Below, in pieces: positions 1 through 64,000 of a stretch of 64,000 nucleotides of DNA. The notes below the pieces were generated by a model. The model did not search any database. It was not told the origin of the DNA and saw nothing but the letters and a program-made list of their open reading frames with translations. The DNA lies in the NCBI GenBank assembly GCA_000403315.2, contig KE159636.1:2978233-3042232 (forward strand), in the 5' to 3' direction. The stretch's first letter is position 1. The number at the start of each line of letters is the position of its first letter. This DNA is from Lachnospiraceae bacterium A2. GTDB taxonomy: Bacteria; Bacillota; Clostridia; Lachnospirales; Lachnospiraceae. A program made the translations under genes and the position numbers.

Positions 1-676
1 CAACCACCCGCTTTTTGGGGTTATGGATGGCCTCCCATACGTCATGGCTGTCCCGCTTAATGGTGATAGCCCCGGTGGGGCAGACAGCCGCGCACTGGCC
101 GCAGCTCACGCAGTTGGTGTCTGCAATGTCCCGGCCAAAGGCAGTGGAAATCTCCATTTTCGCACCCCGGTGGGCAAAATCAATGGCGCCTACATGCTGT
201 ATTTCGCTGCACACCCGCACGCAGTCCCCACAAAGGATGCATTTGTTTGGGTTTCTTACGATTGCCTTGGAGGAGGTGTCAATGGGACGGATGGGGTTGG
301 TATTTTCAAACCGTACCCCAGGAATCCCAAACCGTGTCGCCAATTCCTGCAGCTTGCATTTCCCATTCTTTTCACAGGTGGTGCAGTCCCGGCAATGGGC
401 CGCTAACAGCAGCTCCAGAATCCGTTTCCTGTGGTAATAAAGCTGGGGCGTGTTGGTATGGATTTCCATGCCATGCTTGGGCGGCGTGGAGCAGGATGCA
501 ATAATGCCGCCCCACTGGTCCTCCACCACGCACATCCGGCAGGCCCCATAAATGGATAAGTCGGAATAATAACAAAATGTCGGTAAGATAATCCCTGCCT
601 TCCGAATGACTGCAAGGATATTTTTTTCATCAGAAAACGCCACGCGCTCCCCGTCAATTATCATATATTTTTCCAT
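1..676 (-). CDS. hydA: [FeFe]-hydrogenase catalytic subunit, N-terminal part (cut by window edge)
   Basis: The reading frame opens at ATG (676..674) and stays open to base 1, so 225 residues of a longer protein are seen. The visible part is the electron-entry half: an N-terminal [2Fe-2S] domain (YGACRMC near residue 45), a His-ligated cluster motif HCRDCTTCEKNGKC, and two [4Fe-4S] motifs (CILCGDCVRVC and CVSCGQCAAVCP). The sequence after the second cluster (VWEAIHNPKKRVV) fits hydrogenases of the HndD/HydA group. The H-cluster domain lies outside the window. It starts 13 bases after the NuoF-like gene and is the third gene of the operon, so the likely role is H2 evolution from ferredoxin and NADH. 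NAD-linked formate dehydrogenases share this N-terminal layout and are a less likely alternative. Confidence 0.85.
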   Translation of the reverse strand, partial: MEKYMIIDGERVAFSDEKNILAVIRKAGIILPTFCYYSDLSIYGACRMCVVEDQWGGIIASCSTPPKHGMEIHTNTPQLYYHRKRILELLLAAHCRDCTTCEKNGKCKLQELATRFGIPGVRFENTNPIRPIDTSSKAIVRNPNKCILCGDCVRVCSEIQHVGAIDFAHRGAKMEISTAFGRDIADTNCVSCGQCAAVCPTGAITIKRDSHDVWEAIHNPKKRVV

Positions 677-689
677 GTCGGCCGCCCTC

Positions 690-2579
690 CTACACTTCTT
701 TTACTGCGTGGAAATTGCAGCCTTCCTTGCAGGCCCCACACTTGATGCATTTTGCCGTGTCTATGGTAAATGGTTTCTTAATTTCGCCGGAAATTGCCCC
801 TACCGGGCAAAGTTTTGCGCATTTGCTGCAGCCCTTGCACAGCTCTGGGTCAATCGTAAGGTTCACTAAAGCTTTGCACTGGCCTGCCGCGCATTTTTTG
901 TCCACCACATGGGCAAGGTATTCTTCCCGGAAATATTTCATGGTGCTTACTACCGGGGACGCCGCAGTTTTCCCAAGCCCGCAGAGAGCCGTTGCGGAAA
1001 TGGTTTCTGCCAGTTCTTCCAGCAGCGTGATATGCTGCATGGTCCCCCGGCCTTCGCAGATGTCGTTCAAAAGCTCCAGCATACGCTTGGTGCCCTCCCG
1101 GCAGGGGATGCATTTCCCGCAGGACTCGTTTTGGGTAAAATTCATAAAAAACCGCGCCACTTCCACCATGCAGCTTTTGTCGTTCATTACCACAAGGCCG
1201 CCGCTGCCAATCATTGCCCCTACTTTTTTCAGGGAATCGAAATCCAAATGCAAATCCAGATGATCCTCCGAGGGGTTGATGCACAGACACCCGCCGGAAG
1301 GCCCGCCAATCTGCACTGCCTTAAAGGACCCCCCTTTGACGCCGCCGCCAATGTCAAAAATCACTTCCCTCAGGGTAGTCCCCATAGGGACTTCAATCAG
1401 CCCGGTGTTCATGACATTCCCGGTAAGGGCAAACGCCTTGGTCCCGTGGTTTTTGTCCGGCCCTATGGTCTTATACCACGCTGCGCCCTTGCTGATAATT
1501 GGGGGCACGTTGCAGTAGGTTTCCACGTTGTTTAAGACGGTTGGCTTTTCAAAAAGCCCTTTTTCTACGGTACGGGGCGGCTTTACCCTTGGCATGCCCC
1601 GGTTCCCTTCAATGGACGCCGTCAGCGCAGAGCCTTCCCCGCAGACAAACGCCCCTGCCCCCTGGCTGATTTTCAGCTCAAAATCAAAACCGGAACCAAG
1701 GATATTCTTGCCTAACAGCCCCTTTTCCTCTGCTTTATGGATGGCAGTCTGCAGGCGTTCCACCGCCAAGGGGTATTCTGCCCGCACATAAATATAGCCG
1801 TAATGCGCCCCAGTGGCAATCCCGGCAATCAGCATGCCTTCAATGACACGGTGGGGATCCCCTTCCATCATGCTCCGGTCCATAAATGCCCCCGGGTCCC
1901 CTTCGTCCCCGTTGCAGACCACATATTTCACTTCCTCGTCCTGCGCCAGCACCTGGGACCATTTCCGCCCGGTGGGGAACCCGCCGCCCCCGCGGCCCCG
2001 CAAAGACGCTTCTGATACCTCCTCCACAAGCTGCTGGGGCGTCATGTCAAACAGCGCTTTGGCAACTGCGCTGTAACCGCCCACTGCGATGTATTCCTTG
2101 ATGGACTCTGCATTGATGCGCCCGCAGTCCTCTAACGCCACACGGGTCTGCTGCTTATAGAAGGGGATATCTTCCTGTTTTTCATAAGGCGTCCCCTCCC
2201 CGTCATGGTATACAAGGCGGCTGATGACACGGTCATGCACAATGCTTTCTTCGATAATTTCCTGGCAGTCCTCTGCCTTTACTTTTATGTACAAAATGCC
2301 CTCCGGCTCAATCCGGAGCAGCGGGCCCATTTCACAGAACCCATGGCAGCCGGATTTTTTCAGGCCTACGCTGTCGCCGTGGAGCTCTTTTTCCAGCTTC
2401 AGGGAACATTTGATGCCACGCGCCATCATAATTTCCTGCAGGCGCGCATATATGTCCAGCGAACCCCCTGCCACGCACCCGGTTCCAGCGCAGATTAAGA
2501 TCTGCTTTTTCTGGGTCTTTAAGGAAGCGGCATACTCTTTCCTCCTGGCTTCTAATTCTTCCCGTGTATTAATCCTCAT
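690..2579 (-). CDS. hydB: NuoF-like NADH-binding subunit of trimeric hydrogenase
   Basis: This is a 629-residue flavin and iron-sulfur protein of the NuoF/HndC/HydB family. It has an N-terminal thioredoxin-like [2Fe-2S] domain (CAGTGC, then CHGFC), a glycine-rich NADH/FMN site (GRGGGGFPTG, then NGDEGDPGAF), a [4Fe-4S] site (CGKCIPC) and a C-terminal 2[4Fe-4S] ferredoxin domain (CKGCSKCAKLCP and CIKCGACKEGC). The added N- and C-terminal domains are typical of the soluble hydrogenase subunit and not of Complex I NuoF. It should pass electrons between NADH, ferredoxin and HydA in the cytoplasm, possibly with flavin-based bifurcation, which sequence alone cannot prove. Its start overlaps the end of the upstream nuoE-like gene by 11 bases, which suggests translational coupling. 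Confidence 0.9.
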   Translation of the reverse strand: MRINTREELEARRKEYAASLKTQKKQILICAGTGCVAGGSLDIYARLQEIMMARGIKCSLKLEKELHGDSVGLKKSGCHGFCEMGPLLRIEPEGILYIKVKAEDCQEIIEESIVHDRVISRLVYHDGEGTPYEKQEDIPFYKQQTRVALEDCGRINAESIKEYIAVGGYSAVAKALFDMTPQQLVEEVSEASLRGRGGGGFPTGRKWSQVLAQDEEVKYVVCNGDEGDPGAFMDRSMMEGDPHRVIEGMLIAGIATGAHYGYIYVRAEYPLAVERLQTAIHKAEEKGLLGKNILGSGFDFELKISQGAGAFVCGEGSALTASIEGNRGMPRVKPPRTVEKGLFEKPTVLNNVETYCNVPPIISKGAAWYKTIGPDKNHGTKAFALTGNVMNTGLIEVPMGTTLREVIFDIGGGVKGGSFKAVQIGGPSGGCLCINPSEDHLDLHLDFDSLKKVGAMIGSGGLVVMNDKSCMVEVARFFMNFTQNESCGKCIPCREGTKRMLELLNDICEGRGTMQHITLLEELAETISATALCGLGKTAASPVVSTMKYFREEYLAHVVDKKCAAGQCKALVNLTIDPELCKGCSKCAKLCPVGAISGEIKKPFTIDTAKCIKCGACKEGCNFHAVKEV

Positions 2580-3072
2580 CTGCGGCCTCCTCTCCGTCCA
2601 TGGCGCCTTCCTTTAACTCCTGGACCAATGCCCTTGCTTTCTCCGGGGTCATGGCAGGGTGCACCACGTCGTTGACGGTACAGACCGGGGCAAGCCCGCA
2701 GGCCCCTAAGCAGGACACCGTTTCTACGGTGAACATCATGTCCTCTGTGGTGGGCTTTTCCTCCGTCACCCCAAGCAGGCTGCGGATTTCATTTAAAATA
2801 GCTGTGGACTGGCGCACATGGCAGGCCGTCCCGTCGCAGATTTTAATGATGTATTTCCCTTTTGGCTCCAAGGAAAAATTTTCATAAAAAGTTGCCACCC
2901 CATACACTTTCGCTTCGCTCAGATGCAGTTTTTTTGCAATATAGCAAAGCATTTCTTCCGGCAGGTAACGGTATACTTTCTGGATGTCCTGCATAATGGC
3001 AATGACTGCCGTCGGATCGTAGCCATGGGATTTTAAAATTTCATCCAGTACCTTTTGGTCCTTTGTTTCCAA
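2569..3072 (-). CDS. hydC: NuoE-like [2Fe-2S] subunit of trimeric hydrogenase
   Basis: This 167-residue thioredoxin-like ferredoxin of the NuoE/HndA family has the four expected cluster ligands: CDGTAC around residue 88 and CLGAC around residue 124. The N-terminal helical part (ILKSHGYDPTAVIAIMQDIQ) is also typical. It is the first gene of the hydCBA operon and begins about 115 bases downstream of a promoter carrying a candidate Rex operator. The acidic C-terminal tail (DGEEAADED) lies in the overlap with hydB. Identity as the small electron-transfer subunit is secure. The exact partner enzyme depends on hydA, which is cut by the window edge. Confidence 0.9.
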   Translation of the reverse strand: METKDQKVLDEILKSHGYDPTAVIAIMQDIQKVYRYLPEEMLCYIAKKLHLSEAKVYGVATFYENFSLEPKGKYIIKICDGTACHVRQSTAILNEIRSLLGVTEEKPTTEDMMFTVETVSCLGACGLAPVCTVNDVVHPAMTPEKARALVQELKEGAMDGEEAADED

Positions 3073-3186
3073 TCCTTCTCCTCCTTATATGATGGAACGT
3101 ATTACCCATGCAATGCTGGGCTGGCTGCTTCTGCATCTGCATAGCCGCAGATGCTTTTTGGCTCTCACTTTAGTTGTTTCCCCCAT

Positions 3187-3215
3187 AGTATAGCATTGTG
3201 AAATAATTAACGCAA
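3187..3215 (-). promoter_or_regulatory. Promoter of the hydCBA operon
   Basis: On the minus strand a -35 box TTGCGT (3215..3210) and a -10 box TATACT (3192..3187) are 17 bases apart. The hydC start codon is about 115 bases further on. The boxes are seen directly; their use as a promoter is inferred. Confidence 0.55.
3196..3213. promoter_or_regulatory. Candidate Rex operator
   Basis: The 18-base sequence TTGTGAAATAATTAACGC matches the known clostridial Rex consensus TTGTTAA-N4-TTAACAA at 11 of 14 fixed positions. It lies in the spacer between the -35 and -10 boxes of the hydCBA promoter, where binding would block RNA polymerase. A rex gene is present in this window at 47945-48589. Rex control of hydrogenase genes is established in several clostridia; binding here is inferred. 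Confidence 0.6.
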
Positions 3216-3274
3216 ATATTTTGTACAATATTTCTGGTGTTTTTTTGGGTTTTTTATACATTTTTCCCATTTTG

Positions 3275-3300
3275 TATATATTTAACCGCCGGATTAATCA
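3275..3300. repeat. Single copy of the TTTAACCGCCGGA repeat
   Basis: The core ATATTTAACCGCCGGA followed by TAAT matches one arm of the 22-base inverted repeat at 21301-21368, with differences only after the GGA. It lies in the gap between hydC and the FGGY kinase, next to a strong hairpin. Confidence 0.5.
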
Positions 3301-3304
3301 TATT

Positions 3305-3336
3305 AGGCCCAATCCCCTACCGCGAGGATTGGGCCT
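3305..3336. terminator. Hairpin downstream of the FGGY kinase
   Basis: A perfect 11-base-pair stem (AGGCCCAATCC / GGATTGGGCCT) has a 10-base loop. It lies 47 bases past the kinase stop codon on the minus strand. Neither flank has a good T-run, so it may act as an RNA-stability hairpin and not as an intrinsic terminator. Confidence 0.4.
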
Positions 3337-3382
3337 TAGGATCACCAAGATAATTCCTATGGAAGGTTTAAAATTCCCCTCC

Positions 3383-4861
3383 TTAGCCTTTTGCCAGGAC
3401 TTTCCATACTGCTTCTTTCCACCCCCTGCATTTTTGCTCCCGCAATCCTTCCTCCATGCTTGGCTCATACTTCACCCGTTTCAGTTTTGCAAAAATGCTT
3501 TCATCCCATAAGCCAAGGGCAATGCCAGCCGCATAGGCAGGCCCGATGCCGGACAATTCTTCTGCGTCAGGAATCTGTACTATTGCTGCTGCAATATCAC
3601 TCTGAAACTGCATCAGGTATTCATTTTTGGTAGGGCCGCCATCTACACGCAGCTCATCCACTTTTATTCCGGCATCTTCGCTCATGGCCTCCACAACTTC
3701 TGCAATCTGGTAGGCGATACATTCTACCGCCGCCCGGACAAGTTCTGCTTTCCCTGTGGTCCTTGTCATGCCTAAGATGGCCGCCGCCGCATGGCTGTCC
3801 CAATAGGGTGCGCCCAGCCCTGTAAACGCCGGGACAAGGTACAGGGAATCTTCTTTCAGGGCTTCCCTTGCCAATGCTTCTGTTTCCCCGGGGGACTGTA
3901 TTAATTTCAGGCTATCCTTGAGCCATGTAATGACTGCGCCTGTATAGTTCAGATTCCCCTCCAGCACATAATCTACTTTCCCGCCAATCTTCCATGCAAG
4001 GGAGGTCACTACGCCGTGGGTGCTTAACACGGGCTGTTTCCCAATATTCATCATAATGGAAGAACCTGTCCCATAAGTTGCTTTTATCATCCCCGGATGC
4101 AGGCAGCCCTGCCCGAACAGGGAACCATGGGAATCCCCCAGGACCCCGTGGATTGGGACTGGATGGGGGAGCAGGCCTTCAAAATCGGTTTCCCCAAAAT
4201 CTGAATCTGAATCACAGACTTCCGCTAAATTTTGTGGGTCAATGCCAAAGGCTGCGCAGATTTCCCCATCCCATTCCAAGTCAAAAATATTGAATAGCTG
4301 GGTCCTAGACGCATTGGAATAATCTGTCTTATAAGATTTATGCCCTGTCAGTTGATAAATAACCCAGCTATCCATTGTCCCATGGCAAATGTTCCCTTTG
4401 CCGGCCTGTTCCTTTGCCCCATCGGCATGTTCCAAAATCCACGCAATTTTCGACGCTGGAAAATAAGGGGACAGGTTCAGCCCTGTTTTCTGGCGGATGC
4501 TTTCGCCCATGCCGGATTTTTCCACACGCTCACAAATTTCCGCCGCACGTGCACATTGCCACACGACTGCATCCCCAAGGGGTTTCCCAGTATCTTTTTC
4601 CCAAGCAAGGGATGTTTCCCTCTGGTTGCTGATGCCCACGCCAACCACCTTTGCCCGGTCAATCCCTTCCGTCAGCGCCCCTGCCACAGAAATAACATTC
4701 TGGTAAATCTCCATGGGGTCATGGGACACCCAGCCCTTTTCATTCACAATCTGCCTGTGGGGCTTGTCTGCCCGCTTCACCAGCGTCCCGCTCCCGTCAA
4801 ACAGCAGCGCTTTTGTGCCCTGTGTGCTCTGGTCTATGCTGATTATATATTTTTCTTCCAT
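3383..4861 (-). CDS. FGGY-family carbohydrate kinase, glycerol-kinase-like
   Basis: This full-length 492-residue protein is an ATP-dependent sugar or polyol kinase of the FGGY family. Seen are the N-terminal phosphate loop (SIDQSTQGTKALLF), GISNQRET and AVVWQCARAAE, the second-domain signature TYGTGSS, and PAFTGLGAPYWD followed by RVDGGPTKNEYLMQF. NQRET and VVWQC are close to glycerol kinase (GlpK). However, the neighbours are remnants of a pentose/deoxy-sugar pathway (an isomerase and a ribokinase), and no glycerol transporter or GlpD is seen. The substrate is therefore uncertain: glycerol, or a ketose made by the lost isomerase. It is the last gene of the broken sugar cluster, probably controlled by the LacI-type regulator at 6084-7085. 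No frame damage is visible. Confidence 0.8.
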   Translation of the reverse strand: MEEKYIISIDQSTQGTKALLFDGSGTLVKRADKPHRQIVNEKGWVSHDPMEIYQNVISVAGALTEGIDRAKVVGVGISNQRETSLAWEKDTGKPLGDAVVWQCARAAEICERVEKSGMGESIRQKTGLNLSPYFPASKIAWILEHADGAKEQAGKGNICHGTMDSWVIYQLTGHKSYKTDYSNASRTQLFNIFDLEWDGEICAAFGIDPQNLAEVCDSDSDFGETDFEGLLPHPVPIHGVLGDSHGSLFGQGCLHPGMIKATYGTGSSIMMNIGKQPVLSTHGVVTSLAWKIGGKVDYVLEGNLNYTGAVITWLKDSLKLIQSPGETEALAREALKEDSLYLVPAFTGLGAPYWDSHAAAAILGMTRTTGKAELVRAAVECIAYQIAEVVEAMSEDAGIKVDELRVDGGPTKNEYLMQFQSDIAAAIVQIPDAEELSGIGPAYAAGIALGLWDESIFAKLKRVKYEPSMEEGLREQKCRGWKEAVWKVLAKG

Positions 4862-4955
4862 ATGCTATCCCTTTCTTATTGCAAACCGCCCGAGCGCAAG
4901 CCCTTGCTGTTTGGCGCATGGCAGCCCCAAGCGGCTGTTCCTCTAAGCAAACGGT

Positions 4956-5054
4956 TCAGAACACTGCCTGCATGACTTCCTCTTTCGTTGGGATAGACGC
5001 CGCTGCCCCACTCCTTGATACTGCAATTGCGGATGCCTTCGCCGCCAGCGCCAT
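4956..5054 (-). pseudogene. Ribokinase C-terminal remnant
   Basis: In one minus-strand frame the 32 residues before a TGA read MALAAKASAIAVSRSGAAAS followed by IPTKEEVMQAVF. This matches the known end of ribokinase/PfkB sugar kinases (ANAAAALSVTRRGAQ-SIPTREEV). No other part of a ribokinase is present. The fragment starts where the sugar-isomerase similarity stops, in a different frame, so a deletion appears to have joined the two genes. It lies 94 bases upstream of the FGGY kinase start. Confidence 0.6.
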
Positions 5055-5725
5055 ACCTGTCAATCAACTGCTCCATGGCAACGGCAAGGGCAGCTACATT
5101 TTCCACCTCATTTTCCTTAATTTTAATTTCCATATATTCCTTGATATAGGAAACCATGGATGCCATCTTGCCCTTTTCTTCCTTGACTGCCTTGATTTCC
5201 TCTGTCAGCTCCGTCATTGGGATGGGGGATAGCTGGATGTTGAATTTTTCAAGGAGCTCCCCTTCGTTGCACATGGTTGTCCAAAAATCAAAAGGCCTAG
5301 TAGAAATCTGGAGAATCCTGATATTGCGGAATGTTTTCACCACATTGCACACGGCAAGGAAATCCCTAAGCCCCCGTTCAAATACCGGATCGTTGAGCCT
5401 GCAGTTTGTCATATAGGTAAATGGAACACGGAACCTGCGCAAAACCTTCCCCGTTGCAAACAAGCCGCACTGGGTATCCCGGAGCCTTTCGCCGTTTTCC
5501 TCCGGCCGTTCATCCAACGGCCCCCATAACAGGACAGGCACGTCCAGTTCCTTTGCCAGCCTTGCGCAGAGATACTCGGTGCCAAAATTGCAGTGGGGTA
5601 GGAACAGGCCATCAATCTCCTAATTCCTTCAGCCTGTCTGCGGTCAGCTTTCGGTACTTAATTGCGTCCGGCGCACTGAAAATGCTCCTCCTTGTGGGGG
5701 CGAACCCCAATTTGATTGTTGCCAT
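5055..5725 (-). pseudogene. Sugar isomerase (L-fucose/L-arabinose isomerase-like), broken and 3'-truncated
   Basis: An ATG at 5725 with an AGGAAG site starts a frame reading MATIKLGFAPTRRSIFSAP and stopping at 5612 after RLKELGD. The similarity goes on at once in another frame: IDGLFLPHCNFGTEYLCARL, then LLWGPLDERPEENG, ISTRPFDFW and MEQLIDRYG. The gene therefore has a frameshift near 5615-5622, possibly with loss of a linker. The fragment covers roughly the first half of a protein that is usually close to 480-500 residues, then runs into the ribokinase tail near 5055. It can no longer make an active isomerase. The family call rests on recalled conserved motifs and is moderately sure; the breakage is seen directly. 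Confidence 0.65.
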
Positions 5726-5973
5726 TTCTTTTCTTCCTTTCTGTTGCAATCCTATGTGCTGCTGTTTCGTTGATAGCCTATATTATAAACATTTATATAA
5801 ATATTTTATATAAAATCATAATTTTGTTTATATTTCACATTTTTCCGATTGCAAAACTATGCAAAATATACAAGAGGAATTTGACGAAAGTAAAAGATGT
5901 CTCTGCTGCATCTTATATTTAGAATGTTTTGATATATAAACGTTAATATAAAAATTTATATCAGATTAAAATG
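5726..5973. promoter_or_regulatory. AT-rich control region with palindromes
   Basis: The gap upstream of the broken isomerase is very AT-rich. It holds two copies of the perfect palindrome TTTATATAAA (5792-5801 and 5805-5814, 13 bases apart). It also has an imperfect inverted repeat GATATATAAA ... TTTATATC at 5931-5962 flanking AACGTT. These could be operators for the adjacent LacI-type regulator, but no classic LacI operator with a central CG was identified with confidence. Confidence 0.3.
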
Positions 5974-6023
5974 AAAAGACGGATACAGCAGCCTAGATCC
6001 AGGGCTGCCGTGCCCGCCTTTTT
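5974..6023. terminator. Terminator of the lacI-type gene
   Basis: On the minus strand AAAAAGGCGG...GGCAGCC is followed, after a 9-base loop, by GGCTGC...CCGTCTTTT. This imperfect long stem lies about 60 bases past the regulator's stop codon. A-runs and T-runs on both sides would allow it to work in both directions. Confidence 0.5.
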
Positions 6024-6083
6024 GGTGCAAATACAGCATATCAACTTGCTATGCCTCTGCCTTTTGTCCCAAATGATTTGAAT

Positions 6084-7085
6084 TTAAGATAATTCTTTTA
6101 CGCTCCCTCTTTCCACGAAATCGGTATAAACCTGTATTTTCGCTTTTACTTTTTTGGGGTCTTCGATTGCCTGTACCAGCTCCCGGACAGCAAGCTCCCC
6201 CATTTCATGTTTATATACATGGATTGTGGTAAGGGGCGGGTTCGACACCATCCCAAAAGAAAGGTTGTCAAACCCCACCACGGATACATCTTTAGGGATA
6301 TCGTAGCCACATTCTTTCAACGCCTGCATTGCACCGATTGCAATCAGGTCATTATCTGCAAAAAAGGCTGTAGGGAGCGACGGCACCTGCCGGAGGTATT
6401 CCTTCATCCCTTCATAAGCGGTTTCAATCCGCGTCCCTACCCTTGCAATATGGTCTGGGCAGATTGGAAGCTGGTACTTCCCCATGACCCGCTGGTAACC
6501 GATTTCCCGGTACCGGAAAGCCTGAATCCGGAAATCACCCTGTATGTAGCCAATCCTTTTATGCCCTTTTCCAATCAGGTATTCCACTGCTTTTGCAGCT
6601 GAATCTGTATTGCTGATTAGCACACTGTCAAAAAAATGCCGGTCGCTCCACCCATCCAACAGCACAATCTTATTTTTTGCATTGGCAAACAGCTCTAAAT
6701 CTTCTTCCATCATTTCCGTCCCCAGCAGCACGATGGCGCTTTCCGTGTCTGAGAGAATTTCATCAATCTGCATCCGGTAATCCCCATCATTAATATCCAC
6801 ATGGCAGAACACCGTTTCATACCCCATGCTCTTGGCTTGATGCTCCACCCCTTCAATCACTGCCGGATGGAAGGTACTGTCATCAATAATCAGCCCATTC
6901 CTCCGGAATATGACAAACCTGATTTTCTTTATCCGTTCTTCTGCCCGGTAGCCCAGTTCTTTTGCAACTTTTAAAATACGCTCTGAGGTCTGGGCATTTA
7001 CCCCTTTTTTCCGGTTCAGGGCATTTGAAACTGTGGCTGGCGAAAACCCTGTAACCTCACTTATTTTCCGTATGCTTACTTTCAT
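6084..7085 (-). CDS. LacI-family transcriptional regulator
   Basis: This 333-residue regulator has an N-terminal LacI helix-turn-helix (SIRKISEVTGFSPATVSNAL, residues about 3-22) and hinge helix region (SERILKVAKELGY). A periplasmic-binding-protein-like sensor domain follows, including the conserved late motif PKDVSVVGFDNLSFG and the end PPLTTIHVYKHEMGE. ATG 7085 was chosen because the protein then begins at the HTH and has GGACGG upstream; longer frames add unrelated residues. It probably represses the adjacent sugar-kinase/isomerase cluster in answer to a sugar ligand. That cluster is now broken, so the regulator may be left without its main target. Its helix-turn-helix and frame look intact. 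Confidence 0.85.
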   Translation of the reverse strand: MKVSIRKISEVTGFSPATVSNALNRKKGVNAQTSERILKVAKELGYRAEERIKKIRFVIFRRNGLIIDDSTFHPAVIEGVEHQAKSMGYETVFCHVDINDGDYRMQIDEILSDTESAIVLLGTEMMEEDLELFANAKNKIVLLDGWSDRHFFDSVLISNTDSAAKAVEYLIGKGHKRIGYIQGDFRIQAFRYREIGYQRVMGKYQLPICPDHIARVGTRIETAYEGMKEYLRQVPSLPTAFFADNDLIAIGAMQALKECGYDIPKDVSVVGFDNLSFGMVSNPPLTTIHVYKHEMGELAVRELVQAIEDPKKVKAKIQVYTDFVERGSVKELS

Positions 7086-7186
7086 CAATGTCCGTCCTTC
7101 TGCTGATCCATCATCCCTGCAACTGCTGCATATAAGGCACTGCGACGCCCAGGCGCCAGAACCGCAATACATAAATTATCATGGGA

Positions 7187-7375
7187 CAGTATAACATAGA
7201 ATCGGAGTACCGTCCAGCCATTTGTCCTGAAAAATAGACTTGCCAGAGCCTGCCCCATATGGTAAAGCAGCTTCAGGATTACGGTAAAATCCCATACAAA
7301 GCCAAGGGGCAGGCAGCAGTAATCATCTTCCACCCCTGCCTAGGCAGGGAATGTGGTGGCGGCACGGGCAAATAG
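7187..7375 (+). pseudogene. Internally deleted copy of the DJ-1/PfpI gene and its leader
   Basis: The left part (from CAGTATAACATA through CCGTCCAGCCATTTG to TATGGTAAA) matches the promoter and leader of the intact gene at 7804-7885. The right part (GCAGGGAATGTGGTG-CGGCACGGGCAAAT, ending at 7373) matches the coding region near 8291-8320 with one mismatch in about 30 bases. Most of the coding region between is missing, and a TAG follows. This is a degraded partial duplicate and not an expressed gene. Confidence 0.6.
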
Positions 7376-7388
7376 GTGTGAGGTTTTG

Positions 7389-7517
7389 CTATTTACTGCC
7401 CTGATGTTCGTTTACATTCTGTTTCTTCTTGTTTCTGCACCACCATGCGCCTGCCACTGAACAGCTACCGCCTAAAATAAACAAAACGAAAATAATAAGT
7501 TCCAACAAATCATTCAT
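7389..7517 (-). CDS. Possible small single-span membrane protein
   Basis: An ATG at 7517 preceded by GCAGGGAC starts a 42-residue frame. Residues MNDLLELIIFVLFILGGSCS and the bases after form one hydrophobic segment, followed by a basic, polar tail (RNKKKQNVNEHQGSK). The pattern fits a small single-span membrane protein with its tail inside. No family was recognised. It sits between the broken DJ-1 copy and the intact one, in a region with several decayed genes, so chance is a real alternative. Confidence 0.35.
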   Translation of the reverse strand: MNDLLELIIFVLFILGGSCSVAGAWWCRNKKKQNVNEHQGSK

Positions 7518-7782
7518 TATTAGTCCCTGCTTCCATGAATAAGTGAAATCCAGGATAAAAAATCCTTTCTTACATACATAATCTTGTATATAACAGCTAT
7601 TTTGCAACAGCCTCATTAGTTTTCACTATTGATTTTTTTTGCAGATCAGGATTGCGACAGCCTCAACCGTAAGCACAATATCGTAGATCCATTGAACGCA
7701 GAAAGCTACCGTATCGTAAGTTATGGGTATACAATCTGATAGTTATTTTTTGACAATAGCCCGCCGCCTTTCTTTGCCTTTA

Positions 7783-7811
7783 TTGTTATTCCACAGATTT
7801 GGCAGTATAAC
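7783..7811 (+). promoter_or_regulatory. Promoter of the DJ-1/PfpI gene
   Basis: The boxes are TTGTTA (7783-7788) and TATAAC (7806-7811), 17 bases apart, about 105 bases before the start codon. The TATAAC box and about 30 bases after it are repeated in the broken copy at 7187, which suggests the control region was duplicated with the gene. Confidence 0.45.
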
Positions 7812-7915
7812 ATAATATTGGATGCCCGTCCAGACATTTGCCTTTGGGGCTGGCATGGAGGGTTGCTTCTGGGAGGCTGATATGGTAAACTGGATGCAGA
7901 ATGGAGGAAAAGATT

Positions 7916-8431
7916 ATGAAAGATATTGTTTTGTTATATGACGGCTGCTGTATTTATGAAATTGTCATCCTGAACTATTTTTTACAATATACCAATAGCC
8001 AAGTATTGTTTTGCTTCACGGAAAAGCCTGACATAAAATCTATGGAAGGGTATTCCATCCATGCTGACATGCCTTTAAGCGAAGCCGGCTGCGGGGATGT
8101 CAGGAGTTTTATTGTGCCGGGCGGGATGGTACGGCAGATTGAAACGGATTTAGTGCTTAAAACCGTAAAGAAGCTGCACCAGCAAGGAACGCTGGTTGCC
8201 GGCATCTGCGCTGGCGTGGATATCTTGGAGCAAGCAGGGATTTTGGAAGGCATCCCTTCCACCCACAGCACAGATGCAGACTGCATAAGGGCAGGGAATG
8301 TGGTGACGGCACGGGCAAATGCATACGTGGACTTTGCGATTGAGGTTGGGAAAGCATTGGATTTGTTTGAAGATGAGGAGGATCTGCGAGGGACGGTTGA
8401 TTTTTGGAAATATTTCAAAAGGGCACAGTAG
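7916..8431 (+). CDS. DJ-1/PfpI family protein
   Basis: This 171-residue protein belongs to the DJ-1/ThiJ/PfpI superfamily, a glutamine-amidotransferase-like fold that includes deglycases, chaperones and proteases. The nucleophile elbow is GICAGVDILEQAG with Cys98; Glu15 is placed like the conserved acid of DJ-1. The later motif THSTDADCIRAG fits the family's after-Cys region. ATG 7916 is preferred over 7901 because GGAGGA lies 7-12 bases before it. It stands alone on the plus strand with its own promoter, and a broken duplicate lies 0.5 kb upstream. The substrate cannot be told; a stress or carbonyl-repair role is a family-based guess. Confidence 0.85.
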   Translation: MKDIVLLYDGCCIYEIVILNYFLQYTNSQVLFCFTEKPDIKSMEGYSIHADMPLSEAGCGDVRSFIVPGGMVRQIETDLVLKTVKKLHQQGTLVAGICAGVDILEQAGILEGIPSTHSTDADCIRAGNVVTARANAYVDFAIEVGKALDLFEDEEDLRGTVDFWKYFKRAQ

Positions 8432-8435
8432 ATGC

Positions 8436-9279
8436 CTATTGTTTGATAGTCTCCTTCCCCCTCCATCCCCCCTGGAAGTACCGGAACACCGCTATCACAA
8501 GCCCCACTGCCCATCCCGCAGGGTTCGCCCACATAATTACCATCCCATGGGTGGCTTCCGCCAAAAGGTAGGTAAGCCCTACCCGGACCCCTAAGTTGCA
8601 CAGGCTGCAGGACAAAAACCATCCCATATCCGCCGCACCCCGGAGCACCCCGTTGCTGACATTCATAAGCCCCATCATAAAATAAAACAGGGAAACAATG
8701 CTAAGGTACTGAGCCCCGACGGCTATGGCTTCGCTGCTGGACTCTGAATCCAAAAAAAGCCCTACAAAGCCAGTCCCTGTAAAATGCAGAAGCAAGGCAA
8801 TCAAAAGCCCGATGCCAGCCGCCATGGCAAGGCAGATCCGGTAGCCCTGCCCAATCCGTTCCGGCTTCCTTGCGCCCATATTCTGGGCCACATAGGTGGA
8901 AACCGCATTTCCCACGGCCACCATGGGCACAATGGCAATCCCGTCGATTTTCGTTGCGGCTGTATACCCTGCCAAAAAAGCAGAGCCAAACTGGTTGACG
9001 GCGGACTGGACCAGCACCATCCCTACCGACACAATGGACTGCTGCACAATGGTAGGGATTGCCACTTTTACCATGTTTTTCAGCAAAGCCTTGTCAAAAC
9101 GGCGGAATTCTTCCGTTTCAATCCCCTTTAATTTCCGCATCAGGAACCCGAAAGAAAGCAGCGCGGAAATCCCCTGCGCAATCAGGGTCGCCCATGCCAC
9201 CCCCGCTACCCCCATATGGAGCTTTGCCACGAAATGCTGGATTGCCCGATACCATGCTCCCTTTGATTTGTCCTGACAT
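8436..9279 (-). pseudogene. MATE family exporter with large internal deletion
   Basis: ATG 9279 starts the typical MATE N-terminus MSGQIKGSMVSGNPA. At about 9238 the sequence jumps, in another frame, to VAKLHMGVAGVAWATLIAQG, which is mid-protein in this family. From there the C-terminal half reads cleanly to the stop at 8436 (VQQSIVSVGMVLVQSAVN, GYTAATKIDG, NMGARKPERIGQGY). About the first 190 codons after the N-terminal tip are missing. MATE proteins have about 450 residues and 12 membrane helices, so this remnant cannot be a working exporter. The stop lies only 4 bases from the end of the convergent DJ-1 gene. Confidence 0.75.
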
Positions 9280-9431
9280 AACCTTGCTCCACTCCTTATC
9301 TGCCGCCTATGGGCTGTCACTGGTCTGTCCAGGAATCAGACCTTGCCGGGACCTGGGGGTCGTACAGAGGGCAGCCCCCTCTTTGTATTTCCAGGAATTT
9401 AAATCCATGCTCATTGTAAAAGCCTCCATTC

Positions 9432-9974
9432 CTATGTGTTCTGTACCAGTTCCAGATATTTTGCTGGGACTTTTTCCGTCAGCCATACCCCGTTTTTGGA
9501 ACGGAAAAAGGGGCAGCCTTCCTCCTGCATCCTGCCAGCCAGTACACGGCATACCACGGGCTTCCCATGCCTTCGCCCTACGTCCCTTGCTGTCTTTGGG
9601 TCGCTGGAAAGGTGCACATACAGGCGGCCTTTCGGGATTAATCCAGTCTTTTTGATAGAGGCCACGTATTTTTCTCCTGTCCCATGCCATAGGAATTCTG
9701 GCGGCTCCACATGCTCCAACTGCACATCCACTGGAATGGAATGGCCTTGGTTTGCCCGGATTCTGGTCTTATCCCCATTAAAGGAATAACGCTGCTTGTT
9801 GTCAGTCCTGACAATTTCCTCCAGCAGCCCCATGTTAAATTCCCTTGTCTTTGCTATTCCTGCAATAAGCCTGTCCACCTCTGCCCAGCCATGCTCATCC
9901 AAGGAAATGCCAATTGTTTCCGGCTTGTGCCGGAGTATCAAACTTAAAAATTTGCTTGCGCTTGCAGTATCCAT
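9432..9974 (-). CDS. kptA: RNA 2'-phosphotransferase (Tpt1/KptA)
   Basis: This 180-residue protein matches the Tpt1/KptA family, which removes a 2'-phosphate from RNA by transferring it to NAD+. Seen are the N-terminal KFLSLILRHKPETIGISLDE, HGWAEVDRLI, the NAD-binding region FLWHGTGEKYVASI, then GLIPKGRLYVHLS and DPKTARDVGRRHGKPVV, with the expected His and Arg residues. The start at 9974 makes the N-terminus match family length; upstream ATGs at 10016 and 9986 would add up to 14 residues. Bacteria lack the tRNA splicing pathway that needs this enzyme in yeast, so its bacterial target is not established. It stands alone between a broken transporter and a metallophosphoesterase. Confidence 0.9.
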   Translation of the reverse strand: MDTASASKFLSLILRHKPETIGISLDEHGWAEVDRLIAGIAKTREFNMGLLEEIVRTDNKQRYSFNGDKTRIRANQGHSIPVDVQLEHVEPPEFLWHGTGEKYVASIKKTGLIPKGRLYVHLSSDPKTARDVGRRHGKPVVCRVLAGRMQEEGCPFFRSKNGVWLTEKVPAKYLELVQNT

Positions 9975-10059
9975 TCCGAATCTCATCCTTTCTTTCCCGA
10001 ACCTACAGTATGCCAAAGGGAATCCCTGATTTTCCTATGTATCGGAAATCCCTTTCATA

Positions 10060-11229
10060 TTACAGAAGATTTCCCTTCACGTCAATTACTACATACTCTG
10101 CCTTGCAGCCAGTCTTAAACTGGATGGCCCAGTTGGAAATGCCAGAGGTAACGATAAAATTTGTGCCCCCGCGCTGTTCCAAGCCATAGGTTTTATCATC
10201 CAGCCCCAGCCATTCCCCCATATGGTTAAAGGGAAATAGCTGCCCGCCATGGGTATGCCCAGACAGCACCAAATCCACGCCCACTGCAGCCTGTGCATCA
10301 TAGTCATGGGGCTGATGGTCCAGCACAATGCTATAGGTTCCAGCATCCAAATTTTCCACCAGTTCTTCCATAGACGTCCGGCCACCCTGCTGGCTCTCAG
10401 AACGGTCCTGACGGCCTATCAGGCAAAAACCGTCGCCTAGCAATACGGTTTCGTCCTGCAAAACTGCCACATTATTTTTCTTAAGCTCTGCAACCAAATC
10501 ATCCCCGCTGTAACCACGGTATTCTGAGCCATAATATCCCTTGTCATGGTTCCCAAATGCATAGTAAACGCCATAAGTCGTTTCCAGCGTGCCAAGAGCC
10601 TCACACGCTGCTACCATATCCTCTTTTGAAGTATCGTCATCCACATAATCCCCTGTAATCACCACAATATCTGGGTGTTCTGACTGGATAGCCTGTACAT
10701 GCGTAAGGAACCCTTCCCCACTGAAGGTATTCCCCACATGGGAATCTGCAATCTGCACAATGCGTAAGCTCCCCACATCCTTTTCTGTTGCCAGCGTGTA
10801 TGCTGTCCGGGATACATGGTGGGCGAAAAACCAGCCGCAGGCCAGATATGCTACGGTAATCCCTAATGCAAATGCCCCAGCATAATACCTTGGAACTCCC
10901 TTCTCCTTACTGGTTCCAACGTAATCTGGCACATCTGGCCCGTTCTCCCTGCTGCCTTTGCGCTTCCTCCCCGCCAGCTTGCCAATTCCATCACAAACCA
11001 GCCAAAAAAACACCAAATGCAGGATGCAAAGCTCCCCATTGATTGCCCCAAAAGCCGCCCCTGTGCTAAGGGTAACTGCCAACACACAGGCAAGCCCTAA
11101 GACAAAACGGACCCATTTCCTCCTTTTTGCCGCCTTCTGTATTAAAGAAAACTTGGCAAACCTGCTGGACAGATAAATTATGCCGCCAATTGTCCCAAAC
11201 AGAAGCATGCCTAACAGTAACATCCACAT
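10060..11229 (-). CDS. Membrane-anchored metallophosphoesterase
   Basis: This 389-residue protein of the calcineurin-like (YkuE/YaeI) group has several N-terminal hydrophobic segments (from MWMLLLGMLLFGTIGGIIYL, plus two more within the first 150 residues). The metal-binding motifs follow in order: IADSHVGN, VVITGDYVDD, YAFGNHDKGYYG, LVLSGHTHGGQL. The catalytic domain therefore sits near the membrane, and family members act on phosphoesters such as UDP-sugars or lipids. ATG 11229 was chosen because AAGGAG ends 10 bases before it; the TTG nine codons upstream lies before that site. Its leader is joined directly to a Uma2 gene fragment. No partner gene points to a substrate. Confidence 0.85.
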   Translation of the reverse strand: MWMLLLGMLLFGTIGGIIYLSSRFAKFSLIQKAAKRRKWVRFVLGLACVLAVTLSTGAAFGAINGELCILHLVFFWLVCDGIGKLAGRKRKGSRENGPDVPDYVGTSKEKGVPRYYAGAFALGITVAYLACGWFFAHHVSRTAYTLATEKDVGSLRIVQIADSHVGNTFSGEGFLTHVQAIQSEHPDIVVITGDYVDDDTSKEDMVAACEALGTLETTYGVYYAFGNHDKGYYGSEYRGYSGDDLVAELKKNNVAVLQDETVLLGDGFCLIGRQDRSESQQGGRTSMEELVENLDAGTYSIVLDHQPHDYDAQAAVGVDLVLSGHTHGGQLFPFNHMGEWLGLDDKTYGLEQRGGTNFIVTSGISNWAIQFKTGCKAEYVVIDVKGNLL

Positions 11230-11396
11230 CTTTTTCTGGCTCCTTTCTGTTCCCAAAAATTGAGCACCCTTTGACGTTTTGTACTTGGGGGTGACATATA
11301 ATATGTAGCTCCATCAATTAACTCTGCCCGTTCTCCATCTGGCAGAGCATAAATATCTTTCATGGTATAGATTTCTTCTTCCCTTACCACATTCAT
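11211..11396 (-). pseudogene. Uma2-family (DUF820) N-terminal stub
   Basis: ATG 11396 with an AAAGGA site starts MNVVREEEIYTMKDIYALPD, then GERAELIDGATYYMSPPS. This is the classic N-terminus of Uma2/DUF820 proteins (PD-(D/E)xK-like fold, usually about 190 residues). Similarity ends at RQRVLNF, and the frame then reads through the leader of the metallophosphoesterase gene to a stop. About two thirds of the protein, including the nuclease-like core, is gone. It marks a deletion junction at the downstream end of the restriction island. Confidence 0.65.
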
Positions 11397-11567
11397 GTTC
11401 CATACGTCCTTTCTATCAATCTTTTTCTACACCGTTAAAAAACCTATTATTATTCTAGTATGTATGCCAAAATTATGCAAATACTTCTTTAATAATGGAT
11501 GTATATACTTTTCAGGTATGGTTTCCAGAAAACATAGAACAAATAAAAAACTCCCATCCAAATTGTG

Positions 11568-12137
11568 TTACGAAACCTTACCAAAGACTTTTTCCCTTAA
11601 ATAGACTTTACCGCTATTAAACTCCACTATCCTGCCCTCATAAAGAGAGTTAAGTGCCTCACATATCCTATCACACTCCAAATTTTTCCCTTCTTTTTGT
11701 TGATACCATTCCTGTACTTCATTTACAATACTATCTTCTTCAACCCCTGTCCCATATGCATTTTTTTCATGAAGGCAATAAACTATCCAAGACTCCATCT
11801 GGCTAATTTCCCGCTTGACAGACTTCACAATAAAAAAAGCAGAGGCGATCATTAATTGGATATAATTAAAAATATTTTCAGGCTCGCTTATAGATAATGC
11901 CAATTCCAAACCTGCTATCAGCGCCTTTTTAAAATCTATTTTCACATTTCCAGCCTTATAGGATGCCGATTTTTCTCCTAAAAATACCATCCCTTTTCTC
12001 GCATCCTCTGGTATCACAGTAATAAAATGATCTACTAAATAATCACCTACCGCTTCCCCCATCCCATATTCCAGTGATGTCTGTTCCAATTCCTTCTTTA
12101 AAAAATTATTATATTCATCTGCTTCTCTCCGTGTCAT
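11568..12137 (-). CDS. Unrecognised protein of the restriction-island module
   Basis: This 189-residue protein was not matched to a known family. It is mostly helical in look, with a hydrophobic stretch around residues 80-110 (LELALSISEPENIFNYIQLM, then IASAFFIVKSV). A C-terminal part (EWYQQKEGKNLECDRICEAL, then LYEGRIVEFNSGKVYLREK) could form a winged-helix-like unit. The start overlaps the end of the HEXXH gene by 23 bases, so the two are probably translated together. It is AT-rich like the hsd genes and is the last gene of that run. It may be a partner, inhibitor or DNA-binding regulator of the upstream peptidase, but nothing in the sequence decides this. Confidence 0.7.
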   Translation of the reverse strand: MTRREADEYNNFLKKELEQTSLEYGMGEAVGDYLVDHFITVIPEDARKGMVFLGEKSASYKAGNVKIDFKKALIAGLELALSISEPENIFNYIQLMIASAFFIVKSVKREISQMESWIVYCLHEKNAYGTGVEEDSIVNEVQEWYQQKEGKNLECDRICEALNSLYEGRIVEFNSGKVYLREKVFGKVS

Positions 12138-13200
12138 TTTTCTCTCCCTTAATACATTCTCTCTCCTCTATGCGGAGTATTCCATCTAACTTCCCTCTTT
12201 CCATCTTCAAAAGAAGCTGATCCCTATATTCATCATAGACATCCAAGAAACCACCATACAAATGGTTCCCATCCACAGTTTCGAAATCATAATCACTTTT
12301 ATTTACAATAGCAAACAAACGGTTTTTCCGTTTTATCGGCGTTGGATGTTGCCAATCATAAAAAACCGTCTTATACAGCACCCTATCTGTATAATAATAT
12401 AAATCAAAAAAATCCATGTACATCATAGGCGCCATGTAAGTATAATCCTTCAGTACAACGTCTTTTTCTTGCTCCTCCATGATTATTTTCAACACAATAT
12501 GATAAGCTATCATATCTGCATCATATTCTTCTTTTTCAGGATGCCTATCACTATATTTCTTTCCAATGCTTGCTAAATAGGCATGAGCTATCTCATGAGC
12601 CAAGCTGAAAACCACAATCGTCCAGTAGCAATCCTCCGCAAGCTGCAATATCTGAATGTCCTTGTCTACTGTTTCTAGCAACACTTTATTTGCATTCTCA
12701 CCCTGCATTTCTCCAAATATGCATACATCATTCATTAAAAATAAAACATATCTGAAACAGTTCCCATAAATATTAAGATCATCAAAATCCTTCGACCATT
12801 TCAACATTGCCAGAAGAAATGAACTTACTGTCGATTCAAATAATTCGTCGATATGTATAAATACTGGATTTTCCATGTCATTATAAATGTAGCTATTAAT
12901 GGTGTTCTGATAACTGTTTGTCAATTCAATTGCTGTACCAGAATAGCTAAATTCTTTCACAAAATATTTCTTCACCAACTCAAACATTGTTTGCAGATTG
13001 TAGCGTTCCATATTTTCTTTTAACTGTTTTTCTGTGAAATAGGCAGAAAAATATTGAAGCATAATTCTAATTCCATGCTCTTCATCCTTTAATGAATTGC
13101 CGCCAAACTTGAAAATTTCATAATCATCTGGTGGCAACAAAAATTTTTCTAAAAAAGGCATATCTCTTTCAAAAAAATTCTTTTGCTTTTCACTCTCCAT
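12115..13200 (-). CDS. HEXXH zinc-metallopeptidase-like protein in the type I R-M operon
   Basis: This 361-residue protein has a zincin active-site motif HEIAH at residues 202-206, in a hydrophobic helix (TIVVFSLAHEIAHAYLASIG). A likely third zinc ligand lies in EYDAD at 225-229, with a late HPTPIKRKNR at 285-294. HEXXH, E-x-x-A/D and HP-x-x-x-R in this order recall M48-type peptidases, but there are no membrane segments and the rest is not recognised. ATG 13200 has AGGGAGA upstream. It follows hsdS by 52 bases on the same strand, so it is likely part of the restriction operon. A role in defence, for example cleaving a host or phage protein when triggered, is only an inference from motif and context. 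Confidence 0.75.
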   Translation of the reverse strand: MESEKQKNFFERDMPFLEKFLLPPDDYEIFKFGGNSLKDEEHGIRIMLQYFSAYFTEKQLKENMERYNLQTMFELVKKYFVKEFSYSGTAIELTNSYQNTINSYIYNDMENPVFIHIDELFESTVSSFLLAMLKWSKDFDDLNIYGNCFRYVLFLMNDVCIFGEMQGENANKVLLETVDKDIQILQLAEDCYWTIVVFSLAHEIAHAYLASIGKKYSDRHPEKEEYDADMIAYHIVLKIIMEEQEKDVVLKDYTYMAPMMYMDFFDLYYYTDRVLYKTVFYDWQHPTPIKRKNRLFAIVNKSDYDFETVDGNHLYGGFLDVYDEYRDQLLLKMERGKLDGILRIEERECIKGEKNDTERSR

Positions 13201-13252
13201 GATTTCATTCTCTCCCTTAATCTCTTAGCTTATTTCCCCTAAAAGTAAATTC

Positions 13253-14677
13253 TTACATTTCCTTCAAATCTTCGCATAATGGCAATAATTTATCCAACCT
13301 TTTTACTATTCTCTGCTGTTCTTCCACTGGCGGGAGCGGAATCATCATTTTTGATAAAGCCTTTCCATTACAATTTGGTTGGCATCCCTGTGTTTTCCCA
13401 TTTTGCAACTGTACCCAATATACTTGGCTTTCCATAAAAAATTTTAAGTACCTAGGAACCAACTGGGCATTATACCTTGTCCTTATTAAATATCCTGCAT
13501 AAATTGCATCTTCCACAAGGTCATCTACTAAAAATGATTTTCCAACTGTACCCCCTGTCCTTGCAAACAAAATATCATTTTTTTCCAAAAGATATGTTCC
13601 TATTTCTTCCTCCTTTATTTCACAATATGGAACACTATCCCAATTTACCGAATTATTTTGTATGTCACTGATACGAACCATTTTAATTTTTCCCATCTCT
13701 TGGGCAGGGGCATTATAACCATATTGAATGGAATATGCTAAATTCCCCCATCTTACCCACCTCCAATTTTCAGGGATGTCAAATGGAATTTCTTCTTCCT
13801 CAATATCTGGTAATGGCTTTTCCCTTTTTATTTTCTTATGTATAATCAATTCTTCTTTTTCTTGTTTAATTGATTCCAACAATTCATCCACACTGCTATC
13901 ACTCTCCAACTGCTCTGTCAATTCTCCTTGCATAGCAGCCTGAAGCAGTGCATTTTTCATATCATTTGGGAACGATTTCTTTAATATTTCCAGTTTTTTT
14001 TCTATCTTCCCATATTCATCAATTATAGGCATAATCTCATTGATTTTATCAACAATCCTTTGCTGTTCTTCAATTGGAGGAAGAGGGATAACCTTTTGCT
14101 GAACCATTGGAACCGTTAATTGCTTAACAGCCGTTCCTATACCATTTTCTACCAAAACCTTTAAGGCACATTGTATATAATATAAATTTGTCTGTTTTAA
14201 TGGAGTAATTACTAATAATCTGACAATCGGAACATAAGGATCTGTTCTAACAAGTGAAAATCCTATGGTACCACGTCCAGAAACAGTTAGGCTCTCCTCT
14301 TTTATAATTGCTTCATCTGTATATCCTAAAATTCCATCATTAGTTTCACCATTTGCAATAACAGGTATAGAAAACAACTTTGTTTTCTCTTTTGAAAAAA
14401 TTTTGGGCTTATCCCCTCCAGCAGTAATAGTTTTCACTACATCTCCTAACCTAACCCATCTCCAATTTTTAGGAATATCAAAGAGAACATCTTCTTCCTG
14501 AATTTCTGGCATTTGTTTTTCTTTTTTTATTATCTTATCTGCAATCAATTTCCCTTTTTCTCTTTTCATATTTGCCAGCATTTCATCCACATCACTATCC
14601 GCTTCAAGCTGTTTCGTCAATTTTCCCTGCAATGCTGCTTGCAATACTGCTTGCCTTAACTCTTCTGCTAACACCAT
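13253..14677 (-). CDS. hsdS: Type I restriction enzyme specificity subunit HsdS
   Basis: This 474-residue protein sets the DNA sequence recognised by the type I methylase/restriction complex. It is made of two parallel halves. Each has a conserved helical block (LQAALQGKLTKQLEADSDVD at about residue 13; LQAAMQGELTEQLESDSSVD at about 245), then FDIPKNWRWVRLGD or FDIPENWRWVRWGN, a variable target-recognition domain, and a coiled segment with PLPPIEEQQRIV or PLPPVEEQQRIV. The two variable domains differ, so a bipartite target is expected; it cannot be read from sequence here. Only one hsdS is present and no recombinase is near. The start is 2 bases after the hsdM stop. It is clearly AT-rich. Confidence 0.93.
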   Translation of the reverse strand: MVLAEELRQAVLQAALQGKLTKQLEADSDVDEMLANMKREKGKLIADKIIKKEKQMPEIQEEDVLFDIPKNWRWVRLGDVVKTITAGGDKPKIFSKEKTKLFSIPVIANGETNDGILGYTDEAIIKEESLTVSGRGTIGFSLVRTDPYVPIVRLLVITPLKQTNLYYIQCALKVLVENGIGTAVKQLTVPMVQQKVIPLPPIEEQQRIVDKINEIMPIIDEYGKIEKKLEILKKSFPNDMKNALLQAAMQGELTEQLESDSSVDELLESIKQEKEELIIHKKIKREKPLPDIEEEEIPFDIPENWRWVRWGNLAYSIQYGYNAPAQEMGKIKMVRISDIQNNSVNWDSVPYCEIKEEEIGTYLLEKNDILFARTGGTVGKSFLVDDLVEDAIYAGYLIRTRYNAQLVPRYLKFFMESQVYWVQLQNGKTQGCQPNCNGKALSKMMIPLPPVEEQQRIVKRLDKLLPLCEDLKEM

Positions 14678-14679
14678 AA

Positions 14680-16188
14680 CTACACTCCCAGCATATCTAT
14701 AATCTCTTGCAGTTTTGTATCCATCTTTCGTTCAAGCCTTTCCCTTTCCGCTTTAAAGTTGTCTATTGTTTCTTTCGGGGAAAGAATTACTTTTTCTTCA
14801 TTTGGGAACCCGCAGAAGTCTAAACTATAATCATTGGCAACAATTTCTTCCACTGATACTTTTTTCGCTTTCCAAGTTTCTGTCAAGGAACTATCTTCCT
14901 TCTCATCTTTTATTTCGATACGGTTCTCCCACCACTCATCAAGAACTGACATTTTCTCCCTTGTCATGGGATTCTTCTTCATAGAAAATTTCTGCCCGTT
15001 TGGCAAATCAAACCTGTAAAACCATACATCCTTTGTAGGTTCCGCTCTATCAAAGAAAAGTAAATTTGTTGCAATACCTGTATATGGAGAAAAACAACTT
15101 CCAGGAAGCCTAACAATTGTATGCAAATTATATTCCTCTAGCAGTTTCTTTTTAATAGCTCTTTTGCTGTTATCCGTGCCAAAAATAAAACCATCTGGAA
15201 GAACCACCCCACACCGTCCATTTTTATTAAGCCGATACATAATCTCTATCATAAAAAGATCCGCTGTTTCTGAATTTCTAAGTTCTGCCGGAAAATTTTT
15301 TTGCACAATTTCAAGTTCTGAGCCGCCATAAGGGGGATTCATGAGGATAACATCAAATTTATCATCTTCTGTATATCTTCTTACATCCTGTTCTAAGGAA
15401 TTGTCGTGCATGATATCAGGCTCTGCAATATCATGGAGCAACATATTTGTTGTACATAGCATATAGGGAAGCTGCTTCTTTTCCACTCCACAAAAAGAAT
15501 GTTGCAGCTTGGGCAAATCCTCCACTTTGATACCTGCATTTTCCACATGATAAAGAGCATCCACAAGAAAACCACCTGTACCACAAGCAAAATCTGCCAC
15601 CTTCTCCCCAATCTTAGGGTCTACTTTATCTACTACAAATGATGTGATCGCCCTTGGTGTGTAAAATTCCCCATTGTTCTTCTGCAAACCCTTCAGCAAA
15701 GTTTCATATATATCGTTAAATGCATGCCTTTCGTCATAATCGGAAAAGTCAATTTCATCAAATATATTAAGAAGCTGCCTGAGGAGAACCCCATTCTTCA
15801 TGAAGTTTGTAGATTCTTTCATGAACTCTTTCACAATAAGGGATGCCCGGTCTGTCTTTGTAAAAAGATAGACATCTTCCCCCTTTTCATTCTTAACAGA
15901 GTCCCCCGACAAGACCCGAAATAGCCTGCTATTTACAAAATCAATCAGTTCTTCCCCTGTCATCTGCTCTTTCTGGGAAGTTGACGTTACCCAATCCCTC
16001 CAACGGTATCCCTCTGGAATAATTGGAACATAATCATCCCATGTCAGTTCCCATTCTTCTTCCTTGTAATCAAATATCTTTAAAAATAAAATCCATACAA
16101 TCTGAGACAGCCTCTGCTCATCCCCACCAACACCTGCATCCCCACGCATAATGTCCTGTAATCTTTTTATCAGTGTAGATAATGCCAT
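14680..16188 (-). CDS. hsdM: Type I restriction enzyme DNA methyltransferase HsdM
   Basis: This 502-residue N6-adenine methyltransferase is complete. The N-terminal helical domain (LIKRLQDIMRGDAGVGGDEQ) precedes the SAM-binding motif DFACGTGGFLVDAL near residue 200 and the catalytic motif NPPYGG near residue 285. GEFYTPRAITSFVV before the SAM motif is also typical. It methylates the HsdS target to protect host DNA and forms the core of the complex with HsdS. It follows hsdR by 21 bases on the same strand. All motifs look functional. Confidence 0.95.
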   Translation of the reverse strand: MALSTLIKRLQDIMRGDAGVGGDEQRLSQIVWILFLKIFDYKEEEWELTWDDYVPIIPEGYRWRDWVTSTSQKEQMTGEELIDFVNSRLFRVLSGDSVKNEKGEDVYLFTKTDRASLIVKEFMKESTNFMKNGVLLRQLLNIFDEIDFSDYDERHAFNDIYETLLKGLQKNNGEFYTPRAITSFVVDKVDPKIGEKVADFACGTGGFLVDALYHVENAGIKVEDLPKLQHSFCGVEKKQLPYMLCTTNMLLHDIAEPDIMHDNSLEQDVRRYTEDDKFDVILMNPPYGGSELEIVQKNFPAELRNSETADLFMIEIMYRLNKNGRCGVVLPDGFIFGTDNSKRAIKKKLLEEYNLHTIVRLPGSCFSPYTGIATNLLFFDRAEPTKDVWFYRFDLPNGQKFSMKKNPMTREKMSVLDEWWENRIEIKDEKEDSSLTETWKAKKVSVEEIVANDYSLDFCGFPNEEKVILSPKETIDNFKAERERLERKMDTKLQEIIDMLGV

Positions 16189-16209
16189 CCTTTCATTTCT
16201 CCTTGCTGC

Positions 16210-18609
16210 TTAGTATAAAATTTCTTCTATTTGTTCCATTAACTCAATAAAATTTTGCTTTTTTCCACCAAATACATTTTTCAGTATCTTCATTGGCGTA
16301 TAACCCTTTTCTTTAAACACAGGAAGGTTAAAGACTGTAAGTTCTTTCAGCTTTGAAAAATCCTCTGTCTTATATTCGCTTAAAATAGTTTCAATAATAT
16401 CTCTTTTTTCAATGTCTAATTCATCTAAAATCCCCGAACCATAGACATTCTGCAGCCTTTCTTCTTTTGACTTTGGTGGCTGCTTGTACCCCACCAATCC
16501 AACAATATCAAATTTATCAATATAATAACCCACCGCAGTACTAACTTTCCTTACATATCCTCTTTCTATCAGAAGTCCCATAGCCAATCCATCCTTATCC
16601 TCCGATTCCTTAAAAGAAACATAAAAATCCTGATAGGTAGGATATTGAGCTAAAATATTATTTCTAACACAACTATCCATATTCTGCTTCACGAGGTTTC
16701 CATTTTCATCCGTATAACGCACCTCTTCCCCATCAATTGTTACATTCACGCCATTCACTTTTACTTTTTGAATATGACCTTTTGGATTGTACTTATCCTT
16801 CTTATCTCCCATCCCATCTGTTTCTTTTTGTGGGCTTCCTTTAGGAAATGGGCTATTCTCCTCAACTTCCATAATTGCTACAGGCTCTCCGTCAAATTCC
16901 GGGTCTTCAAACTGATGGTAATTTGACCTGAAATCTAAAATCGTGAAATGTAGCTTGCTCTTTTTCTTCTCATCTATTGTAAAGCTCTCATTAATTCTTG
17001 TTCCCCTGCCGATTGTCTGCTTAAATTCTGCCATAGAGCCAATGGACTTATCCAAGACAATCAACTCACAGGTTTCTGAATCAACACCAGTTGACATTAA
17101 CCTACTTGTAACTGCAATGACAGGATATTTCGTATTCGGGTCCGTAAAATTTTCCAGTTCTGCCTTCCCGATTTCATCATCGCCAGTAATCTTCATAATG
17201 TACTTGCTGTTTTCCTGAAGCAAATCTGAGTTGAGGTTTTTCAGTTTTAAAACCATTGCATCCGCATGGTCTATATTCTCACAGAACACAATTGTTTTGG
17301 CATACCTGCAATTATTTTCCTTCATATAATCCGTAATTCTCTTTGCAACGGTTTCCTGCCTTTCTTCCACCGTAATAATTCTGTCAAAGTCCTTTTGTGT
17401 GTAAACTTTATCTTTTATGGGATTGCCATCTACATCCAATTTACCAATCGGCGGCCTGTATCCTTCTTTATCAATGTTAAGTTCCACAGAAATAACCCTG
17501 TAAGGAGCCAAAAAACCATCCTCAATGCCCTGTTTCAATGAGTAAGTATATAACGGTTTGTTGCCTGTTTCTGAGCAAAAATAATTGATATTTGACACAT
17601 CTTCCGTTTCTTTCGGCGTAGCAGTAAGCCCAAGCTGTGTAGCAGAACTAAAATATTTTAGTATATCATGCCAGTTAGAATCTAAATCAGCAGAGCCCCT
17701 ATGGCACTCATCCACGATAATCATATCAAAAAAATCTGGAGGGAGTTCCTTATAATAATCTTTGTCCTTACTTTTTAGCTGTTGATAAAGTGCTGTATAT
17801 ACCTCATAGGCAGTATCCTTCTTTATGTTTGCACTTTTCATTTTTACCATAACGCCAGCGTCTACAAATGGCTTAAAATCTTTCTGCATAGTTTGGTCTG
17901 CAAGTACATTCCTGTCAACTAAATACAGAATTTTCTTTTTTGCTTTGCTTTTCCATAACCTCCATATAATCTGAAATGCGGTAAAAGTCTTGCCTGTCCC
18001 CGTTGCCATAACAAGAAGCATCCTGCTCTTTCCCTGTGCAACTGCATCAATTACCCTATTAATCGCAATCCTTTGATAGTATCTTGGTTTCTTTTGTTTT
18101 GCCTTTGACGCATCAAGATAATAAGGCTGGTTCATTAATCTAATTTCATCCTCTGTCAGATTCTTTTCTTTGATGTATCTTTCCCATAGTTCTTCTGGGC
18201 ATGGGAAATCTTGCATTTTCAGTCTTCCATTATTTTTATGGATAATCATATCCTCTTCGACTAAATCAAACCCATTTGTCGTATATGCAAAGGGTATCTC
18301 CAAAATCTGTGCATATGCAAGAACCTGCTGATAACCCTCCATCGCATTGTGTCCAATCCCCTTTGCTTCTACCAATGCCAAAGGAATATTGTCTTTATAC
18401 AGAAGGAGATAATCTGCTTTTTTCTTATCTCCCCTTGATACTTTATCACTATCAATATTTACCCTGCCATCCGTAAAACAATATTCCATCATCACGTTGT
18501 CAGGATTCTCTTTCCCCCACCTTTCCTGAATAATTGGAGTAATATATTTTTTCTTCGTATTTTCCTCATTCTTTTGCTGCTCTGCAATTTCTTCAGGTGT
18601 CAACTGCAT
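16210..18609 (-). CDS. hsdR: Type I restriction enzyme endonuclease/translocase HsdR
   Basis: This 799-residue protein cuts and translocates unmethylated DNA. Seen are the N-terminal PD-(D/E)xK nuclease segment (ALVEAKG, with an upstream acidic position), the Walker A motif LVMATGTGKTFTAF, the DEAD-like box IIVDECHRGSADL, and later helicase motifs (LGLTATP, VTSRLMSTGVD, QTIGRGTRINE). ATG 18609 is used because CGGAGGGG lies about 9 bases upstream; a GTG 15 codons earlier precedes that site. The length, about 800, is that of the shorter HsdR type. It is the first gene of the hsdR-M-S-peptidase run and has a good promoter 145 bases upstream. Confidence 0.94.
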   Translation of the reverse strand: MQLTPEEIAEQQKNEENTKKKYITPIIQERWGKENPDNVMMEYCFTDGRVNIDSDKVSRGDKKKADYLLLYKDNIPLALVEAKGIGHNAMEGYQQVLAYAQILEIPFAYTTNGFDLVEEDMIIHKNNGRLKMQDFPCPEELWERYIKEKNLTEDEIRLMNQPYYLDASKAKQKKPRYYQRIAINRVIDAVAQGKSRMLLVMATGTGKTFTAFQIIWRLWKSKAKKKILYLVDRNVLADQTMQKDFKPFVDAGVMVKMKSANIKKDTAYEVYTALYQQLKSKDKDYYKELPPDFFDMIIVDECHRGSADLDSNWHDILKYFSSATQLGLTATPKETEDVSNINYFCSETGNKPLYTYSLKQGIEDGFLAPYRVISVELNIDKEGYRPPIGKLDVDGNPIKDKVYTQKDFDRIITVEERQETVAKRITDYMKENNCRYAKTIVFCENIDHADAMVLKLKNLNSDLLQENSKYIMKITGDDEIGKAELENFTDPNTKYPVIAVTSRLMSTGVDSETCELIVLDKSIGSMAEFKQTIGRGTRINESFTIDEKKKSKLHFTILDFRSNYHQFEDPEFDGEPVAIMEVEENSPFPKGSPQKETDGMGDKKDKYNPKGHIQKVKVNGVNVTIDGEEVRYTDENGNLVKQNMDSCVRNNILAQYPTYQDFYVSFKESEDKDGLAMGLLIERGYVRKVSTAVGYYIDKFDIVGLVGYKQPPKSKEERLQNVYGSGILDELDIEKRDIIETILSEYKTEDFSKLKELTVFNLPVFKEKGYTPMKILKNVFGGKKQNFIELMEQIEEILY

Positions 18610-18753
18610 CCACTTTCCCCTCCGATTCTTTCCATTGTAATTTATTTCCTGCACATTTTCCAGAATTACATCTTCTTCATCACAAACAGGACTTACACCC
18701 CTCCATCCTGTCCGAATTCAATTCCTTTCTTACATACATTGCCATTTTTAATC

Positions 18754-18782
18754 AATATATCATGGAACAAGCACATATTCAA
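18754..18782 (-). promoter_or_regulatory. Promoter of the hsdRMS operon
   Basis: On the minus strand, boxes TTGAAT (18782..18777) and TATATT (18759..18754) are 17 bases apart. This implies an untranslated leader of roughly 135 bases before the hsdR ATG. The rest of the gap to htpG, apart from this promoter and the htpG control region, shows nothing recognisable. Confidence 0.5.
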
Positions 18783-18945
18783 GCTATGCCACTTATTTTA
18801 TGCCAGTAACTGCTAGATTACAATGCTTTAGGCTCCATCCCCTGCCAGCAGCGTGCCCTCCCCACAAAAAAGCCTCATCCCACCCAGTTTATAAACTTTT
18901 AATAATTCTCAAACCCCTTGATTTTCCTGCATTCCCGCCTTTTTG

Positions 18946-18972
18946 TTAGCACTCATGTAAAAAGAGTGCTAA
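18946..18972 (+). promoter_or_regulatory. CIRCE element (HrcA operator)
   Basis: The sequence TTAGCACTC-N9-GAGTGCTAA is a perfect match to the CIRCE consensus bound by the heat-shock repressor HrcA. It lies directly upstream of the -35 box of htpG, so htpG should be induced by heat and other protein-folding stress. Confidence 0.95.
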
Positions 18973-18979
18973 TTTTCTA

Positions 18980-19008
18980 TTGACTTTTAAAAAAATGGGT
19001 ATTACAAT
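18980..19008 (+). promoter_or_regulatory. Promoter of htpG
   Basis: The -35 box TTGACT (18980-18985) and the -10 box TACAAT (19003-19008) are 17 bases apart. They lie 8 bases after the CIRCE element and about 50 bases before the htpG start codon. Confidence 0.8.
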
Positions 19009-19059
19009 CTATTTCAGGTTATCATTATTGCATATAAAACGATAAAGGAGTGTATCATT

Positions 19060-21156
19060 ATGAGCAGCAGACATGGGAACCTTTCCATCAACAGCGACAA
19101 TATTTTCCCTATTATAAAGAAATGGCTCTATTCCGACCATGACATCTTCTACCGGGAACTGATTTCCAACGGGTGCGACGCCATCACCAAGCTAAAAAAA
19201 TTAGACCTGATGGGCGAATACGAGCTTCCGCAGGACTTTGAGCCAAAGATCCAGATTGTAGTAAACCCAGAAGAAAAGACCCTGAAATTTATCGACAACG
19301 GCCTTGGCATGACCGGGGACGAGGTAGAGGAATATATCAACCAGATTGCATTCTCCGGCGCAACGGATTTCCTGGAAAAATACAAGGACAAGGCCAGCGA
19401 GGAACAGATTATCGGCCATTTCGGGCTGGGCTTCTATTCTGCCTTTATGGTGGCGGACGCCGTGCACATTGATTCCCTTTCCTGGCAGAAAGACGCCGTG
19501 CCTGTGCACTGGGAATGTGACGGCGGGACAGAATTTGACATGTCCGACGGCTCCAAAGATACCGTAGGCACTGAAATTACCTTATTCCTCAACGAAGACT
19601 GTTTGGAATTCGCCAACGAATACCGGGCAAGGGAAGTCATTGAAAAATACTGCTCCTTCATGCCCACCCCCATTTTCCTGAAAAAAGAAAATGCTGAGCC
19701 TGAATATGAAACCATCCCAGCCAGCGAGGTAACAGAAAAAGACACTGTTATTGAAACTATCATAGAAGAAGCTAAATTTGAGGAAAAAGAAAACGAGGAC
19801 GGAACCAAAGAGCAGGTGGAAGTTTCCCCACGCACGGAAAAGGCAAAAATCATCAAACGCCCCGTGCCCTTAAATGATACCCACCCGCTTTGGAGCAAGC
19901 ACCCCAACGACTGCACCGATGAAGAATACAAAACCTTCTACCGGAAAGTTTTCCAGGATTACAAGGAGCCCCTGTTCTGGATCCATCTGAATATGGACTA
20001 CCCCTTCAACTTAAAGGGCATCCTGTATTTCCCAAAAATCAATACAGAATACGACTCCATTGAAGGGATGATTAAGCTATACAACAACCAAGTATTTATT
20101 GCCGACAACATTAAGGAAGTCATCCCGGAATTCCTGATGCTGCTAAAAGGCGTAATTGACTGCCCGGACCTGCCCCTGAACGTGTCCCGGAGCGCATTGC
20201 AGAATGACGGATTCGTAAAGAAAATCTCCGATTATATTACAAAAAAAGTAGCGGACAAGTTAAGCGGCATGTGCAAAACTGACAAAGAATCCTATGAAAA
20301 ATACTGGGACGACATCAGCCCCTTTATCAAGTTCGGCTGCCTGAAGGATGAAAAGTTCTGCGACAAAATGAATGATTACATCCTCTTTAAAAACTTGGAT
20401 GACAAATATTTAACGCTCCCGGACTGCCTGAAAGTGGAAGAGCCTGCAGCCGAAAACGCTGACGGAACCACAGATGCTGCTTCCGAAAACAACGTCGCTG
20501 CTGATACCGATACCGCTGCCGGGGCTGACACCCCAGAGGAGGAAGATAAAGACACGCGTAAGCCAGTTTACTATGTCACAGACGTCCAGCAGCAAGGCCA
20601 GTATATTAACATGTTCAAAGAGCAGGGCATGGACGCAGTGATTTTGGACCACAACATTGATACCTCTTTCATCACCCAGTTAGAGCGCAGGAATGAAAAA
20701 ATCAAGTTTGTCCGCATTGACGCAGACCTGACAGAGTCCCTGAAGGAGGATATCCCAGAGGAAGAACTGAAAGAAGCCAAGGACAGCCTGACGGAAACTT
20801 TCCGCAAAGCCCTGAACAATGAGAACTTAAAGGTATCAGTAGAAAAGCTGAAAAACGCAGAGATTGCCTCCGTCATCACCCTTTCCGAAGAAGGGCGCAG
20901 GATGCAGGACATGATGAAAATGTACGGCATGGCTGGGATGGACGCTTCTATGTTCGGCGGCGACCAGACCCTTGTCCTGAACGCAAAGCATGCCCTTGTC
21001 CAGTATATCTTAAACAATAAGGAATCCGAGCATGTGAATCTGTTCTGCGAACAGCTTTATGACCTGGCTGTGCTGAGCAACCACCCGCTGCCCACAGACG
21101 CAATGGGCAAATTTGTGGCAAGGAGCAACCAGATTATGATGCTGCTGGCGAAATAA
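19060..21156 (+). CDS. htpG: Hsp90-family molecular chaperone HtpG
   Basis: This 698-residue protein is the bacterial Hsp90. The N-terminal GHKL ATPase motifs are present (FYRELISNGCDAITKL, DNGLGMTGDEV, GHFGLGFYSAFMVAD), as is the middle domain (NLKGILYFP, DLPLNVSRSALQND). The protein is about 70 residues longer than E. coli HtpG. Much of the excess is an acidic, low-complexity linker around residues 460-505 rich in Ala, Asp, Glu and Thr, between the middle and C-terminal domains, plus an acidic loop near residue 240. AAAGGAG lies 9 bases before the ATG. It folds or remodels client proteins in the cytoplasm. Control by CIRCE places it in the HrcA regulon. Confidence 0.97.
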   Translation: MSSRHGNLSINSDNIFPIIKKWLYSDHDIFYRELISNGCDAITKLKKLDLMGEYELPQDFEPKIQIVVNPEEKTLKFIDNGLGMTGDEVEEYINQIAFSGATDFLEKYKDKASEEQIIGHFGLGFYSAFMVADAVHIDSLSWQKDAVPVHWECDGGTEFDMSDGSKDTVGTEITLFLNEDCLEFANEYRAREVIEKYCSFMPTPIFLKKENAEPEYETIPASEVTEKDTVIETIIEEAKFEEKENEDGTKEQVEVSPRTEKAKIIKRPVPLNDTHPLWSKHPNDCTDEEYKTFYRKVFQDYKEPLFWIHLNMDYPFNLKGILYFPKINTEYDSIEGMIKLYNNQVFIADNIKEVIPEFLMLLKGVIDCPDLPLNVSRSALQNDGFVKKISDYITKKVADKLSGMCKTDKESYEKYWDDISPFIKFGCLKDEKFCDKMNDYILFKNLDDKYLTLPDCLKVEEPAAENADGTTDAASENNVAADTDTAAGADTPEEEDKDTRKPVYYVTDVQQQGQYINMFKEQGMDAVILDHNIDTSFITQLERRNEKIKFVRIDADLTESLKEDIPEEELKEAKDSLTETFRKALNNENLKVSVEKLKNAEIASVITLSEEGRRMQDMMKMYGMAGMDASMFGGDQTLVLNAKHALVQYILNNKESEHVNLFCEQLYDLAVLSNHPLPTDAMGKFVARSNQIMMLLAK

Positions 21157-21194
21157 TGTTACGAAAAACACAACATGGCAAAGTTTTTGATTGC

Positions 21195-21237
21195 TTGTTC
21201 CAGAAGCAAGAAACGCTGGTTATTGCTTCTGGAACAA
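21195..21237. terminator. Strong hairpin after htpG
   Basis: A perfect 15-base-pair stem (TTGTTCCAGAAGCAA / TTGCTTCTGGAACAA) has a 13-base loop and begins 39 bases after the htpG stop. There is no T-run directly after it, so it may stabilise the transcript and not end it. A weaker AAAATACA/TGTATTTT hairpin follows at 21255-21278. Confidence 0.45.
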
Positions 21238-21300
21238 CGTCAGATATCCGACAAAAAATACAGTAGGTTTTGTATTTTCTAACATATCCAAAATAAATTG

Positions 21301-21368
21301 TATTACTCCGGCGGTTAGATATTGATTAGGCAGGCAAGATACATTGATATTTAACCGCCGGAGTAATA
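21301..21368. repeat. 22-base inverted repeat between htpG and a convergent gene
   Basis: The arm 21301-21322 and the arm 21347-21368 are reverse complements at 21 of 22 positions (core ACTCCGGCGGTTA / TAACCGCCGGAGT) around a 24-base loop. The right arm supplies the last five codons and the stop of the minus-strand gene at 21351. A third, single copy lies at 3275-3300. It could be a bidirectional terminator or a small non-coding element. Confidence 0.6.
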
Positions 21369-21899
21369 TATCAATGCTAACGCAATCTTTCCGGCCATAT
21401 CCCTATCACTTGTATCCTGTGGTGACTTCCCATAAATAGCAAAACAGTATCCGTTATATGCCCAATCTATCATAAACATATCCCCAGCTTCATTAACCCT
21501 CATAGAAGGAAAAATATATTCCCCATCTGCGGTTGATGCTGTCCATTCAATTTTGGTGGTATCTACAAAAACTTCATTCGGCAGAACAAATTCATTTCCT
21601 TTGCTGGCAGCAAAAGTGCAGAGCCCTACATTCTCTAATTCAAATTCAATTTGTAATCCATCCTCCCCTGTTTCTTTAATTTCAACATTTGACGTAATCG
21701 GAATATGCTCCAACACTTCCTTTGGATTGCCAAATTCGGCTGTGTTTTCTGTTTCTTGATTTTTCCTCTCCACATCGTATTCTGCTGTAACTTCTTCCTG
21801 AATTGATTTGAATGGCATACTGCTGCCCCTCGCCAATCCTAATAAAGCGCCGGTTCCAAAAACCATACAGCTTAATATTTTAAGATATTTATTATGCAT
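21351..21899 (-). CDS. Unrecognised exported or membrane-anchored protein
   Basis: This 182-residue protein begins with a signal-like segment (MHNKYLKILSCMVFGTGALL), then a polar, acidic region and a probable beta-rich domain (VEIKETGEDGLQIEFELENV, later EFVLPNEVFVDTTKIEW). ATG 21899 is chosen because AAGGAAAT lies 5-12 bases before it; a longer frame exists but has no site. The C-terminal residues IYYSGG come from an inverted repeat, which suggests that the original 3' end was replaced. No family was recognised. It probably sits outside the membrane as a small single-gene unit convergent with htpG. Confidence 0.6.
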   Translation of the reverse strand: MHNKYLKILSCMVFGTGALLGLARGSSMPFKSIQEEVTAEYDVERKNQETENTAEFGNPKEVLEHIPITSNVEIKETGEDGLQIEFELENVGLCTFAASKGNEFVLPNEVFVDTTKIEWTASTADGEYIFPSMRVNEAGDMFMIDWAYNGYCFAIYGKSPQDTSDRDMAGKIALALIYYSGG

Positions 21900-22144
21900 T
21901 TCATATTTCCTTCTGAGAATCCCGATTTTTCGAATTGCAAAGACCCACAAACAGTTTATGGCGTTCTGTACCACCGCTGCGCCTGAGTTTCCTTCAGATA
22001 TACTTCGTAATCATGGTAGTCCTTTCCCACACAACATCATCCGGTCCACTTTCAGCTCTGGCTTCTTACTAGCAAGGACAGGCAGGACTGCCAACGGCAG
22101 AAGAAGCCTGTTCCTCTTGCCGTTGACTGTCTAGGATGATTTTG

Positions 22145-22765
22145 CTAACCATTTTTTCTGGAAAAAGAAGTATGTTGCCTTCGGTATGTATCATTGTCCT
22201 TTTGGCTTAATTCCTGTTCTACCTGCGCCAGTTTTTTCTCCAGCTCCCGGATTTTCTTTTCATCTCCGGAAGCTGACTGGATCTGCTGTTCCAGCTGCTG
22301 TTTTTTCTCCTTCAGTTTTCTAATCTCCCTTTCAACTGCGTCCGTATTGGCGACACAGATCTCTTCCGGCTTTCCTTGGCTGTTCCCGCCTACCTTCGGC
22401 CCTTTGCCGTCTTCATCTTCCTTGGAACGATCTCCATCTGCTTTCAAGTCTTCCTTTTCATCCGGATGGGCGGCTTTTAGATCCTCCTTTCCATCTGCAT
22501 GGGCAGCTTTCGGATCCTCAAAAAAGATTTTCTGGTTGCCGTTCTCGTCCCGGCCCACCCGGTACAGCCCGGTAGGCTTTTTCCCTGACTTTTCACTGCT
22601 GATGTATTCATCCTGCGGTTCAGACAGTTTGGCTGGTCCTTTTTCCTCTGCAGCTTTTTCTGCTTCCTTTGCCTTCTCCGCCCTTTCAGCGGCCTGTTTT
22701 TCCTTTACCCTTTCTGCGTAGTCAGTTCTGGAATTATCATAGTTTCCATTAATTTGCATTGCCAT
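22145..22765 (-). CDS. Unrecognised highly charged coiled-coil protein
   Basis: This 206-residue protein has AAGGAGGA eight bases before its ATG, so the gene is likely real. It starts MAMQINGNYDNSRTDYAERV and contains a Lys/Glu/Ala-rich helix at residues 20-45. A short tandem repeat follows near 85-105 (AAHADGKEDLK, AAHPDEKEDLK), then a long predicted coiled coil at about 140-190 (REIRKLKEKKQQLEQQIQSA). No signal peptide or membrane segment is seen and no function can be given. The flanking gaps (21975-22144 and 22766-23034) contain no other gene that can be supported; a weak hairpin (CAACGGC/GCCGTTG, 22092-22125) lies downstream. Confidence 0.65.
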   Translation of the reverse strand: MAMQINGNYDNSRTDYAERVKEKQAAERAEKAKEAEKAAEEKGPAKLSEPQDEYISSEKSGKKPTGLYRVGRDENGNQKIFFEDPKAAHADGKEDLKAAHPDEKEDLKADGDRSKEDEDGKGPKVGGNSQGKPEEICVANTDAVEREIRKLKEKKQQLEQQIQSASGDEKKIRELEKKLAQVEQELSQKDNDTYRRQHTSFSRKNG

Positions 22766-23034
22766 ACATACATTCCTCCTTCAATTTGATATTGCCGGGA
22801 AGCTGTCTTTATAAACAGCTTCCTTTTTCTTTTCTCGGCTGTAGAAAGTAACGTGTTCATCCATTTGCTGTGGGATGCTCTCTGTATGCTGTGGAATGAT
22901 TTTCAATCCATGTATATAATACATAGAGATAAAAAATCTGACGGGACGCAAAGGCTATTACAAAAGAAGAATACTTCAAAATTTTGTCTGAGAAAATTTT
23001 TGAGTTATCGCCGTCTAACAGCATCCAAGCTTTC

Positions 23035-23080
23035 CTAAAAACTGAAAGCCGGAAAACTGCTGCCCCTGCGGTTTTCCGGC
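23035..23080 (-). terminator. Intrinsic terminator of the maf/ppiC operon
   Basis: On the minus strand GCCGGAAAAC pairs with GTTTTCCGGC across a 13-base loop, followed by TTTCAGTTTTT. It lies about 75 bases after the stop of the PpiC-like lipoprotein gene, the last gene of the run. Confidence 0.8.
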
Positions 23081-23155
23081 TCCCTTTTATACTGTCAGAT
23101 ATCCGCGCCAGCGCGGCCGCTTGCCTCGTTGCCTGCGGGAATAAACAAACTGTTT

Positions 23156-24145
23156 TTACCAGTCACAATGCTTCTCATACACCTCAAAGAAGCTATCCGT
23201 CTTCACCTCCTGGTTGACTTCCACCTTCACCTGTTCCCAGACCTGCTCATTGAATTCCGAGGACAGGGTATCCAGAAATTCCATATACACATCGTCAAAG
23301 GCTTCTTTCCGGCGTTTCTCCAGAATCACAGATTTGTTGTCGTCCGTTTTTTCCTGGTTGTAATGGTTGATGCATTTCAGGAAATAGAACCCTTTATCCG
23401 TCTTGATGCGCCTGCTCACCTGGTCGTTTTCCAGGGAAAAAGCCACCTTCTCCACCTCCGGGGCTACATCGTTCCTGCCGAACGTAACCTCAATCTCCGA
23501 GGCCTCGTTATAAATATTTGCAACCGAAAGGAAATCCGTCCCTTCCTTTAGCTGCCCTGCCACCTCTTTTGCCTTTTCCTTGCTTGTCACAAAAATCTGC
23601 TGGGCTTCCATCACCCTTGCTTCGTCGTCGCTCACCTCGTCGTCCACCCCCTGGGTCAGGTGGGTGTAAAGCTTATTGGCAAGTCCATATCGCTTGTAAA
23701 GGATTTCTATATCTCCCTGCTTCACATGCATATATTCCTTTTCCGTGTCATTCAGGGAATTATAATATTCCTCCGCCGCTTCCTGAATTTTGCCCTTTTC
23801 TTCCTTGGACAAGGAAATGTCCTTCTCCTCTGCCAGAAAATCCATTGCCATGATTTGGGCCAGCCGGGAAATCGTCAAATCCTTCACATAATTTTCCAAG
23901 TCGTTGCTGCCAAATTTGTGCTTCCACAAATCAATCCCATACATGGTTGCATACATGTTCTGGTAATTCGTCATCACAACCCTTGCTTCCGGCAGGGTAC
24001 AGACTTCGTTTTTGATTTTAAACACATCATTGTCACTGAACCCTGCGCTTACCATCACCTGGGTATCCCCCAACTGGCATCCTGCCAACTGCAGGGCCAG
24101 CAGGAGGAACACTGCCAAAATCCTGTATTTTATCTGTCTTTTCAT
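23156..24145 (-). CDS. Lipoprotein, PpiC/SurA-like peptidyl-prolyl isomerase family
   Basis: This 329-residue protein has a lipoprotein signal peptide: basic start MKRQIKYR, hydrophobic core, and lipobox LQLAGC with the lipidated Cys near residue 23. An N-terminal SurA-like helical region is followed by a parvulin-like stretch (ARVMEAQQIFVTSKEKAKEV, GTDFLSVANIYNE, KTDKGFYFLKCINHY). It would act on the outer face of the membrane, helping exported proteins fold, as PrsA does. The parvulin core looks divergent, so activity is uncertain. ATG 24145 has AGGTGGGG upstream; the longer frame begins with GTG. It follows the FAD-protein gene by 15 bases and ends the operon. Confidence 0.75.
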   Translation of the reverse strand: MKRQIKYRILAVFLLLALQLAGCQLGDTQVMVSAGFSDNDVFKIKNEVCTLPEARVVMTNYQNMYATMYGIDLWKHKFGSNDLENYVKDLTISRLAQIMAMDFLAEEKDISLSKEEKGKIQEAAEEYYNSLNDTEKEYMHVKQGDIEILYKRYGLANKLYTHLTQGVDDEVSDDEARVMEAQQIFVTSKEKAKEVAGQLKEGTDFLSVANIYNEASEIEVTFGRNDVAPEVEKVAFSLENDQVSRRIKTDKGFYFLKCINHYNQEKTDDNKSVILEKRRKEAFDDVYMEFLDTLSSEFNEQVWEQVKVEVNQEVKTDSFFEVYEKHCDW

Positions 24146-24160
24146 TGGTATCCCCACCTG

Positions 24161-25558
24161 TTAATCCATGTTCTTTAAAATGCTGCGGGCAACGGAAAGG
24201 CCGTTTGCCGACGCCTGCTGGAGCCCCCGTGTGACAGAAGCGCCGTCGCCAATGGCACGGAGCCCTGCAACATTTGTTTCAAATTCTTTGTTTACCACTA
24301 CTTTATTAGAGTAGAACTTTACCTCAACCCCATAAAGCAGCGTTTCATCGCTGGCAATCCCCGGCGTCACCTTGTCCAAAGCGAAAATCATTTCCTCAAT
24401 GTCCACCATAATCCGGTGGGGGAACACCAGGGACAAATCCCCGGGCACTGCGTCTTTCAGCGTCGGGATCAAATTATTCCTGCAAAGGCGTTCCTCCGTC
24501 GTGCGCCTGCCCCGGCGGAAATCCCCAAAGGCCTGCACCAAAATCTTACCGTCGCAGAGCATATTGGAAAGCTGGGCAATCTGCTTGCCGTATTCGATGG
24601 GGGTCTTAAAGGGCTTTGTAAAATTCTTGGAAACCAGCAGTGCAAAATTCGTATTGCATGTTTTCAAATCACCGGATTTATAGGCATGGCCATTGACTAC
24701 CGCAAGGCCATTGTCGTAATATTCCGCCGCCACTTCCCCGGAAGGGTTGGTACAGAATGTCCGCACCTTGTCGTCAAAGGTAGGGGTATGGTACACCAGC
24801 TTGGCTTCGTAAAGGTTCTTGTTCAGAAACTCCATCACTTCATCCCGGACTTCCACCCGGACGCCGATATCCACGGTCCCAACCTTTGTTTCAATCCCCT
24901 GTTCCTTGCACACATGGCTGAACCAGTCCGCACCTTCCCTGCCGATGGCGCAGACAATTTCATCCCCATAATAAGCTTCTCCCCCGGCTGCAACTACGCC
25001 TTTGGCACGGCCGTCCTCCACGATAATGCGCTCCACCATGGACTTAAACTTCATTTCTATGCCCTGCGCCAGCAAATGCTCCTGCAGGCGGCTGTAAATC
25101 TTATAGCCTTCCTCCGTGCCCAGGTGGCGGATGGGGCACTCCACCAGCTTTAAATTGGCATTGATGGCTTTCCTTCGGATTTCACGGATTTCCTTTTCTT
25201 TCCCCAGCCCATAAACGCTGGTGTCCGCGCCGAATTTTAAGTATATTTCATCTGATTCCCGGATCAGCTCCATTGCCCTGTCATAGCCTAACAGCTCCGG
25301 CAGGTTGCCGCCCACATCCGGGGAAAGGGATAATTTCCCATCCGAAAATGCCCCTGCCCCGGCAAAGCCTGTGGTAATGGAGCATGGCTTGCACCCCACG
25401 CAGGCCTTTGTCCTGCGTTTCGGGCACTGGCGTTCTTCAATCCGCCTTCCCTTTTCCAGCATCAGCACCTTAATCCCCGGCCTTTGCCGTATTAACTCAT
25501 AGGCGCAGAAAATCCCTGACGGTCCTGCCCCAATAATAATTACATCATACTTTTCCAT
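24161..25558 (-). CDS. FAD-dependent oxidoreductase of the uncharacterised dehydrogenase group
   Basis: This 465-residue flavoprotein starts with a classic Rossmann FAD motif (DVIIIGAGPSGIFCAYELIR). A Cys-rich stretch follows (CPKRRTKACVGCKPCSI at about residues 45-61), then GFAGAGAFSDGKLSLSPDVG. The C-terminal half holds YGVEVKFYSNKV and a closing FAD contact GLRAIGDGASVTRGLQQAS. This is the widespread 'FAD-dependent protein' group, whose substrate is not known. The four cysteines could bind a metal or cluster. ATG 25558 was chosen because GGTGAG precedes it; upstream in-frame codons overlap the previous gene. It is in an operon with maf and a PpiC-like lipoprotein. Confidence 0.85.
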   Translation of the reverse strand: MEKYDVIIIGAGPSGIFCAYELIRQRPGIKVLMLEKGRRIEERQCPKRRTKACVGCKPCSITTGFAGAGAFSDGKLSLSPDVGGNLPELLGYDRAMELIRESDEIYLKFGADTSVYGLGKEKEIREIRRKAINANLKLVECPIRHLGTEEGYKIYSRLQEHLLAQGIEMKFKSMVERIIVEDGRAKGVVAAGGEAYYGDEIVCAIGREGADWFSHVCKEQGIETKVGTVDIGVRVEVRDEVMEFLNKNLYEAKLVYHTPTFDDKVRTFCTNPSGEVAAEYYDNGLAVVNGHAYKSGDLKTCNTNFALLVSKNFTKPFKTPIEYGKQIAQLSNMLCDGKILVQAFGDFRRGRRTTEERLCRNNLIPTLKDAVPGDLSLVFPHRIMVDIEEMIFALDKVTPGIASDETLLYGVEVKFYSNKVVVNKEFETNVAGLRAIGDGASVTRGLQQASANGLSVARSILKNMD

Positions 25559-25565
25559 AAGCAAC

Positions 25566-25829
25566 TCACCCTTCCACCACCAGGTACCTTCCATCCGGCA
25601 GCGGGAACACCTCCGAAGCATCCTCCAAATCGTCGTCGCTCATCTGGGCAATGTCCGCGCCTTCTTCTTTAAAATAAGCCCTGACTTCCCGGAGGTTTTT
25701 GCATACCACTGCCATGCAGTCCTCCAAAAATTCCTCTGCTTCCTCGGGATTCCTTGCCACAGTTTCGTCAAATAGCTGCAATTGGTGCTCCAAAAAATAT
25801 TCTAAACAGGTTTCATCATACTCATTCAT
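25566..25829 (-). CDS. Small acidic protein of unknown function
   Basis: This 87-residue, strongly acidic protein (MNEYDETCLEYFLEHQLQLF, then EEAEEFLEDCMAVVCKNLRE, ending DGRYLVVEG) has AAGGAGGA before its ATG. It is probably a soluble helical protein; no family was recognised. It sits between maf and the FAD-protein gene, 7 bases before the latter, and is likely made together with it. Confidence 0.65.
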   Translation of the reverse strand: MNEYDETCLEYFLEHQLQLFDETVARNPEEAEEFLEDCMAVVCKNLREVRAYFKEEGADIAQMSDDDLEDASEVFPLPDGRYLVVEG

Positions 25830-25869
25830 AATAATTCCTCCTTCTGCTGATTCTATGATAGTATGACAC

Positions 25870-26484
25870 TTATAAAATTTCAATGCCTGATTTTGACAAT
25901 CTCTGGTAAAGGGCAGCTACAGGAAGACCCACTACGTTGTTATAATCCCCTGCGATTTTTTCAATGTAAATGGCGCATTTTCCCTGGATTCCATAGGCCC
26001 CTGCCTTGTCCATGGGCTCCCCGGTAGCCACATAGCCCTGGATTTCCCCTTCCGTCATGGGATACATGGTGACTTTTGTTTCTTCAAAAAATGACAATGT
26101 TTTTACAGCTTCCTGGTGCTCCAGCAGGATGGCCGCTACCCCGGTAAACACGCTGTGGGTATTGCCGGACAGCATCCGCAGCATCCGGGCGGCATCTTCC
26201 CTGCTCTTGGGTTTCCCCAGGATTTCCCCCTGGAAAGCCACTATGGTGTCCGCCCCAAGGACAACGGCTTTTCCTGTTATTCCCTTTTTGGATACAAGCA
26301 ATCCTGCCACTTCCTCCGCCTTCTGCCTTGACAATTCTACCACTGCCTGTTCTGGCTTTACAGTGGAAATATGTTCCTCCCCCCTGGCTGGGAGGATATC
26401 AAATTCCGCCCCAATCTGGGCCAGCAGTTCTTTCCGCCTTGGGGACGCGGAAGCCAGCACCAGCCTGCACTTTGCCCCAGCCAT
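25870..26484 (-). CDS. maf: Maf-family nucleotide pyrophosphatase
   Basis: This 204-residue protein matches Maf/YhdE, which hydrolyses non-canonical or modified nucleoside triphosphates (often dTTP/UTP or m7GTP) and is linked to septum control. Seen are LVLASASPRRKELL, the conserved VVLGADTIVAFQGEILGKP, SGNTHSVFTGVA and the late DKAGAYGIQGKCAIYIEKI and DYNNVVGLPV. The ATG overlaps the upstream stop codon (TGATG), which couples its translation to the membrane protein before it. A TTG one codon earlier is possible but less likely. Confidence 0.93.
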   Translation of the reverse strand: MAGAKCRLVLASASPRRKELLAQIGAEFDILPARGEEHISTVKPEQAVVELSRQKAEEVAGLLVSKKGITGKAVVLGADTIVAFQGEILGKPKSREDAARMLRMLSGNTHSVFTGVAAILLEHQEAVKTLSFFEETKVTMYPMTEGEIQGYVATGEPMDKAGAYGIQGKCAIYIEKIAGDYNNVVGLPVAALYQRLSKSGIEIL

Positions 26485-27410
26485 CAAAACCTCTCCACGG
26501 TGTGGGGCCTTTGGCTCTCGTCAACCTGCTGCCATGCATTTTTTACAGAAGCATAGCTTGCCCAAATTGCAAGGATATACCCTACTGCCAAATCTTTCCC
26601 TACCCCAAAGAGCACATCCTGTTCTTTCAGAAATTCCGGGACCCACCCGAATGCATCCCAGATGGTTGGCGCAAACAAGCTGCCCAGCTCCCGGTATATC
26701 GTAATCGCCAAAGACACTATTTCAGCCCCTGCAACCATCAGTAAGGAAAGGATGACGCAGAGGGCAATCCCCGTTTTAGACAGTTCCTTCCCAAGCAAAG
26801 CGTAGCCTTTCATCCCGCAAAACACAATCGCATAGCCTGCAATCCCGGCAATGAAGCCCACCTGCCCCAGCACGACCCAGAGGACGGACCCCAGCAGGAC
26901 GCCAATGGCTGCCCCAACCAGCCCAAGGGGAAGGTTTTCCTTTTTCTCCCTGCCGCCCCCATTGGAAAGCTGCATGCCGCAGCTATCGCAAATCAAAGTT
27001 GGGATCTGGTCCACCACCGCCGCAGTAACCGGGCGTTCCTGCCCGCAGTAAGGGCAGCAGTTATGTATGCCATATTCCTGGCATTTGGCTTCGATTTCCG
27101 ATATTACAAGGGTTAAATTCTCTTTATCTTCCTGCGGCTTTGACGATACATAGACAGAAACCATATCCTTCCCATTATATCCCGCATATGGCACAAAAGA
27201 ATGGCGCTGCTGCAGTTCTTTCAGGTAGCCGAATAGCTGATCTTTCCCTGCGCTGCCCTCCACGTCTGCATAAAGCTGTATCTGGAACTGGTCCTCCGCC
27301 GACATGGGCACAACCAAAAATTCCATGCTGCCATACCTTCCATGCATAATTTTGTGTGCCCGTTCATAGGTAAACCCATCCGGCACAGCATTTTCAATTT
27401 TTATTTCCAT
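26484..27410 (-). CDS. Unrecognised zinc-ribbon membrane protein
   Basis: This 308-residue protein has a soluble N-terminal half, a zinc-ribbon motif (CPYCGQE ... CDSCGMQL, residues about 120-148) and four or so membrane segments in the second half (from LPLGLVGAAIGVLLGSVLWV on). It likely sits in the cell membrane with the zinc ribbon in the cytoplasm. No family name was recognised. It is the first gene of the maf operon and overlaps maf by one base at each codon boundary (TGATG). Confidence 0.7.
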   Translation of the reverse strand: MEIKIENAVPDGFTYERAHKIMHGRYGSMEFLVVPMSAEDQFQIQLYADVEGSAGKDQLFGYLKELQQRHSFVPYAGYNGKDMVSVYVSSKPQEDKENLTLVISEIEAKCQEYGIHNCCPYCGQERPVTAAVVDQIPTLICDSCGMQLSNGGGREKKENLPLGLVGAAIGVLLGSVLWVVLGQVGFIAGIAGYAIVFCGMKGYALLGKELSKTGIALCVILSLLMVAGAEIVSLAITIYRELGSLFAPTIWDAFGWVPEFLKEQDVLFGVGKDLAVGYILAIWASYASVKNAWQQVDESQRPHTVERF

Positions 27411-27482
27411 TATGTTCCCTCCTTTGCATAACCGTTACTATTATACTGCATTTTTTGGGAAAATACAATCCACCAGAAATTT

Positions 27483-27695
27483 GAGTTTTCCCATTTTTTA
27501 TAATAGCTGATATTATAGAGCCAAAAGGTCTTGCTGCCTTTGGCAGCATAGACATCTTGCACAAAAAGCGCTCTGAAAAACTAGTTTTCCAGAGCGCTTT
27601 TATGTGCAAAGTGTTTCCATCACAAAATGATGGAAACCTTTTGGCACTATAAATTGCAAAATGGGGAAACCCAAAGCCAGAAAGGTTTCCCATTG
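27483..27695. repeat. Hairpin-rich intergenic region with a dispersed repeat
   Basis: No gene is supported in 27411-27818. The region has a partial copy of a dispersed repeat at 27483-27530 (GAGTTTTCCCATTTT ... CCAAAAGGT). A fuller, inverted copy is at 27631-27670 (TGGAAACC ... ATTGCAAAATGGG); it matches 56819-56862 with about four mismatches in 40. Stacked hairpins are present: TGCTGCC/GGCAGCA at 27532-27548, GTTTCCATCA/TGATGGAAAC at 27613-27637, and GGGAAACC/GGTTTCCC at 27664-27691. Confidence 0.55.
27563..27604. terminator. Bidirectional terminator after the addBA-GNAT run
   Basis: GCGCTCTG (27568-27575) pairs with CAGAGCGC (27590-27597), extended by AAAA and TTTT on both flanks, and gives a T-run in both directions. 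It would end the minus-strand addB-addA-GNAT transcript. Confidence 0.75.
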
Positions 27696-27818
27696 CTCCC
27701 CTTCCCAAAAGCTGCTGTTCACACCCATGGTGTTCCCAGTAACGAAATCCGCCCTATTGAAATCTGCCTTACGGCAAAAAACAGATTCCGGCTCCATTAC
27801 TGCACTGGCCTGGCCCGG

Positions 27819-28367
27819 CTATCCCAGTTTTTTCATCATCCAGACCGCGTCCTCATACGTTCCGTCCCTGTATTTCATATTGTCAGGGAATATGCCGTAT
27901 TTGGAAAACCCAAGGCTCTGATACAGGGCGATTGCCATATAATTGGAAGCGGCCACCTCCAGCTCCGCCTGCTCATATCCCATGTCTTTTGCAATTTTCA
28001 GGGCGGCTTCCATCATTTTCCTTCCAATCCCGCGGCCGCAGTATTTTTGGTACAGCGCAATGGAAATGCCGCACCTGTGGGCATAACGGCTAAAATTCCC
28101 CAGGCTGGATATGGAGCAGTTCCCTATATGGTTCCCATCCTCAAAGGCCAGCAGCATTAATTCCCGGGGAGATTCTTCCTTCTCTTTGAGGAAATTCCGC
28201 TGCTGCTGCATGGAAATCGTAATTTCTTCCGGTTCGCGGATTAAAAATGGCGTTTCCTGGGAGATTCCTTTCAGGTAAGCCAAAAGCTCCTCGGCATCCT
28301 CTGCCCTTGCGCTGCGGAATATAATTTTCTTATGGTTGATCTCTATTTCTTCCTGTTGGTAAAACAT
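27819..28367 (-). CDS. GNAT-family N-acetyltransferase
   Basis: This 182-residue protein has the GNAT fold pattern: FRSARAEDAEELLAYL at the start, a beta strand with LMLLAFEDGNHIGNCSIS, the acetyl-CoA loop QKYCGRGIGRKMMEAAL near residue 108, and the late motif NYMAIALYQSLGFSKYG. The length and motifs are those of a single-domain acetyltransferase acting on a small molecule or a protein N-terminus. AGGAGG lies 7 bases before the ATG. It follows addA by 51 bases and ends the run before a terminator. The substrate is unknown. Confidence 0.88.
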   Translation of the reverse strand: MFYQQEEIEINHKKIIFRSARAEDAEELLAYLKGISQETPFLIREPEEITISMQQQRNFLKEKEESPRELMLLAFEDGNHIGNCSISSLGNFSRYAHRCGISIALYQKYCGRGIGRKMMEAALKIAKDMGYEQAELEVAASNYMAIALYQSLGFSKYGIFPDNMKYRDGTYEDAVWMMKKLG

Positions 28368-28418
28368 GGCAATTCCTCCTATCTGCTTCTTTTCTGCTTT
28401 TTCAACATGGCGTCTCCC

Positions 28419-31400
28419 CTATACTGGGACAATTTCCCCAAGGCTGAAGGAATACAGGAGCCGCTCCTTTACTTTTTTCCCCACTGCCCGCTCAATGGCT
28501 TCCTGGTACAATTCCAACTGGGTGCGGTAGCGGTCTGCAAGCTCTGCGGCAGACGCCACCTTATCAGTCTTGTAGTCCAGAAGGACAATTTCGCCGTCTT
28601 CCTCAAAGAATACATCAATAATTCCCTGTATCAGGACCATCTCCCTGCTGGAAGTCCCCTCTAAAGCTTCGCAGGCAGGCTTGCCCATCACAAAGGGCTT
28701 TTCCCTGCAGAGCTTTCCCTGCTTTGCCGCGGCCTGCATCCGTGCCCCAAGCTTTGTCCGCAAAAATTTCCGTATGGCTGGCAGCCTGACAAACGGCTGC
28801 AGGCTTTCCTCTATTTTCTTTTGCTCCGCCAATTCCCGGAATTGCTCCTGCAAAGTTTCCGGCGGCCGGGTAAAATCGTAGCATTCCAACATGCGGTGCA
28901 TCGCAGTCCCCCGCTTCGCCCCTATATTTTCCTCCTGTACCCCTTCCATAAATGCCGGGATATACCGCTCCCTCTGCCCTTCCTCCGCCTTGCCTGCTAC
29001 AGGCTCCTCCGGCAGCGGGAACATCATTTCTGATTCCGCCGCCAAAGCCTGGTCCATAGCACGGCGCTTAAATTCAGACACAGACACCTTGGTTTTCATG
29101 GCAACTTCATGTTCATAAGGGTATTCATAGGAAAGCCGCGCGGCAACCTGCCCTTCCCATTCCGGCTCTGGCTCCTGCAATTCCGCCAGAAGCTGGACAC
29201 GCGTCAGCCCTTCTTCTGCAGTTTCCCATACTTCCTGCTCCTTTAGGCTCTCCTGTTTCACCAGCGTAAGGGGGCAGTTTTCCGGCGCGCAGGACCTGGC
29301 CAGAAGCAGGAACTGCAAAAAAGTATTGCTGCCCAGCCGGCTTAAGAACGTCAGGAACCCGTCCTCTGCAGTAACGGCCTGCAGGGAAGGGAGCTTTTCC
29401 TCTGCCTTTTTCAAAACCCCTGTCAGCACCAGCTTTTCTTTCGCCCTTGTAAGGGCCACATAGAGCACCCGCAGCTCCTCCCCTACATTTTCCATAAAGG
29501 TTTTCCGGGCCAGGAACCGCCTTGTTAAGCCCGGCGTCCGCAGGCGGCGCTGCACGTCCACCACATCTATGCCAAATCCAAGGCTGGGGTGGAGCACCAC
29601 CCGTTCCCGCTGGTCCTGGTTATTGAACATTTTCCCAAGGCCAGACACAAATACAACTGGGAACTCCAGCCCTTTGCTTTTGTGGATGCTCATAATCCGC
29701 ACCACGTCCTCTGCCTCCTCCCCTTCTGCAAGGGGGAAATCCACATCATACTCCTGCAGCTGCTCCATGTAGCGGATAAAATGGAACAGGCCCCGGTAGC
29801 TGGTATTTTCATAGGCAATTGCCTTCTCCACCAGCATTTCAAGATTTGCCTGCCGGACTTCCCCGCCGGGAAGGGCATAGACATACGCTTGGTAGCCGGT
29901 TTCCTCCAGCACCTGGTAGAGCAGTTCGTGGATGGGAGTGTAGCTGGCCTTTTTCCTGAATTTTTCCAATAAATCCAAAAAGCTGCGCAGCTTTTTCTGC
30001 TGGGTCCCTGTCAGGCTCCCCGGAAACTTGCTGGCAAAGTCCATGACTGCCTGATAAAATTTCACCTTGGGGCATGCCGTCCGTATCACCGCCAAATCCT
30101 CCCCTGTAAGCCCCACAATGGGGGAAGAAAGCACGGCAGCCATAGGGATGTCCTGCCTTGGGTTGTCCAAAAGCCGCAGCAGGTTTAAGGCGGTCTGCAC
30201 CTCCGCGGCTGAAAAATACCCTGTCCCGGAAGACGCCCGTACCGGAATCCCCAGTTCCCCTAAGATTTTCACAAAGGCGTCCGCCCAGCTTCCCATAGAG
30301 CGCAGCAAAATAACAATATCGGAATAGCGGACCGGCCGCAGCGTCCCCGGGCTGCCATCCTTTGGCATTTCTTCCGTCACCATCTGGCTCTCCATCATCT
30401 TCTTGATTTCCATGCCCACTGCTTTGGCTTCCAGTTCCTGGGGCTTTGTGCCCTTCTCCTCCGGGTTTGGCTCCACTACCAAAAAGCAAGGCTCAAACAT
30501 CCCCGGTTCCCCTTCCGGGAAGGCTGCGCCGGGGTAAAGCGCCGCCTTGGCATCATAAGTAATGCCGCCAATGTCCTCTTTCATGACACGGTAAAATATA
30601 TCGTTAGCCAGCCCAAGGACCTGGGCCCTGCTGCGGAAATTCATCCGCAGGTCAATCCGCTGCCTGCTGCTTTCCTCCTGGGTATAGGTATTGTATTTTT
30701 CCATAAAAAGCTCCGGCCTTGCCATGCGGAACCGGTAAATGCTCTGCTTTACGTCCCCCACCATGAAAATATTGGAAATCCCTTCGGCCTCCCTGGAAAC
30801 GGCCTTTATAATGGCTTCCTGCACATAGTTGGAATCCTGATATTCGTCCACCATGATTTCCACATAATTTTTCCTCAGCTCCGCGGCGGTCCGGCTGGGC
30901 TCCTTGGTCTTGCCCTCCACTAAGATTTTCAGGGCAAAATGCTCCAAATCATTGAAATCCAATATGTTCCGCTCCCGCTTTTTTTCTGTAAATTTTTCCA
31001 TGAAATACAGGGCCGTTTCCACCAGCATATCCGCCACTGGGCGGTTTTTCTGCATGTCCTTAACCATTTCCTGGGGGCTTTGGAATAAAAACTGCTCCTT
31101 CACTTTTTTTATGGAGTCCTTTACCTCATTGCGCAGCTTCTGTATCCGGTTTTTTTTCTCCATGTCCCCTTCAAATTTCCTTGCGGATGGAAGGCGCGCA
31201 AAGGAACAGCCGCAGATTCTTTCGTAATACTGCTGGTAAGTGCTGCTTGCCCCAATCCGTTCCATGGCCTGCGCTTCCTGCTCCAGCAGCGGCCCATACA
31301 TAAAAGGGCCGTCCCCTTCCATGCTTAAGTCCCTGCAAATGCCCATCTGCAGCGCCCACTGGCTGCTGATGCTGTCCAGATAGGCGAGGAGCTCCCCTGC

Positions 31401-32036
31401 CAGCGGGAGGGCTTCAAATTCTTCCATATTTTGGATGTGGAAAGGCTTTCTGCAGTTATAAAGCCATTCTTCAGGCCAAGGGTAGCTCATGGCAAATTCA
31501 AACAGCTTTAAAATAGCGTCCTTTAAAGGCATGTCATTTTTCCCAGTGGCAATCGTTTCCGACAGCGCAAGGAATTCCGGCTTTGCTTCCTGGTAAAAAT
31601 GTTCCAGCACCTGGTCCAGCACATCGCTTTTCAGCAGTTTCAGTTCCCCTTCCTCTGCTACCCGGAAATCCGGGTCTAAGTCTATCCGGTGGAAATAATT
31701 GCGTATCACGGAAAGGCAGAAACTATGTATGGTAGTTATCTGCGCATTGTGCAGCAAAGTCTGCTGCCGCTGGAGATGGGGGTTTTCCGGCTGCTGCCCC
31801 AAGGCCCGTTCAATGGCTGCGCCAATGCGCTCCCGCATCTCTGCCGCCGCCGCGTTGGTATATGTCACAATCAGCAGCTTGTCAATATCCACCGGATGTA
31901 CGCTGTCTGTGATTTTCCGTATAATCCGCTCCACCAAAACTGCCGTCTTGCCGCTGCCTGCTGCTGCCGACACAAGGAGGTTCCGGCCTTCCAGCGAAAT
32001 GACCTGCTGCTGCTCTTTCGTCCATTTTTTTTCCAT
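28419..32036 (-). CDS. addA: AddA subunit of the AddAB helicase-nuclease
   Basis: This 1205-residue protein starts MEKKWTKEQQQVISLEGRNL and has the UvrD-type motifs: Walker A SAAAGSGKTAVLVERI at about 22-38, TYTNAAAAEMRERI, VDEYQDSN, FMVGDVKQSIYRFR and SIHKSKGLEFPVVFVSG. The C-terminal PD-(D/E)xK nuclease is marked by GTAMHRMLE and VLLDYKTDK. With AddB it processes double-strand breaks to load RecA, the Firmicutes counterpart of RecBCD. ATG 32036 follows an AGGAGG site and is 4 bases after the addB stop; a much longer upstream frame overlaps addB and is not real coding. Confidence 0.95.
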   Translation of the reverse strand: MEKKWTKEQQQVISLEGRNLLVSAAAGSGKTAVLVERIIRKITDSVHPVDIDKLLIVTYTNAAAAEMRERIGAAIERALGQQPENPHLQRQQTLLHNAQITTIHSFCLSVIRNYFHRIDLDPDFRVAEEGELKLLKSDVLDQVLEHFYQEAKPEFLALSETIATGKNDMPLKDAILKLFEFAMSYPWPEEWLYNCRKPFHIQNMEEFEALPLAGELLAYLDSISSQWALQMGICRDLSMEGDGPFMYGPLLEQEAQAMERIGASSTYQQYYERICGCSFARLPSARKFEGDMEKKNRIQKLRNEVKDSIKKVKEQFLFQSPQEMVKDMQKNRPVADMLVETALYFMEKFTEKKRERNILDFNDLEHFALKILVEGKTKEPSRTAAELRKNYVEIMVDEYQDSNYVQEAIIKAVSREAEGISNIFMVGDVKQSIYRFRMARPELFMEKYNTYTQEESSRQRIDLRMNFRSRAQVLGLANDIFYRVMKEDIGGITYDAKAALYPGAAFPEGEPGMFEPCFLVVEPNPEEKGTKPQELEAKAVGMEIKKMMESQMVTEEMPKDGSPGTLRPVRYSDIVILLRSMGSWADAFVKILGELGIPVRASSGTGYFSAAEVQTALNLLRLLDNPRQDIPMAAVLSSPIVGLTGEDLAVIRTACPKVKFYQAVMDFASKFPGSLTGTQQKKLRSFLDLLEKFRKKASYTPIHELLYQVLEETGYQAYVYALPGGEVRQANLEMLVEKAIAYENTSYRGLFHFIRYMEQLQEYDVDFPLAEGEEAEDVVRIMSIHKSKGLEFPVVFVSGLGKMFNNQDQRERVVLHPSLGFGIDVVDVQRRLRTPGLTRRFLARKTFMENVGEELRVLYVALTRAKEKLVLTGVLKKAEEKLPSLQAVTAEDGFLTFLSRLGSNTFLQFLLLARSCAPENCPLTLVKQESLKEQEVWETAEEGLTRVQLLAELQEPEPEWEGQVAARLSYEYPYEHEVAMKTKVSVSEFKRRAMDQALAAESEMMFPLPEEPVAGKAEEGQRERYIPAFMEGVQEENIGAKRGTAMHRMLECYDFTRPPETLQEQFRELAEQKKIEESLQPFVRLPAIRKFLRTKLGARMQAAAKQGKLCREKPFVMGKPACEALEGTSSREMVLIQGIIDVFFEEDGEIVLLDYKTDKVASAAELADRYRTQLELYQEAIERAVGKKVKERLLYSFSLGEIVPV

Positions 32037-32040
32037 TGCC

Positions 32041-35000
32041 TTATCCCTCCTTTGCCCCATTCCCAGTTGCTGGCTCCCCGCCCGTCCTGGGCTGTTTCCT
32101 GCCATTTCCTTCTTCTGCTTCCCCCAGCCCGGCTTCCCGCATACGCGCCAGGATTTCCGCTTCATCCTTAATATCCTCAAGCTTCCGGTAGCCCCAGCCC
32201 GGGGAAGAGCTGTCAAAGCCGCAGACCCCATGGTAGGGACAGTAGTCGCACCCGGTATCGTCCCCAAGCTGGTAAGGCTCCGCCCCGATTTCCCCATCAA
32301 AAATCCGCCTGCCAATATCCCGGATTTTGTGGTTCACATAGCGGGACAGGATTTGGAACTCCTCCTTCCCCGCCCGCTTTGCCTTTTTGCTGACGCTCCC
32401 GTCCTCCGGTTCCCCAGCTACCCCTTTTAATTTCAGTTCTTCCAAAATTTTTTCCTGGATTTCCTCGTCCGTGCTGGCGGAAGTCCCCTCAATGACAGGG
32501 TCGTCCAAATGGTAATAGTACATGCCGCCGGGAATGATTTCCCTGTCCGGGTATTTCCGCCGCATCAGCTCCATGGCGGAATTCAGATACACCACAAGCT
32601 GGAGCTGCAGGCCGTAATACAGGGACAAAAGCTGGAACTCCCGGTTCCCGGATTTATAGTCAATGACTTTCACATAGACCTGGCTTCCCTCTTTCCTGGT
32701 GTCCACCCGGTCAATCCTGCCCCGGAGCCGCATTTTTTCCTCGTCGCTTAAAATAAAGTTTACCGCATCCAGATTTTCCGCAAAGGAAAAGGAAATCTCA
32801 TAGCCCTCCGGGGAAAAATGGCTGGTTTCCACCTGCGCCGCAATGGTTTCAATGGTCCGCCTTAAAATCCGTTTCATCCGCTCCAACAGGTAAGCCGTCC
32901 GGGCCTGCTGGAACAGGAGGCTGTCAAAGCCGGAACCCAGCGTTTCCTCAATGGCCTGCTGGATCAATTCTTCCTTTACGTCCTCCGGCACGTCAAACCA
33001 GTGGTAGCCCCGTTCCTCCATATGGTTGGAGTAGCGTTCCAAGGCTTCGTGGAACATATTCCCCATGTCCACCGGGGCAAATTCCCCCAGCCTGCGCTCT
33101 TTCAGGTCCAGGCCGTATTGGAGGAAATGGCTAAAAGCACATGCGCTGAACTGCTCCAGCCTGGTAACGCTGTTTTCCAGCACCTTGCCATACAGCTCCC
33201 TTGTCACCTCAGCCCCCATGGGCTTTGCATGGTAGCGGTAAAAAGCGGCTTCTAAAAATGGCTGCACCTGCTCCCGCCACCCATCCTGCGACAGATACCA
33301 GCGGAACAGCCCCTTCCATTCCGGGTACACCTGGCCTTTCTTAGCCTTGCGGATGCCTTCCACCAGATATTTCAGGCTGCTTTTGGGCGTTACAATTGCA
33401 TCCGGCAGGCTTGCACCCCCTTCCTGCCCCTTGCCGGAAACTCCCCCAGAGCCCGCCGGATTGCCTGTATTCTGGGAATTTCCTGCCGTACCTTTGGGCA
33501 CATTCCGCGACATGGCCTTCCCAAGCCCAAATTCATCCTCCACCCGGACTGGGCGCAGTTCTGGGAACATGCGCAGAAGCGTCCCAACCAGATAGGATTT
33601 CCTTGTTTCCTTCCCATCCTGGCTGACCCGGAACCATGTGGCATACAGCTTTTCCGATGGCTTTGTCAGATTTAAGTAGAGATAAAATTTCTGGATAAAG
33701 CTACGCTCCCGGTCCGTGGGGGCAAGCTCCATGCCATGGGCTGCAAACAGTTCCCGGTCTGCCTGGGAAATAATCCCCCCATGCTCCTGCGCCTTAGGGA
33801 TCAGCCCGTCGTTGACCCCTGCAAAAAACAGCACTTTAATGTCTGAAAGCCTTGTCCTTTCAATATCGCCGAACACCACCCTGTCATAACCCGGCGGGAT
33901 AATCCCTACCGCCGCCGCTTCCAGGCCAGCTTCCAAAATTTCCCGGTACTCCCGGACATTCATCCGCTCCTCCCCCAAAAGCTCCACCATCTTGTCCAGC
34001 AAATCCATGACAATCTTATAAATCTGGGCATACTCCTTGGCAAGGGCAGTTTCCCCTTCCTCTGTAAAAGATTCCTCATACTCCGCAAGCTGACCTTCCA
34101 TGTCAAGCTGGAAGGCAAGGCCATACAAAGCCTTTGATTCTTCCCGCACCGTATGGCGCTGCCCGTCTTTTTTGCGGAACGCTTCCCATAAGGGGGAAAT
34201 CTGGGCAATGAATTTTTCCCGCAGGGAATTGATATGCCCCAGTTCCTCCGCAGACTCCACCGAGCCACGGCGCACCCATGTTTTCTGCCACTTCCGGTAT
34301 CCACGGATATTCTCTGCCAGCAGGTAATTTTCCAAAATATCCACGTCCTCCAGCGCCCAGCCAGAAAGCCCGCAGCGGAAATAGCCCAGCACCGCTTCAT
34401 AGGAAAAATCCTGCTCCACCAGCAACAACGCCTGCTTTAAAAATTCCGTCATGGGATGGAACACAATATTTTTCCGGGCATCCAAAAACAGTGGGATTTG
34501 GTATGTGCCGAAAATCTCATTTGCATAATTCCCATAGCGTTCCACATCCCCGCAGACAATGGCAATGTCCTTGTAACGGTATCCCTGTTCCCGCACCAGC
34601 CGCTTGATTTCCCTTGCAATAAAATGAAGCTCCTGCCTGGGGGTCTGTAAGGAATACATCTGGATATCCAAATGATCCCCTCCGGCTGCCCCGCAGCCCT
34701 CCGCCCCTTCCGGAACCTGGCTGCCTTGCGCCGCCTTCCCCTGACGTTTCCCGCCCCCATAATAAGGCCGCGGCCGGAACCGGAACAGGTTCTGCTCCAG
34801 CCACAGCAGGGAGGGGGAGCCTGCAAACCTGCTGTTCCCGGAATGTTCCACCCAGCAGGGGTCCTTTACCTCCACGTGGTTCCTCCCTGCAATGTCCAGC
34901 AAGGCAGAAACCGTCTTTTTGCTCATATAAAACAGTTCCTGGACCCCCTGACACCGGTAAGGGTCTTCCCTCCCATCCAGAGTAACCGTCACTATAATTT

Positions 35001-35670
35001 CATCCGTCAGCAAGCACAAGGCTTCCAGCAAATAGTATTGCACAGGGGTAAACCCAGTGAAGCCGTCCAGTACGATCACGGAACCTTTCAGGATCCTGGA
35101 CTGGCCCGCTACCTGCGCCAGCACCTCCAAAAGCTCCTCTGTTGTGATGAATTTCCCTTCCAGATAGTCCAGAAACCCCTGGTACATGGTCTGGATATCC
35201 TGGATTTTATACCGGAACAGGGGGGACTGGCTTTCATCCCCGATAAAAGTATCCAACTGCCCAGGCTGCACCCGGTACTGGGTCAGCTCGGAAATAATGG
35301 ACTTTACATCGGTGATATAGCCCGTCCTTTTCATCCCTGCCCCCAGCAGCTTTAAATTCCCCTGCTGCTCCTCCGCCACCCGGCGCAGCAAAAGGTTTTT
35401 CCCTGTTTCCTCTAAAATGCTTAAATTCCCCATCCCCAGTTCGTCAAAAATCCGGTAGGCAAGCCTTGGGAAACTTACCACGTCCACATTCATAATGCTG
35501 TGGTCCTTCTGGCGGCTTACCAGCTCCCGCTGGGTCTGCATCGTAAACTGCTCCGGCACCAGCACGAAAAACGTTTTCTCCTGTTCCTTCTGGGCTTCCT
35601 GTAAAACCTTCTGGTAGACGTAATGGGATTTCCCGCTGCCAGAACCCCCAAACACCAACTGCAATGACAT
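32041..35670 (-). CDS. addB: AddB subunit of the AddAB helicase-nuclease
   Basis: This 1209-residue protein has the N-terminal P-loop LVFGGSGSGKSHYVYQKVL, VLVPEQFTMQTQRELV and SFPRLAYRIFDELG, which are typical of AddB. The C-terminal nuclease part holds the iron-sulfur cysteines: one in SACAFSHFLQYG and three in CDYCPYHGVC near the end. The nuclease residues fall around VKVIDYKSGN. It recognises Chi-like sites and cuts the 5' strand in the AddAB complex. ATG 35670 has GGAGGG upstream. It is the first gene of addB-addA-GNAT; no strong promoter was picked out directly before it. Confidence 0.95.
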   Translation of the reverse strand: MSLQLVFGGSGSGKSHYVYQKVLQEAQKEQEKTFFVLVPEQFTMQTQRELVSRQKDHSIMNVDVVSFPRLAYRIFDELGMGNLSILEETGKNLLLRRVAEEQQGNLKLLGAGMKRTGYITDVKSIISELTQYRVQPGQLDTFIGDESQSPLFRYKIQDIQTMYQGFLDYLEGKFITTEELLEVLAQVAGQSRILKGSVIVLDGFTGFTPVQYYLLEALCLLTDEIIVTVTLDGREDPYRCQGVQELFYMSKKTVSALLDIAGRNHVEVKDPCWVEHSGNSRFAGSPSLLWLEQNLFRFRPRPYYGGGKRQGKAAQGSQVPEGAEGCGAAGGDHLDIQMYSLQTPRQELHFIAREIKRLVREQGYRYKDIAIVCGDVERYGNYANEIFGTYQIPLFLDARKNIVFHPMTEFLKQALLLVEQDFSYEAVLGYFRCGLSGWALEDVDILENYLLAENIRGYRKWQKTWVRRGSVESAEELGHINSLREKFIAQISPLWEAFRKKDGQRHTVREESKALYGLAFQLDMEGQLAEYEESFTEEGETALAKEYAQIYKIVMDLLDKMVELLGEERMNVREYREILEAGLEAAAVGIIPPGYDRVVFGDIERTRLSDIKVLFFAGVNDGLIPKAQEHGGIISQADRELFAAHGMELAPTDRERSFIQKFYLYLNLTKPSEKLYATWFRVSQDGKETRKSYLVGTLLRMFPELRPVRVEDEFGLGKAMSRNVPKGTAGNSQNTGNPAGSGGVSGKGQEGGASLPDAIVTPKSSLKYLVEGIRKAKKGQVYPEWKGLFRWYLSQDGWREQVQPFLEAAFYRYHAKPMGAEVTRELYGKVLENSVTRLEQFSACAFSHFLQYGLDLKERRLGEFAPVDMGNMFHEALERYSNHMEERGYHWFDVPEDVKEELIQQAIEETLGSGFDSLLFQQARTAYLLERMKRILRRTIETIAAQVETSHFSPEGYEISFSFAENLDAVNFILSDEEKMRLRGRIDRVDTRKEGSQVYVKVIDYKSGNREFQLLSLYYGLQLQLVVYLNSAMELMRRKYPDREIIPGGMYYYHLDDPVIEGTSASTDEEIQEKILEELKLKGVAGEPEDGSVSKKAKRAGKEEFQILSRYVNHKIRDIGRRIFDGEIGAEPYQLGDDTGCDYCPYHGVCGFDSSSPGWGYRKLEDIKDEAEILARMREAGLGEAEEGNGRKQPRTGGEPATGNGAKEG

Positions 35671-35698
35671 TCTTTGCCCTCCTTCCAAAAACAAAAGT

Positions 35699-35730
35699 GG
35701 GCTCCCGCCACATCCCTATGGCAGGAGCCC
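35699..35730 (-). terminator. Terminator between the small protein gene and addB
   Basis: GGGCTCCTGCCA and TGGCGGGAGCCC (minus-strand reading) form a 12-base-pair stem with one G-T pair and an 8-base loop. It is followed by ACTTTTGTTTTT and lies 18 bases past the stop of the gene at 35748. Confidence 0.7.
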
Positions 35731-35747
35731 AGCGCTATTCCTTCGCC

Positions 35748-36044
35748 TTATTCCTCTATTGGGCAATAACGTTTTGGGAACTTATCGCGCCCGCATACAT
35801 GCCGCTCCATGTCTGTTTCCGTTATGATATAATCCCCTTCCCTTAAGAAAGTCAGCCCCCTGCGGTTCTGGATGAATGGGCACACCACCACGCCGTCCTC
35901 CCGGGTAATTTTTATCAAGTTATCCGTTTTAATCCATCCTGTCGTCACTACAGAAGTCCACGGCATAAACCCGTCTTCCATTCCTTTCCCAAGTTCGTAC
36001 TCCACTGCCTCCACTTCAAAAGAGCTTCTCTTATACTTCTTCAT
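35748..36044 (-). CDS. Small phage-type protein with GDYI motif
   Basis: This 98-residue protein (MKKYKRSSFEVEAVEYELGK; later VVTTGWIKTDNLIKITREDG and LREGDYIITETDMERHVCGR) ends DKFPKRYCPIEE. The pattern of a short strand-rich protein with GDYII and a closing 'F...Y.P.E' is like small proteins found in many phage genomes; the function is not known. It has its own promoter and terminator and stands alone upstream of addB. ATG 36044 follows GGTGGG. It may be a leftover from a prophage. Confidence 0.6.
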   Translation of the reverse strand: MKKYKRSSFEVEAVEYELGKGMEDGFMPWTSVVTTGWIKTDNLIKITREDGVVVCPFIQNRRGLTFLREGDYIITETDMERHVCGRDKFPKRYCPIEE

Positions 36045-36131
36045 AATTCCCACCCATCCTTTACTCAACATTCTGCCTTATATGGTGCAGCCTTCCAAAA
36101 TTCCGATACAGCCACCCTTCTTCCTACTAAT

Positions 36132-36160
36132 AATATACCTCAAAATTAGAAAAAACTCAA
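36132..36160 (-). promoter_or_regulatory. Promoter of the small phage-type gene
   Basis: On the minus strand TTGAGT (36160..36155) and TATATT (36137..36132) are 17 bases apart, about 90 bases before the start codon at 36044. Confidence 0.55.
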
Positions 36161-36250
36161 CTAATTTTCTGTCCTTTGTATAAATTCCACCATATTTTTC
36201 AATACTAATAAAAGACTTTGTGCCTAAGAGAACTGAAAGGAATGGAAAAT

Positions 36251-36952
36251 ATGGAAGAAACTACCACGCAGCAGAAAAACCAGAATGAAAATGAAGAAAT
36301 CAAAGAAATGGGGCAGCTTACCTTAGACCAGGGGAAATCCCGCCATAAAATCCACCTGCTTTCCATTATTGGGGAAATCGAAGGCCATGAAAGCCTTGCC
36401 CCCAATACCAAAACAACAAAATATGAGCATGTGCTGCCCAAGCTTGCATCTATCGAAGATGACGGCAACATTGACGGGGTTCTTGTGATTATCAATACAG
36501 TAGGCGGGGACGTGGAATCCGGCCTTGCCATTGCAGAAATGCTTTCCTCCCTAAGCAAGCCCACAGTTTCCCTTGTGCTGGGGGGCAGCCATTCCATCGG
36601 GGTACCGCTGGCTGTTTCCACGGATTACTCTTATATCGTGCCTACTGGGACTATGGTCATCCATCCCGTGCGGCTAAATGGGCTGGTTATCGGCGCGCCG
36701 CAGACCTACGACTATTTCCAGCAGATGCAGGACCGGATTACCGGGTTCGTGGCAAGCCACTGCTTTGCCACGCAGGAACAATTGGAAAAAATGATGATAA
36801 ACACCAGTATGCTGACAAAGGACCTGGGAACCATCCTTGTCGGGAACCAGGCGGTAAAAGAAGGGATTATCAATGAAGTTGGGGGGATTGACGAAGCCAT
36901 GAAAAAACTGCATAGCATGATTGCAGAATATAAAGGGGAAGAAATGGATTAA
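36251..36952 (+). CDS. tepA: ClpP-class serine protease, TepA-like
   Basis: This 233-residue cytoplasmic protein of the ClpP/crotonase fold is closest in look to TepA (translocation-enhancing protein) of Bacillus. After a polar tail it has HLLSIIGEIEGHESL, GVLVIINTVGGDVESGLAIA, the catalytic Ser in LGGSHSIGVPLAVSTDYSYI and a His in TMVIHPVRLNGL. The order Ser then His matches ClpP. ATG 36251 has AAAGG 10 bases upstream; a second ATG at 36242 is too near that site. In Bacillus TepA is linked to spore protein degradation and to secretion; here the role is inferred. It is a lone plus-strand gene convergent with glgA. Confidence 0.8.
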   Translation: MEETTTQQKNQNENEEIKEMGQLTLDQGKSRHKIHLLSIIGEIEGHESLAPNTKTTKYEHVLPKLASIEDDGNIDGVLVIINTVGGDVESGLAIAEMLSSLSKPTVSLVLGGSHSIGVPLAVSTDYSYIVPTGTMVIHPVRLNGLVIGAPQTYDYFQQMQDRITGFVASHCFATQEQLEKMMINTSMLTKDLGTILVGNQAVKEGIINEVGGIDEAMKKLHSMIAEYKGEEMD

Positions 36953-36969
36953 GTAGGCAAGCCAACAGC

Positions 36970-37012
36970 AACTCCCCCATTGCACCGACGGTATCTGTGC
37001 AATGGGGGAGTT
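36970..37012. terminator. Bidirectional terminator between tepA and glgA
   Basis: A perfect 16-base-pair stem (AACTCCCCCATTGCAC / GTGCAATGGGGGAGTT) with an 11-base loop lies between two convergent genes, 17 bases after the tepA stop and 25 bases after the glgA stop. T-runs are poor on both sides. Confidence 0.65.
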
Positions 37013-37037
37013 CCCCTTAACCATTTATCTTATAGGA

Positions 37038-38492
37038 TTAGCATTCCCCCATCAGGTACTTATACAGCCCTTCATAGCGGAACTTGGACGCATTCCAGGA
37101 ATAATCGTTTGCCATTGCCCGGTCTACCATCTGGTTCCACTGGCGTTTCTTATCGAAGAAAATCTGTTTGGAGTAGTTGATGACATTCAGCATTTCTTCC
37201 CCATTATAGTTAGTGAAGGAGAAGCCGTCCCCTACATTATCATACTCGTTATAAGGCTGCACGGTATCCTTTAAGCCGCCCGTTTCCCGTACAATGGGAA
37301 TTGTCCCATAACGGAAGGAAATCATCTGGGTCAGGCCGCAGGGCTCAAACCGGGAAGGCATCAGGAAAGCATCTGCCGCGCCATACAGCTTGTGTGCCAA
37401 ATCATCGGAATAACAGATATTTGCGGAAATCTTATCTGGGTATTTCCATGCAAAATGGCGGAACATATTTTCATACTGTGGATCGCCAGTCCCGATGACA
37501 ACCAACTGGGTATAATCGTCAATAATCCGCTCAATCACATAATTAATCAAATCCAAGCCCTTCTGGTCGGTCAGGCGGGAAATTAAGCCGATCATATAGC
37601 GTTTCTTATCCACTGCAAGGCCCAATTCCTGCTGCAGCTTTTCTTTGTTAAGGGCTTTCTTTTTCCGGTGGTTGCTTGCATCATAATTCACATACAGCTT
37701 CTCGTCGGTAGCCGGGTTGTATACATTGTAGTCAATCCCGTTAACAATGCCCTGCATATCCATATGGCGGGCAGAAAGCAGCCCATTCAGCCCCTCCCCA
37801 TAATAATTCGTCTGGATTTCCTGTGCATAAGTATCGCTTACGGTGGTAATATAGTCTGCATACACCAGCCCGCCTTTTAACATGTTGGCGTCTTTCTTAA
37901 ATTCCAGCTTATCTGGCTTGAACAAGTCGGTTGGGAACCCGGTTAAGCCCTTCATGGTCTTTACATCCCAGATCCCTTGGAATTTCAGGTTGTGGATGGT
38001 AATAATGGATTTCATGCCCCAGAAGAACATATCCCCTTGGAATTCTGTCCTTAAGTACACTGGGATAAAGCCGGTTTCCCAGTCATGGCAATGGATAATC
38101 TGCGGCTGGAAATTGATTAATGGGAGCATGGAAAGCACCGCTTTGTCAAAGAATACGAATTTCTCTATGTCAAACCGGATGTCCCCGTAAGGCAGGAAGC
38201 AGTCGAAATATTCCTGGTTGTCAATAAAGTAGTAGGTAATGCCGTCCATTTTGTACTGCAGGACCCCTACGTACTTATTCTGTATGTAACTCCCGCAGCT
38301 CATGTAAAAATGGGTCACATACTCAAACTGGTTCCTCCATTTTTCCGGGATGCAGGTATAATTCGGGAGCACAACCCTGATATCCCAGTCATTCTTGTCA
38401 AATTCCTTCGGCAGCGCCCCGCATACATCGGCAAGCCCGCCAGTTTTGATAAAGGGCACACATTCCGATGCCGCAAACAGAATTTTTCTCAT
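37038..38492 (-). CDS. glgA: Glycogen synthase (ADP-glucose type)
   Basis: This 484-residue GT5 enzyme adds glucose from ADP-glucose to a growing glycogen chain. It begins with the ADP-glucose site MRKILFAASECVPFIKTGGL (the KTGGL motif). It also has IHCHDWETGFIPVYL, the central VSDTYAQEIQTNYYGEGL, GLISRLTDQKGLDL and the late PSRFEPCGLTQMISFRYGTI with the catalytic Glu. The GGAGG site is 9 bases before ATG 38492. Other glycogen genes are not in the window. It follows metY by 28 bases on the same strand, so part of its expression may come from that transcript. Confidence 0.95.
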   Translation of the reverse strand: MRKILFAASECVPFIKTGGLADVCGALPKEFDKNDWDIRVVLPNYTCIPEKWRNQFEYVTHFYMSCGSYIQNKYVGVLQYKMDGITYYFIDNQEYFDCFLPYGDIRFDIEKFVFFDKAVLSMLPLINFQPQIIHCHDWETGFIPVYLRTEFQGDMFFWGMKSIITIHNLKFQGIWDVKTMKGLTGFPTDLFKPDKLEFKKDANMLKGGLVYADYITTVSDTYAQEIQTNYYGEGLNGLLSARHMDMQGIVNGIDYNVYNPATDEKLYVNYDASNHRKKKALNKEKLQQELGLAVDKKRYMIGLISRLTDQKGLDLINYVIERIIDDYTQLVVIGTGDPQYENMFRHFAWKYPDKISANICYSDDLAHKLYGAADAFLMPSRFEPCGLTQMISFRYGTIPIVRETGGLKDTVQPYNEYDNVGDGFSFTNYNGEEMLNVINYSKQIFFDKKRQWNQMVDRAMANDYSWNASKFRYEGLYKYLMGEC

Positions 38493-38520
38493 AAAATTAA
38501 TCCTCCACAATATATTATTT

Positions 38521-39804
38521 TTAAACTATGGTTTCCAACGCCTGTTCCAGATCAGCTATAATATCCCCTGCATTTTCTATCCCCACGGACAGGCGGATTA
38601 AATCCGGCGCAACCCCTGCTTCTTCTAACTGCGCATCTGTCATCTGCCGGTGGGTATGGCTAGCCGGGTGCAGGACGCAGGTCCTTGCGTCTGCCACATG
38701 GGTCACAATAGCAATCATCTTTAACTTATCCATAAAGCCTACTGAAACTTCCCTGCCGCCTTTTAAGCCGAAGGAAATAACGCCACAGGTGCCATTTGGC
38801 ATGTATTTCTGCGCCAGCCCATAATATTTGCTGCTTTTAAGCCCTGCAAAATTTACCCAGGCCACTTTCTCATGGCCTTCTAAAAATTCTGCTACCTTCT
38901 GGGCATTCTCACAATGCCTTGGCACCCTTAAATGCAGTGTTTCCAGCCCTACATTCAGGAGGAATGCATTCTGCGGGGACTGTATGGAGCCCAAATCCCG
39001 CATAATCTGCGCCGTAGCCTTGGTGATGTATGCCCCTTTCCCAAATTTTTCCGTATAGACAATCCCATGGTAGGTAGGGTCTGGCTGTGTCAGCCCGGGA
39101 TACTTATCGGCATGTGCCGCCCAGTCAAAATTCCCGCTGTCCACAATGCATCCCCCCACGCACATGGCATGGCCGTCCATATACTTGGTGGTGGAATGCG
39201 TCACAATGTCCGCCCCCCACGCAAAGGGCCGGCAGTTTACCGGCGTCGGGAAGGTATTGTCCACAATCAGGGGAACCCCATGGTTATGGGCTGCCCTGGC
39301 AAATTTCTCAATATCAAGGACAACCAGCGCCGGGTTTGCCACCGTTTCTGCAAACAGCGCCTTGGTATTGGGCTGGAAGGCCTGTTCCAACTCCTCCAAG
39401 GATGCGTCCGGGTCTACGAAGGTACATGCAATCCCCTGCTTTTTCAGGGTCGCCCCAAATAAGTTAAATGTCCCCCCATACACTGTGGAGGAACATACCA
39501 TATGGTCCCCTGCTTCGCAGATATTAAATACTGCATAATAATTTGCTGCCTGCCCGGAAGATGTGAGCATAGCCGCCACACCTCCCTCCAATTCACAGAT
39601 TTTCTCTGCAACTGCATCATTGGTAGGGTTCTGCAGCCTTGTATAAAAATAGCCGCTGTCCTCTAGGTCAAATAACCTGCCCATCTGGTCGCTGGTATCG
39701 TATTTGAATGTGGTGCTCTGGTAAATGGGAAGTACCCTTGGCTCCCCCTTTTTCGGATGCCAGCCAGATTGGACGCATTTTGTTTCAATCTGGTAATCGC
39801 CCAT
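38521..39804 (-). CDS. metY: O-acetylhomoserine sulfhydrylase (MetY)
   Basis: This 427-residue PLP enzyme of the Cys/Met metabolism family makes homocysteine from O-acetylhomoserine and sulfide. It starts ETKCVQSGWHPKKGEPRVLP with IYQSTTFKYD, then YTRLQNPTNDAVAEKICELE and the PLP phosphate site TSSGQAANYYAV. The PLP lysine is in VTHSTTKYMDGHAMCVGG. The length and the 'GYFYTRLQNPT' block favour MetY over cystathionine synthase. AGGAGG lies before the ATG. No SAM riboswitch or T-box was seen upstream; only a hairpin lies between it and the chemoreceptor gene. Confidence 0.92.
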   Translation of the reverse strand: MGDYQIETKCVQSGWHPKKGEPRVLPIYQSTTFKYDTSDQMGRLFDLEDSGYFYTRLQNPTNDAVAEKICELEGGVAAMLTSSGQAANYYAVFNICEAGDHMVCSSTVYGGTFNLFGATLKKQGIACTFVDPDASLEELEQAFQPNTKALFAETVANPALVVLDIEKFARAAHNHGVPLIVDNTFPTPVNCRPFAWGADIVTHSTTKYMDGHAMCVGGCIVDSGNFDWAAHADKYPGLTQPDPTYHGIVYTEKFGKGAYITKATAQIMRDLGSIQSPQNAFLLNVGLETLHLRVPRHCENAQKVAEFLEGHEKVAWVNFAGLKSSKYYGLAQKYMPNGTCGVISFGLKGGREVSVGFMDKLKMIAIVTHVADARTCVLHPASHTHRQMTDAQLEEAGVAPDLIRLSVGIENAGDIIADLEQALETIV

Positions 39805-39824
39805 GCAATATCTCCTCCTATATG

Positions 39825-39861
39825 CATACAGCCGCCCGCCTGGACACGCAGTGGCTGTATG
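39825..39861 (-). promoter_or_regulatory. Hairpin in the leader of metY
   Basis: CATACAGCC (39825-39833) and GGCTGTATG (39853-39861) form a perfect 9-base-pair stem with a 19-base loop. It ends just before the metY ribosome-binding site. There is no T-run. It may be a processing or attenuation hairpin between the chemoreceptor gene and metY. Confidence 0.35.
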
Positions 39862-39878
39862 GCTAATGCTATGCTGCT

Positions 39879-41627
39879 TTAATCTAAGCTTATGTAATCG
39901 TTGTTATTCCTTGCGCCCCCAAACCCCTGGTCTGCATTAGAAGCCAGCGCATACTCTGCACGGAGGATAAATTTGGCAACAAGCTGCTTGAGCATGTCTG
40001 CCTGCTCGGAAAGCTCCTGGCTGGCTGCCGCGCTTTCCTCTGCGGTAGCGGAGTTGGTCTGCACTACGCTGGAAATCTGGTTGATGCCCAATGTTACCTG
40101 TTCAATTGCGCCTGCCTGTTCTTCTGCCGCATCCGCAATCTTATCCACCTTGCCAGAAGCAGAACGCACTTCATCTACAACCTTCACCAGGGACTGTGCT
40201 GTAGAATCTGCAATCTGCGTCCCGCGGCTGACTGCTTTGATGGAGCTTTCAATCAATTCCGCCGTATTCTGGGATGCCACGGAGCTCTTGCTTGCCAGGT
40301 TGCGCACTTCATCGGCAACTACTGCAAAGCCTTTTCCTGCCGTCCCTGCACGGGATGCTTCCACCGCCGCATTGAGGGCCAGTATGTTTGTCTGGAATGC
40401 AATATCTTCAATGGTCTTAATAATTTTCCCAATTTCATCGGAAGTACGGGTAATTTCTTCCATGGCGTTCATCATGTCGCGCATCTGCTGGTTACATTCC
40501 TCTGCCTCGTCCCCAGCCATGGTAGACTGTTTCTTTGCTTCCAATGCATCTGTTGCCGTATCTTTTACCTGCGTGGAAATCCCAGCTATGGTAGTAGCAA
40601 GCTCCTCTACTGCCGCTGCCTGCTCCGTAGAGCCCTGGGAAAGGGCCTGCGCCCCAATGGATACCTGGTCGGAACCTGCCGCCACCTGGTCTGCGCTGCG
40701 GTTAATCTGCCCTAATGTTATGCTCAGATCACGGTTCAGCTTACGGATTGAAGATAACAGCCCCTGGAATTCCCCTACATAATGTTCCTCTGCACGGGTG
40801 CGCACGTCAAAATTCCCGTCCGCCATCTCGCTCAGCAGCCTGGAAGCATCGGTAACAACATCCTTCAAAGTTTCCGCCATCTTGCGGAATGCATCTGCCA
40901 GCCTGCCCAGCTCATCCCTTGATTTGTAGCTGATAGCGATTTCAAAGTCCCCATCCACAATCTTTTCTGCAGATTTTTCAATTTCCCGGAGGGGCTTGGT
41001 AATCGACCGTGTCAGGTAAAGGGACAGGATAACTGTAATCAGCAGCGCCCCGCCGGCCAGCCCAAGCTGCAGCAGGATCAATTCTTCCTGCATCTTAACC
41101 GTTTCCTCAAAATCTGTTTCTGCGGAGCCTTCTGCCACCTCGCTGATTTTTATCAGCGCATCGACTGCCTCGTCCACCAATGGCTGGTATTCATTCAGCA
41201 GCATGGCCTGGGCTGCTTCCCTGTCTGTATTCACAAGCTCCAATACGGTATGCTGCATCTCTACTGCCCTTGTAATCTTATCGGAAAAAGCATCCAGCAG
41301 CTCTTTGCTCCCGGTAAAGTTAGCAAACAGCCAGTCCCCATTTTCTGACAGTAAATCCAGTTCCTTGTCCATATCAGACATGTACGTTTCCGTTTTCTCT
41401 GTTTCATCCTCCATGGCAATAAAGGAAAGGTCCTTTACAATAATCTGCAGGCCGCGGCGCATGCTCATGACTTTATGGGTAATCTGGTAGCCAACCTTGT
41501 AAAATTCCGAATACCTCTCTGAATTCTGATTAAGCCCGCGGATTGCAGTAAATACGGTTGCGCAAAACAATAGGATGATAATCATAAATGTAACTAATAA
41601 TTTTGTTCCAATCTTTAGGTTCTTCAT
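39879..41627 (-). CDS. Methyl-accepting chemotaxis protein
   Basis: This 582-residue receptor has one N-terminal membrane segment ([20 protein letters not shown]), a four-helix-bundle outer sensor domain (about 30-185) and a second membrane segment ([20 protein letters not shown]). A HAMP domain ([20 protein letters not shown]) and a long coiled-coil signalling domain with the tip [20 protein letters not shown] complete it. The C-terminus ends NNDYISLD without a CheR pentapeptide. It should report a small ligand to CheA/CheW, but no other chemotaxis or flagellar genes are in the window. It starts 17 bases after yebC. Confidence 0.95.
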
Positions 41628-41644
41628 GTTTGTCCCCCTGTATT

Positions 41645-42373
41645 TTATTCTGAATAATTGTGATACACAGCCTGCACGTCGTCATCTTCTTCCAGCAAAT
41701 CCAAGGTTTTCTGGAGGTTCTTAATGGCAGTTTCATCCGTCAGTTCCACCCAGGTCTGGGGAATCATCGTAACTTCCGCAGACGCCATGGAAATCCCTTC
41801 CTCCTCCAGCTTCTGCCGGACTTCACTGAAAGAATCCGGGCTGGTAATCACTTCAAAGCTGTCATCTTCCTCTGAGAAATCCTCCGCCCCGGCGTCTAAC
41901 GCCGCCATCATCAGTTCATCCGCATCCATGCTGCAGTCTTCCTTGCCAATGATAATCTGGCCTTTCTTGTCAAACATATAGGACACGCACCCCGGCGTCC
42001 CTACGTTCCCGTTCCCTTTGGTAAACGCGCTCCTTACGTTGGCTGCCGTCCGGTTCTTATTGTCGGTCAGGGCGTCCACAATTATCGCCGTGCCGTTTGG
42101 CCCATAGCCTTCATAAGACACAAATTCATAATTGACGGAACCTGCATCCCCGGCCGCTTTCTTAATGCCCCGGTCAATGGTGTCATTGGGCATGTTGTTT
42201 GCCTTAGCCTTGGCAATCACATCCCTAAGCCGGCTGTTATTGGCTGGGTCAGGCCCGCCCTCTTTCACGGCAACCGCAAGCTCCCTGCCAATAATGGTAA
42301 AAATTTTCCCTTTTGCCGCATCATTTTTTTCTTTTTTATGCTTGATGTTGGCAAATTTCGAATGTCCTGACAT
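41645..42373 (-). CDS. yebC: YebC/PmpR-family protein
   Basis: This 242-residue protein is the widespread YebC/PmpR/TACO1 family. The N-terminus [20 protein letters not shown] is diagnostic, followed by [34 protein letters not shown] and [20 protein letters not shown]. Family members have been described both as DNA-binding regulators and as factors that help ribosomes translate proline stretches. The gene is complete, has its own promoter about 45 bases upstream and is followed closely by the chemoreceptor gene. Confidence 0.96.
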
Positions 42374-42415
42374 AAATTTTCCTCTTTCCTCTTTTCTGTT
42401 TCTATTTTTCTTTCT

Positions 42416-42444
42416 ATTCTACCATGTTCTAAGAAATAAGACAA
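42416..42444 (-). promoter_or_regulatory. Promoter of yebC
   Basis: On the minus strand TTGTCT (42444..42439) and TAGAAT (42421..42416) are 17 bases apart and lie about 43 bases before the yebC ATG. Confidence 0.6.
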
Positions 42445-42494
42445 GATTTTCTGTTACGCTTTCACAACCTTTCCATTAGTTTCCTGAAATCCCC

Positions 42495-43850
42495 TTATTT
42501 TTCTGCGGCTTTTCCGTCCGTTTCCCCTTCCGGCCCTTCTTCCAGTTCCGTCACCCTTACCATATGGATAATTTTGTCCCGGACAGAAAGCACATGGAAC
42601 TGCCAGCCGCCCCAGCAAAGCTCAAACTGCTCCTGCTCCCCTGGGATTTTCCCAATCAGGGAAACCAAAAAGCCATTGAGGGTTTCGTATTCCTCCTCCT
42701 GGGAAATCCCCAAAACCTCGCATACTTCATGGAAAGGCGCAAGGCCGCTCATCAAAAAACTCCCGTCCGGCTGCCTTGCAACCATGGTTTCCTCCTTGTC
42801 ATACTCGTCGAAAATATTCCCTACAATTTCTTCAAGGATATCCTCCATGGCCACAATCCCGGAGGTCTGCCCATACTCGTCCACCACAATAACCATATGG
42901 CTTTTCCGGGACTGCATCCCCTTGAAAAGCCCATTGATATTCCTTGTTTCCGGGATGAAGATCGCCTCCCGCACCAGCCCCGGGATGTCCTGTACCGCCC
43001 AGTCCAGGCGCTCCCCCTTCCGGCTCTCAATCATAACGTCCTTCATATGTATGATCCCGATGATATTGTCAATGTCTTCTTTGTACACCGGGAACCGGGA
43101 GTTGTTCCCTTCCAGAATAAATTCCAGCACATCCTTAAGCTGCATACGCCCCTCAATGGCAGCCACATGCTTCCGGTGTGTCATGATATCTTTTGCTTCC
43201 TTGTCGTCAAATGCAAAGATATTGTGTATCATCTCTGCCTCGCTGGCCTGCAGCACCCCCTGCTCATGGCCTTCCTTTACCATGGAAATGATTTCTTCTT
43301 CCGTCACGTCGTCAAAGCTTTCATTAGGATCCAGGCCAGCCAGCCGGACAACAAGGTTGGATAGCTTTTCTGCCGGGTAAGTATAGAAGCACAAGGCCGC
43401 CGCCATGCCATGGACAATGCCTGCCAATGCAAACAGCCACTGCTCCGGCCTCCTTGCCGCGATTTTCTGGGGAGCAATAATCCCCAGCACTGCAAACAGG
43501 AACACGCCGGCTACCACTGCCGCCCCAAAGCACAGCCCCTGAAACACAGGCCCTGCTTCTGCCCCAAAAAAGCTGCGGACAAAAAATTTCCCCAAAAGCC
43601 GGATTTGGTAAATCCCGAAAATGCCGCTGGCCAAAGCCACCACAATCTGGATGGCATGCCTTGTCTTATACGGGTCATCCATCACCATAAGCAGCCACAA
43701 TGCATGCTTATTCCCTTCTTCTGCCCGTTTCCCTACCTGGCTTTCCGTTACCTCCTCCAATGCGGTAAGAAACCCGTAAAGCGCCCCTGTCACCGCCACC
43801 AATACAAAAAATACTATCAGCCCTATGGCCGGGCTGCCACCATCGTCCAT
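42495..43850 (-). CDS. CNNM/CorC-type membrane protein with CBS domains
   Basis: This 451-residue protein has an N-terminal DUF21/CNNM membrane domain with about four segments (IGLIVFFVLVAVTGALYGFL, then IQIVVALASGIFGIYQIRLL and others). Next come the TEEEIISMVKEGHEQGVLQ linker, a pair of CBS domains (DIMTHRKHVAAIEGRMQLKD; ISGIVAMED-like SGIVAMEDILEEIVGNI) and a C-terminal CorC/HlyC domain. Such proteins are linked to magnesium or other divalent-cation export, although many are labelled 'hemolysin'. ATG 43850 has AAGGAG 8 bases upstream. It is the last gene of the rex-nnr-alr-mazF run. Confidence 0.88.
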   Translation of the reverse strand: MDDGGSPAIGLIVFFVLVAVTGALYGFLTALEEVTESQVGKRAEEGNKHALWLLMVMDDPYKTRHAIQIVVALASGIFGIYQIRLLGKFFVRSFFGAEAGPVFQGLCFGAAVVAGVFLFAVLGIIAPQKIAARRPEQWLFALAGIVHGMAAALCFYTYPAEKLSNLVVRLAGLDPNESFDDVTEEEIISMVKEGHEQGVLQASEAEMIHNIFAFDDKEAKDIMTHRKHVAAIEGRMQLKDVLEFILEGNNSRFPVYKEDIDNIIGIIHMKDVMIESRKGERLDWAVQDIPGLVREAIFIPETRNINGLFKGMQSRKSHMVIVVDEYGQTSGIVAMEDILEEIVGNIFDEYDKEETMVARQPDGSFLMSGLAPFHEVCEVLGISQEEEYETLNGFLVSLIGKIPGEQEQFELCWGGWQFHVLSVRDKIIHMVRVTELEEGPEGETDGKAAEK

Positions 43851-43922
43851 TCTTCCTGCTCCTTTTGCATTTGTATTCTCAAACACTTGAAATATACCAT
43901 TTTCATGGATATTAGTCAAGAT

Positions 43923-44279
43923 TTATGTATACAGTTCCAGACTGATTTCAAGCGCCCTGTCGACTTTCCTCAATATTTCGCTGTCAAGGCGGCATACCCT
44001 GTCCTTAAGCCGCTGCTTGTCAATGGTACGGAGCTGTTCCAAAAGTACCACGGAATCTTTCATCAGGTCGTATTTCGACGCCTCTAATTCCACATGGGTG
44101 GGCAGCTTCGCCTTGTTCATCTTAGACGTAATCGCCGCGCAGATGACGGTAGGGCTATGGCGGTTCCCAATGTCGTTCTGAATAATCAGCACCGGGCGCA
44201 CCCCGCCCTGCTCGGACCCTATGACTGGGCGCAAATCTGCATAATAAATATCTCCTCTATGAATAACCACTTTCCTCAC
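43923..44279 (-). CDS. mazF: MazF/PemK-family mRNA interferase
   Basis: This protein of about 118 residues matches MazF/NdoA endoribonucleases, which cut mRNA at short sites. Seen are [39 protein letters not shown] and [18 protein letters not shown], then [11 protein letters not shown]. In Firmicutes the gene usually follows alr with a small antitoxin gene between; here the 225-base gap to alr shows no antitoxin-like frame. The start is uncertain: GTG 44279 or GTG 44270, both without a strong spaced site. The toxin motifs look intact. An antitoxin elsewhere, or a diverged one, would be needed for safe expression. Confidence 0.93.
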
Positions 44280-44360
44280 ACTCCAAAACTTTATAGGTTA
44301 TTTCCTATTCTTCCCAATTTTTTCGTGTGTATACCGGCCGCCTGCCAAATTTTTTCCCGC

Positions 44361-44461
44361 GGGCAATGAGCCATGCAGCCGCACTTTGCGCTGGTATTTA
44401 GCTGCCGCAGGCAGTATCCACAGGGCAATGAGCCATGCAGCCGCACTTTGCGCTGGTATTT
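44361..44461. repeat. 39-base direct repeat between alr and mazF
   Basis: Two identical 39-base copies (GGGCAATGAGCCATGCAGCC and on, to GGTATTT) lie at 44361-44399 and 44423-44461, with a 62-base period. The whole gap 44280-44504 contains these and no supportable gene. Confidence 0.8.
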
Positions 44462-44504
44462 GGCCGCTCCGGCGGAAAGCAGGAGGTTCTTGCACTGGGA
44501 AGCC

Positions 44505-45674
44505 CTACTCCCCAAAATAGTCCTTTGCCTGCACTGCTTCCCCGCCCTTTTTATAAACCCTTGGGATACGTTTGCCCAGATCACAGGCAAATTCATAGTT
44601 GAACCTGCCGGAAAGTTCCCCAATCCCCTCCATGGTAATGGTTTCTGCGCCGTCCGTCCCAACCAATGTCACTATGTCCCCTTCCGCCGCTTCCGGGATA
44701 TCCGTCACATCCACCATAAACTGGTCCATGCAAATGCGGCCGCAGATGGGCGCCCTACGCCCATGGACCAGCACATAGCCCCGGTTGGAAAGGCTCCTTG
44801 GGTAGCCGTCCCCATAACCCACTGGGATGGTGGCAATCCTCTGGTTCCCTGATGTTTCATAAGTTGCGCCATAGCTGACTGCCCTGCCCTGTTCCAGTTC
44901 TTTCAGGAACACAATGCAGCTTTTCAGGGAAAGGGCTGGGCGTAAGCTTATGTTTTCCTTCTGCACCTCGCTGGAAGGCCACATGCCATACAGGCTGATT
45001 CCAGCCCGCACCAGGTCCATATGGGCTTCTGGCATGTCAATGATAGCCGCGCTGTTGGAGCAGTGGGCTATGGGGATGGAAATTCCATACCCTGCCAGCA
45101 TCTTTTGCATGGCGCCGAACCTTTCCATCTGGCTTATTGCCATGGACTTGTCTTTTGCGTCGGATTTAGCAAAATGGGTAAAAAGCCCTTCTACTATGAT
45201 ATGCCCCATCCCGGCAATCTGTGCCACTTCCCCTGCCGCCTTCTCGGTAGCCTGAAACCCCAGGCGGCTTAGCCCGGTATCAATTTTCACATGGACGGGA
45301 AGGCTTGTTCCCTGGCGGCTTAAAAATTCTTCCAGCCCTTCGGCCTGCTGCAGGGAATAAATGGTGGGGCGGATCTCCTGTCCCACCAGTCCCTGGTACT
45401 GCTCCGGGAATACGGCCCCCAGTACCAATATGGGCTTTTCCAGCCCATTCCGCCGCAAAATCCAGGCCTCCTCTGCCGTTGCAACTGCATAGCCCCAGAC
45501 GATGCCCAGCGGTTCCAGTTCTTTCCCTATGGGAACCGCGCCATGGCCATAGCCGTCCGCCTTGATGACTGCCATAATTTTTGCGCCTGCTGCAATATGC
45601 CGCCCCATTTGCCCCACATTATAAAGTATTGCATCCAAATCAATTTCCGCAACTGCCCTGCGATATAAATTCAT
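44505..45674 (-). CDS. alr: Alanine racemase
   Basis: This 389-residue PLP enzyme makes D-alanine for peptidoglycan. The PLP lysine is in IMAVIKADGYGHGAVPIGKE (about residue 39), and the catalytic Tyr is in AVSYGATYETSG. Other conserved parts are HVKIDTGLSRLGF, HCSNSAAIIDMP, RAGISLYGMWPS and ICGRICMDQFMVDVTDIP. The start overlaps the nnr stop (ATGA), so the two genes are coupled. Confidence 0.96.
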   Translation of the reverse strand: MNLYRRAVAEIDLDAILYNVGQMGRHIAAGAKIMAVIKADGYGHGAVPIGKELEPLGIVWGYAVATAEEAWILRRNGLEKPILVLGAVFPEQYQGLVGQEIRPTIYSLQQAEGLEEFLSRQGTSLPVHVKIDTGLSRLGFQATEKAAGEVAQIAGMGHIIVEGLFTHFAKSDAKDKSMAISQMERFGAMQKMLAGYGISIPIAHCSNSAAIIDMPEAHMDLVRAGISLYGMWPSSEVQKENISLRPALSLKSCIVFLKELEQGRAVSYGATYETSGNQRIATIPVGYGDGYPRSLSNRGYVLVHGRRAPICGRICMDQFMVDVTDIPEAAEGDIVTLVGTDGAETITMEGIGELSGRFNYEFACDLGKRIPRVYKKGGEAVQAKDYFGE

Positions 45675-47227
45675 TTCCTACCTTCCTTTGCTTCCCTGTT
45701 TTCCTTGCTGTGGAGGACAGCCCGGATTCCTCCTAAAATATCTCTCGCAGTCATCCCGTAAGCCCCTGCTTCCGCTGCCTGCCTGTCTGCCGCAGCCCCA
45801 TGGAGATATACCCCTACGGGGGCTGCCTGCCCTGGTTCCATCCCCTGGGCAATAAGCCCTGCCAGTACCCCTGACAGCACGTCCCCAGACCCTGCGGTTG
45901 CCATTCCATGGTTCCCGCTGGTATTGACATACGCACGGCCATCCGGCAGCGCCGTAACTGTCCTTGCATCTTTCAGCACGCATACCACATGGTATTCTGC
46001 CGCAAATGCGCGGGCTTCCTGCAAAAGGCCCTGCTGGATTTTGGGTATGCTGCTCCCGGTAAGCCTTGCCATCTCCCCTAAATGGGGCGTTACAATCACT
46101 GGCGCTTTGGCTTCTTTCAGCCATTCCGGGGATTCTGCTGCAAGATTCAGCCCATCCGCATCCAAAACGACTGGGATTTCCGCCTTTTTCAAAAGATGCT
46201 TTATCAGCCTTCTGGCCCTTTTCCCTGTCCCAAGGCCTGGCCCTGCTGCTGCCACTGTCGCCCAGGAAAGGGCTTCTTCCAATTGCTTTTCTAAGTTCTC
46301 CTCCTGCCCTGGCTGGTTCCCTGCCCCGCCATACGTTGTCAGGATTGCTTCCGGGAGGAGCGCCTGCAGAATTTCCCGGTTGGCTTCCTCTGTAAAAACC
46401 CGTACCATCCCGGCCCCTGTAACATATGAGGCCATCCCGCTTAAAAAGGCGGCCCCAGCCATGTTTTTCTGCCCGGCTATGGTAAGGACTTTCCCAAAAG
46501 TGCCTTTGTTGGAATACGGCGCCCTTGCCGGGATTAAGCCAATATCTTCGGTTCCCAGGGCAAATACCGACGGCTGTTCCCCCAGGAAGCTGTGGCGGCT
46601 TATCCCAATCTCTTTTACAAGGACCCTGCCGGCATATTCCGCCCCCGGGTACAGCAGCAGCCCCAGCTTGGCATAGGCAAACGCCACTGTCACATCTGCC
46701 CGGAACCCTATCCCCATCACTGCCCCGGTATCTGCGTGGATGCCGGAGGGGATATCCACGGCAACCTTCAGCCCCGTTTTCCGGTTCATGCCCTCAATGT
46801 ATTCCCGGTAAACCCCCTGCAGCTCCCTTGTAAGCCCAATCCCAAACAGCGCATCCACAATTACGCCGAACTCCTGGCTGGGCATGGCGTCTGTTATGGC
46901 AATCCCGTACTTGCTTAAGATCTCCTTCTGCACCTTTGTTTCTTCTGATAATTTCCCATTGCCCGGGGGCATAAGGATGGTGGTTTCGTAGCCCCTCTGC
47001 CAGAGGATCCGCCCAATGGCAAGCCCGTCCCCGCCGTTGTTCCCATGCCCGCAGGCAATCAGGGCAGAACGCTCCCGTTCCCTGCCCTGCCCTGCAAAAT
47101 ACCCTTCAATTTCTTCTGCCACGCCCAGGGCTGCCCGTTCCATCAATACGAGGGAAGGCACCCCGAATGTTTCTATGGTATTCTTATCGCACTGTTTCAT
47201 TTGGCTGCCGGTAACCAAAATTTCCAT
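45671..47227 (-). CDS. nnr: Bifunctional NAD(P)H-hydrate repair enzyme
   Basis: This 518-residue fusion repairs damaged NADH/NADPH. The N-terminal YjeF epimerase domain has SQMKQCDKNTIETFGVPSLV, ACGHGNNGGDGLAIGRIL and VDALFGIGL. The C-terminal ADP/ATP-dependent dehydratase domain has GKVLTIAGQKNMAGAAFLSG, ILTTYGG and GMATAGSGDVLSGVLAGLIA. ATG 47227 is preceded by GGAGG. It lies between a coiled-coil gene and alr in the rex run, a setting common in Firmicutes. Confidence 0.94.
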   Translation of the reverse strand: MEILVTGSQMKQCDKNTIETFGVPSLVLMERAALGVAEEIEGYFAGQGRERERSALIACGHGNNGGDGLAIGRILWQRGYETTILMPPGNGKLSEETKVQKEILSKYGIAITDAMPSQEFGVIVDALFGIGLTRELQGVYREYIEGMNRKTGLKVAVDIPSGIHADTGAVMGIGFRADVTVAFAYAKLGLLLYPGAEYAGRVLVKEIGISRHSFLGEQPSVFALGTEDIGLIPARAPYSNKGTFGKVLTIAGQKNMAGAAFLSGMASYVTGAGMVRVFTEEANREILQALLPEAILTTYGGAGNQPGQEENLEKQLEEALSWATVAAAGPGLGTGKRARRLIKHLLKKAEIPVVLDADGLNLAAESPEWLKEAKAPVIVTPHLGEMARLTGSSIPKIQQGLLQEARAFAAEYHVVCVLKDARTVTALPDGRAYVNTSGNHGMATAGSGDVLSGVLAGLIAQGMEPGQAAPVGVYLHGAAADRQAAEAGAYGMTARDILGGIRAVLHSKENREAKEGRK

Positions 47228-47313
47228 AACGGCCCTCCTATCCGGATGCCCGTATGCCACGGGGCGCCCGATCCAAAAAAGACACTCCTAGCGTTTCCGC
47301 TAAGACTGCCTTT

Positions 47314-47940
47314 TTACTTTCCTGTTTTCTTATATTCGTCCCTATATTTCAAATCAAAGGCACCTGTCACCTGGGCGCCAAAAACGTCATGGAGGTACGC
47401 ATAGATCTCCCTGTTCTTGTCTTCAATGGCCTCTTTGCGGATGACTTTTTTCTTCAATTCCATACGGGTCTTGGAAATCCAGACAGCCAGTTCTTCTTTT
47501 TCTTTCTCATTGCTGTCCATAATGCCATAGCAATATTCCATGGTTTCCACCATTAACTGGTCATTGTCCATCTTCATCAGGTCCCCGATGCCCTCAAGTT
47601 CCTGCCGCGCCGATTCCATCCGCTGGTTGATTTCCGTAATCAGCCTCCGGTCTTCCTGAAGCCTTGGGGTTTCCTGCCCACGTTCCCCGATTTCGTCCAT
47701 ATTTACCACAATGTTTTTCATTAATTTATTCTTTATGGACCTTAACTCCTTAAGCTCCTGGGTCAGATGCCCCTGCCTGGACAAATGCCTGCTGACTTTT
47801 TGCTCCAGCTTTGCCACCTCTTTGGGTTTCACGCCGTCCTCAAATAGATGGTGCCATTTCTGGTCCAGCACCAGGGGAGGAAGGTTCTTATTCTGTGCAA
47901 TTTGGGCAAATCCATGGCCCGTACTCTTTTTCTTGCTCAT
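47314..47940 (-). CDS. Unrecognised coiled-coil protein next to rex
   Basis: This 208-residue soluble protein is mostly charged helix (KEVAKLEQKVSRHLSRQGHL, TQELKELRSIKNKLMKNIVV, TEINQRMESARQELEGIGDL). It ends with a less charged part (EIYAYLHDVFGAQVTGAFDL). No family was recognised. It starts 4 bases after the rex stop and is probably translated with it; the site before the ATG (AAGAAGTG) is weak. An upstream ATG 13 codons earlier would overlap rex. Confidence 0.7.
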   Translation of the reverse strand: MSKKKSTGHGFAQIAQNKNLPPLVLDQKWHHLFEDGVKPKEVAKLEQKVSRHLSRQGHLTQELKELRSIKNKLMKNIVVNMDEIGERGQETPRLQEDRRLITEINQRMESARQELEGIGDLMKMDNDQLMVETMEYCYGIMDSNEKEKEELAVWISKTRMELKKKVIRKEAIEDKNREIYAYLHDVFGAQVTGAFDLKYRDEYKKTGK

Positions 47941-47944
47941 ATGA

Positions 47945-48589
47945 TCACTTCTTGTCTTTCGGTTTTTCTGTTTTTTCAATGTTATAGGACAACTGCATCA
48001 GGCTGTCTGAAAGGTGCACGTTTTCTACCACCACATGCCCAGGCAGCTCCAAATCCAAATGGGCAAAATTCCAGATTGCCCGAATCCCAAGGCTAACCAG
48101 CTTATTTGCTACCTCGTCCGCCTTTTCCTTCGGCAGCGTCAGCGCTGCAATGTCCACCTGGTTTTCCTTCAGGAAGCCTTCCAGTTCTTCCATCATGCGG
48201 ATTTTAATTCCCCTGACGGAAATTCCCTTCAGCGCCGGGTTCACGTCAAACAGCCCGTTGATAACAAACCCTCTTTTTTCAAATTTGAGGTAATTGGCCA
48301 GGGCCTGCCCAAGGTTCCCTGCACCTACCACAATGATATTGTGCTGCCGGTCCATCCCCAGGATCTTGCCAATCTCATCATAAAGATACTTTACATTATA
48401 CCCATACCCCTGCTGGCCGAACCCGCCGAAATTATTCAGGTCCTGGCGTATCTGGGATGCAGTTACCCGCATCCTTGCGCTCAGTTCATTGGAGGAAATC
48501 CGCTCGGCCCCATCATCCAGAAGTTCCCCCAAATACCTGTAATACCGCGGCATCCTCCGAATGACTGCCTGTGATATTTCTTTCTCCAT
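47945..48589 (-). CDS. rex: Redox-sensing transcriptional repressor Rex
   Basis: This 214-residue repressor binds NADH or NAD+ and leaves DNA when NADH is high. The N-terminal winged helix has VIRRMPRYYRYLGELLDDGA and ELSARMRVTASQIRQDLNNF with GGFGQQGYGYNV. The Rossmann domain has IIVVGAGNLGQALANYL, FDVNPALKG and a late AIWNFAHLDLELPG. ATG 48589 follows AGGAGGAAC. It has a consensus promoter and is the first gene of the run. A good candidate Rex site lies in the hydCBA promoter at 3196-3213. Confidence 0.96.
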   Translation of the reverse strand: MEKEISQAVIRRMPRYYRYLGELLDDGAERISSNELSARMRVTASQIRQDLNNFGGFGQQGYGYNVKYLYDEIGKILGMDRQHNIIVVGAGNLGQALANYLKFEKRGFVINGLFDVNPALKGISVRGIKIRMMEELEGFLKENQVDIAALTLPKEKADEVANKLVSLGIRAIWNFAHLDLELPGHVVVENVHLSDSLMQLSYNIEKTEKPKDKK

Positions 48590-48642
48590 TGCTGTTCCTC
48601 CTGCCCAATACATCATTATATTCTTATGACATATATTCTTAT

Positions 48643-48671
48643 ATTATAATAACTTGGGGAATGGATGTCAA
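48643..48671 (-). promoter_or_regulatory. Consensus promoter of the rex run
   Basis: On the minus strand TTGACA (48671..48666) and TATAAT (48648..48643) are both perfect and 17 bases apart, about 55 bases before the rex ATG. A direct repeat ATATTCTTAT lies downstream of the -10 box (near 48618-48642). Confidence 0.85.
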
Positions 48672-48754
48672 TGTGTGAAAAATTTTACGCTGTGGATGCG
48701 GCACTCAGTTCCGGGCGGAAAGCAGGTTTGCCTGACTATAAACGTGCCAGTAAG

Positions 48755-50677
48755 CTAACCTTCCTCCAATTCCATCAGTTCCTCCCACTTCCCATACAGC
48801 TCCTCCAGTTCCTTCTGCTTCTCCTCATACTCCTGATGGAGTTCCTGCAGTTTCGCAGAATTTGTCGCAACCTCGCTGTCCGAAAACGCCTCCTCCAGCT
48901 CCTTGATGCGCCCCTCCGCCTTCTCAATGCTGTCTTCGGTCCGTTTCCGGTCATTTTCCAGCTTCCGCTGCCTTGCCTGCTCCTCTTTTTTCTGCTTCCA
49001 GTCCGCCTTGCCGCTGCTGACAGGCCCGGCGCTTTGCTCTGCTTCCTGTTCCGGGGCGTAAATCTGGGTGAGTTCCTTGCATTTTTCCAAATAATAATCG
49101 TAATTCCCAAGATAATTCACAAGGGTTTCCCCTGTTAAATCCAGAATCCGTGTAGCCGCCTTGTTGATAAAATACCGGTCATGGGACACGAAAAGCACCG
49201 TCCCCGTATAACGGTTTAAGGCCTGCTCCAAAATTTCCTTGGAAGTAATGTCCAGATGATTGGTGGGCTCGTCCAAAATCAAAAAATTAGCTTCGGAAAG
49301 CATAAGCTTCGCCAGGGACACGCGCCCCCGCTCCCCGCCGCTCAGTTCAGAAATCCGCTTAAACACCTCGTCCCCGGTAAAAAGGAAGGCTGCCAGCACA
49401 TTCCTGATTTCCGTATTGGTTAAGCTGGGATAGGCGTCTGAAATTTCTTCCACCAGGGTTTTTTCCCGATGGAGCACCTGATGCTCCTGGTCGTAGTACC
49501 CGATGTGGACGTTTGCGCCCAGCTTTATGGTCCCGCCGTCTGCCGGAACCATGCCGTTGATAATTTTTAAAATCGTGGTTTTCCCCGTCCCATTATCCCC
49601 AATCAGGGCAACACGCTCGCCCCGTTTTAATGCAAAAGACAAATCCCCAAAAAGCTGCTGGCCGGGATAGGCTTTTGCCAGATGCTCCACGGAAAGCACG
49701 TCGTTGCCGCTGGCAATCCGCGGCTCCAGGTTCAAGTGGATATCGGTATTTTCCTCGGTGGGCTTTTCCAGCCGTTCCATTTTGTCCAGCATTTTTTCCC
49801 GGCTTTCTGCACGGCGGATGGATTTTTCCCGGTTAAAGGATTTTAATTTTGCAATGACTTCTTCCTGATGCTTGATTTCCCGCTGCTGGTTGTAATACTG
49901 CTTTAGCTGGGCTTCCCGGACCTGCGCCCTTTTTACCGCGTAATCGCTGTAGTTCCCAGAAAAAACAGACACTTTCGTCCGATCCAATTCCACTACCTTG
50001 TGCACCACCCGGTCCAGGAAATAGCGGTCATGGCATACGATTACCACGGCTCCCCGGTAATTCAGGAGGAAGGTTTCCAGCCATGTGATGGACCCAATGT
50101 CCAGATGGTTGGTGGGCTCGTCCAGCAGGATCACGTCCGGCTTTGTTACCAGGAGCTTCCCTAGGCATACCCTTGTGCGCTGGCCCCCGGAAAGCTCCTG
50201 CATATGCTTTTGGAATTCCCCTTCCGAAAAACCAAGGCCTTTCAGCACCCCTACGATCTCGCTTTTATAGGAAGGGCCTCCCTTCTGCTCGAACTCAAGG
50301 CTCCGGCGGTTATAAGCGTCCATTAATTTTTCCAGCGCTTCCCCTTTGGCCCGGCTCATCTCCTGCTCCATGGAAATTAATTCCTGCTGCATGGCCGTCA
50401 GTTCTTCCCGGGCGGAAAGCACCTCCTCGTAAATGGTCCGGTTCCCGGCAATGTCCGGGTTCTGGGGCAGGTAGCCGATGGTCTTATTTTTTGCCAGCAC
50501 CACTTCCCCTTCATCCGCTTCCAGCTCTCCCATAATAATCCGGAGCAGGGTGGTTTTCCCTGCCCCATTAATTCCTACAATTGCCGCCTTCTCATACTCC
50601 TCAATATGGAAGGACGCATGTTGTATGATTTCATCGGTGCCAAAGGCTTTGCTGATATTTTGGCAGGCTAAAATCAT
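48755..50677 (-). CDS. ABC-F family ATPase
   Basis: This 640-residue soluble protein has two ABC ATPase domains and no membrane segments. Walker A motifs are VGINGAGKTTLLRI and IGDNGTGKTTILKI. The signatures are ELSGGQRTRVCLGK and ELSGGERGRVSLAK, each followed by LLDEPTNHLDI or ILDEPTNHLDI. The linker between the domains is basic and helical (YYNQQREIKHQEEVIAKLKS), and a C-terminal coiled coil closes the protein. ABC-F proteins act on the ribosome, as translation factors or antibiotic protectors; which one is not clear. It is 12 bases after icd on the same strand. Confidence 0.93.
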   Translation of the reverse strand: MILACQNISKAFGTDEIIQHASFHIEEYEKAAIVGINGAGKTTLLRIIMGELEADEGEVVLAKNKTIGYLPQNPDIAGNRTIYEEVLSAREELTAMQQELISMEQEMSRAKGEALEKLMDAYNRRSLEFEQKGGPSYKSEIVGVLKGLGFSEGEFQKHMQELSGGQRTRVCLGKLLVTKPDVILLDEPTNHLDIGSITWLETFLLNYRGAVVIVCHDRYFLDRVVHKVVELDRTKVSVFSGNYSDYAVKRAQVREAQLKQYYNQQREIKHQEEVIAKLKSFNREKSIRRAESREKMLDKMERLEKPTEENTDIHLNLEPRIASGNDVLSVEHLAKAYPGQQLFGDLSFALKRGERVALIGDNGTGKTTILKIINGMVPADGGTIKLGANVHIGYYDQEHQVLHREKTLVEEISDAYPSLTNTEIRNVLAAFLFTGDEVFKRISELSGGERGRVSLAKLMLSEANFLILDEPTNHLDITSKEILEQALNRYTGTVLFVSHDRYFINKAATRILDLTGETLVNYLGNYDYYLEKCKELTQIYAPEQEAEQSAGPVSSGKADWKQKKEEQARQRKLENDRKRTEDSIEKAEGRIKELEEAFSDSEVATNSAKLQELHQEYEEKQKELEELYGKWEELMELEEG

Positions 50678-50689
50678 GGTATCCTCTCC

Positions 50690-51898
50690 TTATCCCATTC
50701 CTTCCAGCGTTTCCCGGATGGCCTTTATAAAGCCCTCGCTGTTTAACACAGTCGGATTTTCCAATGTGGTAATCAAGGCCAGATCCTTGGTCATTTTCCC
50801 AGCTTCAATGGTAGAAAGGCATGCCTGCTCCAGCTTGTCCGCAAAGGTGCAGAGTTCTGGCAGGCTGTCCAGCTCCCCACGTTTCCTCAACGCCCCTGTC
50901 CATGCAAAAATCGTTGCCACGGAATTTGTTGAAGTTTCTTCCCCATTTAAATGCTTGTAATAGTGGCGCTGCACGGTCCCATGGGCTGCTTCATATTCGT
51001 AGTACCCTTCTGGCGATACCAAAACGGAAGTCATCATAGCTAAGGAGCCGAAGGCAGAACTTACCATGTCGCTCATTACGTCCCCGTCATAATTTTTGCA
51101 TGCCCAGATAAAGCCGCCCTCCGCCTTCATAATCCGGGCAACCGCGTCGTCAATCAGGGTGTAAAAATATTCAATTCCGGCTTCTTTGAATTTCCCATCG
51201 TATTCCTTATCATAGATTTCCTGGAAAATATCCTTAAAGGTATGGTCGTATTTCTTGGAAATGGTGTCCTTGGTGGCAAACCACAAATCCTGCCTGGTGT
51301 CCAATGCAAAATTAAAGCAGCTCCTTGCAAAGCTCTCAATGGAGCCGTTTAAGTTGTGCTGCCCCTGGACAATGCCTGCCCCGGTAAATTCATGGATTAA
51401 TTCCCTTGTCTGGGTGCCGTCCTCTGCGGTATATACCAGCTCGCATTTCCCAGCCCCCGGGATTTTCAGCTCGCTTGCCTTGTATACGTCCCCATAAGCG
51501 TGGCGGGCAATGGTGATGGGCTTTTTCCAGTTCCTGACGCATGGCTCAATGCCTTTTACCGTAATGGGCGCGCGGAATACCGTCCCGTCCAAAATGGCGC
51601 GGATCGTCCCGTTGGGGCTTTTCCACATCTGCTTTAAGTCGTATTCCTCCATGCGGGCTGCATTGGGGGTAATGGTGGCGCACTTTACGGCTACCCCATA
51701 TTTCCTGGTGGCATTGGCGGAATCGAAGGTCACCTGGTCGTCGGTTTCGTTCCGGTATTCCAGCCCCAAATCATAGTATTCGGTCTTTAAGTCCACAAAG
51801 GGGCAGATTAATTCGTCCTTAATCATTTTCCAGAGGATGCGGGTCATTTCGTCCCCATCCATTTCTACTAAAGGCGTTGTCATTTTAATTTTTTCCAT
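50690..51898 (-). CDS. icd: NADP-dependent isocitrate dehydrogenase
   Basis: This 402-residue enzyme converts isocitrate to 2-oxoglutarate. It is the dimeric type also found in eukaryotes: [60 protein letters not shown], then [20 protein letters not shown] and [23 protein letters not shown] precedes ATG 51898. A promoter overlaps the end of the upstream transglutaminase gene. It supplies 2-oxoglutarate for glutamate synthesis. Confidence 0.95.
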
Positions 51899-51935
51899 TT
51901 TATATTCCTCCTGTTCCCTGTATAATCCTTGGATA

Positions 51936-51965
51936 ATTGTATACATTTATGGGTTTTTCTGTCAA
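51936..51965 (-). promoter_or_regulatory. Promoter of icd
   Basis: On the minus strand TTGACA (51965..51960) and TACAAT (51941..51936) are 18 bases apart. The -35 box overlaps the last codons of the transglutaminase gene. It lies about 40 bases before the icd ATG. Confidence 0.6.
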
Positions 51966-54487
51966 GGGAGAATTTTTCTTTTCTGAAATTCCCTCGCCCT
52001 CTGCCCCAATTCCCGGTACGCCCCTGCAATTTCCTGAAATTCTTCTTCTGAGATCCCATGCTCTGAAAATGCCGCCTTTTGCAGCAGGGACATAGTCCGT
52101 TCCCAGCCCATCCCGGGCAGTTCCTGTTCCAAAAACCTGGCGTATTCCTGTTCCCCCAGCCCAGGCTTTTGCAAAAGCCCCAGTTTTTTCAGCATGGGCT
52201 TCATGGCAGCCCCCATAGCCAGCGCCCCTTTGGCGCGGTCTTTCTGGAAAAATTCTGCCTGCTGCCGTTCTTCCTTCCGGCGCTTCCTGCGGTAAAAAAG
52301 CAAATAGCCTGCCGCCGATGCAAATAGGGCAGTCCCGGCTGTTTTTCCAGCCAAAGGGATTTTTGCAAACGCTTCCTGCGCCCCTTTCAGCGCAGCGGAA
52401 AGGCGCCCCTGGATGTCTGTTAAGATTTTGGCTTTCCCGGTTCCCGCTTTCGCCCCGGATCCCTTTTCCTTCTGAGCTTCGCCGGCTGTGGCCTGTGGCT
52501 CTTGCCTTTCCTGCCCCTCCCTCCGGGTTTCTGTTTCCTTCTGGGAAAGGGGTTCCTGCTCCTGCTCTGGTTCCTGCCCCTCTGCGCTGCTTTCCCTCCA
52601 GCCCTCCCCATGTTCCTGTTTGCGGATGGCCTCCTCAAGATCTTCCCCCTGCTTTAACTCCTTAAGCACAGGGAAATAAGAAGGCGGGGTCAGCTCCAAA
52701 GGGACAAAGCCTGCCCCTTCCTCAAATATTTCAGTCCAGGCGTGCCCCCGCAGGTCCGTCACGGATGCAGTAAACGTGCCATCCCTGTTTTCTTTAAAAT
52801 CTTCTGGAAATACTACATACCCAGCGGCATACCGTGCTGGGATCCCGTACATCCTGAGCACCAGCGTCCCGGCTGTGGCAAAGTGGACGCAGTAGCCTTT
52901 CTTCTGCCCCAGCAGGAAATATTCTGCAAAATCTTCCCCTTCCGGCAAAGGCTTCAATTCCTGGCTGTACTCTGCATTGCCCCACAGGAGCTCCATCACA
53001 CGCAGCACCTTGCTCCACCGTTCCCCAAATACAAAATCCCTGCCCTCCTCTGCCGCCTGGTTTTCTGTTTCCTCTGCATTTTCATCGGTGAACCATTGGT
53101 AATCATACCCGTCGGCTAACTCCTGCAGCCTTTCAAGCCCCTGCTTTGGCAGCCGGGTATATACCTGCTGGGCATAATCGGTGTAAGGCTCCCATAATTC
53201 TCTCTCCCCAGCCACCTCTTTTTCCACATATTCCTGCCGGTATTCCCCAAAATGCAGGAATACTTCCTGATGCAAAAAGCTGTCCCACTGGAAATTTTTC
53301 CTTCTGCTGGGGGACAGGGCTCCATCCCCCTCCATATGCTGGCCTTCCGGGATTTTTGTAAAGTAGGGAACCAATGTATAGCCGGGACTGGGCTCTGCTA
53401 AATCTATCTTTACCTTTTGGGGAACGCTCCCATCCCCCCTCTCCCCTTTGGCCTGAAATTTCCGGTAGGGGAAATTCTGCACAAATTCCATGCAGCCGTC
53501 GGCAGAAAGCCCCTGCTTCTGCGCCCAGTCAGAAAACTCCTGCTTTGGCGCGCTTTCCCATCTGCCGCCCCCATAGTCCCCGCCCACAAACCCCCGGAGG
53601 TATACCGCCTGGCCGGGGCGCCTGTCCAAAGTAATCCGCAGGATTTCCTTCCCTTCCTGCCTGGGCTTCCCATTCCCCAATGGGAATTCCTTCTGCGCCT
53701 TGTTTCTGGAAAACAGACGGATTCCGCTGAATTGGTTTACTGCCTCCAGCATCCTGTCCTCCAACTGGAGCTGCCGTTTGAGCCATGGGGCATGGTAAGT
53801 TTCCAGCAGGCCCTGAAAAAAACTGCCCTGTGCAGCCAAAGCAGCCGCCCCCAGGGACAGCCCCATACAAGCCCCTAAAGCCCACATGCCCCGCGCCGCA
53901 AAGTCAAGCTGCAAGGCAAAAAAACCTGCAAGTACAAGGACTATGCCTGCAAAAGAAGGCACCCGCCCAAGGGCAAGCCCCGCCAGGGCTGCCATTAAGG
54001 GTATGCTGAGGGCAGCCAGGTTCCGGCTCCTGTTTTTCTTCGCCAGGGACAAAAAAAATCCTCCCAGAAACCCCAGCAGGAAACAGAGGAACAGGAACAG
54101 CCACTGTTTCCCTTCCCCGGCCTGCCCTACATACCAATAAAGGTAATCTGTGCGGTAATACTTGTTTACAAGGTACAGCACCCGGTTTGCCATCTCTTTT
54201 GCCCCATCTGCCAGCAGATGCTGCTTCTGGAAAGCCAAAATACCCCAAAGCAGCCCAAACAGCAGGAAGGCCGCAAGCTTCTGCGCCTTCCCATGGCGCA
54301 TCACCTCCGCCCCAACGGCGCAGACGCCTGCTGCGGCCGCCAATGCCGCGGCAGGAAGCCCCGGGGCAAGGTATTTTTCCAAGCACAGGAATGTCCCAAA
54401 AAACAGCAGGAACAGGCTAAGTTCCCGCTGCAGCTTGGGCAGGATTCCTTCTTTTTTTGGGGTTTGGGGTAGTGTTTTTCCTGACAT
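51962..54487 (-). CDS. Transglutaminase-domain membrane protein
   Basis: This 841-residue protein has about six to eight N-terminal membrane segments (from LSLFLLFFGTFLCLEKYLAP), then a large outer part with a transglutaminase-like core. The Cys is in KGYCVHFATAGTLVLRMYGI, the His in LRGHAWTEIFEEG. A low-complexity Glu/Gln-rich linker, one more membrane segment (TAGTALFASAAGYLLFYRRK) and a C-terminal helical tail follow. In many bacteria it works with a MoxR ATPase and a DUF58 protein; here those two lie upstream (57022-59083) but are separated from it by two defence-like genes. GGAGG precedes ATG 54487. Confidence 0.88.
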   Translation of the reverse strand: MSGKTLPQTPKKEGILPKLQRELSLFLLFFGTFLCLEKYLAPGLPAAALAAAAGVCAVGAEVMRHGKAQKLAAFLLFGLLWGILAFQKQHLLADGAKEMANRVLYLVNKYYRTDYLYWYVGQAGEGKQWLFLFLCFLLGFLGGFFLSLAKKNRSRNLAALSIPLMAALAGLALGRVPSFAGIVLVLAGFFALQLDFAARGMWALGACMGLSLGAAALAAQGSFFQGLLETYHAPWLKRQLQLEDRMLEAVNQFSGIRLFSRNKAQKEFPLGNGKPRQEGKEILRITLDRRPGQAVYLRGFVGGDYGGGRWESAPKQEFSDWAQKQGLSADGCMEFVQNFPYRKFQAKGERGDGSVPQKVKIDLAEPSPGYTLVPYFTKIPEGQHMEGDGALSPSRRKNFQWDSFLHQEVFLHFGEYRQEYVEKEVAGERELWEPYTDYAQQVYTRLPKQGLERLQELADGYDYQWFTDENAEETENQAAEEGRDFVFGERWSKVLRVMELLWGNAEYSQELKPLPEGEDFAEYFLLGQKKGYCVHFATAGTLVLRMYGIPARYAAGYVVFPEDFKENRDGTFTASVTDLRGHAWTEIFEEGAGFVPLELTPPSYFPVLKELKQGEDLEEAIRKQEHGEGWRESSAEGQEPEQEQEPLSQKETETRREGQERQEPQATAGEAQKEKGSGAKAGTGKAKILTDIQGRLSAALKGAQEAFAKIPLAGKTAGTALFASAAGYLLFYRRKRRKEERQQAEFFQKDRAKGALAMGAAMKPMLKKLGLLQKPGLGEQEYARFLEQELPGMGWERTMSLLQKAAFSEHGISEEEFQEIAGAYRELGQRAREFQKRKILP

Positions 54488-54514
54488 TGGGAGTGTCCTC
54501 CTTTGTGCGGGCGG

Positions 54515-55201
54515 TTACAAAATAGGGTTTTCTTTGAAGTAAATATTTAAGTTTGTATGTCTTTGCAATGAGTGAAGATCCTCTTTTATATATCTCCAAG
54601 ATGCCAGAAAACCATCTGGAACCCCATTCACAACTTCCATATCTAAATATTTAATAAATAAATGCTCCTTCCCCATAAACTGCCAATAAAAGGCTTCCGC
54701 ATATTTTCTTTTCAACCCGTCGCTCAAATTTTGCTTGTTATACAGGGCATGGTCTAAATTGCTGGACAAATAATAGCACCGGTATGGGATTCCTTTTATG
54801 CCACTGCAAGTAAGGAGGTAATCCATCAGTTCTTTTTTATGCTTATTCCGCTTTTTTACCTTTTGTATGTTTTTGCATGAAATATGTTCTTCTGAATAAA
54901 CAAATTCTGCACTTTCCCCCTGCACAATACAAGAATCATCAATATAGGCGCCATCTGTATCAAAGATTTGTACAATTTGCCATATATCGCTTACCCTTAA
55001 TTTCTTGTCTTTCCGGTAGTTGTCTACAAATTTGTAAATTTCAGCTTCCACATTGCTTTTGTTAATCTTTTCGTCCGATGTAATATCACCATGGGTAAAT
55101 TCAAAATGTATTTCCTTATGCCTGTATATCTTTTTAAAAATATTTTCCAAAGCCTTTTTATCGGCAGCGCCTTCTACAATAAAAATTACTGCTTTATCCA
55201 T
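54515..55201 (-). CDS. TOPRIM-like protein of an ATPase-nuclease pair (DUF4435/RloB-like)
   Basis: This 228-residue protein has the TOPRIM-type pattern: a strand ending in a Glu (AVIFIVEGAADKKALENIF, Glu10) and a later Asp pair (IVQIFDTDGAYIDDS, Asp81 and Asp83). This is the layout of OLD-type, DUF4435 and RloB nucleases. The rest is helical and was not recognised in detail. It lies 30 bases after an AAA ATPase gene, the usual order in AbiL and PARIS-type defence pairs. It would act as the effector that cuts nucleic acid when the ATPase is triggered; this is inference. It is AT-rich unlike the genes on both sides. Confidence 0.7.
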   Translation of the reverse strand: MDKAVIFIVEGAADKKALENIFKKIYRHKEIHFEFTHGDITSDEKINKSNVEAEIYKFVDNYRKDKKLRVSDIWQIVQIFDTDGAYIDDSCIVQGESAEFVYSEEHISCKNIQKVKKRNKHKKELMDYLLTCSGIKGIPYRCYYLSSNLDHALYNKQNLSDGLKRKYAEAFYWQFMGKEHLFIKYLDMEVVNGVPDGFLASWRYIKEDLHSLQRHTNLNIYFKENPIL

Positions 55202-55231
55202 CCCTAACCCACCATCCCCTTTTTGTGTGCC

Positions 55232-56701
55232 CTATCCATTCTTTAACAGTTCCAAAAACTCTGCCGAAAAATCAATCTCTACATCATTGCCTTCTGGATT
55301 ACCAGCTTTTTGGAACGCATATCCAATATCCTGCAATTCCGTGTCATCATAAAGCCTTTCCTTCTGCCCGCCCAAAACAACTGCCCTGATATAAAAATCC
55401 CTGCGGTTATTTGTTTTCTCTATTCCTTTCAAAGAAATATACCTGTTCTTTGGGTTAATGGTAGAGCAAATAATATTCTTCTTATCCAGCTTTTCCATAA
55501 TCCTCAAATTATGCGAGGTAAATATTAATTGGCCTTTTGCTTCTTCCGCCAGGACACCTACCAGTTCTCCCAGCAAGTATTCAAACACACCTGCATCCAA
55601 TTCATCCACTGCAAGGCATATGCTTGGGTTATTATACAAGGATATTAAATAATTCAGCAAAGACACCATTCTTTTAATTCCTTCCGACTCATACTTTGTA
55701 AGGAATTTTTTCCCATCCCGGTTTGAATAAACTTCTGCTTGGACAACTGTAATGCCTTCCTTATTTTTTTCTTCTTTTGTCTTTATAAGTTCTATGGATA
55801 AATTTGGGATAATGGCTTTCAAAGCCACGTTAATTGCCATAACAACATGTTCTAATTTCGTGAAAATTTCTTCCGTAAATTCCCCCCTGCCATTCATAAA
55901 CAGCGGGATACATCCCTGCAAAATTTCATTTTCCGATTCTGCATGGATATTTACTGGTATAAATGCATTGGAATAGTTCGCCCCTAATTGGTTTACCTTC
56001 ACCACCTGGAACCTCATCCTTGCAAATTCAAACAACGCTTTCACCACATCTGAAAAAGCCATTTCCTCATCATTTTGGCCTTCTGCTTCTAATGAGTTAT
56101 AAAAGATTTCATTAAAAAATAAAGAAACATTTTTCTGGGCACAAAATACTGCAAGGTTCTGCACGGAGCGGAAGAAACGTATTTTCCCGGCTGCGCCCTT
56201 ATCCTCAGATACTACCTGTGCAGAAGTGTCCTCCATTATAGACTGTGTATCATAAAAAGGGTTGCAAAAGAAGGCATTTCTTTCCTTTTTCCATGAAACG
56301 CCCCTTTGCCAATACACCAGTTCCTCCGAATGAATCTGTATCCTTCTTTCTTCTGTATTCTTTTTCAAAGACAGTCCATATCTAGCTTTATATTTCTTTT
56401 CCCCACACTCAATGAAAAACACCGTGGAAAGCTTCATTGCCCTGTTTTCAGGGAACATGCCTGCATATTCTTCATAGGAAATGGTTTTTCCGCCCATAAT
56501 ACGCTGTAACATATCAAGCGCTTCTATCATAGCCGTCTTTCCAGAGCCATTCTGGCCATATATCCCGTTGATATCAGGCTCCTTTAATTCCGCCCGGTAC
56601 TCAGCATTTGAATAATTGACATATCTGATATCGCCATATTCCACATTTTTAAAATTTTCCAATTCTGATTCCAATATCCTGACTAATTTTTTTTCTTTCA
56701 T
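55232..56701 (-). CDS. AAA/ABC-type ATPase of a defence-like pair (AAA_15 type)
   Basis: This 489-residue ATPase has Walker A GQNGSGKT at residues 49-56 right after a DNA-repair-type N-terminus (ILESELENFKNVEYGDIRYV). Walker B follows late (SICLAVDELDAGVFEYLLGE), then the H-loop region LIFTSHNLRIMEKL. The long middle part is not recognised. This layout is that of overcoming-lysogenisation-defect and AAA_15 ATPases. ATG 56701 is chosen because AAAGAGGT lies 7-14 bases upstream; two earlier ATGs lack a site. It has its own promoter, is AT-rich, and sits between a DUF58 and a transglutaminase gene that usually adjoin. Likely role: sensor of phage attack paired with the TOPRIM effector. Confidence 0.8.
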   Translation of the reverse strand: MKEKKLVRILESELENFKNVEYGDIRYVNYSNAEYRAELKEPDINGIYGQNGSGKTAMIEALDMLQRIMGGKTISYEEYAGMFPENRAMKLSTVFFIECGEKKYKARYGLSLKKNTEERRIQIHSEELVYWQRGVSWKKERNAFFCNPFYDTQSIMEDTSAQVVSEDKGAAGKIRFFRSVQNLAVFCAQKNVSLFFNEIFYNSLEAEGQNDEEMAFSDVVKALFEFARMRFQVVKVNQLGANYSNAFIPVNIHAESENEILQGCIPLFMNGRGEFTEEIFTKLEHVVMAINVALKAIIPNLSIELIKTKEEKNKEGITVVQAEVYSNRDGKKFLTKYESEGIKRMVSLLNYLISLYNNPSICLAVDELDAGVFEYLLGELVGVLAEEAKGQLIFTSHNLRIMEKLDKKNIICSTINPKNRYISLKGIEKTNNRRDFYIRAVVLGGQKERLYDDTELQDIGYAFQKAGNPEGNDVEIDFSAEFLELLKNG

Positions 56702-56774
56702 GGCAAATACCTCTTTCGCAGAATCCATATGATCCATCAATTTTTACAACATATTTTTCAATATTATTCCGCTT

Positions 56775-56803
56775 ATTTTACATCAATTCCGATAAAATGT
56801 CCA
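56775..56803 (-). promoter_or_regulatory. Promoter of the ATPase-TOPRIM pair
   Basis: On the minus strand TGGACA (56803..56798) and TAAAAT (56780..56775) are 17 bases apart, about 74 bases before the ATPase start. It gives the pair transcription separate from the moxR operon. Confidence 0.55.
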
Positions 56804-56818
56804 GTTTTAATCTTTTTT

Positions 56819-56862
56819 GAGTTTTCCCATTTTGCAATCCATAGTACCAAACGGTTTCCATT
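56819..56862. repeat. Dispersed repeat copy (GAGTTTTCCCATTTTGCAAT type)
   Basis: This 44-base stretch (start GAGTTTTCCCATTTTGCAAT, end GGTTTCCATT) matches an inverted copy at 27631-27670 with about four mismatches, and partly matches 27483-27530. It borders the ATPase promoter. Confidence 0.6.
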
Positions 56863-56867
56863 CCTAT

Positions 56868-57012
56868 TATGCCATAATCACTTCGTGATGAACTATGGCT
56901 GTCTATGCCACTCCGCTTCGCTCCGGGCGGTATCATAGCTATCGCTATTATACCATAATCACTCCATGATAAACTATGGTATAGTTATTTTTGCCACTCC
57001 ACTGCTGTAAAA
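56868..57012. repeat. Two degenerate tandem hairpin units after the DUF58 gene
   Basis: GCCATAATCAC-ttc-GTGATgaacTATGGC (56871-56899) and TACCATAATCA...TGATaaacTATGGTA (56951-56981) are similar hairpins 80 bases apart. Each is followed by GCCACTCC. The repeats fill the gap between the DUF58 stop and the inserted ATPase-TOPRIM pair; no gene is seen here. Confidence 0.6.
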
Positions 57013-57021
57013 TGCACGCTG

Positions 57022-58101
57022 TCACACATCCAGCATAAGCCCCGACAATTGCTCCTTTACACGCCCCGGCGACACCTTCGCCTGCAGGCTGCCATTACAG
57101 TACAGTTCCAGCTCCTGGTTCCACTCTATGGCAGATACATATGGTTCCCCAGGAAATTCCTGCCTGTATTCCTCCTGGAAGGCGCCCCGTTCCATCCGGC
57201 CTATGGAAATCCTGCCCCAGAATTCTGCCAAGCCCTCCACGTCCCGGATCGCCTTGCGCTGCAGTTTCCCGCCTTCCCGCCACACCAGAAAATGGCAGCA
57301 CTCCTCCTCCAGCAGCCCCTGGGAAATGGTATGGACAGCCTCCCAGTATGCCCTCCCCGCCTGTTTGCCCATGGCCCCTGCCCTGGCATCCAGAAAAAAA
57401 ACCACGTTGCACCCAATGGGCATGCTCAGTTCCGCTACCAACAGTTCATCCGTCCGGGCAGACAGTTTCCAGTGAATCCGGTTCATCCGGTCCCCTTCCC
57501 GGTATTCCCGCACCTTTAAGGTTTCCGAAGGGTCGTTGCCGCCGATTTGGGGATGGTGCCATTCCCCGTCTGAAAAGGATATTTTTGTGCGGATGCCCGC
57601 CCGGACATTCGTTTCATGGCAAGCAGGCAGGATTAGGACCTGCTGGCTCAGCATAATTTTTTTCTTTACATGGAACAGGCCAAAGCAGTCATAGCAGGTA
57701 ATGGAACGGCACTCCGCCTGCCACATGCCAAATTCCAGTTCCTTTGCCTTCCCGGACAGCTTTACCTGCTGGCCTGCGCCGGCCTTCCCGGACAGCTTCA
57801 CCTTGCAGTTCCTCCCGCTCCCAAGGTTTTTCAGGGCAACCTTCGCCCTAAGCTCTGCCAGGTAAAATCTGCTGTTGTTGGCAGCTTCCAGGCAGGCCTG
57901 GTACTTCCCGGCTTCATTTGGGTAGGAGGAAAGGGTAAGGGAGCAGGTAAGGTGTTTCCTGCCAGACCACAGCATAAAAAGGGAACAGGGCGGCAGGAAA
58001 ACGGCCGTCAGGAACAGTACCAGAAAGGCGTCGCTACGGTAAAGGACTGCAAGATAGCCAAAAACAATGCAGGCGAGGATATAGAAAAGTAGGTTCCGCA
58101 T
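57022..58101 (-). CDS. DUF58 family protein
   Basis: This 359-residue protein has two N-terminal membrane segments (LLFYILACIVFGYLAVLY, then AFLVLFLTAVFLPPCSLFML). The DUF58 signature SETLKVREYREGDRMNRIHW with KLSARTDELLVAE is followed by a von Willebrand-like part (CNVVFFLDARAGAM). DUF58 proteins work with MoxR ATPases, possibly in assembling or activating surface protein complexes. It follows moxR by 34 bases. Its usual third partner, the transglutaminase protein, lies 2.5 kb further on. Confidence 0.88.
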   Translation of the reverse strand: MRNLLFYILACIVFGYLAVLYRSDAFLVLFLTAVFLPPCSLFMLWSGRKHLTCSLTLSSYPNEAGKYQACLEAANNSRFYLAELRAKVALKNLGSGRNCKVKLSGKAGAGQQVKLSGKAKELEFGMWQAECRSITCYDCFGLFHVKKKIMLSQQVLILPACHETNVRAGIRTKISFSDGEWHHPQIGGNDPSETLKVREYREGDRMNRIHWKLSARTDELLVAELSMPIGCNVVFFLDARAGAMGKQAGRAYWEAVHTISQGLLEEECCHFLVWREGGKLQRKAIRDVEGLAEFWGRISIGRMERGAFQEEYRQEFPGEPYVSAIEWNQELELYCNGSLQAKVSPGRVKEQLSGLMLDV

Positions 58102-58135
58102 ATTGTTATCTCCTTGAAAACTGAAACTGATCCCT

Positions 58136-59083
58136 TCACTTCATCGCCTTCGGCGCCTTTGTCCCCTTTAAGATCTCCCCTAACACCTGCCCTGCATCCA
58201 CCTGCGTCACCCTGGCCTTGGAATTCAGCACCATCCTATGCACACAGACTGATAAAAACACATCCCTGACATCCTCCGGCAGCACATACTCCCGCTGCCG
58301 CAGGAACGCAAGGGCCCGTGCCATCTGCAGCACATGGATGGCGCCCCTTGGGCTGATGCCCAGTTCTGCCATTGGATGGCTGCGGGTGCTGCGCACCAGA
58401 TCCCCTACATACTGGTAAATGCCTTCCTGCACAAACACCTGCCCAGCCAGCTTCTGCATCCCCTGCAAATCCTCCCTGGAAATCACCGCCTGCACATCTT
58501 CCTGAGCATGTATGCCCTTTAAAATATTGATTTCATCCTCCCTGCCAGGATAACCCAATTGCAGGCAAACCATAAAACGGTCCAGCTGGGCTTCCGGCAG
58601 CATCCATGTCCCTGCGCTCCCAACCGGGTTCTGGGTGGCAATCACAATAAAAGGGTCTGGAACCGGGCGGCTGATGCCGTCCACCGTTACCCTCTGCTCC
58701 TCCATCACTTCCAGAAGGGCAGACTGGGTTTTGGGGGAGGTCCGGTTAATTTCATCCGCAAGCAAAAGGTTGCACATCACGGCCCCGGGCTGGTAGACAA
58801 ACCTGCCGGTTTCTTTCTGGTAAATAGAAAACCCTGTCAAATCCGAAGGCAGCACGTCCGGGGTAAACTGCACCCGGTTCTGCTGCAGCGACATGGATTT
58901 GGACAGAGCCATGGCGAGGGTGGTCTTGCCCACCCCCGGAATATCGTTTAACAGGATATGCCCGCCTGCAAGGATGGCTGCCACAGCCTTCACAATGCAG
59001 TCGTCTTTCCCGATAATTGCTTTCTTTACTTCATTAATCACTTCATAGGCAGGAACCTGCCCAGAATACGCCTCCGCCCCCAT
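58136..59083 (-). CDS. MoxR-family AAA ATPase
   Basis: This 315-residue AAA+ chaperone has Walker A LNDIPGVGKTTLAMALSKSM (about residues 47-66), FTPDVLPSDLTGFSIY, Walker B NLLLADEINRTSPKTQSALL and IATQNPVGSAGTWMLPEAQL with DRFMVCLQLGYP. It should use ATP to load or remodel the DUF58/transglutaminase partners. The start is 4 bases after the stop of the V-ATPase subunit D gene, so it is very likely in the same transcript. Confidence 0.93.
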   Translation of the reverse strand: MGAEAYSGQVPAYEVINEVKKAIIGKDDCIVKAVAAILAGGHILLNDIPGVGKTTLAMALSKSMSLQQNRVQFTPDVLPSDLTGFSIYQKETGRFVYQPGAVMCNLLLADEINRTSPKTQSALLEVMEEQRVTVDGISRPVPDPFIVIATQNPVGSAGTWMLPEAQLDRFMVCLQLGYPGREDEINILKGIHAQEDVQAVISREDLQGMQKLAGQVFVQEGIYQYVGDLVRSTRSHPMAELGISPRGAIHVLQMARALAFLRQREYVLPEDVRDVFLSVCVHRMVLNSKARVTQVDAGQVLGEILKGTKAPKAMK

Positions 59084-59087
59084 CCCT

Positions 59088-59705
59088 TTATTTTCCTTTC
59101 ATCTTTTTTATCACCTTAAGCCTTGTAAATTCCTCCCGCTCTTTTTCCTCCAACGCGCCCTGGATGGTTTTCGTCAGCATCTCATATTTCGGGATGGTGA
59201 TGTTCTGCAGGGCGTTGGCCCGTTTCTGGGTTTTTTTGATATTATGGGCAAGGCGGTAAGCGGAGGTTTCAATCTGGGCAAGGCGGATCGTCAGCTCCTT
59301 TACTTTCTGGAACTTCTCACAAGTTTCGTCCAGGGACATTTTCGTGCCGTAAAATGGGTAGGCAGGCTTTAACTCCTGCCGTTCATATTCCACCTTTGGG
59401 ATTTCCGTGCCCATCACGCTGCGGCGTTTGATGGAAATGGAATTTTCCACCGGGACGCTTACGCTTAAGGCTTCTACCTCGTGGATGCCCATTTGTATAT
59501 TTGCTTTCTGCAGGGCCTGGTAAGCGCTGGTAAAGGTCACGTCAATTTCCCGCTGGATGTCGGTTGCCTGCTCAATTAAGTCCATCAGCTCCCGGATTAA
59601 GATATTGCGCTTCTTGTCCATCAGCTCATAGCCCTGGCGGGACAGGGCAAGGGAATTCTTGGCAAGCATTAAATTGCCCTTCGTTGGAAATGTATTTGGG
59701 TCCAT
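59088..59705 (-). CDS. ntpD: V-type ATP synthase subunit D
   Basis: This 205-residue protein is the central-stalk subunit: two long helices, with FPTKGNLMLAKNSLALSRQG and LMDKKRNILIRELMDLIEQA at the start and RLAHNIKKTQKRANALQNIT near the end. It turns inside the A3B3 ring to couple ATP use to ion flow. It comes 19 bases after subunit B and is the last V-ATPase gene before moxR. Confidence 0.94.
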   Translation of the reverse strand: MDPNTFPTKGNLMLAKNSLALSRQGYELMDKKRNILIRELMDLIEQATDIQREIDVTFTSAYQALQKANIQMGIHEVEALSVSVPVENSISIKRRSVMGTEIPKVEYERQELKPAYPFYGTKMSLDETCEKFQKVKELTIRLAQIETSAYRLAHNIKKTQKRANALQNITIPKYEMLTKTIQGALEEKEREEFTRLKVIKKMKGK

Positions 59706-59724
59706 TTACTTCACCTCATTCCTC

Positions 59725-61092
59725 TTACCAATGCTTCTCCAATATCTTCGTGTCAATCCGGTCTAATTCCTCTTTGGGCAGGATATGGAGGAGCCGCCAG
59801 CCGATATCCAGGGTTTCCTCAATGGTACGGTTCTCGCTGTCCCCCTGCGCCACAAATTCCTGCTCAAAATGGATCCCGAATTTCAGGTACTTCTTATCGG
59901 TTTCCGAAAGCTCGTCCTCGCCGATGACGCTTGCCAAATCCCTTGCCTCCCCTACCCGGGCATAGGAGGAAAAAAGCTGGTTCGCCACGTCCTGATGGTC
60001 TTCCCTTGTATATTCCGCCCCGATCCCGTCCTTCATCAGGCGGGACAGGGAAGGCAGCACATTGATGGGGGGATAGACGTTCTTCTGGTGGAGGGAACGT
60101 TCCAATACAATCTGCCCTTCCGTAATATATCCGGTCAAATCCGGGATTGGGTGGGTAATGTCGTCATTTGGCATGGTAAGGATTGGGATTTGCGTCACGC
60201 TCCCTTTCCTGCCCCGCACAATCCCGGCACGTTCGTATAACGTAGCCAGCTCGCTGTAGAGATACCCGGGATAACCCTTACGGCTGGGGATCTCCCCTTT
60301 GGAAGCCGACACCTCCCGCATGGCTTCCGCATAGGAGGTCATGTCTGTTAAAATCACCAAAATATGCATGCCTTTCTCAAAGGCAAGGTATTCCGCGGCA
60401 GTCAGCGCTACCTTTGGGGTAATCAGGCGCTCCGCTACCGGGTCGTTGGACAGGTTTAAGAACATGGTTACATGGGAGCTTACGCCGCTGTCCTCAAACC
60501 TCCGGCGGAAAAACTCTGCCACGTCATACTTTACCCCCATAGCTGCAAACACAATGCCAAATTCCTCGTCAGAGCCTTCCCCCAGGGACGCCTGCTCCAC
60601 AATCTGGGCAGCAAGCTGGTCGTGGGGCAGGCCATTGCCGGAAAAAATCGGCAGCTTCTGGCCCCGGATCAAGGTCGTCAGGCAGTCAATGGCGGAAACC
60701 CCTGTCTGGATATAGTTCCTTGGGTATTCCCGGACACAGGGGTTTAAGGGCAGGCCGTTGACGTCAAGCGTCACTTCCGGCTTGATGTTCCCAAGGCCGT
60801 CAATCGGCTCCCCCAGCCCGTTAAAGGTGCGCCCTAAAATATCCAGGGACAGGCCGATTTCCATGGGATGGCCGCTAAGCCTTGTATGGGTGTTTTTCAG
60901 GGACATTTCATCGGTGTTGTCAAAGACCTGGATCACCGCCTTGTCCTCGTCCAACGCAATAATCCTCCCCTTTTTGCGGCGCCCCCCTTCTACCACAAAC
61001 TCCACCATTTCCTCAAAAAAGGCATTCTGCACCCCTTCCAACGCAATCAGGGGGCCGTTAATCTCGCTTAAGCCTAAATATTCAATTGACAT
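59725..61092 (-). CDS. ntpB: V-type ATP synthase subunit B
   Basis: This 455-residue non-catalytic subunit starts [20 protein letters not shown]. It has [40 protein letters not shown] and, in place of a Walker A motif, [16 protein letters not shown], which marks the B subunit. The late [20 protein letters not shown] is also typical. ATG 61092 has AGGAGGG upstream. It forms the hexamer with subunit A. Confidence 0.96.
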
Positions 61093-61102
61093 ATCCACCC
61101 TC

Positions 61103-62869
61103 CTATGCATTGGTTTCCAGCAGGCCAAGGTAAAATTCATCTATCATCTGCCGGTACTCGTCAAATTTCTCCAATTCCTTGTTTGCCACATCGTATTTGA
61201 TGGCAATGACTTTCTCAAAAATCCTGTTTTCCCGCAGCAATGCCATGGGCATCCCCATTTCAATCAGCTCCCTGCATTTCTCGTAAAGGTAGAGGATGGC
61301 TTTCATCATCTTAAGCTGCTTTTCCAAGGGGACGAAGGTATCCTCCGCATGGAACGCATTCTGCTGCAAAAACCCAAGGCGTACCACCCTTGCAATTTCC
61401 AAAATCAGCTTCTGGTCGTCCGGCAGCACATCGCTCCCAATCAGCTTTACAATCTCATTGAGCCGGCTTTCGGTAGTAAGGATATTCAAAAGCTCATTCC
61501 GGCAGGGGATATAATCCGCCCCCACATTGGCAATGTACCAGTCCTCTAAGTCGTTCAAGTACTCCGTATAGCTGGTAAGCCAGTTGATGGCAGGGTAATG
61601 CCGCGCATAAGCCAAAGACTTGTCCAGCGCAAGGAAGCAGCGGACAAACCGCTTGGTATTCTGTGTCACAGGCTCGGAAAAATCGCCCCCCTGGGGGGAC
61701 ACTGCCCCGATAATGGTAACGCTCCCGTCCGTCCCATTTAAGTTTTCCACATACCCGGCACGCTCATAAAAGGCTGACAGGCGGCTGGCTAAGTAAGCAG
61801 GGAACCCTTCCTCTGCAGGCATTTCTTCCAGGCGGCCGGAAAGCTCCCGCAAGGCTTCTGCCCACCGGGAGGTGGAGTCTGCCATAATCGCCACATGGTA
61901 TCCCATGTCACGGTAGTATTCCGCCAGGGTAAGGCCCGTGTAAATGCTTGCTTCCCGGGCTGCCACCGGCATATTTGAAGTATTGGCGATCAGGGTAGTC
62001 CTGTCCATCAGGAGGTTCCCTGTCTTTGGGTCTACCAGATGGGAAAATTCCTCCAATACGTTTGTCATTTCATTTCCCCGCTCCCCGCAGCCAATGTAAA
62101 TGATAATGTCTGCATCGGACCATTTTGCAAGCTGGTGCTGGGTCATGGTCTTGCCTGTCCCAAACCCGCCCGGGATAGCCGCAGTCCCGCCTTTTGCAAT
62201 GGGGAACAGGGTATCTAAGATACGCTGCCCTGTCACTAAAAGCCGGTCTGCCGGGTACCGTTTCTGGATGGGCCTTGGGATGCGGATAGGCCACCGCTGC
62301 GCCATGGTAAGCTCTTTTTCTTCCCCGGAACGGGTGCGGATGACTGCCAGCGGTTCCTCAATGGTATACTGCCCGTCCCCTGCGGCACGGACAACCGTCC
62401 CTTCCAGGTCCGGGGGCACCATGACTTTGTGGAGGATGGCAGGGGTTTCCGGAACCTCGGCAATCACCATGCCGCCGGACAGCACATCCCCCTCTTTTAC
62501 AACTACTTTTGTTTCCCATTTTTTCTCCCGGTCCAGCAGGTCCACGCTGACGCCCCTTGGGATATACGCCCCGGACTGCTGCCCGATTAGCTGCAGGGGC
62601 CGCTCGATCCCGTCAAAAATATTTGTGATAATCCCCGGCGCAAGGGTTACGCAGAGGGCGCGCCCTGCCCCTTCCACCCGTTCCCCCGGTTTCAGCCCTG
62701 TGGTTTCTTCAAATACCTGGATAGTGGTCTGTTCCTTGGTCAGCCCAATGACTTCCCCCACCAGGCGATGCTCCCCCACATAGACCATTTCGGACATTTT
62801 AAAGCCCAAATTTCCCCGGATGGTGATAATGGGCCCGTTGATTCCATATATGTTGCCTGTCACATTCAT
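61103..62869 (-). CDS. ntpA: V-type ATP synthase catalytic subunit A
   Basis: This 588-residue catalytic subunit has the N-terminal barrel ([20 protein letters not shown]), the long non-homologous insert typical of subunit A, and Walker [20 protein letters not shown] near residue 228. It also has [15 protein letters not shown] and [20 protein letters not shown]. It hydrolyses or makes ATP at the membrane, pumping H+ or Na+. The start overlaps the subunit E stop by 4 bases. Confidence 0.97.
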
Positions 62870-63426
62870 AGATTTATTTCCTCCTGCTCCAGCTTCGTCA
62901 CAAAGGATTCATCAATTAAAATATTCCTGGAACGGATGACAGCCCGGATTCCCCCGCCAAACTTCATTGCACTGACGGTAAGCTTTGCGCCTGTGCGTTT
63001 TTCCAGTCCTTCTTTTTTCCCTGCATCCGCAGGGTCGATATAGATTGTGGCTTCTTCCGTTCCCGCCACCTCTTTTGCCATTTTGATTTTGGCTGCCAGG
63101 TAATCCATGTACTGCCCCGACTGCCGGTATTCCCCTAAAAGAAGGCGCACTTTCTCCATGACTTTTCCCTTCCACTCCTGCTTGCAGCTATCCAGCAGCC
63201 GTTTCTGGCGGATGGATTCCTCGGACACCTTCCGCCGCATCTGCCTGCGGATTCTGGTTTCCTCAATCTGGAACTTGTGCTCCATTTCCGTCTGTTTATT
63301 CTTCTGGAACTCCTCCAGTTCTTTTTCAAAAGATTCCTGATACTCCCGGATCAGGGCTTCGCTTTCACTGTTCGCCACTTCAATGGTAAACTTCTGGAAC
63401 ACCTCCAGTTTTTCCTTTATCTGCAT
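62866..63426 (-). CDS. ntpE: V-type ATP synthase subunit E
   Basis: This 186-residue peripheral-stalk subunit has a long charged N-terminal helix (KLEVFQKFTIEVANSESEAL, then EYQESFEKELEEFQKNKQTE) and a mixed C-terminal domain (GGIRAVIRSRNILIDESFVT). The latter pattern is typical for subunit E. Its stop overlaps the subunit A start, so the two are coupled. Confidence 0.88.
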   Translation of the reverse strand: MQIKEKLEVFQKFTIEVANSESEALIREYQESFEKELEEFQKNKQTEMEHKFQIEETRIRRQMRRKVSEESIRQKRLLDSCKQEWKGKVMEKVRLLLGEYRQSGQYMDYLAAKIKMAKEVAGTEEATIYIDPADAGKKEGLEKRTGAKLTVSAMKFGGGIRAVIRSRNILIDESFVTKLEQEEINL

Positions 63427-63449
63427 TCCGTTCCCTCCTGTCCATGCTG

Positions 63450-63758
63450 CTACAGCTTCAGCCCAATGGCTTCGCTGACATAATCCGTAATGAAATTCTC
63501 TTTCCGGCCAGTCCCATGGCGGTCTGGAATTTCAATCAGAAGGGGCAGCCGCCGGTTCAGCTTCACATCGTCAATCAAGTCCGGGAATTCCCTGCCGAAC
63601 TTTTCCGTCAGCAGCACAATCCCGATTTCCTTGTCCTGAAACACGGCGTCCAGCGCATCTTTCAGCTCCTGCCGCCTATGGACCACGACGCCTTCCACGC
63701 CTGCAAGGCGCATACCAGTATAGGTATCTTTATTGTCACTGATTAAATACATTTTCAT
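63450..63758 (-). CDS. ntpF: V-type ATP synthase subunit F
   Basis: This 102-residue protein has the subunit F pattern: MKMYLISDNKDTYTGMRLAG, then EIGIVLLTEKFGREFPDLID and PLLIEIPDRHG. It binds subunit D in the central stalk. It lies between subunit K and subunit E genes. No subunit C or I gene is in the window; they are probably upstream of the right edge. Confidence 0.92.
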   Translation of the reverse strand: MKMYLISDNKDTYTGMRLAGVEGVVVHRRQELKDALDAVFQDKEIGIVLLTEKFGREFPDLIDDVKLNRRLPLLIEIPDRHGTGRKENFITDYVSEAIGLKL

Positions 63759-63797
63759 AACTTCCTCCTAAACCTGCGCCTCACCTGGGCGCCGAAT

Positions 63798-64000
<203 letters not shown>

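What the first reader, a model, noticed from the sequence alone, without database searches (positions are those of the whole stretch)
11568..13200. Unrecognised HEXXH-peptidase and partner gene added to a type I R-M operon
After hsdR-hsdM-hsdS on the same strand come two overlapping genes. One has a zincin motif HEIAH (residues 202-206), EYDAD (225-229) and a late HPTPIKRKNR. The other is an unrecognised 189-residue protein that starts inside it. The tight spacing (52 bases after hsdS, then a 23-base overlap) and shared AT-rich composition suggest one unit acquired together. A peptidase tied to a restriction system could be a back-up abortive-infection effector, comparable in logic to the PrrC nuclease carried by EcoprrI, with the small gene as its inhibitor or trigger sensor.
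Basis: partly seen in the sequence, partly recalled or inferred. Interest (0 to 1): 0.75.

Follow-up and report, generated by a model that had tools for sequence, protein, structure and literature searches.

The report
Stand-alone protease and winged-helix partner module
Next to a bacterial DNA-cutting defence system sits a separate two-gene unit, a zinc protease and a small partner protein, whose partner family is also found beside two unrelated kinds of protease, so it may be the switch of an undescribed defence-like protease system.

Summary
The two genes are real and at the stated coordinates (minus strand), but they are not a restriction-modification accessory. Seven relatives found through the peptidase alone all have the partner beside it (7 of 7, one peptidase gene broken), and three more loci came in through the partner; none of these 10 has hsdR/M/S in the sequence held, two being cut or short upstream. 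The pair is a coupled module of its own. Known defence systems lie beside 4 of 11 loci, window included (R-M, Pycsar, Wadjet, DRT). The peptidase is a divergent zincin with Lit's three motifs (HExxH, ExxAD, HPx4R) and little else of Lit. The partner has a KxxN motif and a predicted C-terminal winged helix. Its family also follows C39-like cysteine proteases (three loci, one found independently through the protease), lies one gene before a trypsin-like protease, and extends one HsdM. Best reading: an exchangeable protease under a conserved winged-helix adaptor, probably an abortive-infection module. Function is inferred, not shown. Ten paper searches found no description of it.

The parts
12115..13200 (-). 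HExxH zinc-peptidase-like protein, 361 aa
   Evidence: H202 E203 H206 E225 A228 D229 H285 P286 R291 invariant in the 11 sequences aligned
12583..12597 (-). HEIAH zinc-binding motif (residues 202-206)
12514..12528 (-). EYDAD (residues 225-229), presumed third zinc ligand E225
   Evidence: ligand role inferred
12328..12348 (-). HPTPIKR (residues 285-291), HPx4R motif also present in Lit
11568..12137 (-). partner protein, 189 aa, overlapping the peptidase gene by 23 nt
   Evidence: adjacent in 7 of 7 relatives found through the peptidase and at three loci found through the partner
11946..11957 (-). KAGN (residues 61-64), family motif KxxN
   Evidence: KxxN in 14 of 14 partner-type sequences examined (13 of them used to see the motif)
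11592..11807 (-). C-terminal winged-helix domain of the partner (residues about 111-182)
   Evidence: AlphaFold2 model, block pLDDT about 71-91 there; VIA-align Z up to 10.9 to winged helices
13253..14677 (-). hsdS (neighbouring type I R-M, not part of the module)
14680..16188 (-). hsdM (neighbouring)
16210..18654 (-). hsdR (neighbouring)

Best explanation
The pair is a self-contained two-gene, defence-like proteolytic module carried on variable DNA, and it happens to lie beside a type I R-M operon here. The upstream gene makes a zincin protease (the effector). The downstream, translationally coupled gene makes a small adaptor of a conserved family (KxxN motif, hydrophobic helices, winged helix) that most likely binds the protease, keeps it silent, and releases or aims it when an infection-related cue arrives; the protease then cleaves a target protein and stops growth (abortive infection). 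Shown here: pairing and gene overlap, conserved zincin motifs, a predicted winged helix, the partner family beside three unrelated protease classes, defence systems next to some loci, no R-M found at the other loci. Inferred: protease activity, complex formation, silencing, trigger, target, anti-phage role.
For: Pairing in 7 of 7 relatives found through the peptidase, and the same pair at three loci found through the partner (L036, L037, L046). Overlap of 4-29 nt in the eight intact pairs measured, window included, and a 1-nt gap in L046. The two proteins diverge in step (r 0.91 over 9 loci, 0 of 5000 permutations; r 0.62, 32 of 5000, without L037 and L046). Zincin motifs in 11 of 11. The partner family lies directly after C39-like proteases in G370 (L020) and in the window's own genome (L048, 4-nt overlap), and in G1167 (L047) one ThiC-like gene separates it from a trypsin-like protease with a sub-cut-off EAD7. 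Zincin-partner profile against C39-partner profile: 95.5%, E 1.3e-8, 136 columns (both C39 partners had been found by partner similarity). Independent check: a third C39-like protease found by protease search (G131, L069) is followed by a 186-aa ORF that matches the zincin-partner HMM at 3.9e-9. Known defence systems next to 4 of 11 pair loci. A distant peptidase homologue lies by Gabija.
Against: No activity or phage data. At E up to 1e-15, 49 neighbour ORFs at six other pair loci gave only mad2 and mad3 matches in PADLOC; 41 control ORFs gave matches at least as strong (mad3 3.3e-101, PDC-S03 7.1e-51, mad8 8.7e-42). Defence linkage is thus 4 of 11 loci, and the neighbours of the three other positive loci were picked by eye before scanning. 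The two distant peptidases (L002, L006) do not have this partner, and one decayed copy (L003/L024) shows peptidase pieces without partner. The peptidase model is too poor to use (pLDDT 45). The family is rare: 1 of 398 sampled genomes of the phylum (its own); 5 of 397 of the taxonomic family, namely the window, one distant homologue, two remnants and one chance hit. A winged helix could equally make the partner a repressor or antitoxin.
Confidence: 0.45

Rival explanations
1. Regulatory switch of the BlaR1-BlaI or ImmA-ImmR kind: the partner is a winged-helix repressor and the zinc peptidase cleaves it to switch on its own operon or a mobile element.
For: Partner ends in a predicted winged helix that matches MecI and BlaI repressors (Z 9.1-9.5, mostly 66 residues); the peptidase has a sub-cut-off M78 (ImmA/IrrE) hit, 19.7 bits against 22; several loci carry integrase-, resolvase- or transposase-like genes nearby (read by eye). 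The biology of BlaI and ImmR is recalled, not from a call.
Against: The partner family also accompanies cysteine-type and serine-type proteases; cullin winged-helix domains score as high or higher (up to Z 10.9), so the match is generic; no XRE-type HTH was found in the partner.
Confidence: 0.2
2. Toxin-antitoxin type addiction module: the protease is a toxin and the partner its neutralising antitoxin, with no dedicated phage sensing.
For: Two small coupled genes on variable DNA; two decayed copies lack the catalytic part but keep partner sequence (G148/L004 joins the peptidase start to the partner end; G268/L021 shows partner pieces only).
Against: L003/L024 keeps peptidase pieces without a detected partner; L013 keeps the catalytic half of the peptidase; a partner-type domain as an extension of HsdM fits an adaptor better than an antitoxin.
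Confidence: 0.18
3. Restriction-linked back-up effector, PrrC-like: the peptidase is held by the R-M complex and released when phage inhibits R-M.
For: Same strand, 52-nt gap after hsdS, shared AT-rich composition; one HsdM elsewhere (L038) carries a partner-like C-terminal tail; an M48 peptidase next to a type I R-M island is in print (PMC12255303, passages read).
Against: 0 of 10 other pair loci have hsdR/M/S in the sequence held, two of them cut or short upstream; no plasmid record matches the peptidase although 389 match HsdR, with the caveat that plasmids of this bacterial group may be few there.
Confidence: 0.07
4. Not defence: cargo of mobile elements with another role, for example peptide processing linked to agr-type signalling.
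For: AgrB-like genes lie near L011 and the decayed L003 locus (read by eye); at 6 scanned loci no canonical defence system was found, and L013 was not scanned.
Against: Pycsar, Wadjet and DRT systems lie 133, 2532 and 249 nt from the pair at three loci in other genomes.
Confidence: 0.1

Closest known systems
Lit phage-exclusion peptidase (Peptidase_U49), E. coli e14
   Same: HExxH, ExxAD and HPx4R in the same order and similar spacing; Lit is a phage-exclusion protease (recalled; annotated 'cell death peptidase')
   Different: No similarity beyond 51 columns around the zinc site (hhalign probability 9%, E 0.0035; PADLOC Lit 17.2 bits; NCBIfam Lit 14.4 bits against cut-off 274). Lit's annotated neighbours are ymfE and intE; I did not compare them with the partner
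EACC1-caspase two-gene system and effector-associated domains (Kaur et al. 2020, PMC7159879)
   Same: A constant component plus protease in a two-gene conflict system; adaptor domains shared among effectors (section 30 and found passages read)
   Different: There the constant component is the 5' gene with one TM helix and the protease usually a caspase; here the partner is the 3' gene, ends in a predicted winged helix, and the proteases are zincin, C39-like or trypsin-like; no Pfam family matched the partner. No direct EACC1 profile comparison was made
RptR-RMS-DarTG-M48 island of E. coli (PMC12255303)
   Same: A zinc metallopeptidase gene lies next to a type I R-M operon (passages read)
   Different: Seven-ORF island with DarTG2; no winged-helix partner of the peptidase in the passages read. 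The window peptidase shows no M48 or YgjP-like Pfam match; the two peptidases were not compared directly
BlaR1-BlaI / ImmA-ImmR protease-repressor pairs (recalled)
   Same: HExxH peptidase with an HTH protein
   Different: Partner is of a different family and also accompanies cysteine-type and serine-type proteases; no sensor domain recognised in the peptidase

Membership tests
Lit / Peptidase_U49 | sequence match over the family profile above the curated cut-off | tested here: not met
   NCBIfam Lit 14.4 bits against 274; PF10463 not among Pfam hits and in the own genome only a chance place elsewhere, E 0.36; hhalign 9%
Lit / Peptidase_U49 | HExxH with downstream E..AD and HPx4R (as seen in Lit) | tested here: met
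   11 of 11 family members and Lit
Lit / Peptidase_U49 | cleavage of EF-Tu upon phage trigger (recalled) | not testable with these tools
   -
Peptidase_M78 (ImmA/IrrE) | Pfam gathering score | tested here: not met
   19.7 bits against 22
M48 / YgjP-like peptidases | Pfam PF01435 or PF01863 match to the window protein | tested here: not met
   neither listed for the window protein; relatives L006 and P0005 have sub-cut-off M48 hits, 15.5 and 16.4 bits against 20.3; the genome's YgjP is at C1:765066
Type I R-M accessory (PrrC-like) | recurrent linkage to hsdRMS in other genomes | tested here: not met
   0 of 10 other loci in the sequence held, two cut or short upstream
Type I R-M accessory (PrrC-like) | physical association with the R-M complex | not testable with these tools
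   -
EACC1 two-gene system | 5' component with one conserved TM helix plus 3' caspase-type protease | tested here: not met
   partner is the 3' gene and the protease a zincin; hydropathy of the partner is borderline (maximum 1.17-1.95 over 19 residues in 14 sequences)
Winged-helix domain (partner C-terminus) | three helices plus beta wing matching solved winged helices | tested here: met
   on a predicted model only: helices 113-124, 134-149, 155-167, strands 171-174, 177-180; Z 10.9, rmsd 1.2, 65 residues; Foldseek E-values not significant, best 0.15
C39-like peptidases (proteins beside partner relatives) | Pfam gathering score | tested here: not met
   P0003 21.4 bits against 24; L048 protein no match at E up to 0.01. 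The name rests on this weak hit and conserved Cys and His seen by eye
Type II toxin-antitoxin module | toxicity of one gene neutralised by the other | not testable with these tools
   -
Anti-phage defence system | protection against phage | not testable with these tools
   context only: 4 of 11 loci next to known systems

The most novel reading that the evidence does not exclude
The partner defines an undescribed family of winged-helix adaptors that control mechanistically unrelated proteases (zincin, C39-like cysteine, trypsin-like) as interchangeable effectors of one kind of bacterial immune module, and that can also be built into the methyltransferase of a type I R-M system, giving one shared switch for proteolytic and restriction defence.
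Probability: 0.3. Interest if true: 0.8.

Novelty: new variant of a known kind. Interest (0 to 1): 0.55.

Why it matters
If right, one small adaptor family explains several orphan protease genes in gut Clostridia and gives a handle (a profile and the KxxN plus winged-helix signature) to find more. It would add zincins and C39-like proteases to the effectors of modular bacterial conflict systems, parallel to the caspase and trypsin systems already described, and the HsdM extension would make a link between proteolytic effectors and restriction directly testable.

Tried and rejected
PrrC-like R-M accessory: rejected on neighbourhoods. Viral contigs: three scans found no relatives. Plasmids: no match for the peptidase, partner, P0004, the distant peptidase L006 or the HsdM tail; phages: one distant peptidase, MT836637, none for the HsdM tail. 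PDB sequence profiles gave only one chance-level hit. The peptidase model (pLDDT 45) was not used for fold searches. Three of the four more distant C39-like proteins (L070-L072) have a 208-232 aa gene just upstream that looked alike in architecture by eye, but profile comparison shows no homology to the partner (1.9%); the fourth (L073) has no such gene. No ORF of 60 aa or more in L002, L006 or L022 matches the partner profiles at E up to 1; P0006 against the partner profile gives 0.1%, and the short upstream genes of L002 and L006 do not match each other. HsdR families PF08463 and PF04313 do not match the window's HsdR; it was confirmed by PDB and plasmid relatives instead.

Rows dropped before counting: peptidase hit G080 (E 1e-4) lies in an unrelated 331-aa protein. 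Of the 8 of 392 genomes hit by the A5 profile at E up to 0.01, four (G140, G910, G993, G1046; E 0.002-0.009) were dropped as chance: three lie in longer unrelated proteins and one in a short frame with stops. L035 is the same contig as L010 and counted once. Partner-type places at E up to 1e-3 over (genome sets overlap): 11 loci, of which 8 have a protease in the same gene string (5 zincin, 2 C39-like, 1 trypsin-like one gene away), 1 is a peptidase-partner remnant (G148), 1 a decayed partner without detected peptidase (G268), 1 the HsdM extension (G293). P0004 alone is a weak hit (2.7e-4 for one genome of 397); it gained support only from L048 and the independent L069. The control set is not clean: it includes ORFs from L059 (upstream of the L038 R-M locus) and L048 (the C39 pair locus). 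Neighbour sets were the longer ORFs, not every ORF.

Full report
What is there. On the minus strand, after hsdR (16210-18654), hsdM (14680-16188) and hsdS (13253-14677), come a 361-aa gene (12115-13200) and a 189-aa gene (11568-12137) that overlap by 23 nt, 52 nt after hsdS. Both start codons follow a similar TTAAGGGAGAGAA stretch (read). The block of about 11-19 kb is AT-rich (GC 0.34-0.39 per kilobase; 0.40-0.54 on either side). HsdR is a genuine type I R subunit; HsdM and HsdS match type I families below the equivalog cut-offs. Promoter-like and terminator-like sites in 11.2-19.1 kb do not exceed shuffled expectation (30 against 29.0; 2 against 4.5), so co-transcription with hsdS is neither shown nor excluded.

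The site is variable. All 12 other same-genus genomes searched have htpG; I fetched its surroundings in 7. A transporter gene (MATE-type by eye) homologous to window 8436-9320 lies near htpG in 5 of 7: next to it in L061 and L067, at about 1 kb in L064 and L065 (ORFs there not listed), and with two genes between in L063; L062 and L066 showed none. None of the 7 has the pair or hsd genes in the stretch held. The window's copy is 294 aa against 448-475 aa in the three relatives listed, its 5' part missing on the island side. The window thus seems to hold an insertion between the transporter and htpG, of which the AT-rich R-M and pair are a part.

The peptidase. Pfam gives only sub-cut-off M78 (19.7 against 22 bits), PADLOC gives Lit at 5.9e-4 over the zinc-site region, NCBIfam Lit 14.4 bits against 274. 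Seven close relatives came from the GTDB contigs (65-76% identity); L036, L037 (55%) and L046 (31%) came in through the partner; L002 and L006 are distant (about 25% over the alignment). HExxH, ExxAD and HPx4R are present in 11 of 11 intact members and also in E. coli Lit and in a second peptidase next to the L012 pair. Lit matches nothing outside 51 columns round the zinc site. I therefore call it a Lit/M48-like zincin of its own family, not a member of Lit, M78 or YgjP. The AlphaFold model is poor (pLDDT 45) and was not used further.

The pair is a module and R-M is not part of it. All seven relatives from the contig scan have the partner beside the peptidase and none has HsdR, HsdM or HsdS; in L013 the peptidase gene is broken by an inversion. 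The three loci found through the partner also have the peptidase (L036 ends at the contig edge within it) and no R-M. So 0 of 10 other loci have R-M in the sequence held, with L036 cut and L037 short (838 bases) upstream. Overlaps are 4-29 nt in the eight intact pairs measured, with a 1-nt gap at L046. The two proteins diverge in step (r 0.91). No plasmid record matches the peptidase, although 389 match HsdR. Decayed copies exist: L004 joins the peptidase start to the partner end, L003/L024 shows peptidase pieces only, G268 partner pieces only. The distant peptidases L002 and L006 do not have this partner.

Neighbourhoods. Known defence systems lie beside 4 of 11 loci: type I R-M in the window; Pycsar 133 nt downstream at L011 (PycTM 3.8e-16, PycC 4.3e-22); Wadjet JetABCD 2.5 kb away at L037 (JetA 8.8e-165, JetB 2.6e-73, JetC 0, JetD 1e-117); and a DRT of the UG5-nitrilase type 249 nt away at L046 (9.1e-183) (distances). 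The distant peptidase L006 lies near Gabija (GajA 5.9e-226, GajB 6e-193). Against this, 49 longer neighbour ORFs at L007, L008, L009, L010, L012 and L036 gave only mad2 and mad3 matches at E up to 1e-15 (at a looser limit the L007 helicase also matched DrmD at 1.3e-12), and 41 control ORFs gave mad3, mad8 and PDC-S03 matches that are stronger. L013 was not scanned. The association is suggestive, not universal.

The partner is the more telling half. Its AlphaFold model is fair overall (pLDDT 68) and good at the C-terminus, where three helices and a beta hairpin form a winged helix. VIA-align gives Z 10.9 (rmsd 1.2, 65 residues) to a cullin winged helix and 9.1-9.5 to MecI and BlaI; Foldseek E-values are not significant. 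A profile of the partner's second half finds, in 3 of 196 genomes of the class, L046 (1.1e-15, after a divergent zincin), L047 (1e-10) and, in the window's own genome, a second place on contig 3 (5.2e-4). At L047 the partner-type gene is followed by a ThiC-like radical-SAM gene and then a protein with Trypsin_2 (63.2 bits against 27.6) and a sub-cut-off EAD7 (24.5 against 32), with a large ATPase-like protein upstream (PADLOC PDC-M54A 2.9e-16). In the own genome (L048) and in G370 (L020) the partner-type gene overlaps the end of a C39-like protein (the two are 41% identical over 477 aligned columns; Pfam C39_2 21.4 bits against 24 for one, no match for the other). The zincin-partner and C39-partner profiles match at 95.5%, E 1.3e-8 over 136 columns. 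Those two C39 partners were themselves found through partner similarity, so I made an independent test: a search by the C39-like protein hit 6 of 195 genomes, the own one included. The closest new one (G131, L069) is followed, 12 nt on, by a 186-aa ORF that the zincin-partner HMM, which contains no C39 partner, hits at 3.9e-9; the weakest family member scored 4.3e-6 and the next hit 0.0012. The other four, more distant C39-like proteins have no such gene in the 1.5 kb held. KxxN is present in 14 of 14 partner-type sequences. In G293 (L038) the same half forms the C-terminus of a 702-aa HsdM (2.1e-5 for one genome of 392; hhalign 37%, E 3.5e-4; HMM 4.3e-6); HsdM_N and N6_Mtase are above cut-off there.

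Mechanism. The anatomy (constant small adaptor, exchangeable protease, gene overlap, some defence neighbours) fits a protease effector held or aimed by a winged-helix adaptor. I put 0.45 on a defence-type module of this design. A repressor cleaved by its protease (BlaI/ImmR-like) and a plain toxin-antitoxin pair are the main rivals, at about 0.2 each. Nothing here shows activity.

What is in print. Ten full-text searches of an open-access library gave no listing that describes this pair or partner; one search was swamped by unrelated words, and subscription papers and preprints were not searched. Closest are the EACC1-caspase system and effector-associated domains (PMC7159879: section 30 and found passages) and an E. 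coli island with an M48 peptidase beside a type I R-M (PMC12255303: found passages). Passages looked up in PMC11980606 and PMC12660161 held nothing relevant. Facts on Lit, PrrC, BlaR1/BlaI and ImmA/ImmR are recalled.

Noticed in passing
L048:7612-9635 (window's own genome, contig 3 at 62611-64634): C39-like protein overlapping by 4 nt a 195-aa gene of the same partner family, next to flagellar-looking genes; a second module of the same design in this genome.
   Followed up: partly
L047:6135-14946 (G1167): Partner-type gene, ThiC-like radical-SAM protein and EAD7/trypsin protein in one gene string downstream of a 1522-aa ATPase-like protein (PADLOC PDC-M54A 2.9e-16). A ThiC-like enzyme in such a string is unexpected.
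   Followed up: no
L038:3445-5553 (G293): HsdM of a type I R-M locus with a partner-like C-terminal tail (residues about 571-700).
   Followed up: partly
L012:11596-12768: A second HExxH/ExxAD/HPx4R peptidase (390 aa) directly follows the pair.
   Followed up: partly
L006:2120-3533 and L022:9362-10694: Distant peptidases overlapped by short upstream genes (157 and 133 aa) unlike the partner, near Gabija and a DUF2971/PDC-S31 gene respectively.
   Followed up: partly
L070:641-2964, L071:427-2958, L072:567-2931: More distant C39-like proteins each with a 208-232 aa gene just upstream that carries a cysteine cluster; not detectably homologous to the partner.
   Followed up: partly
window 8436-9320: MATE-type transporter gene (by eye) truncated at its 5' end on the island side.
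   Followed up: partly
L013:9735-10756: Start of the peptidase gene lies inverted next to its remainder; a real inversion or a metagenome assembly fault.
   Followed up: no
L039, L040, L041: Plasmid relatives of the C39-like protein in Mesorhizobium, Hymenobacter and Shewanella, each annotated with a 52-60 aa gene just upstream; neighbours include ThiF/multiubiquitin genes (L039) and a caspase family gene (L040).
   Followed up: no
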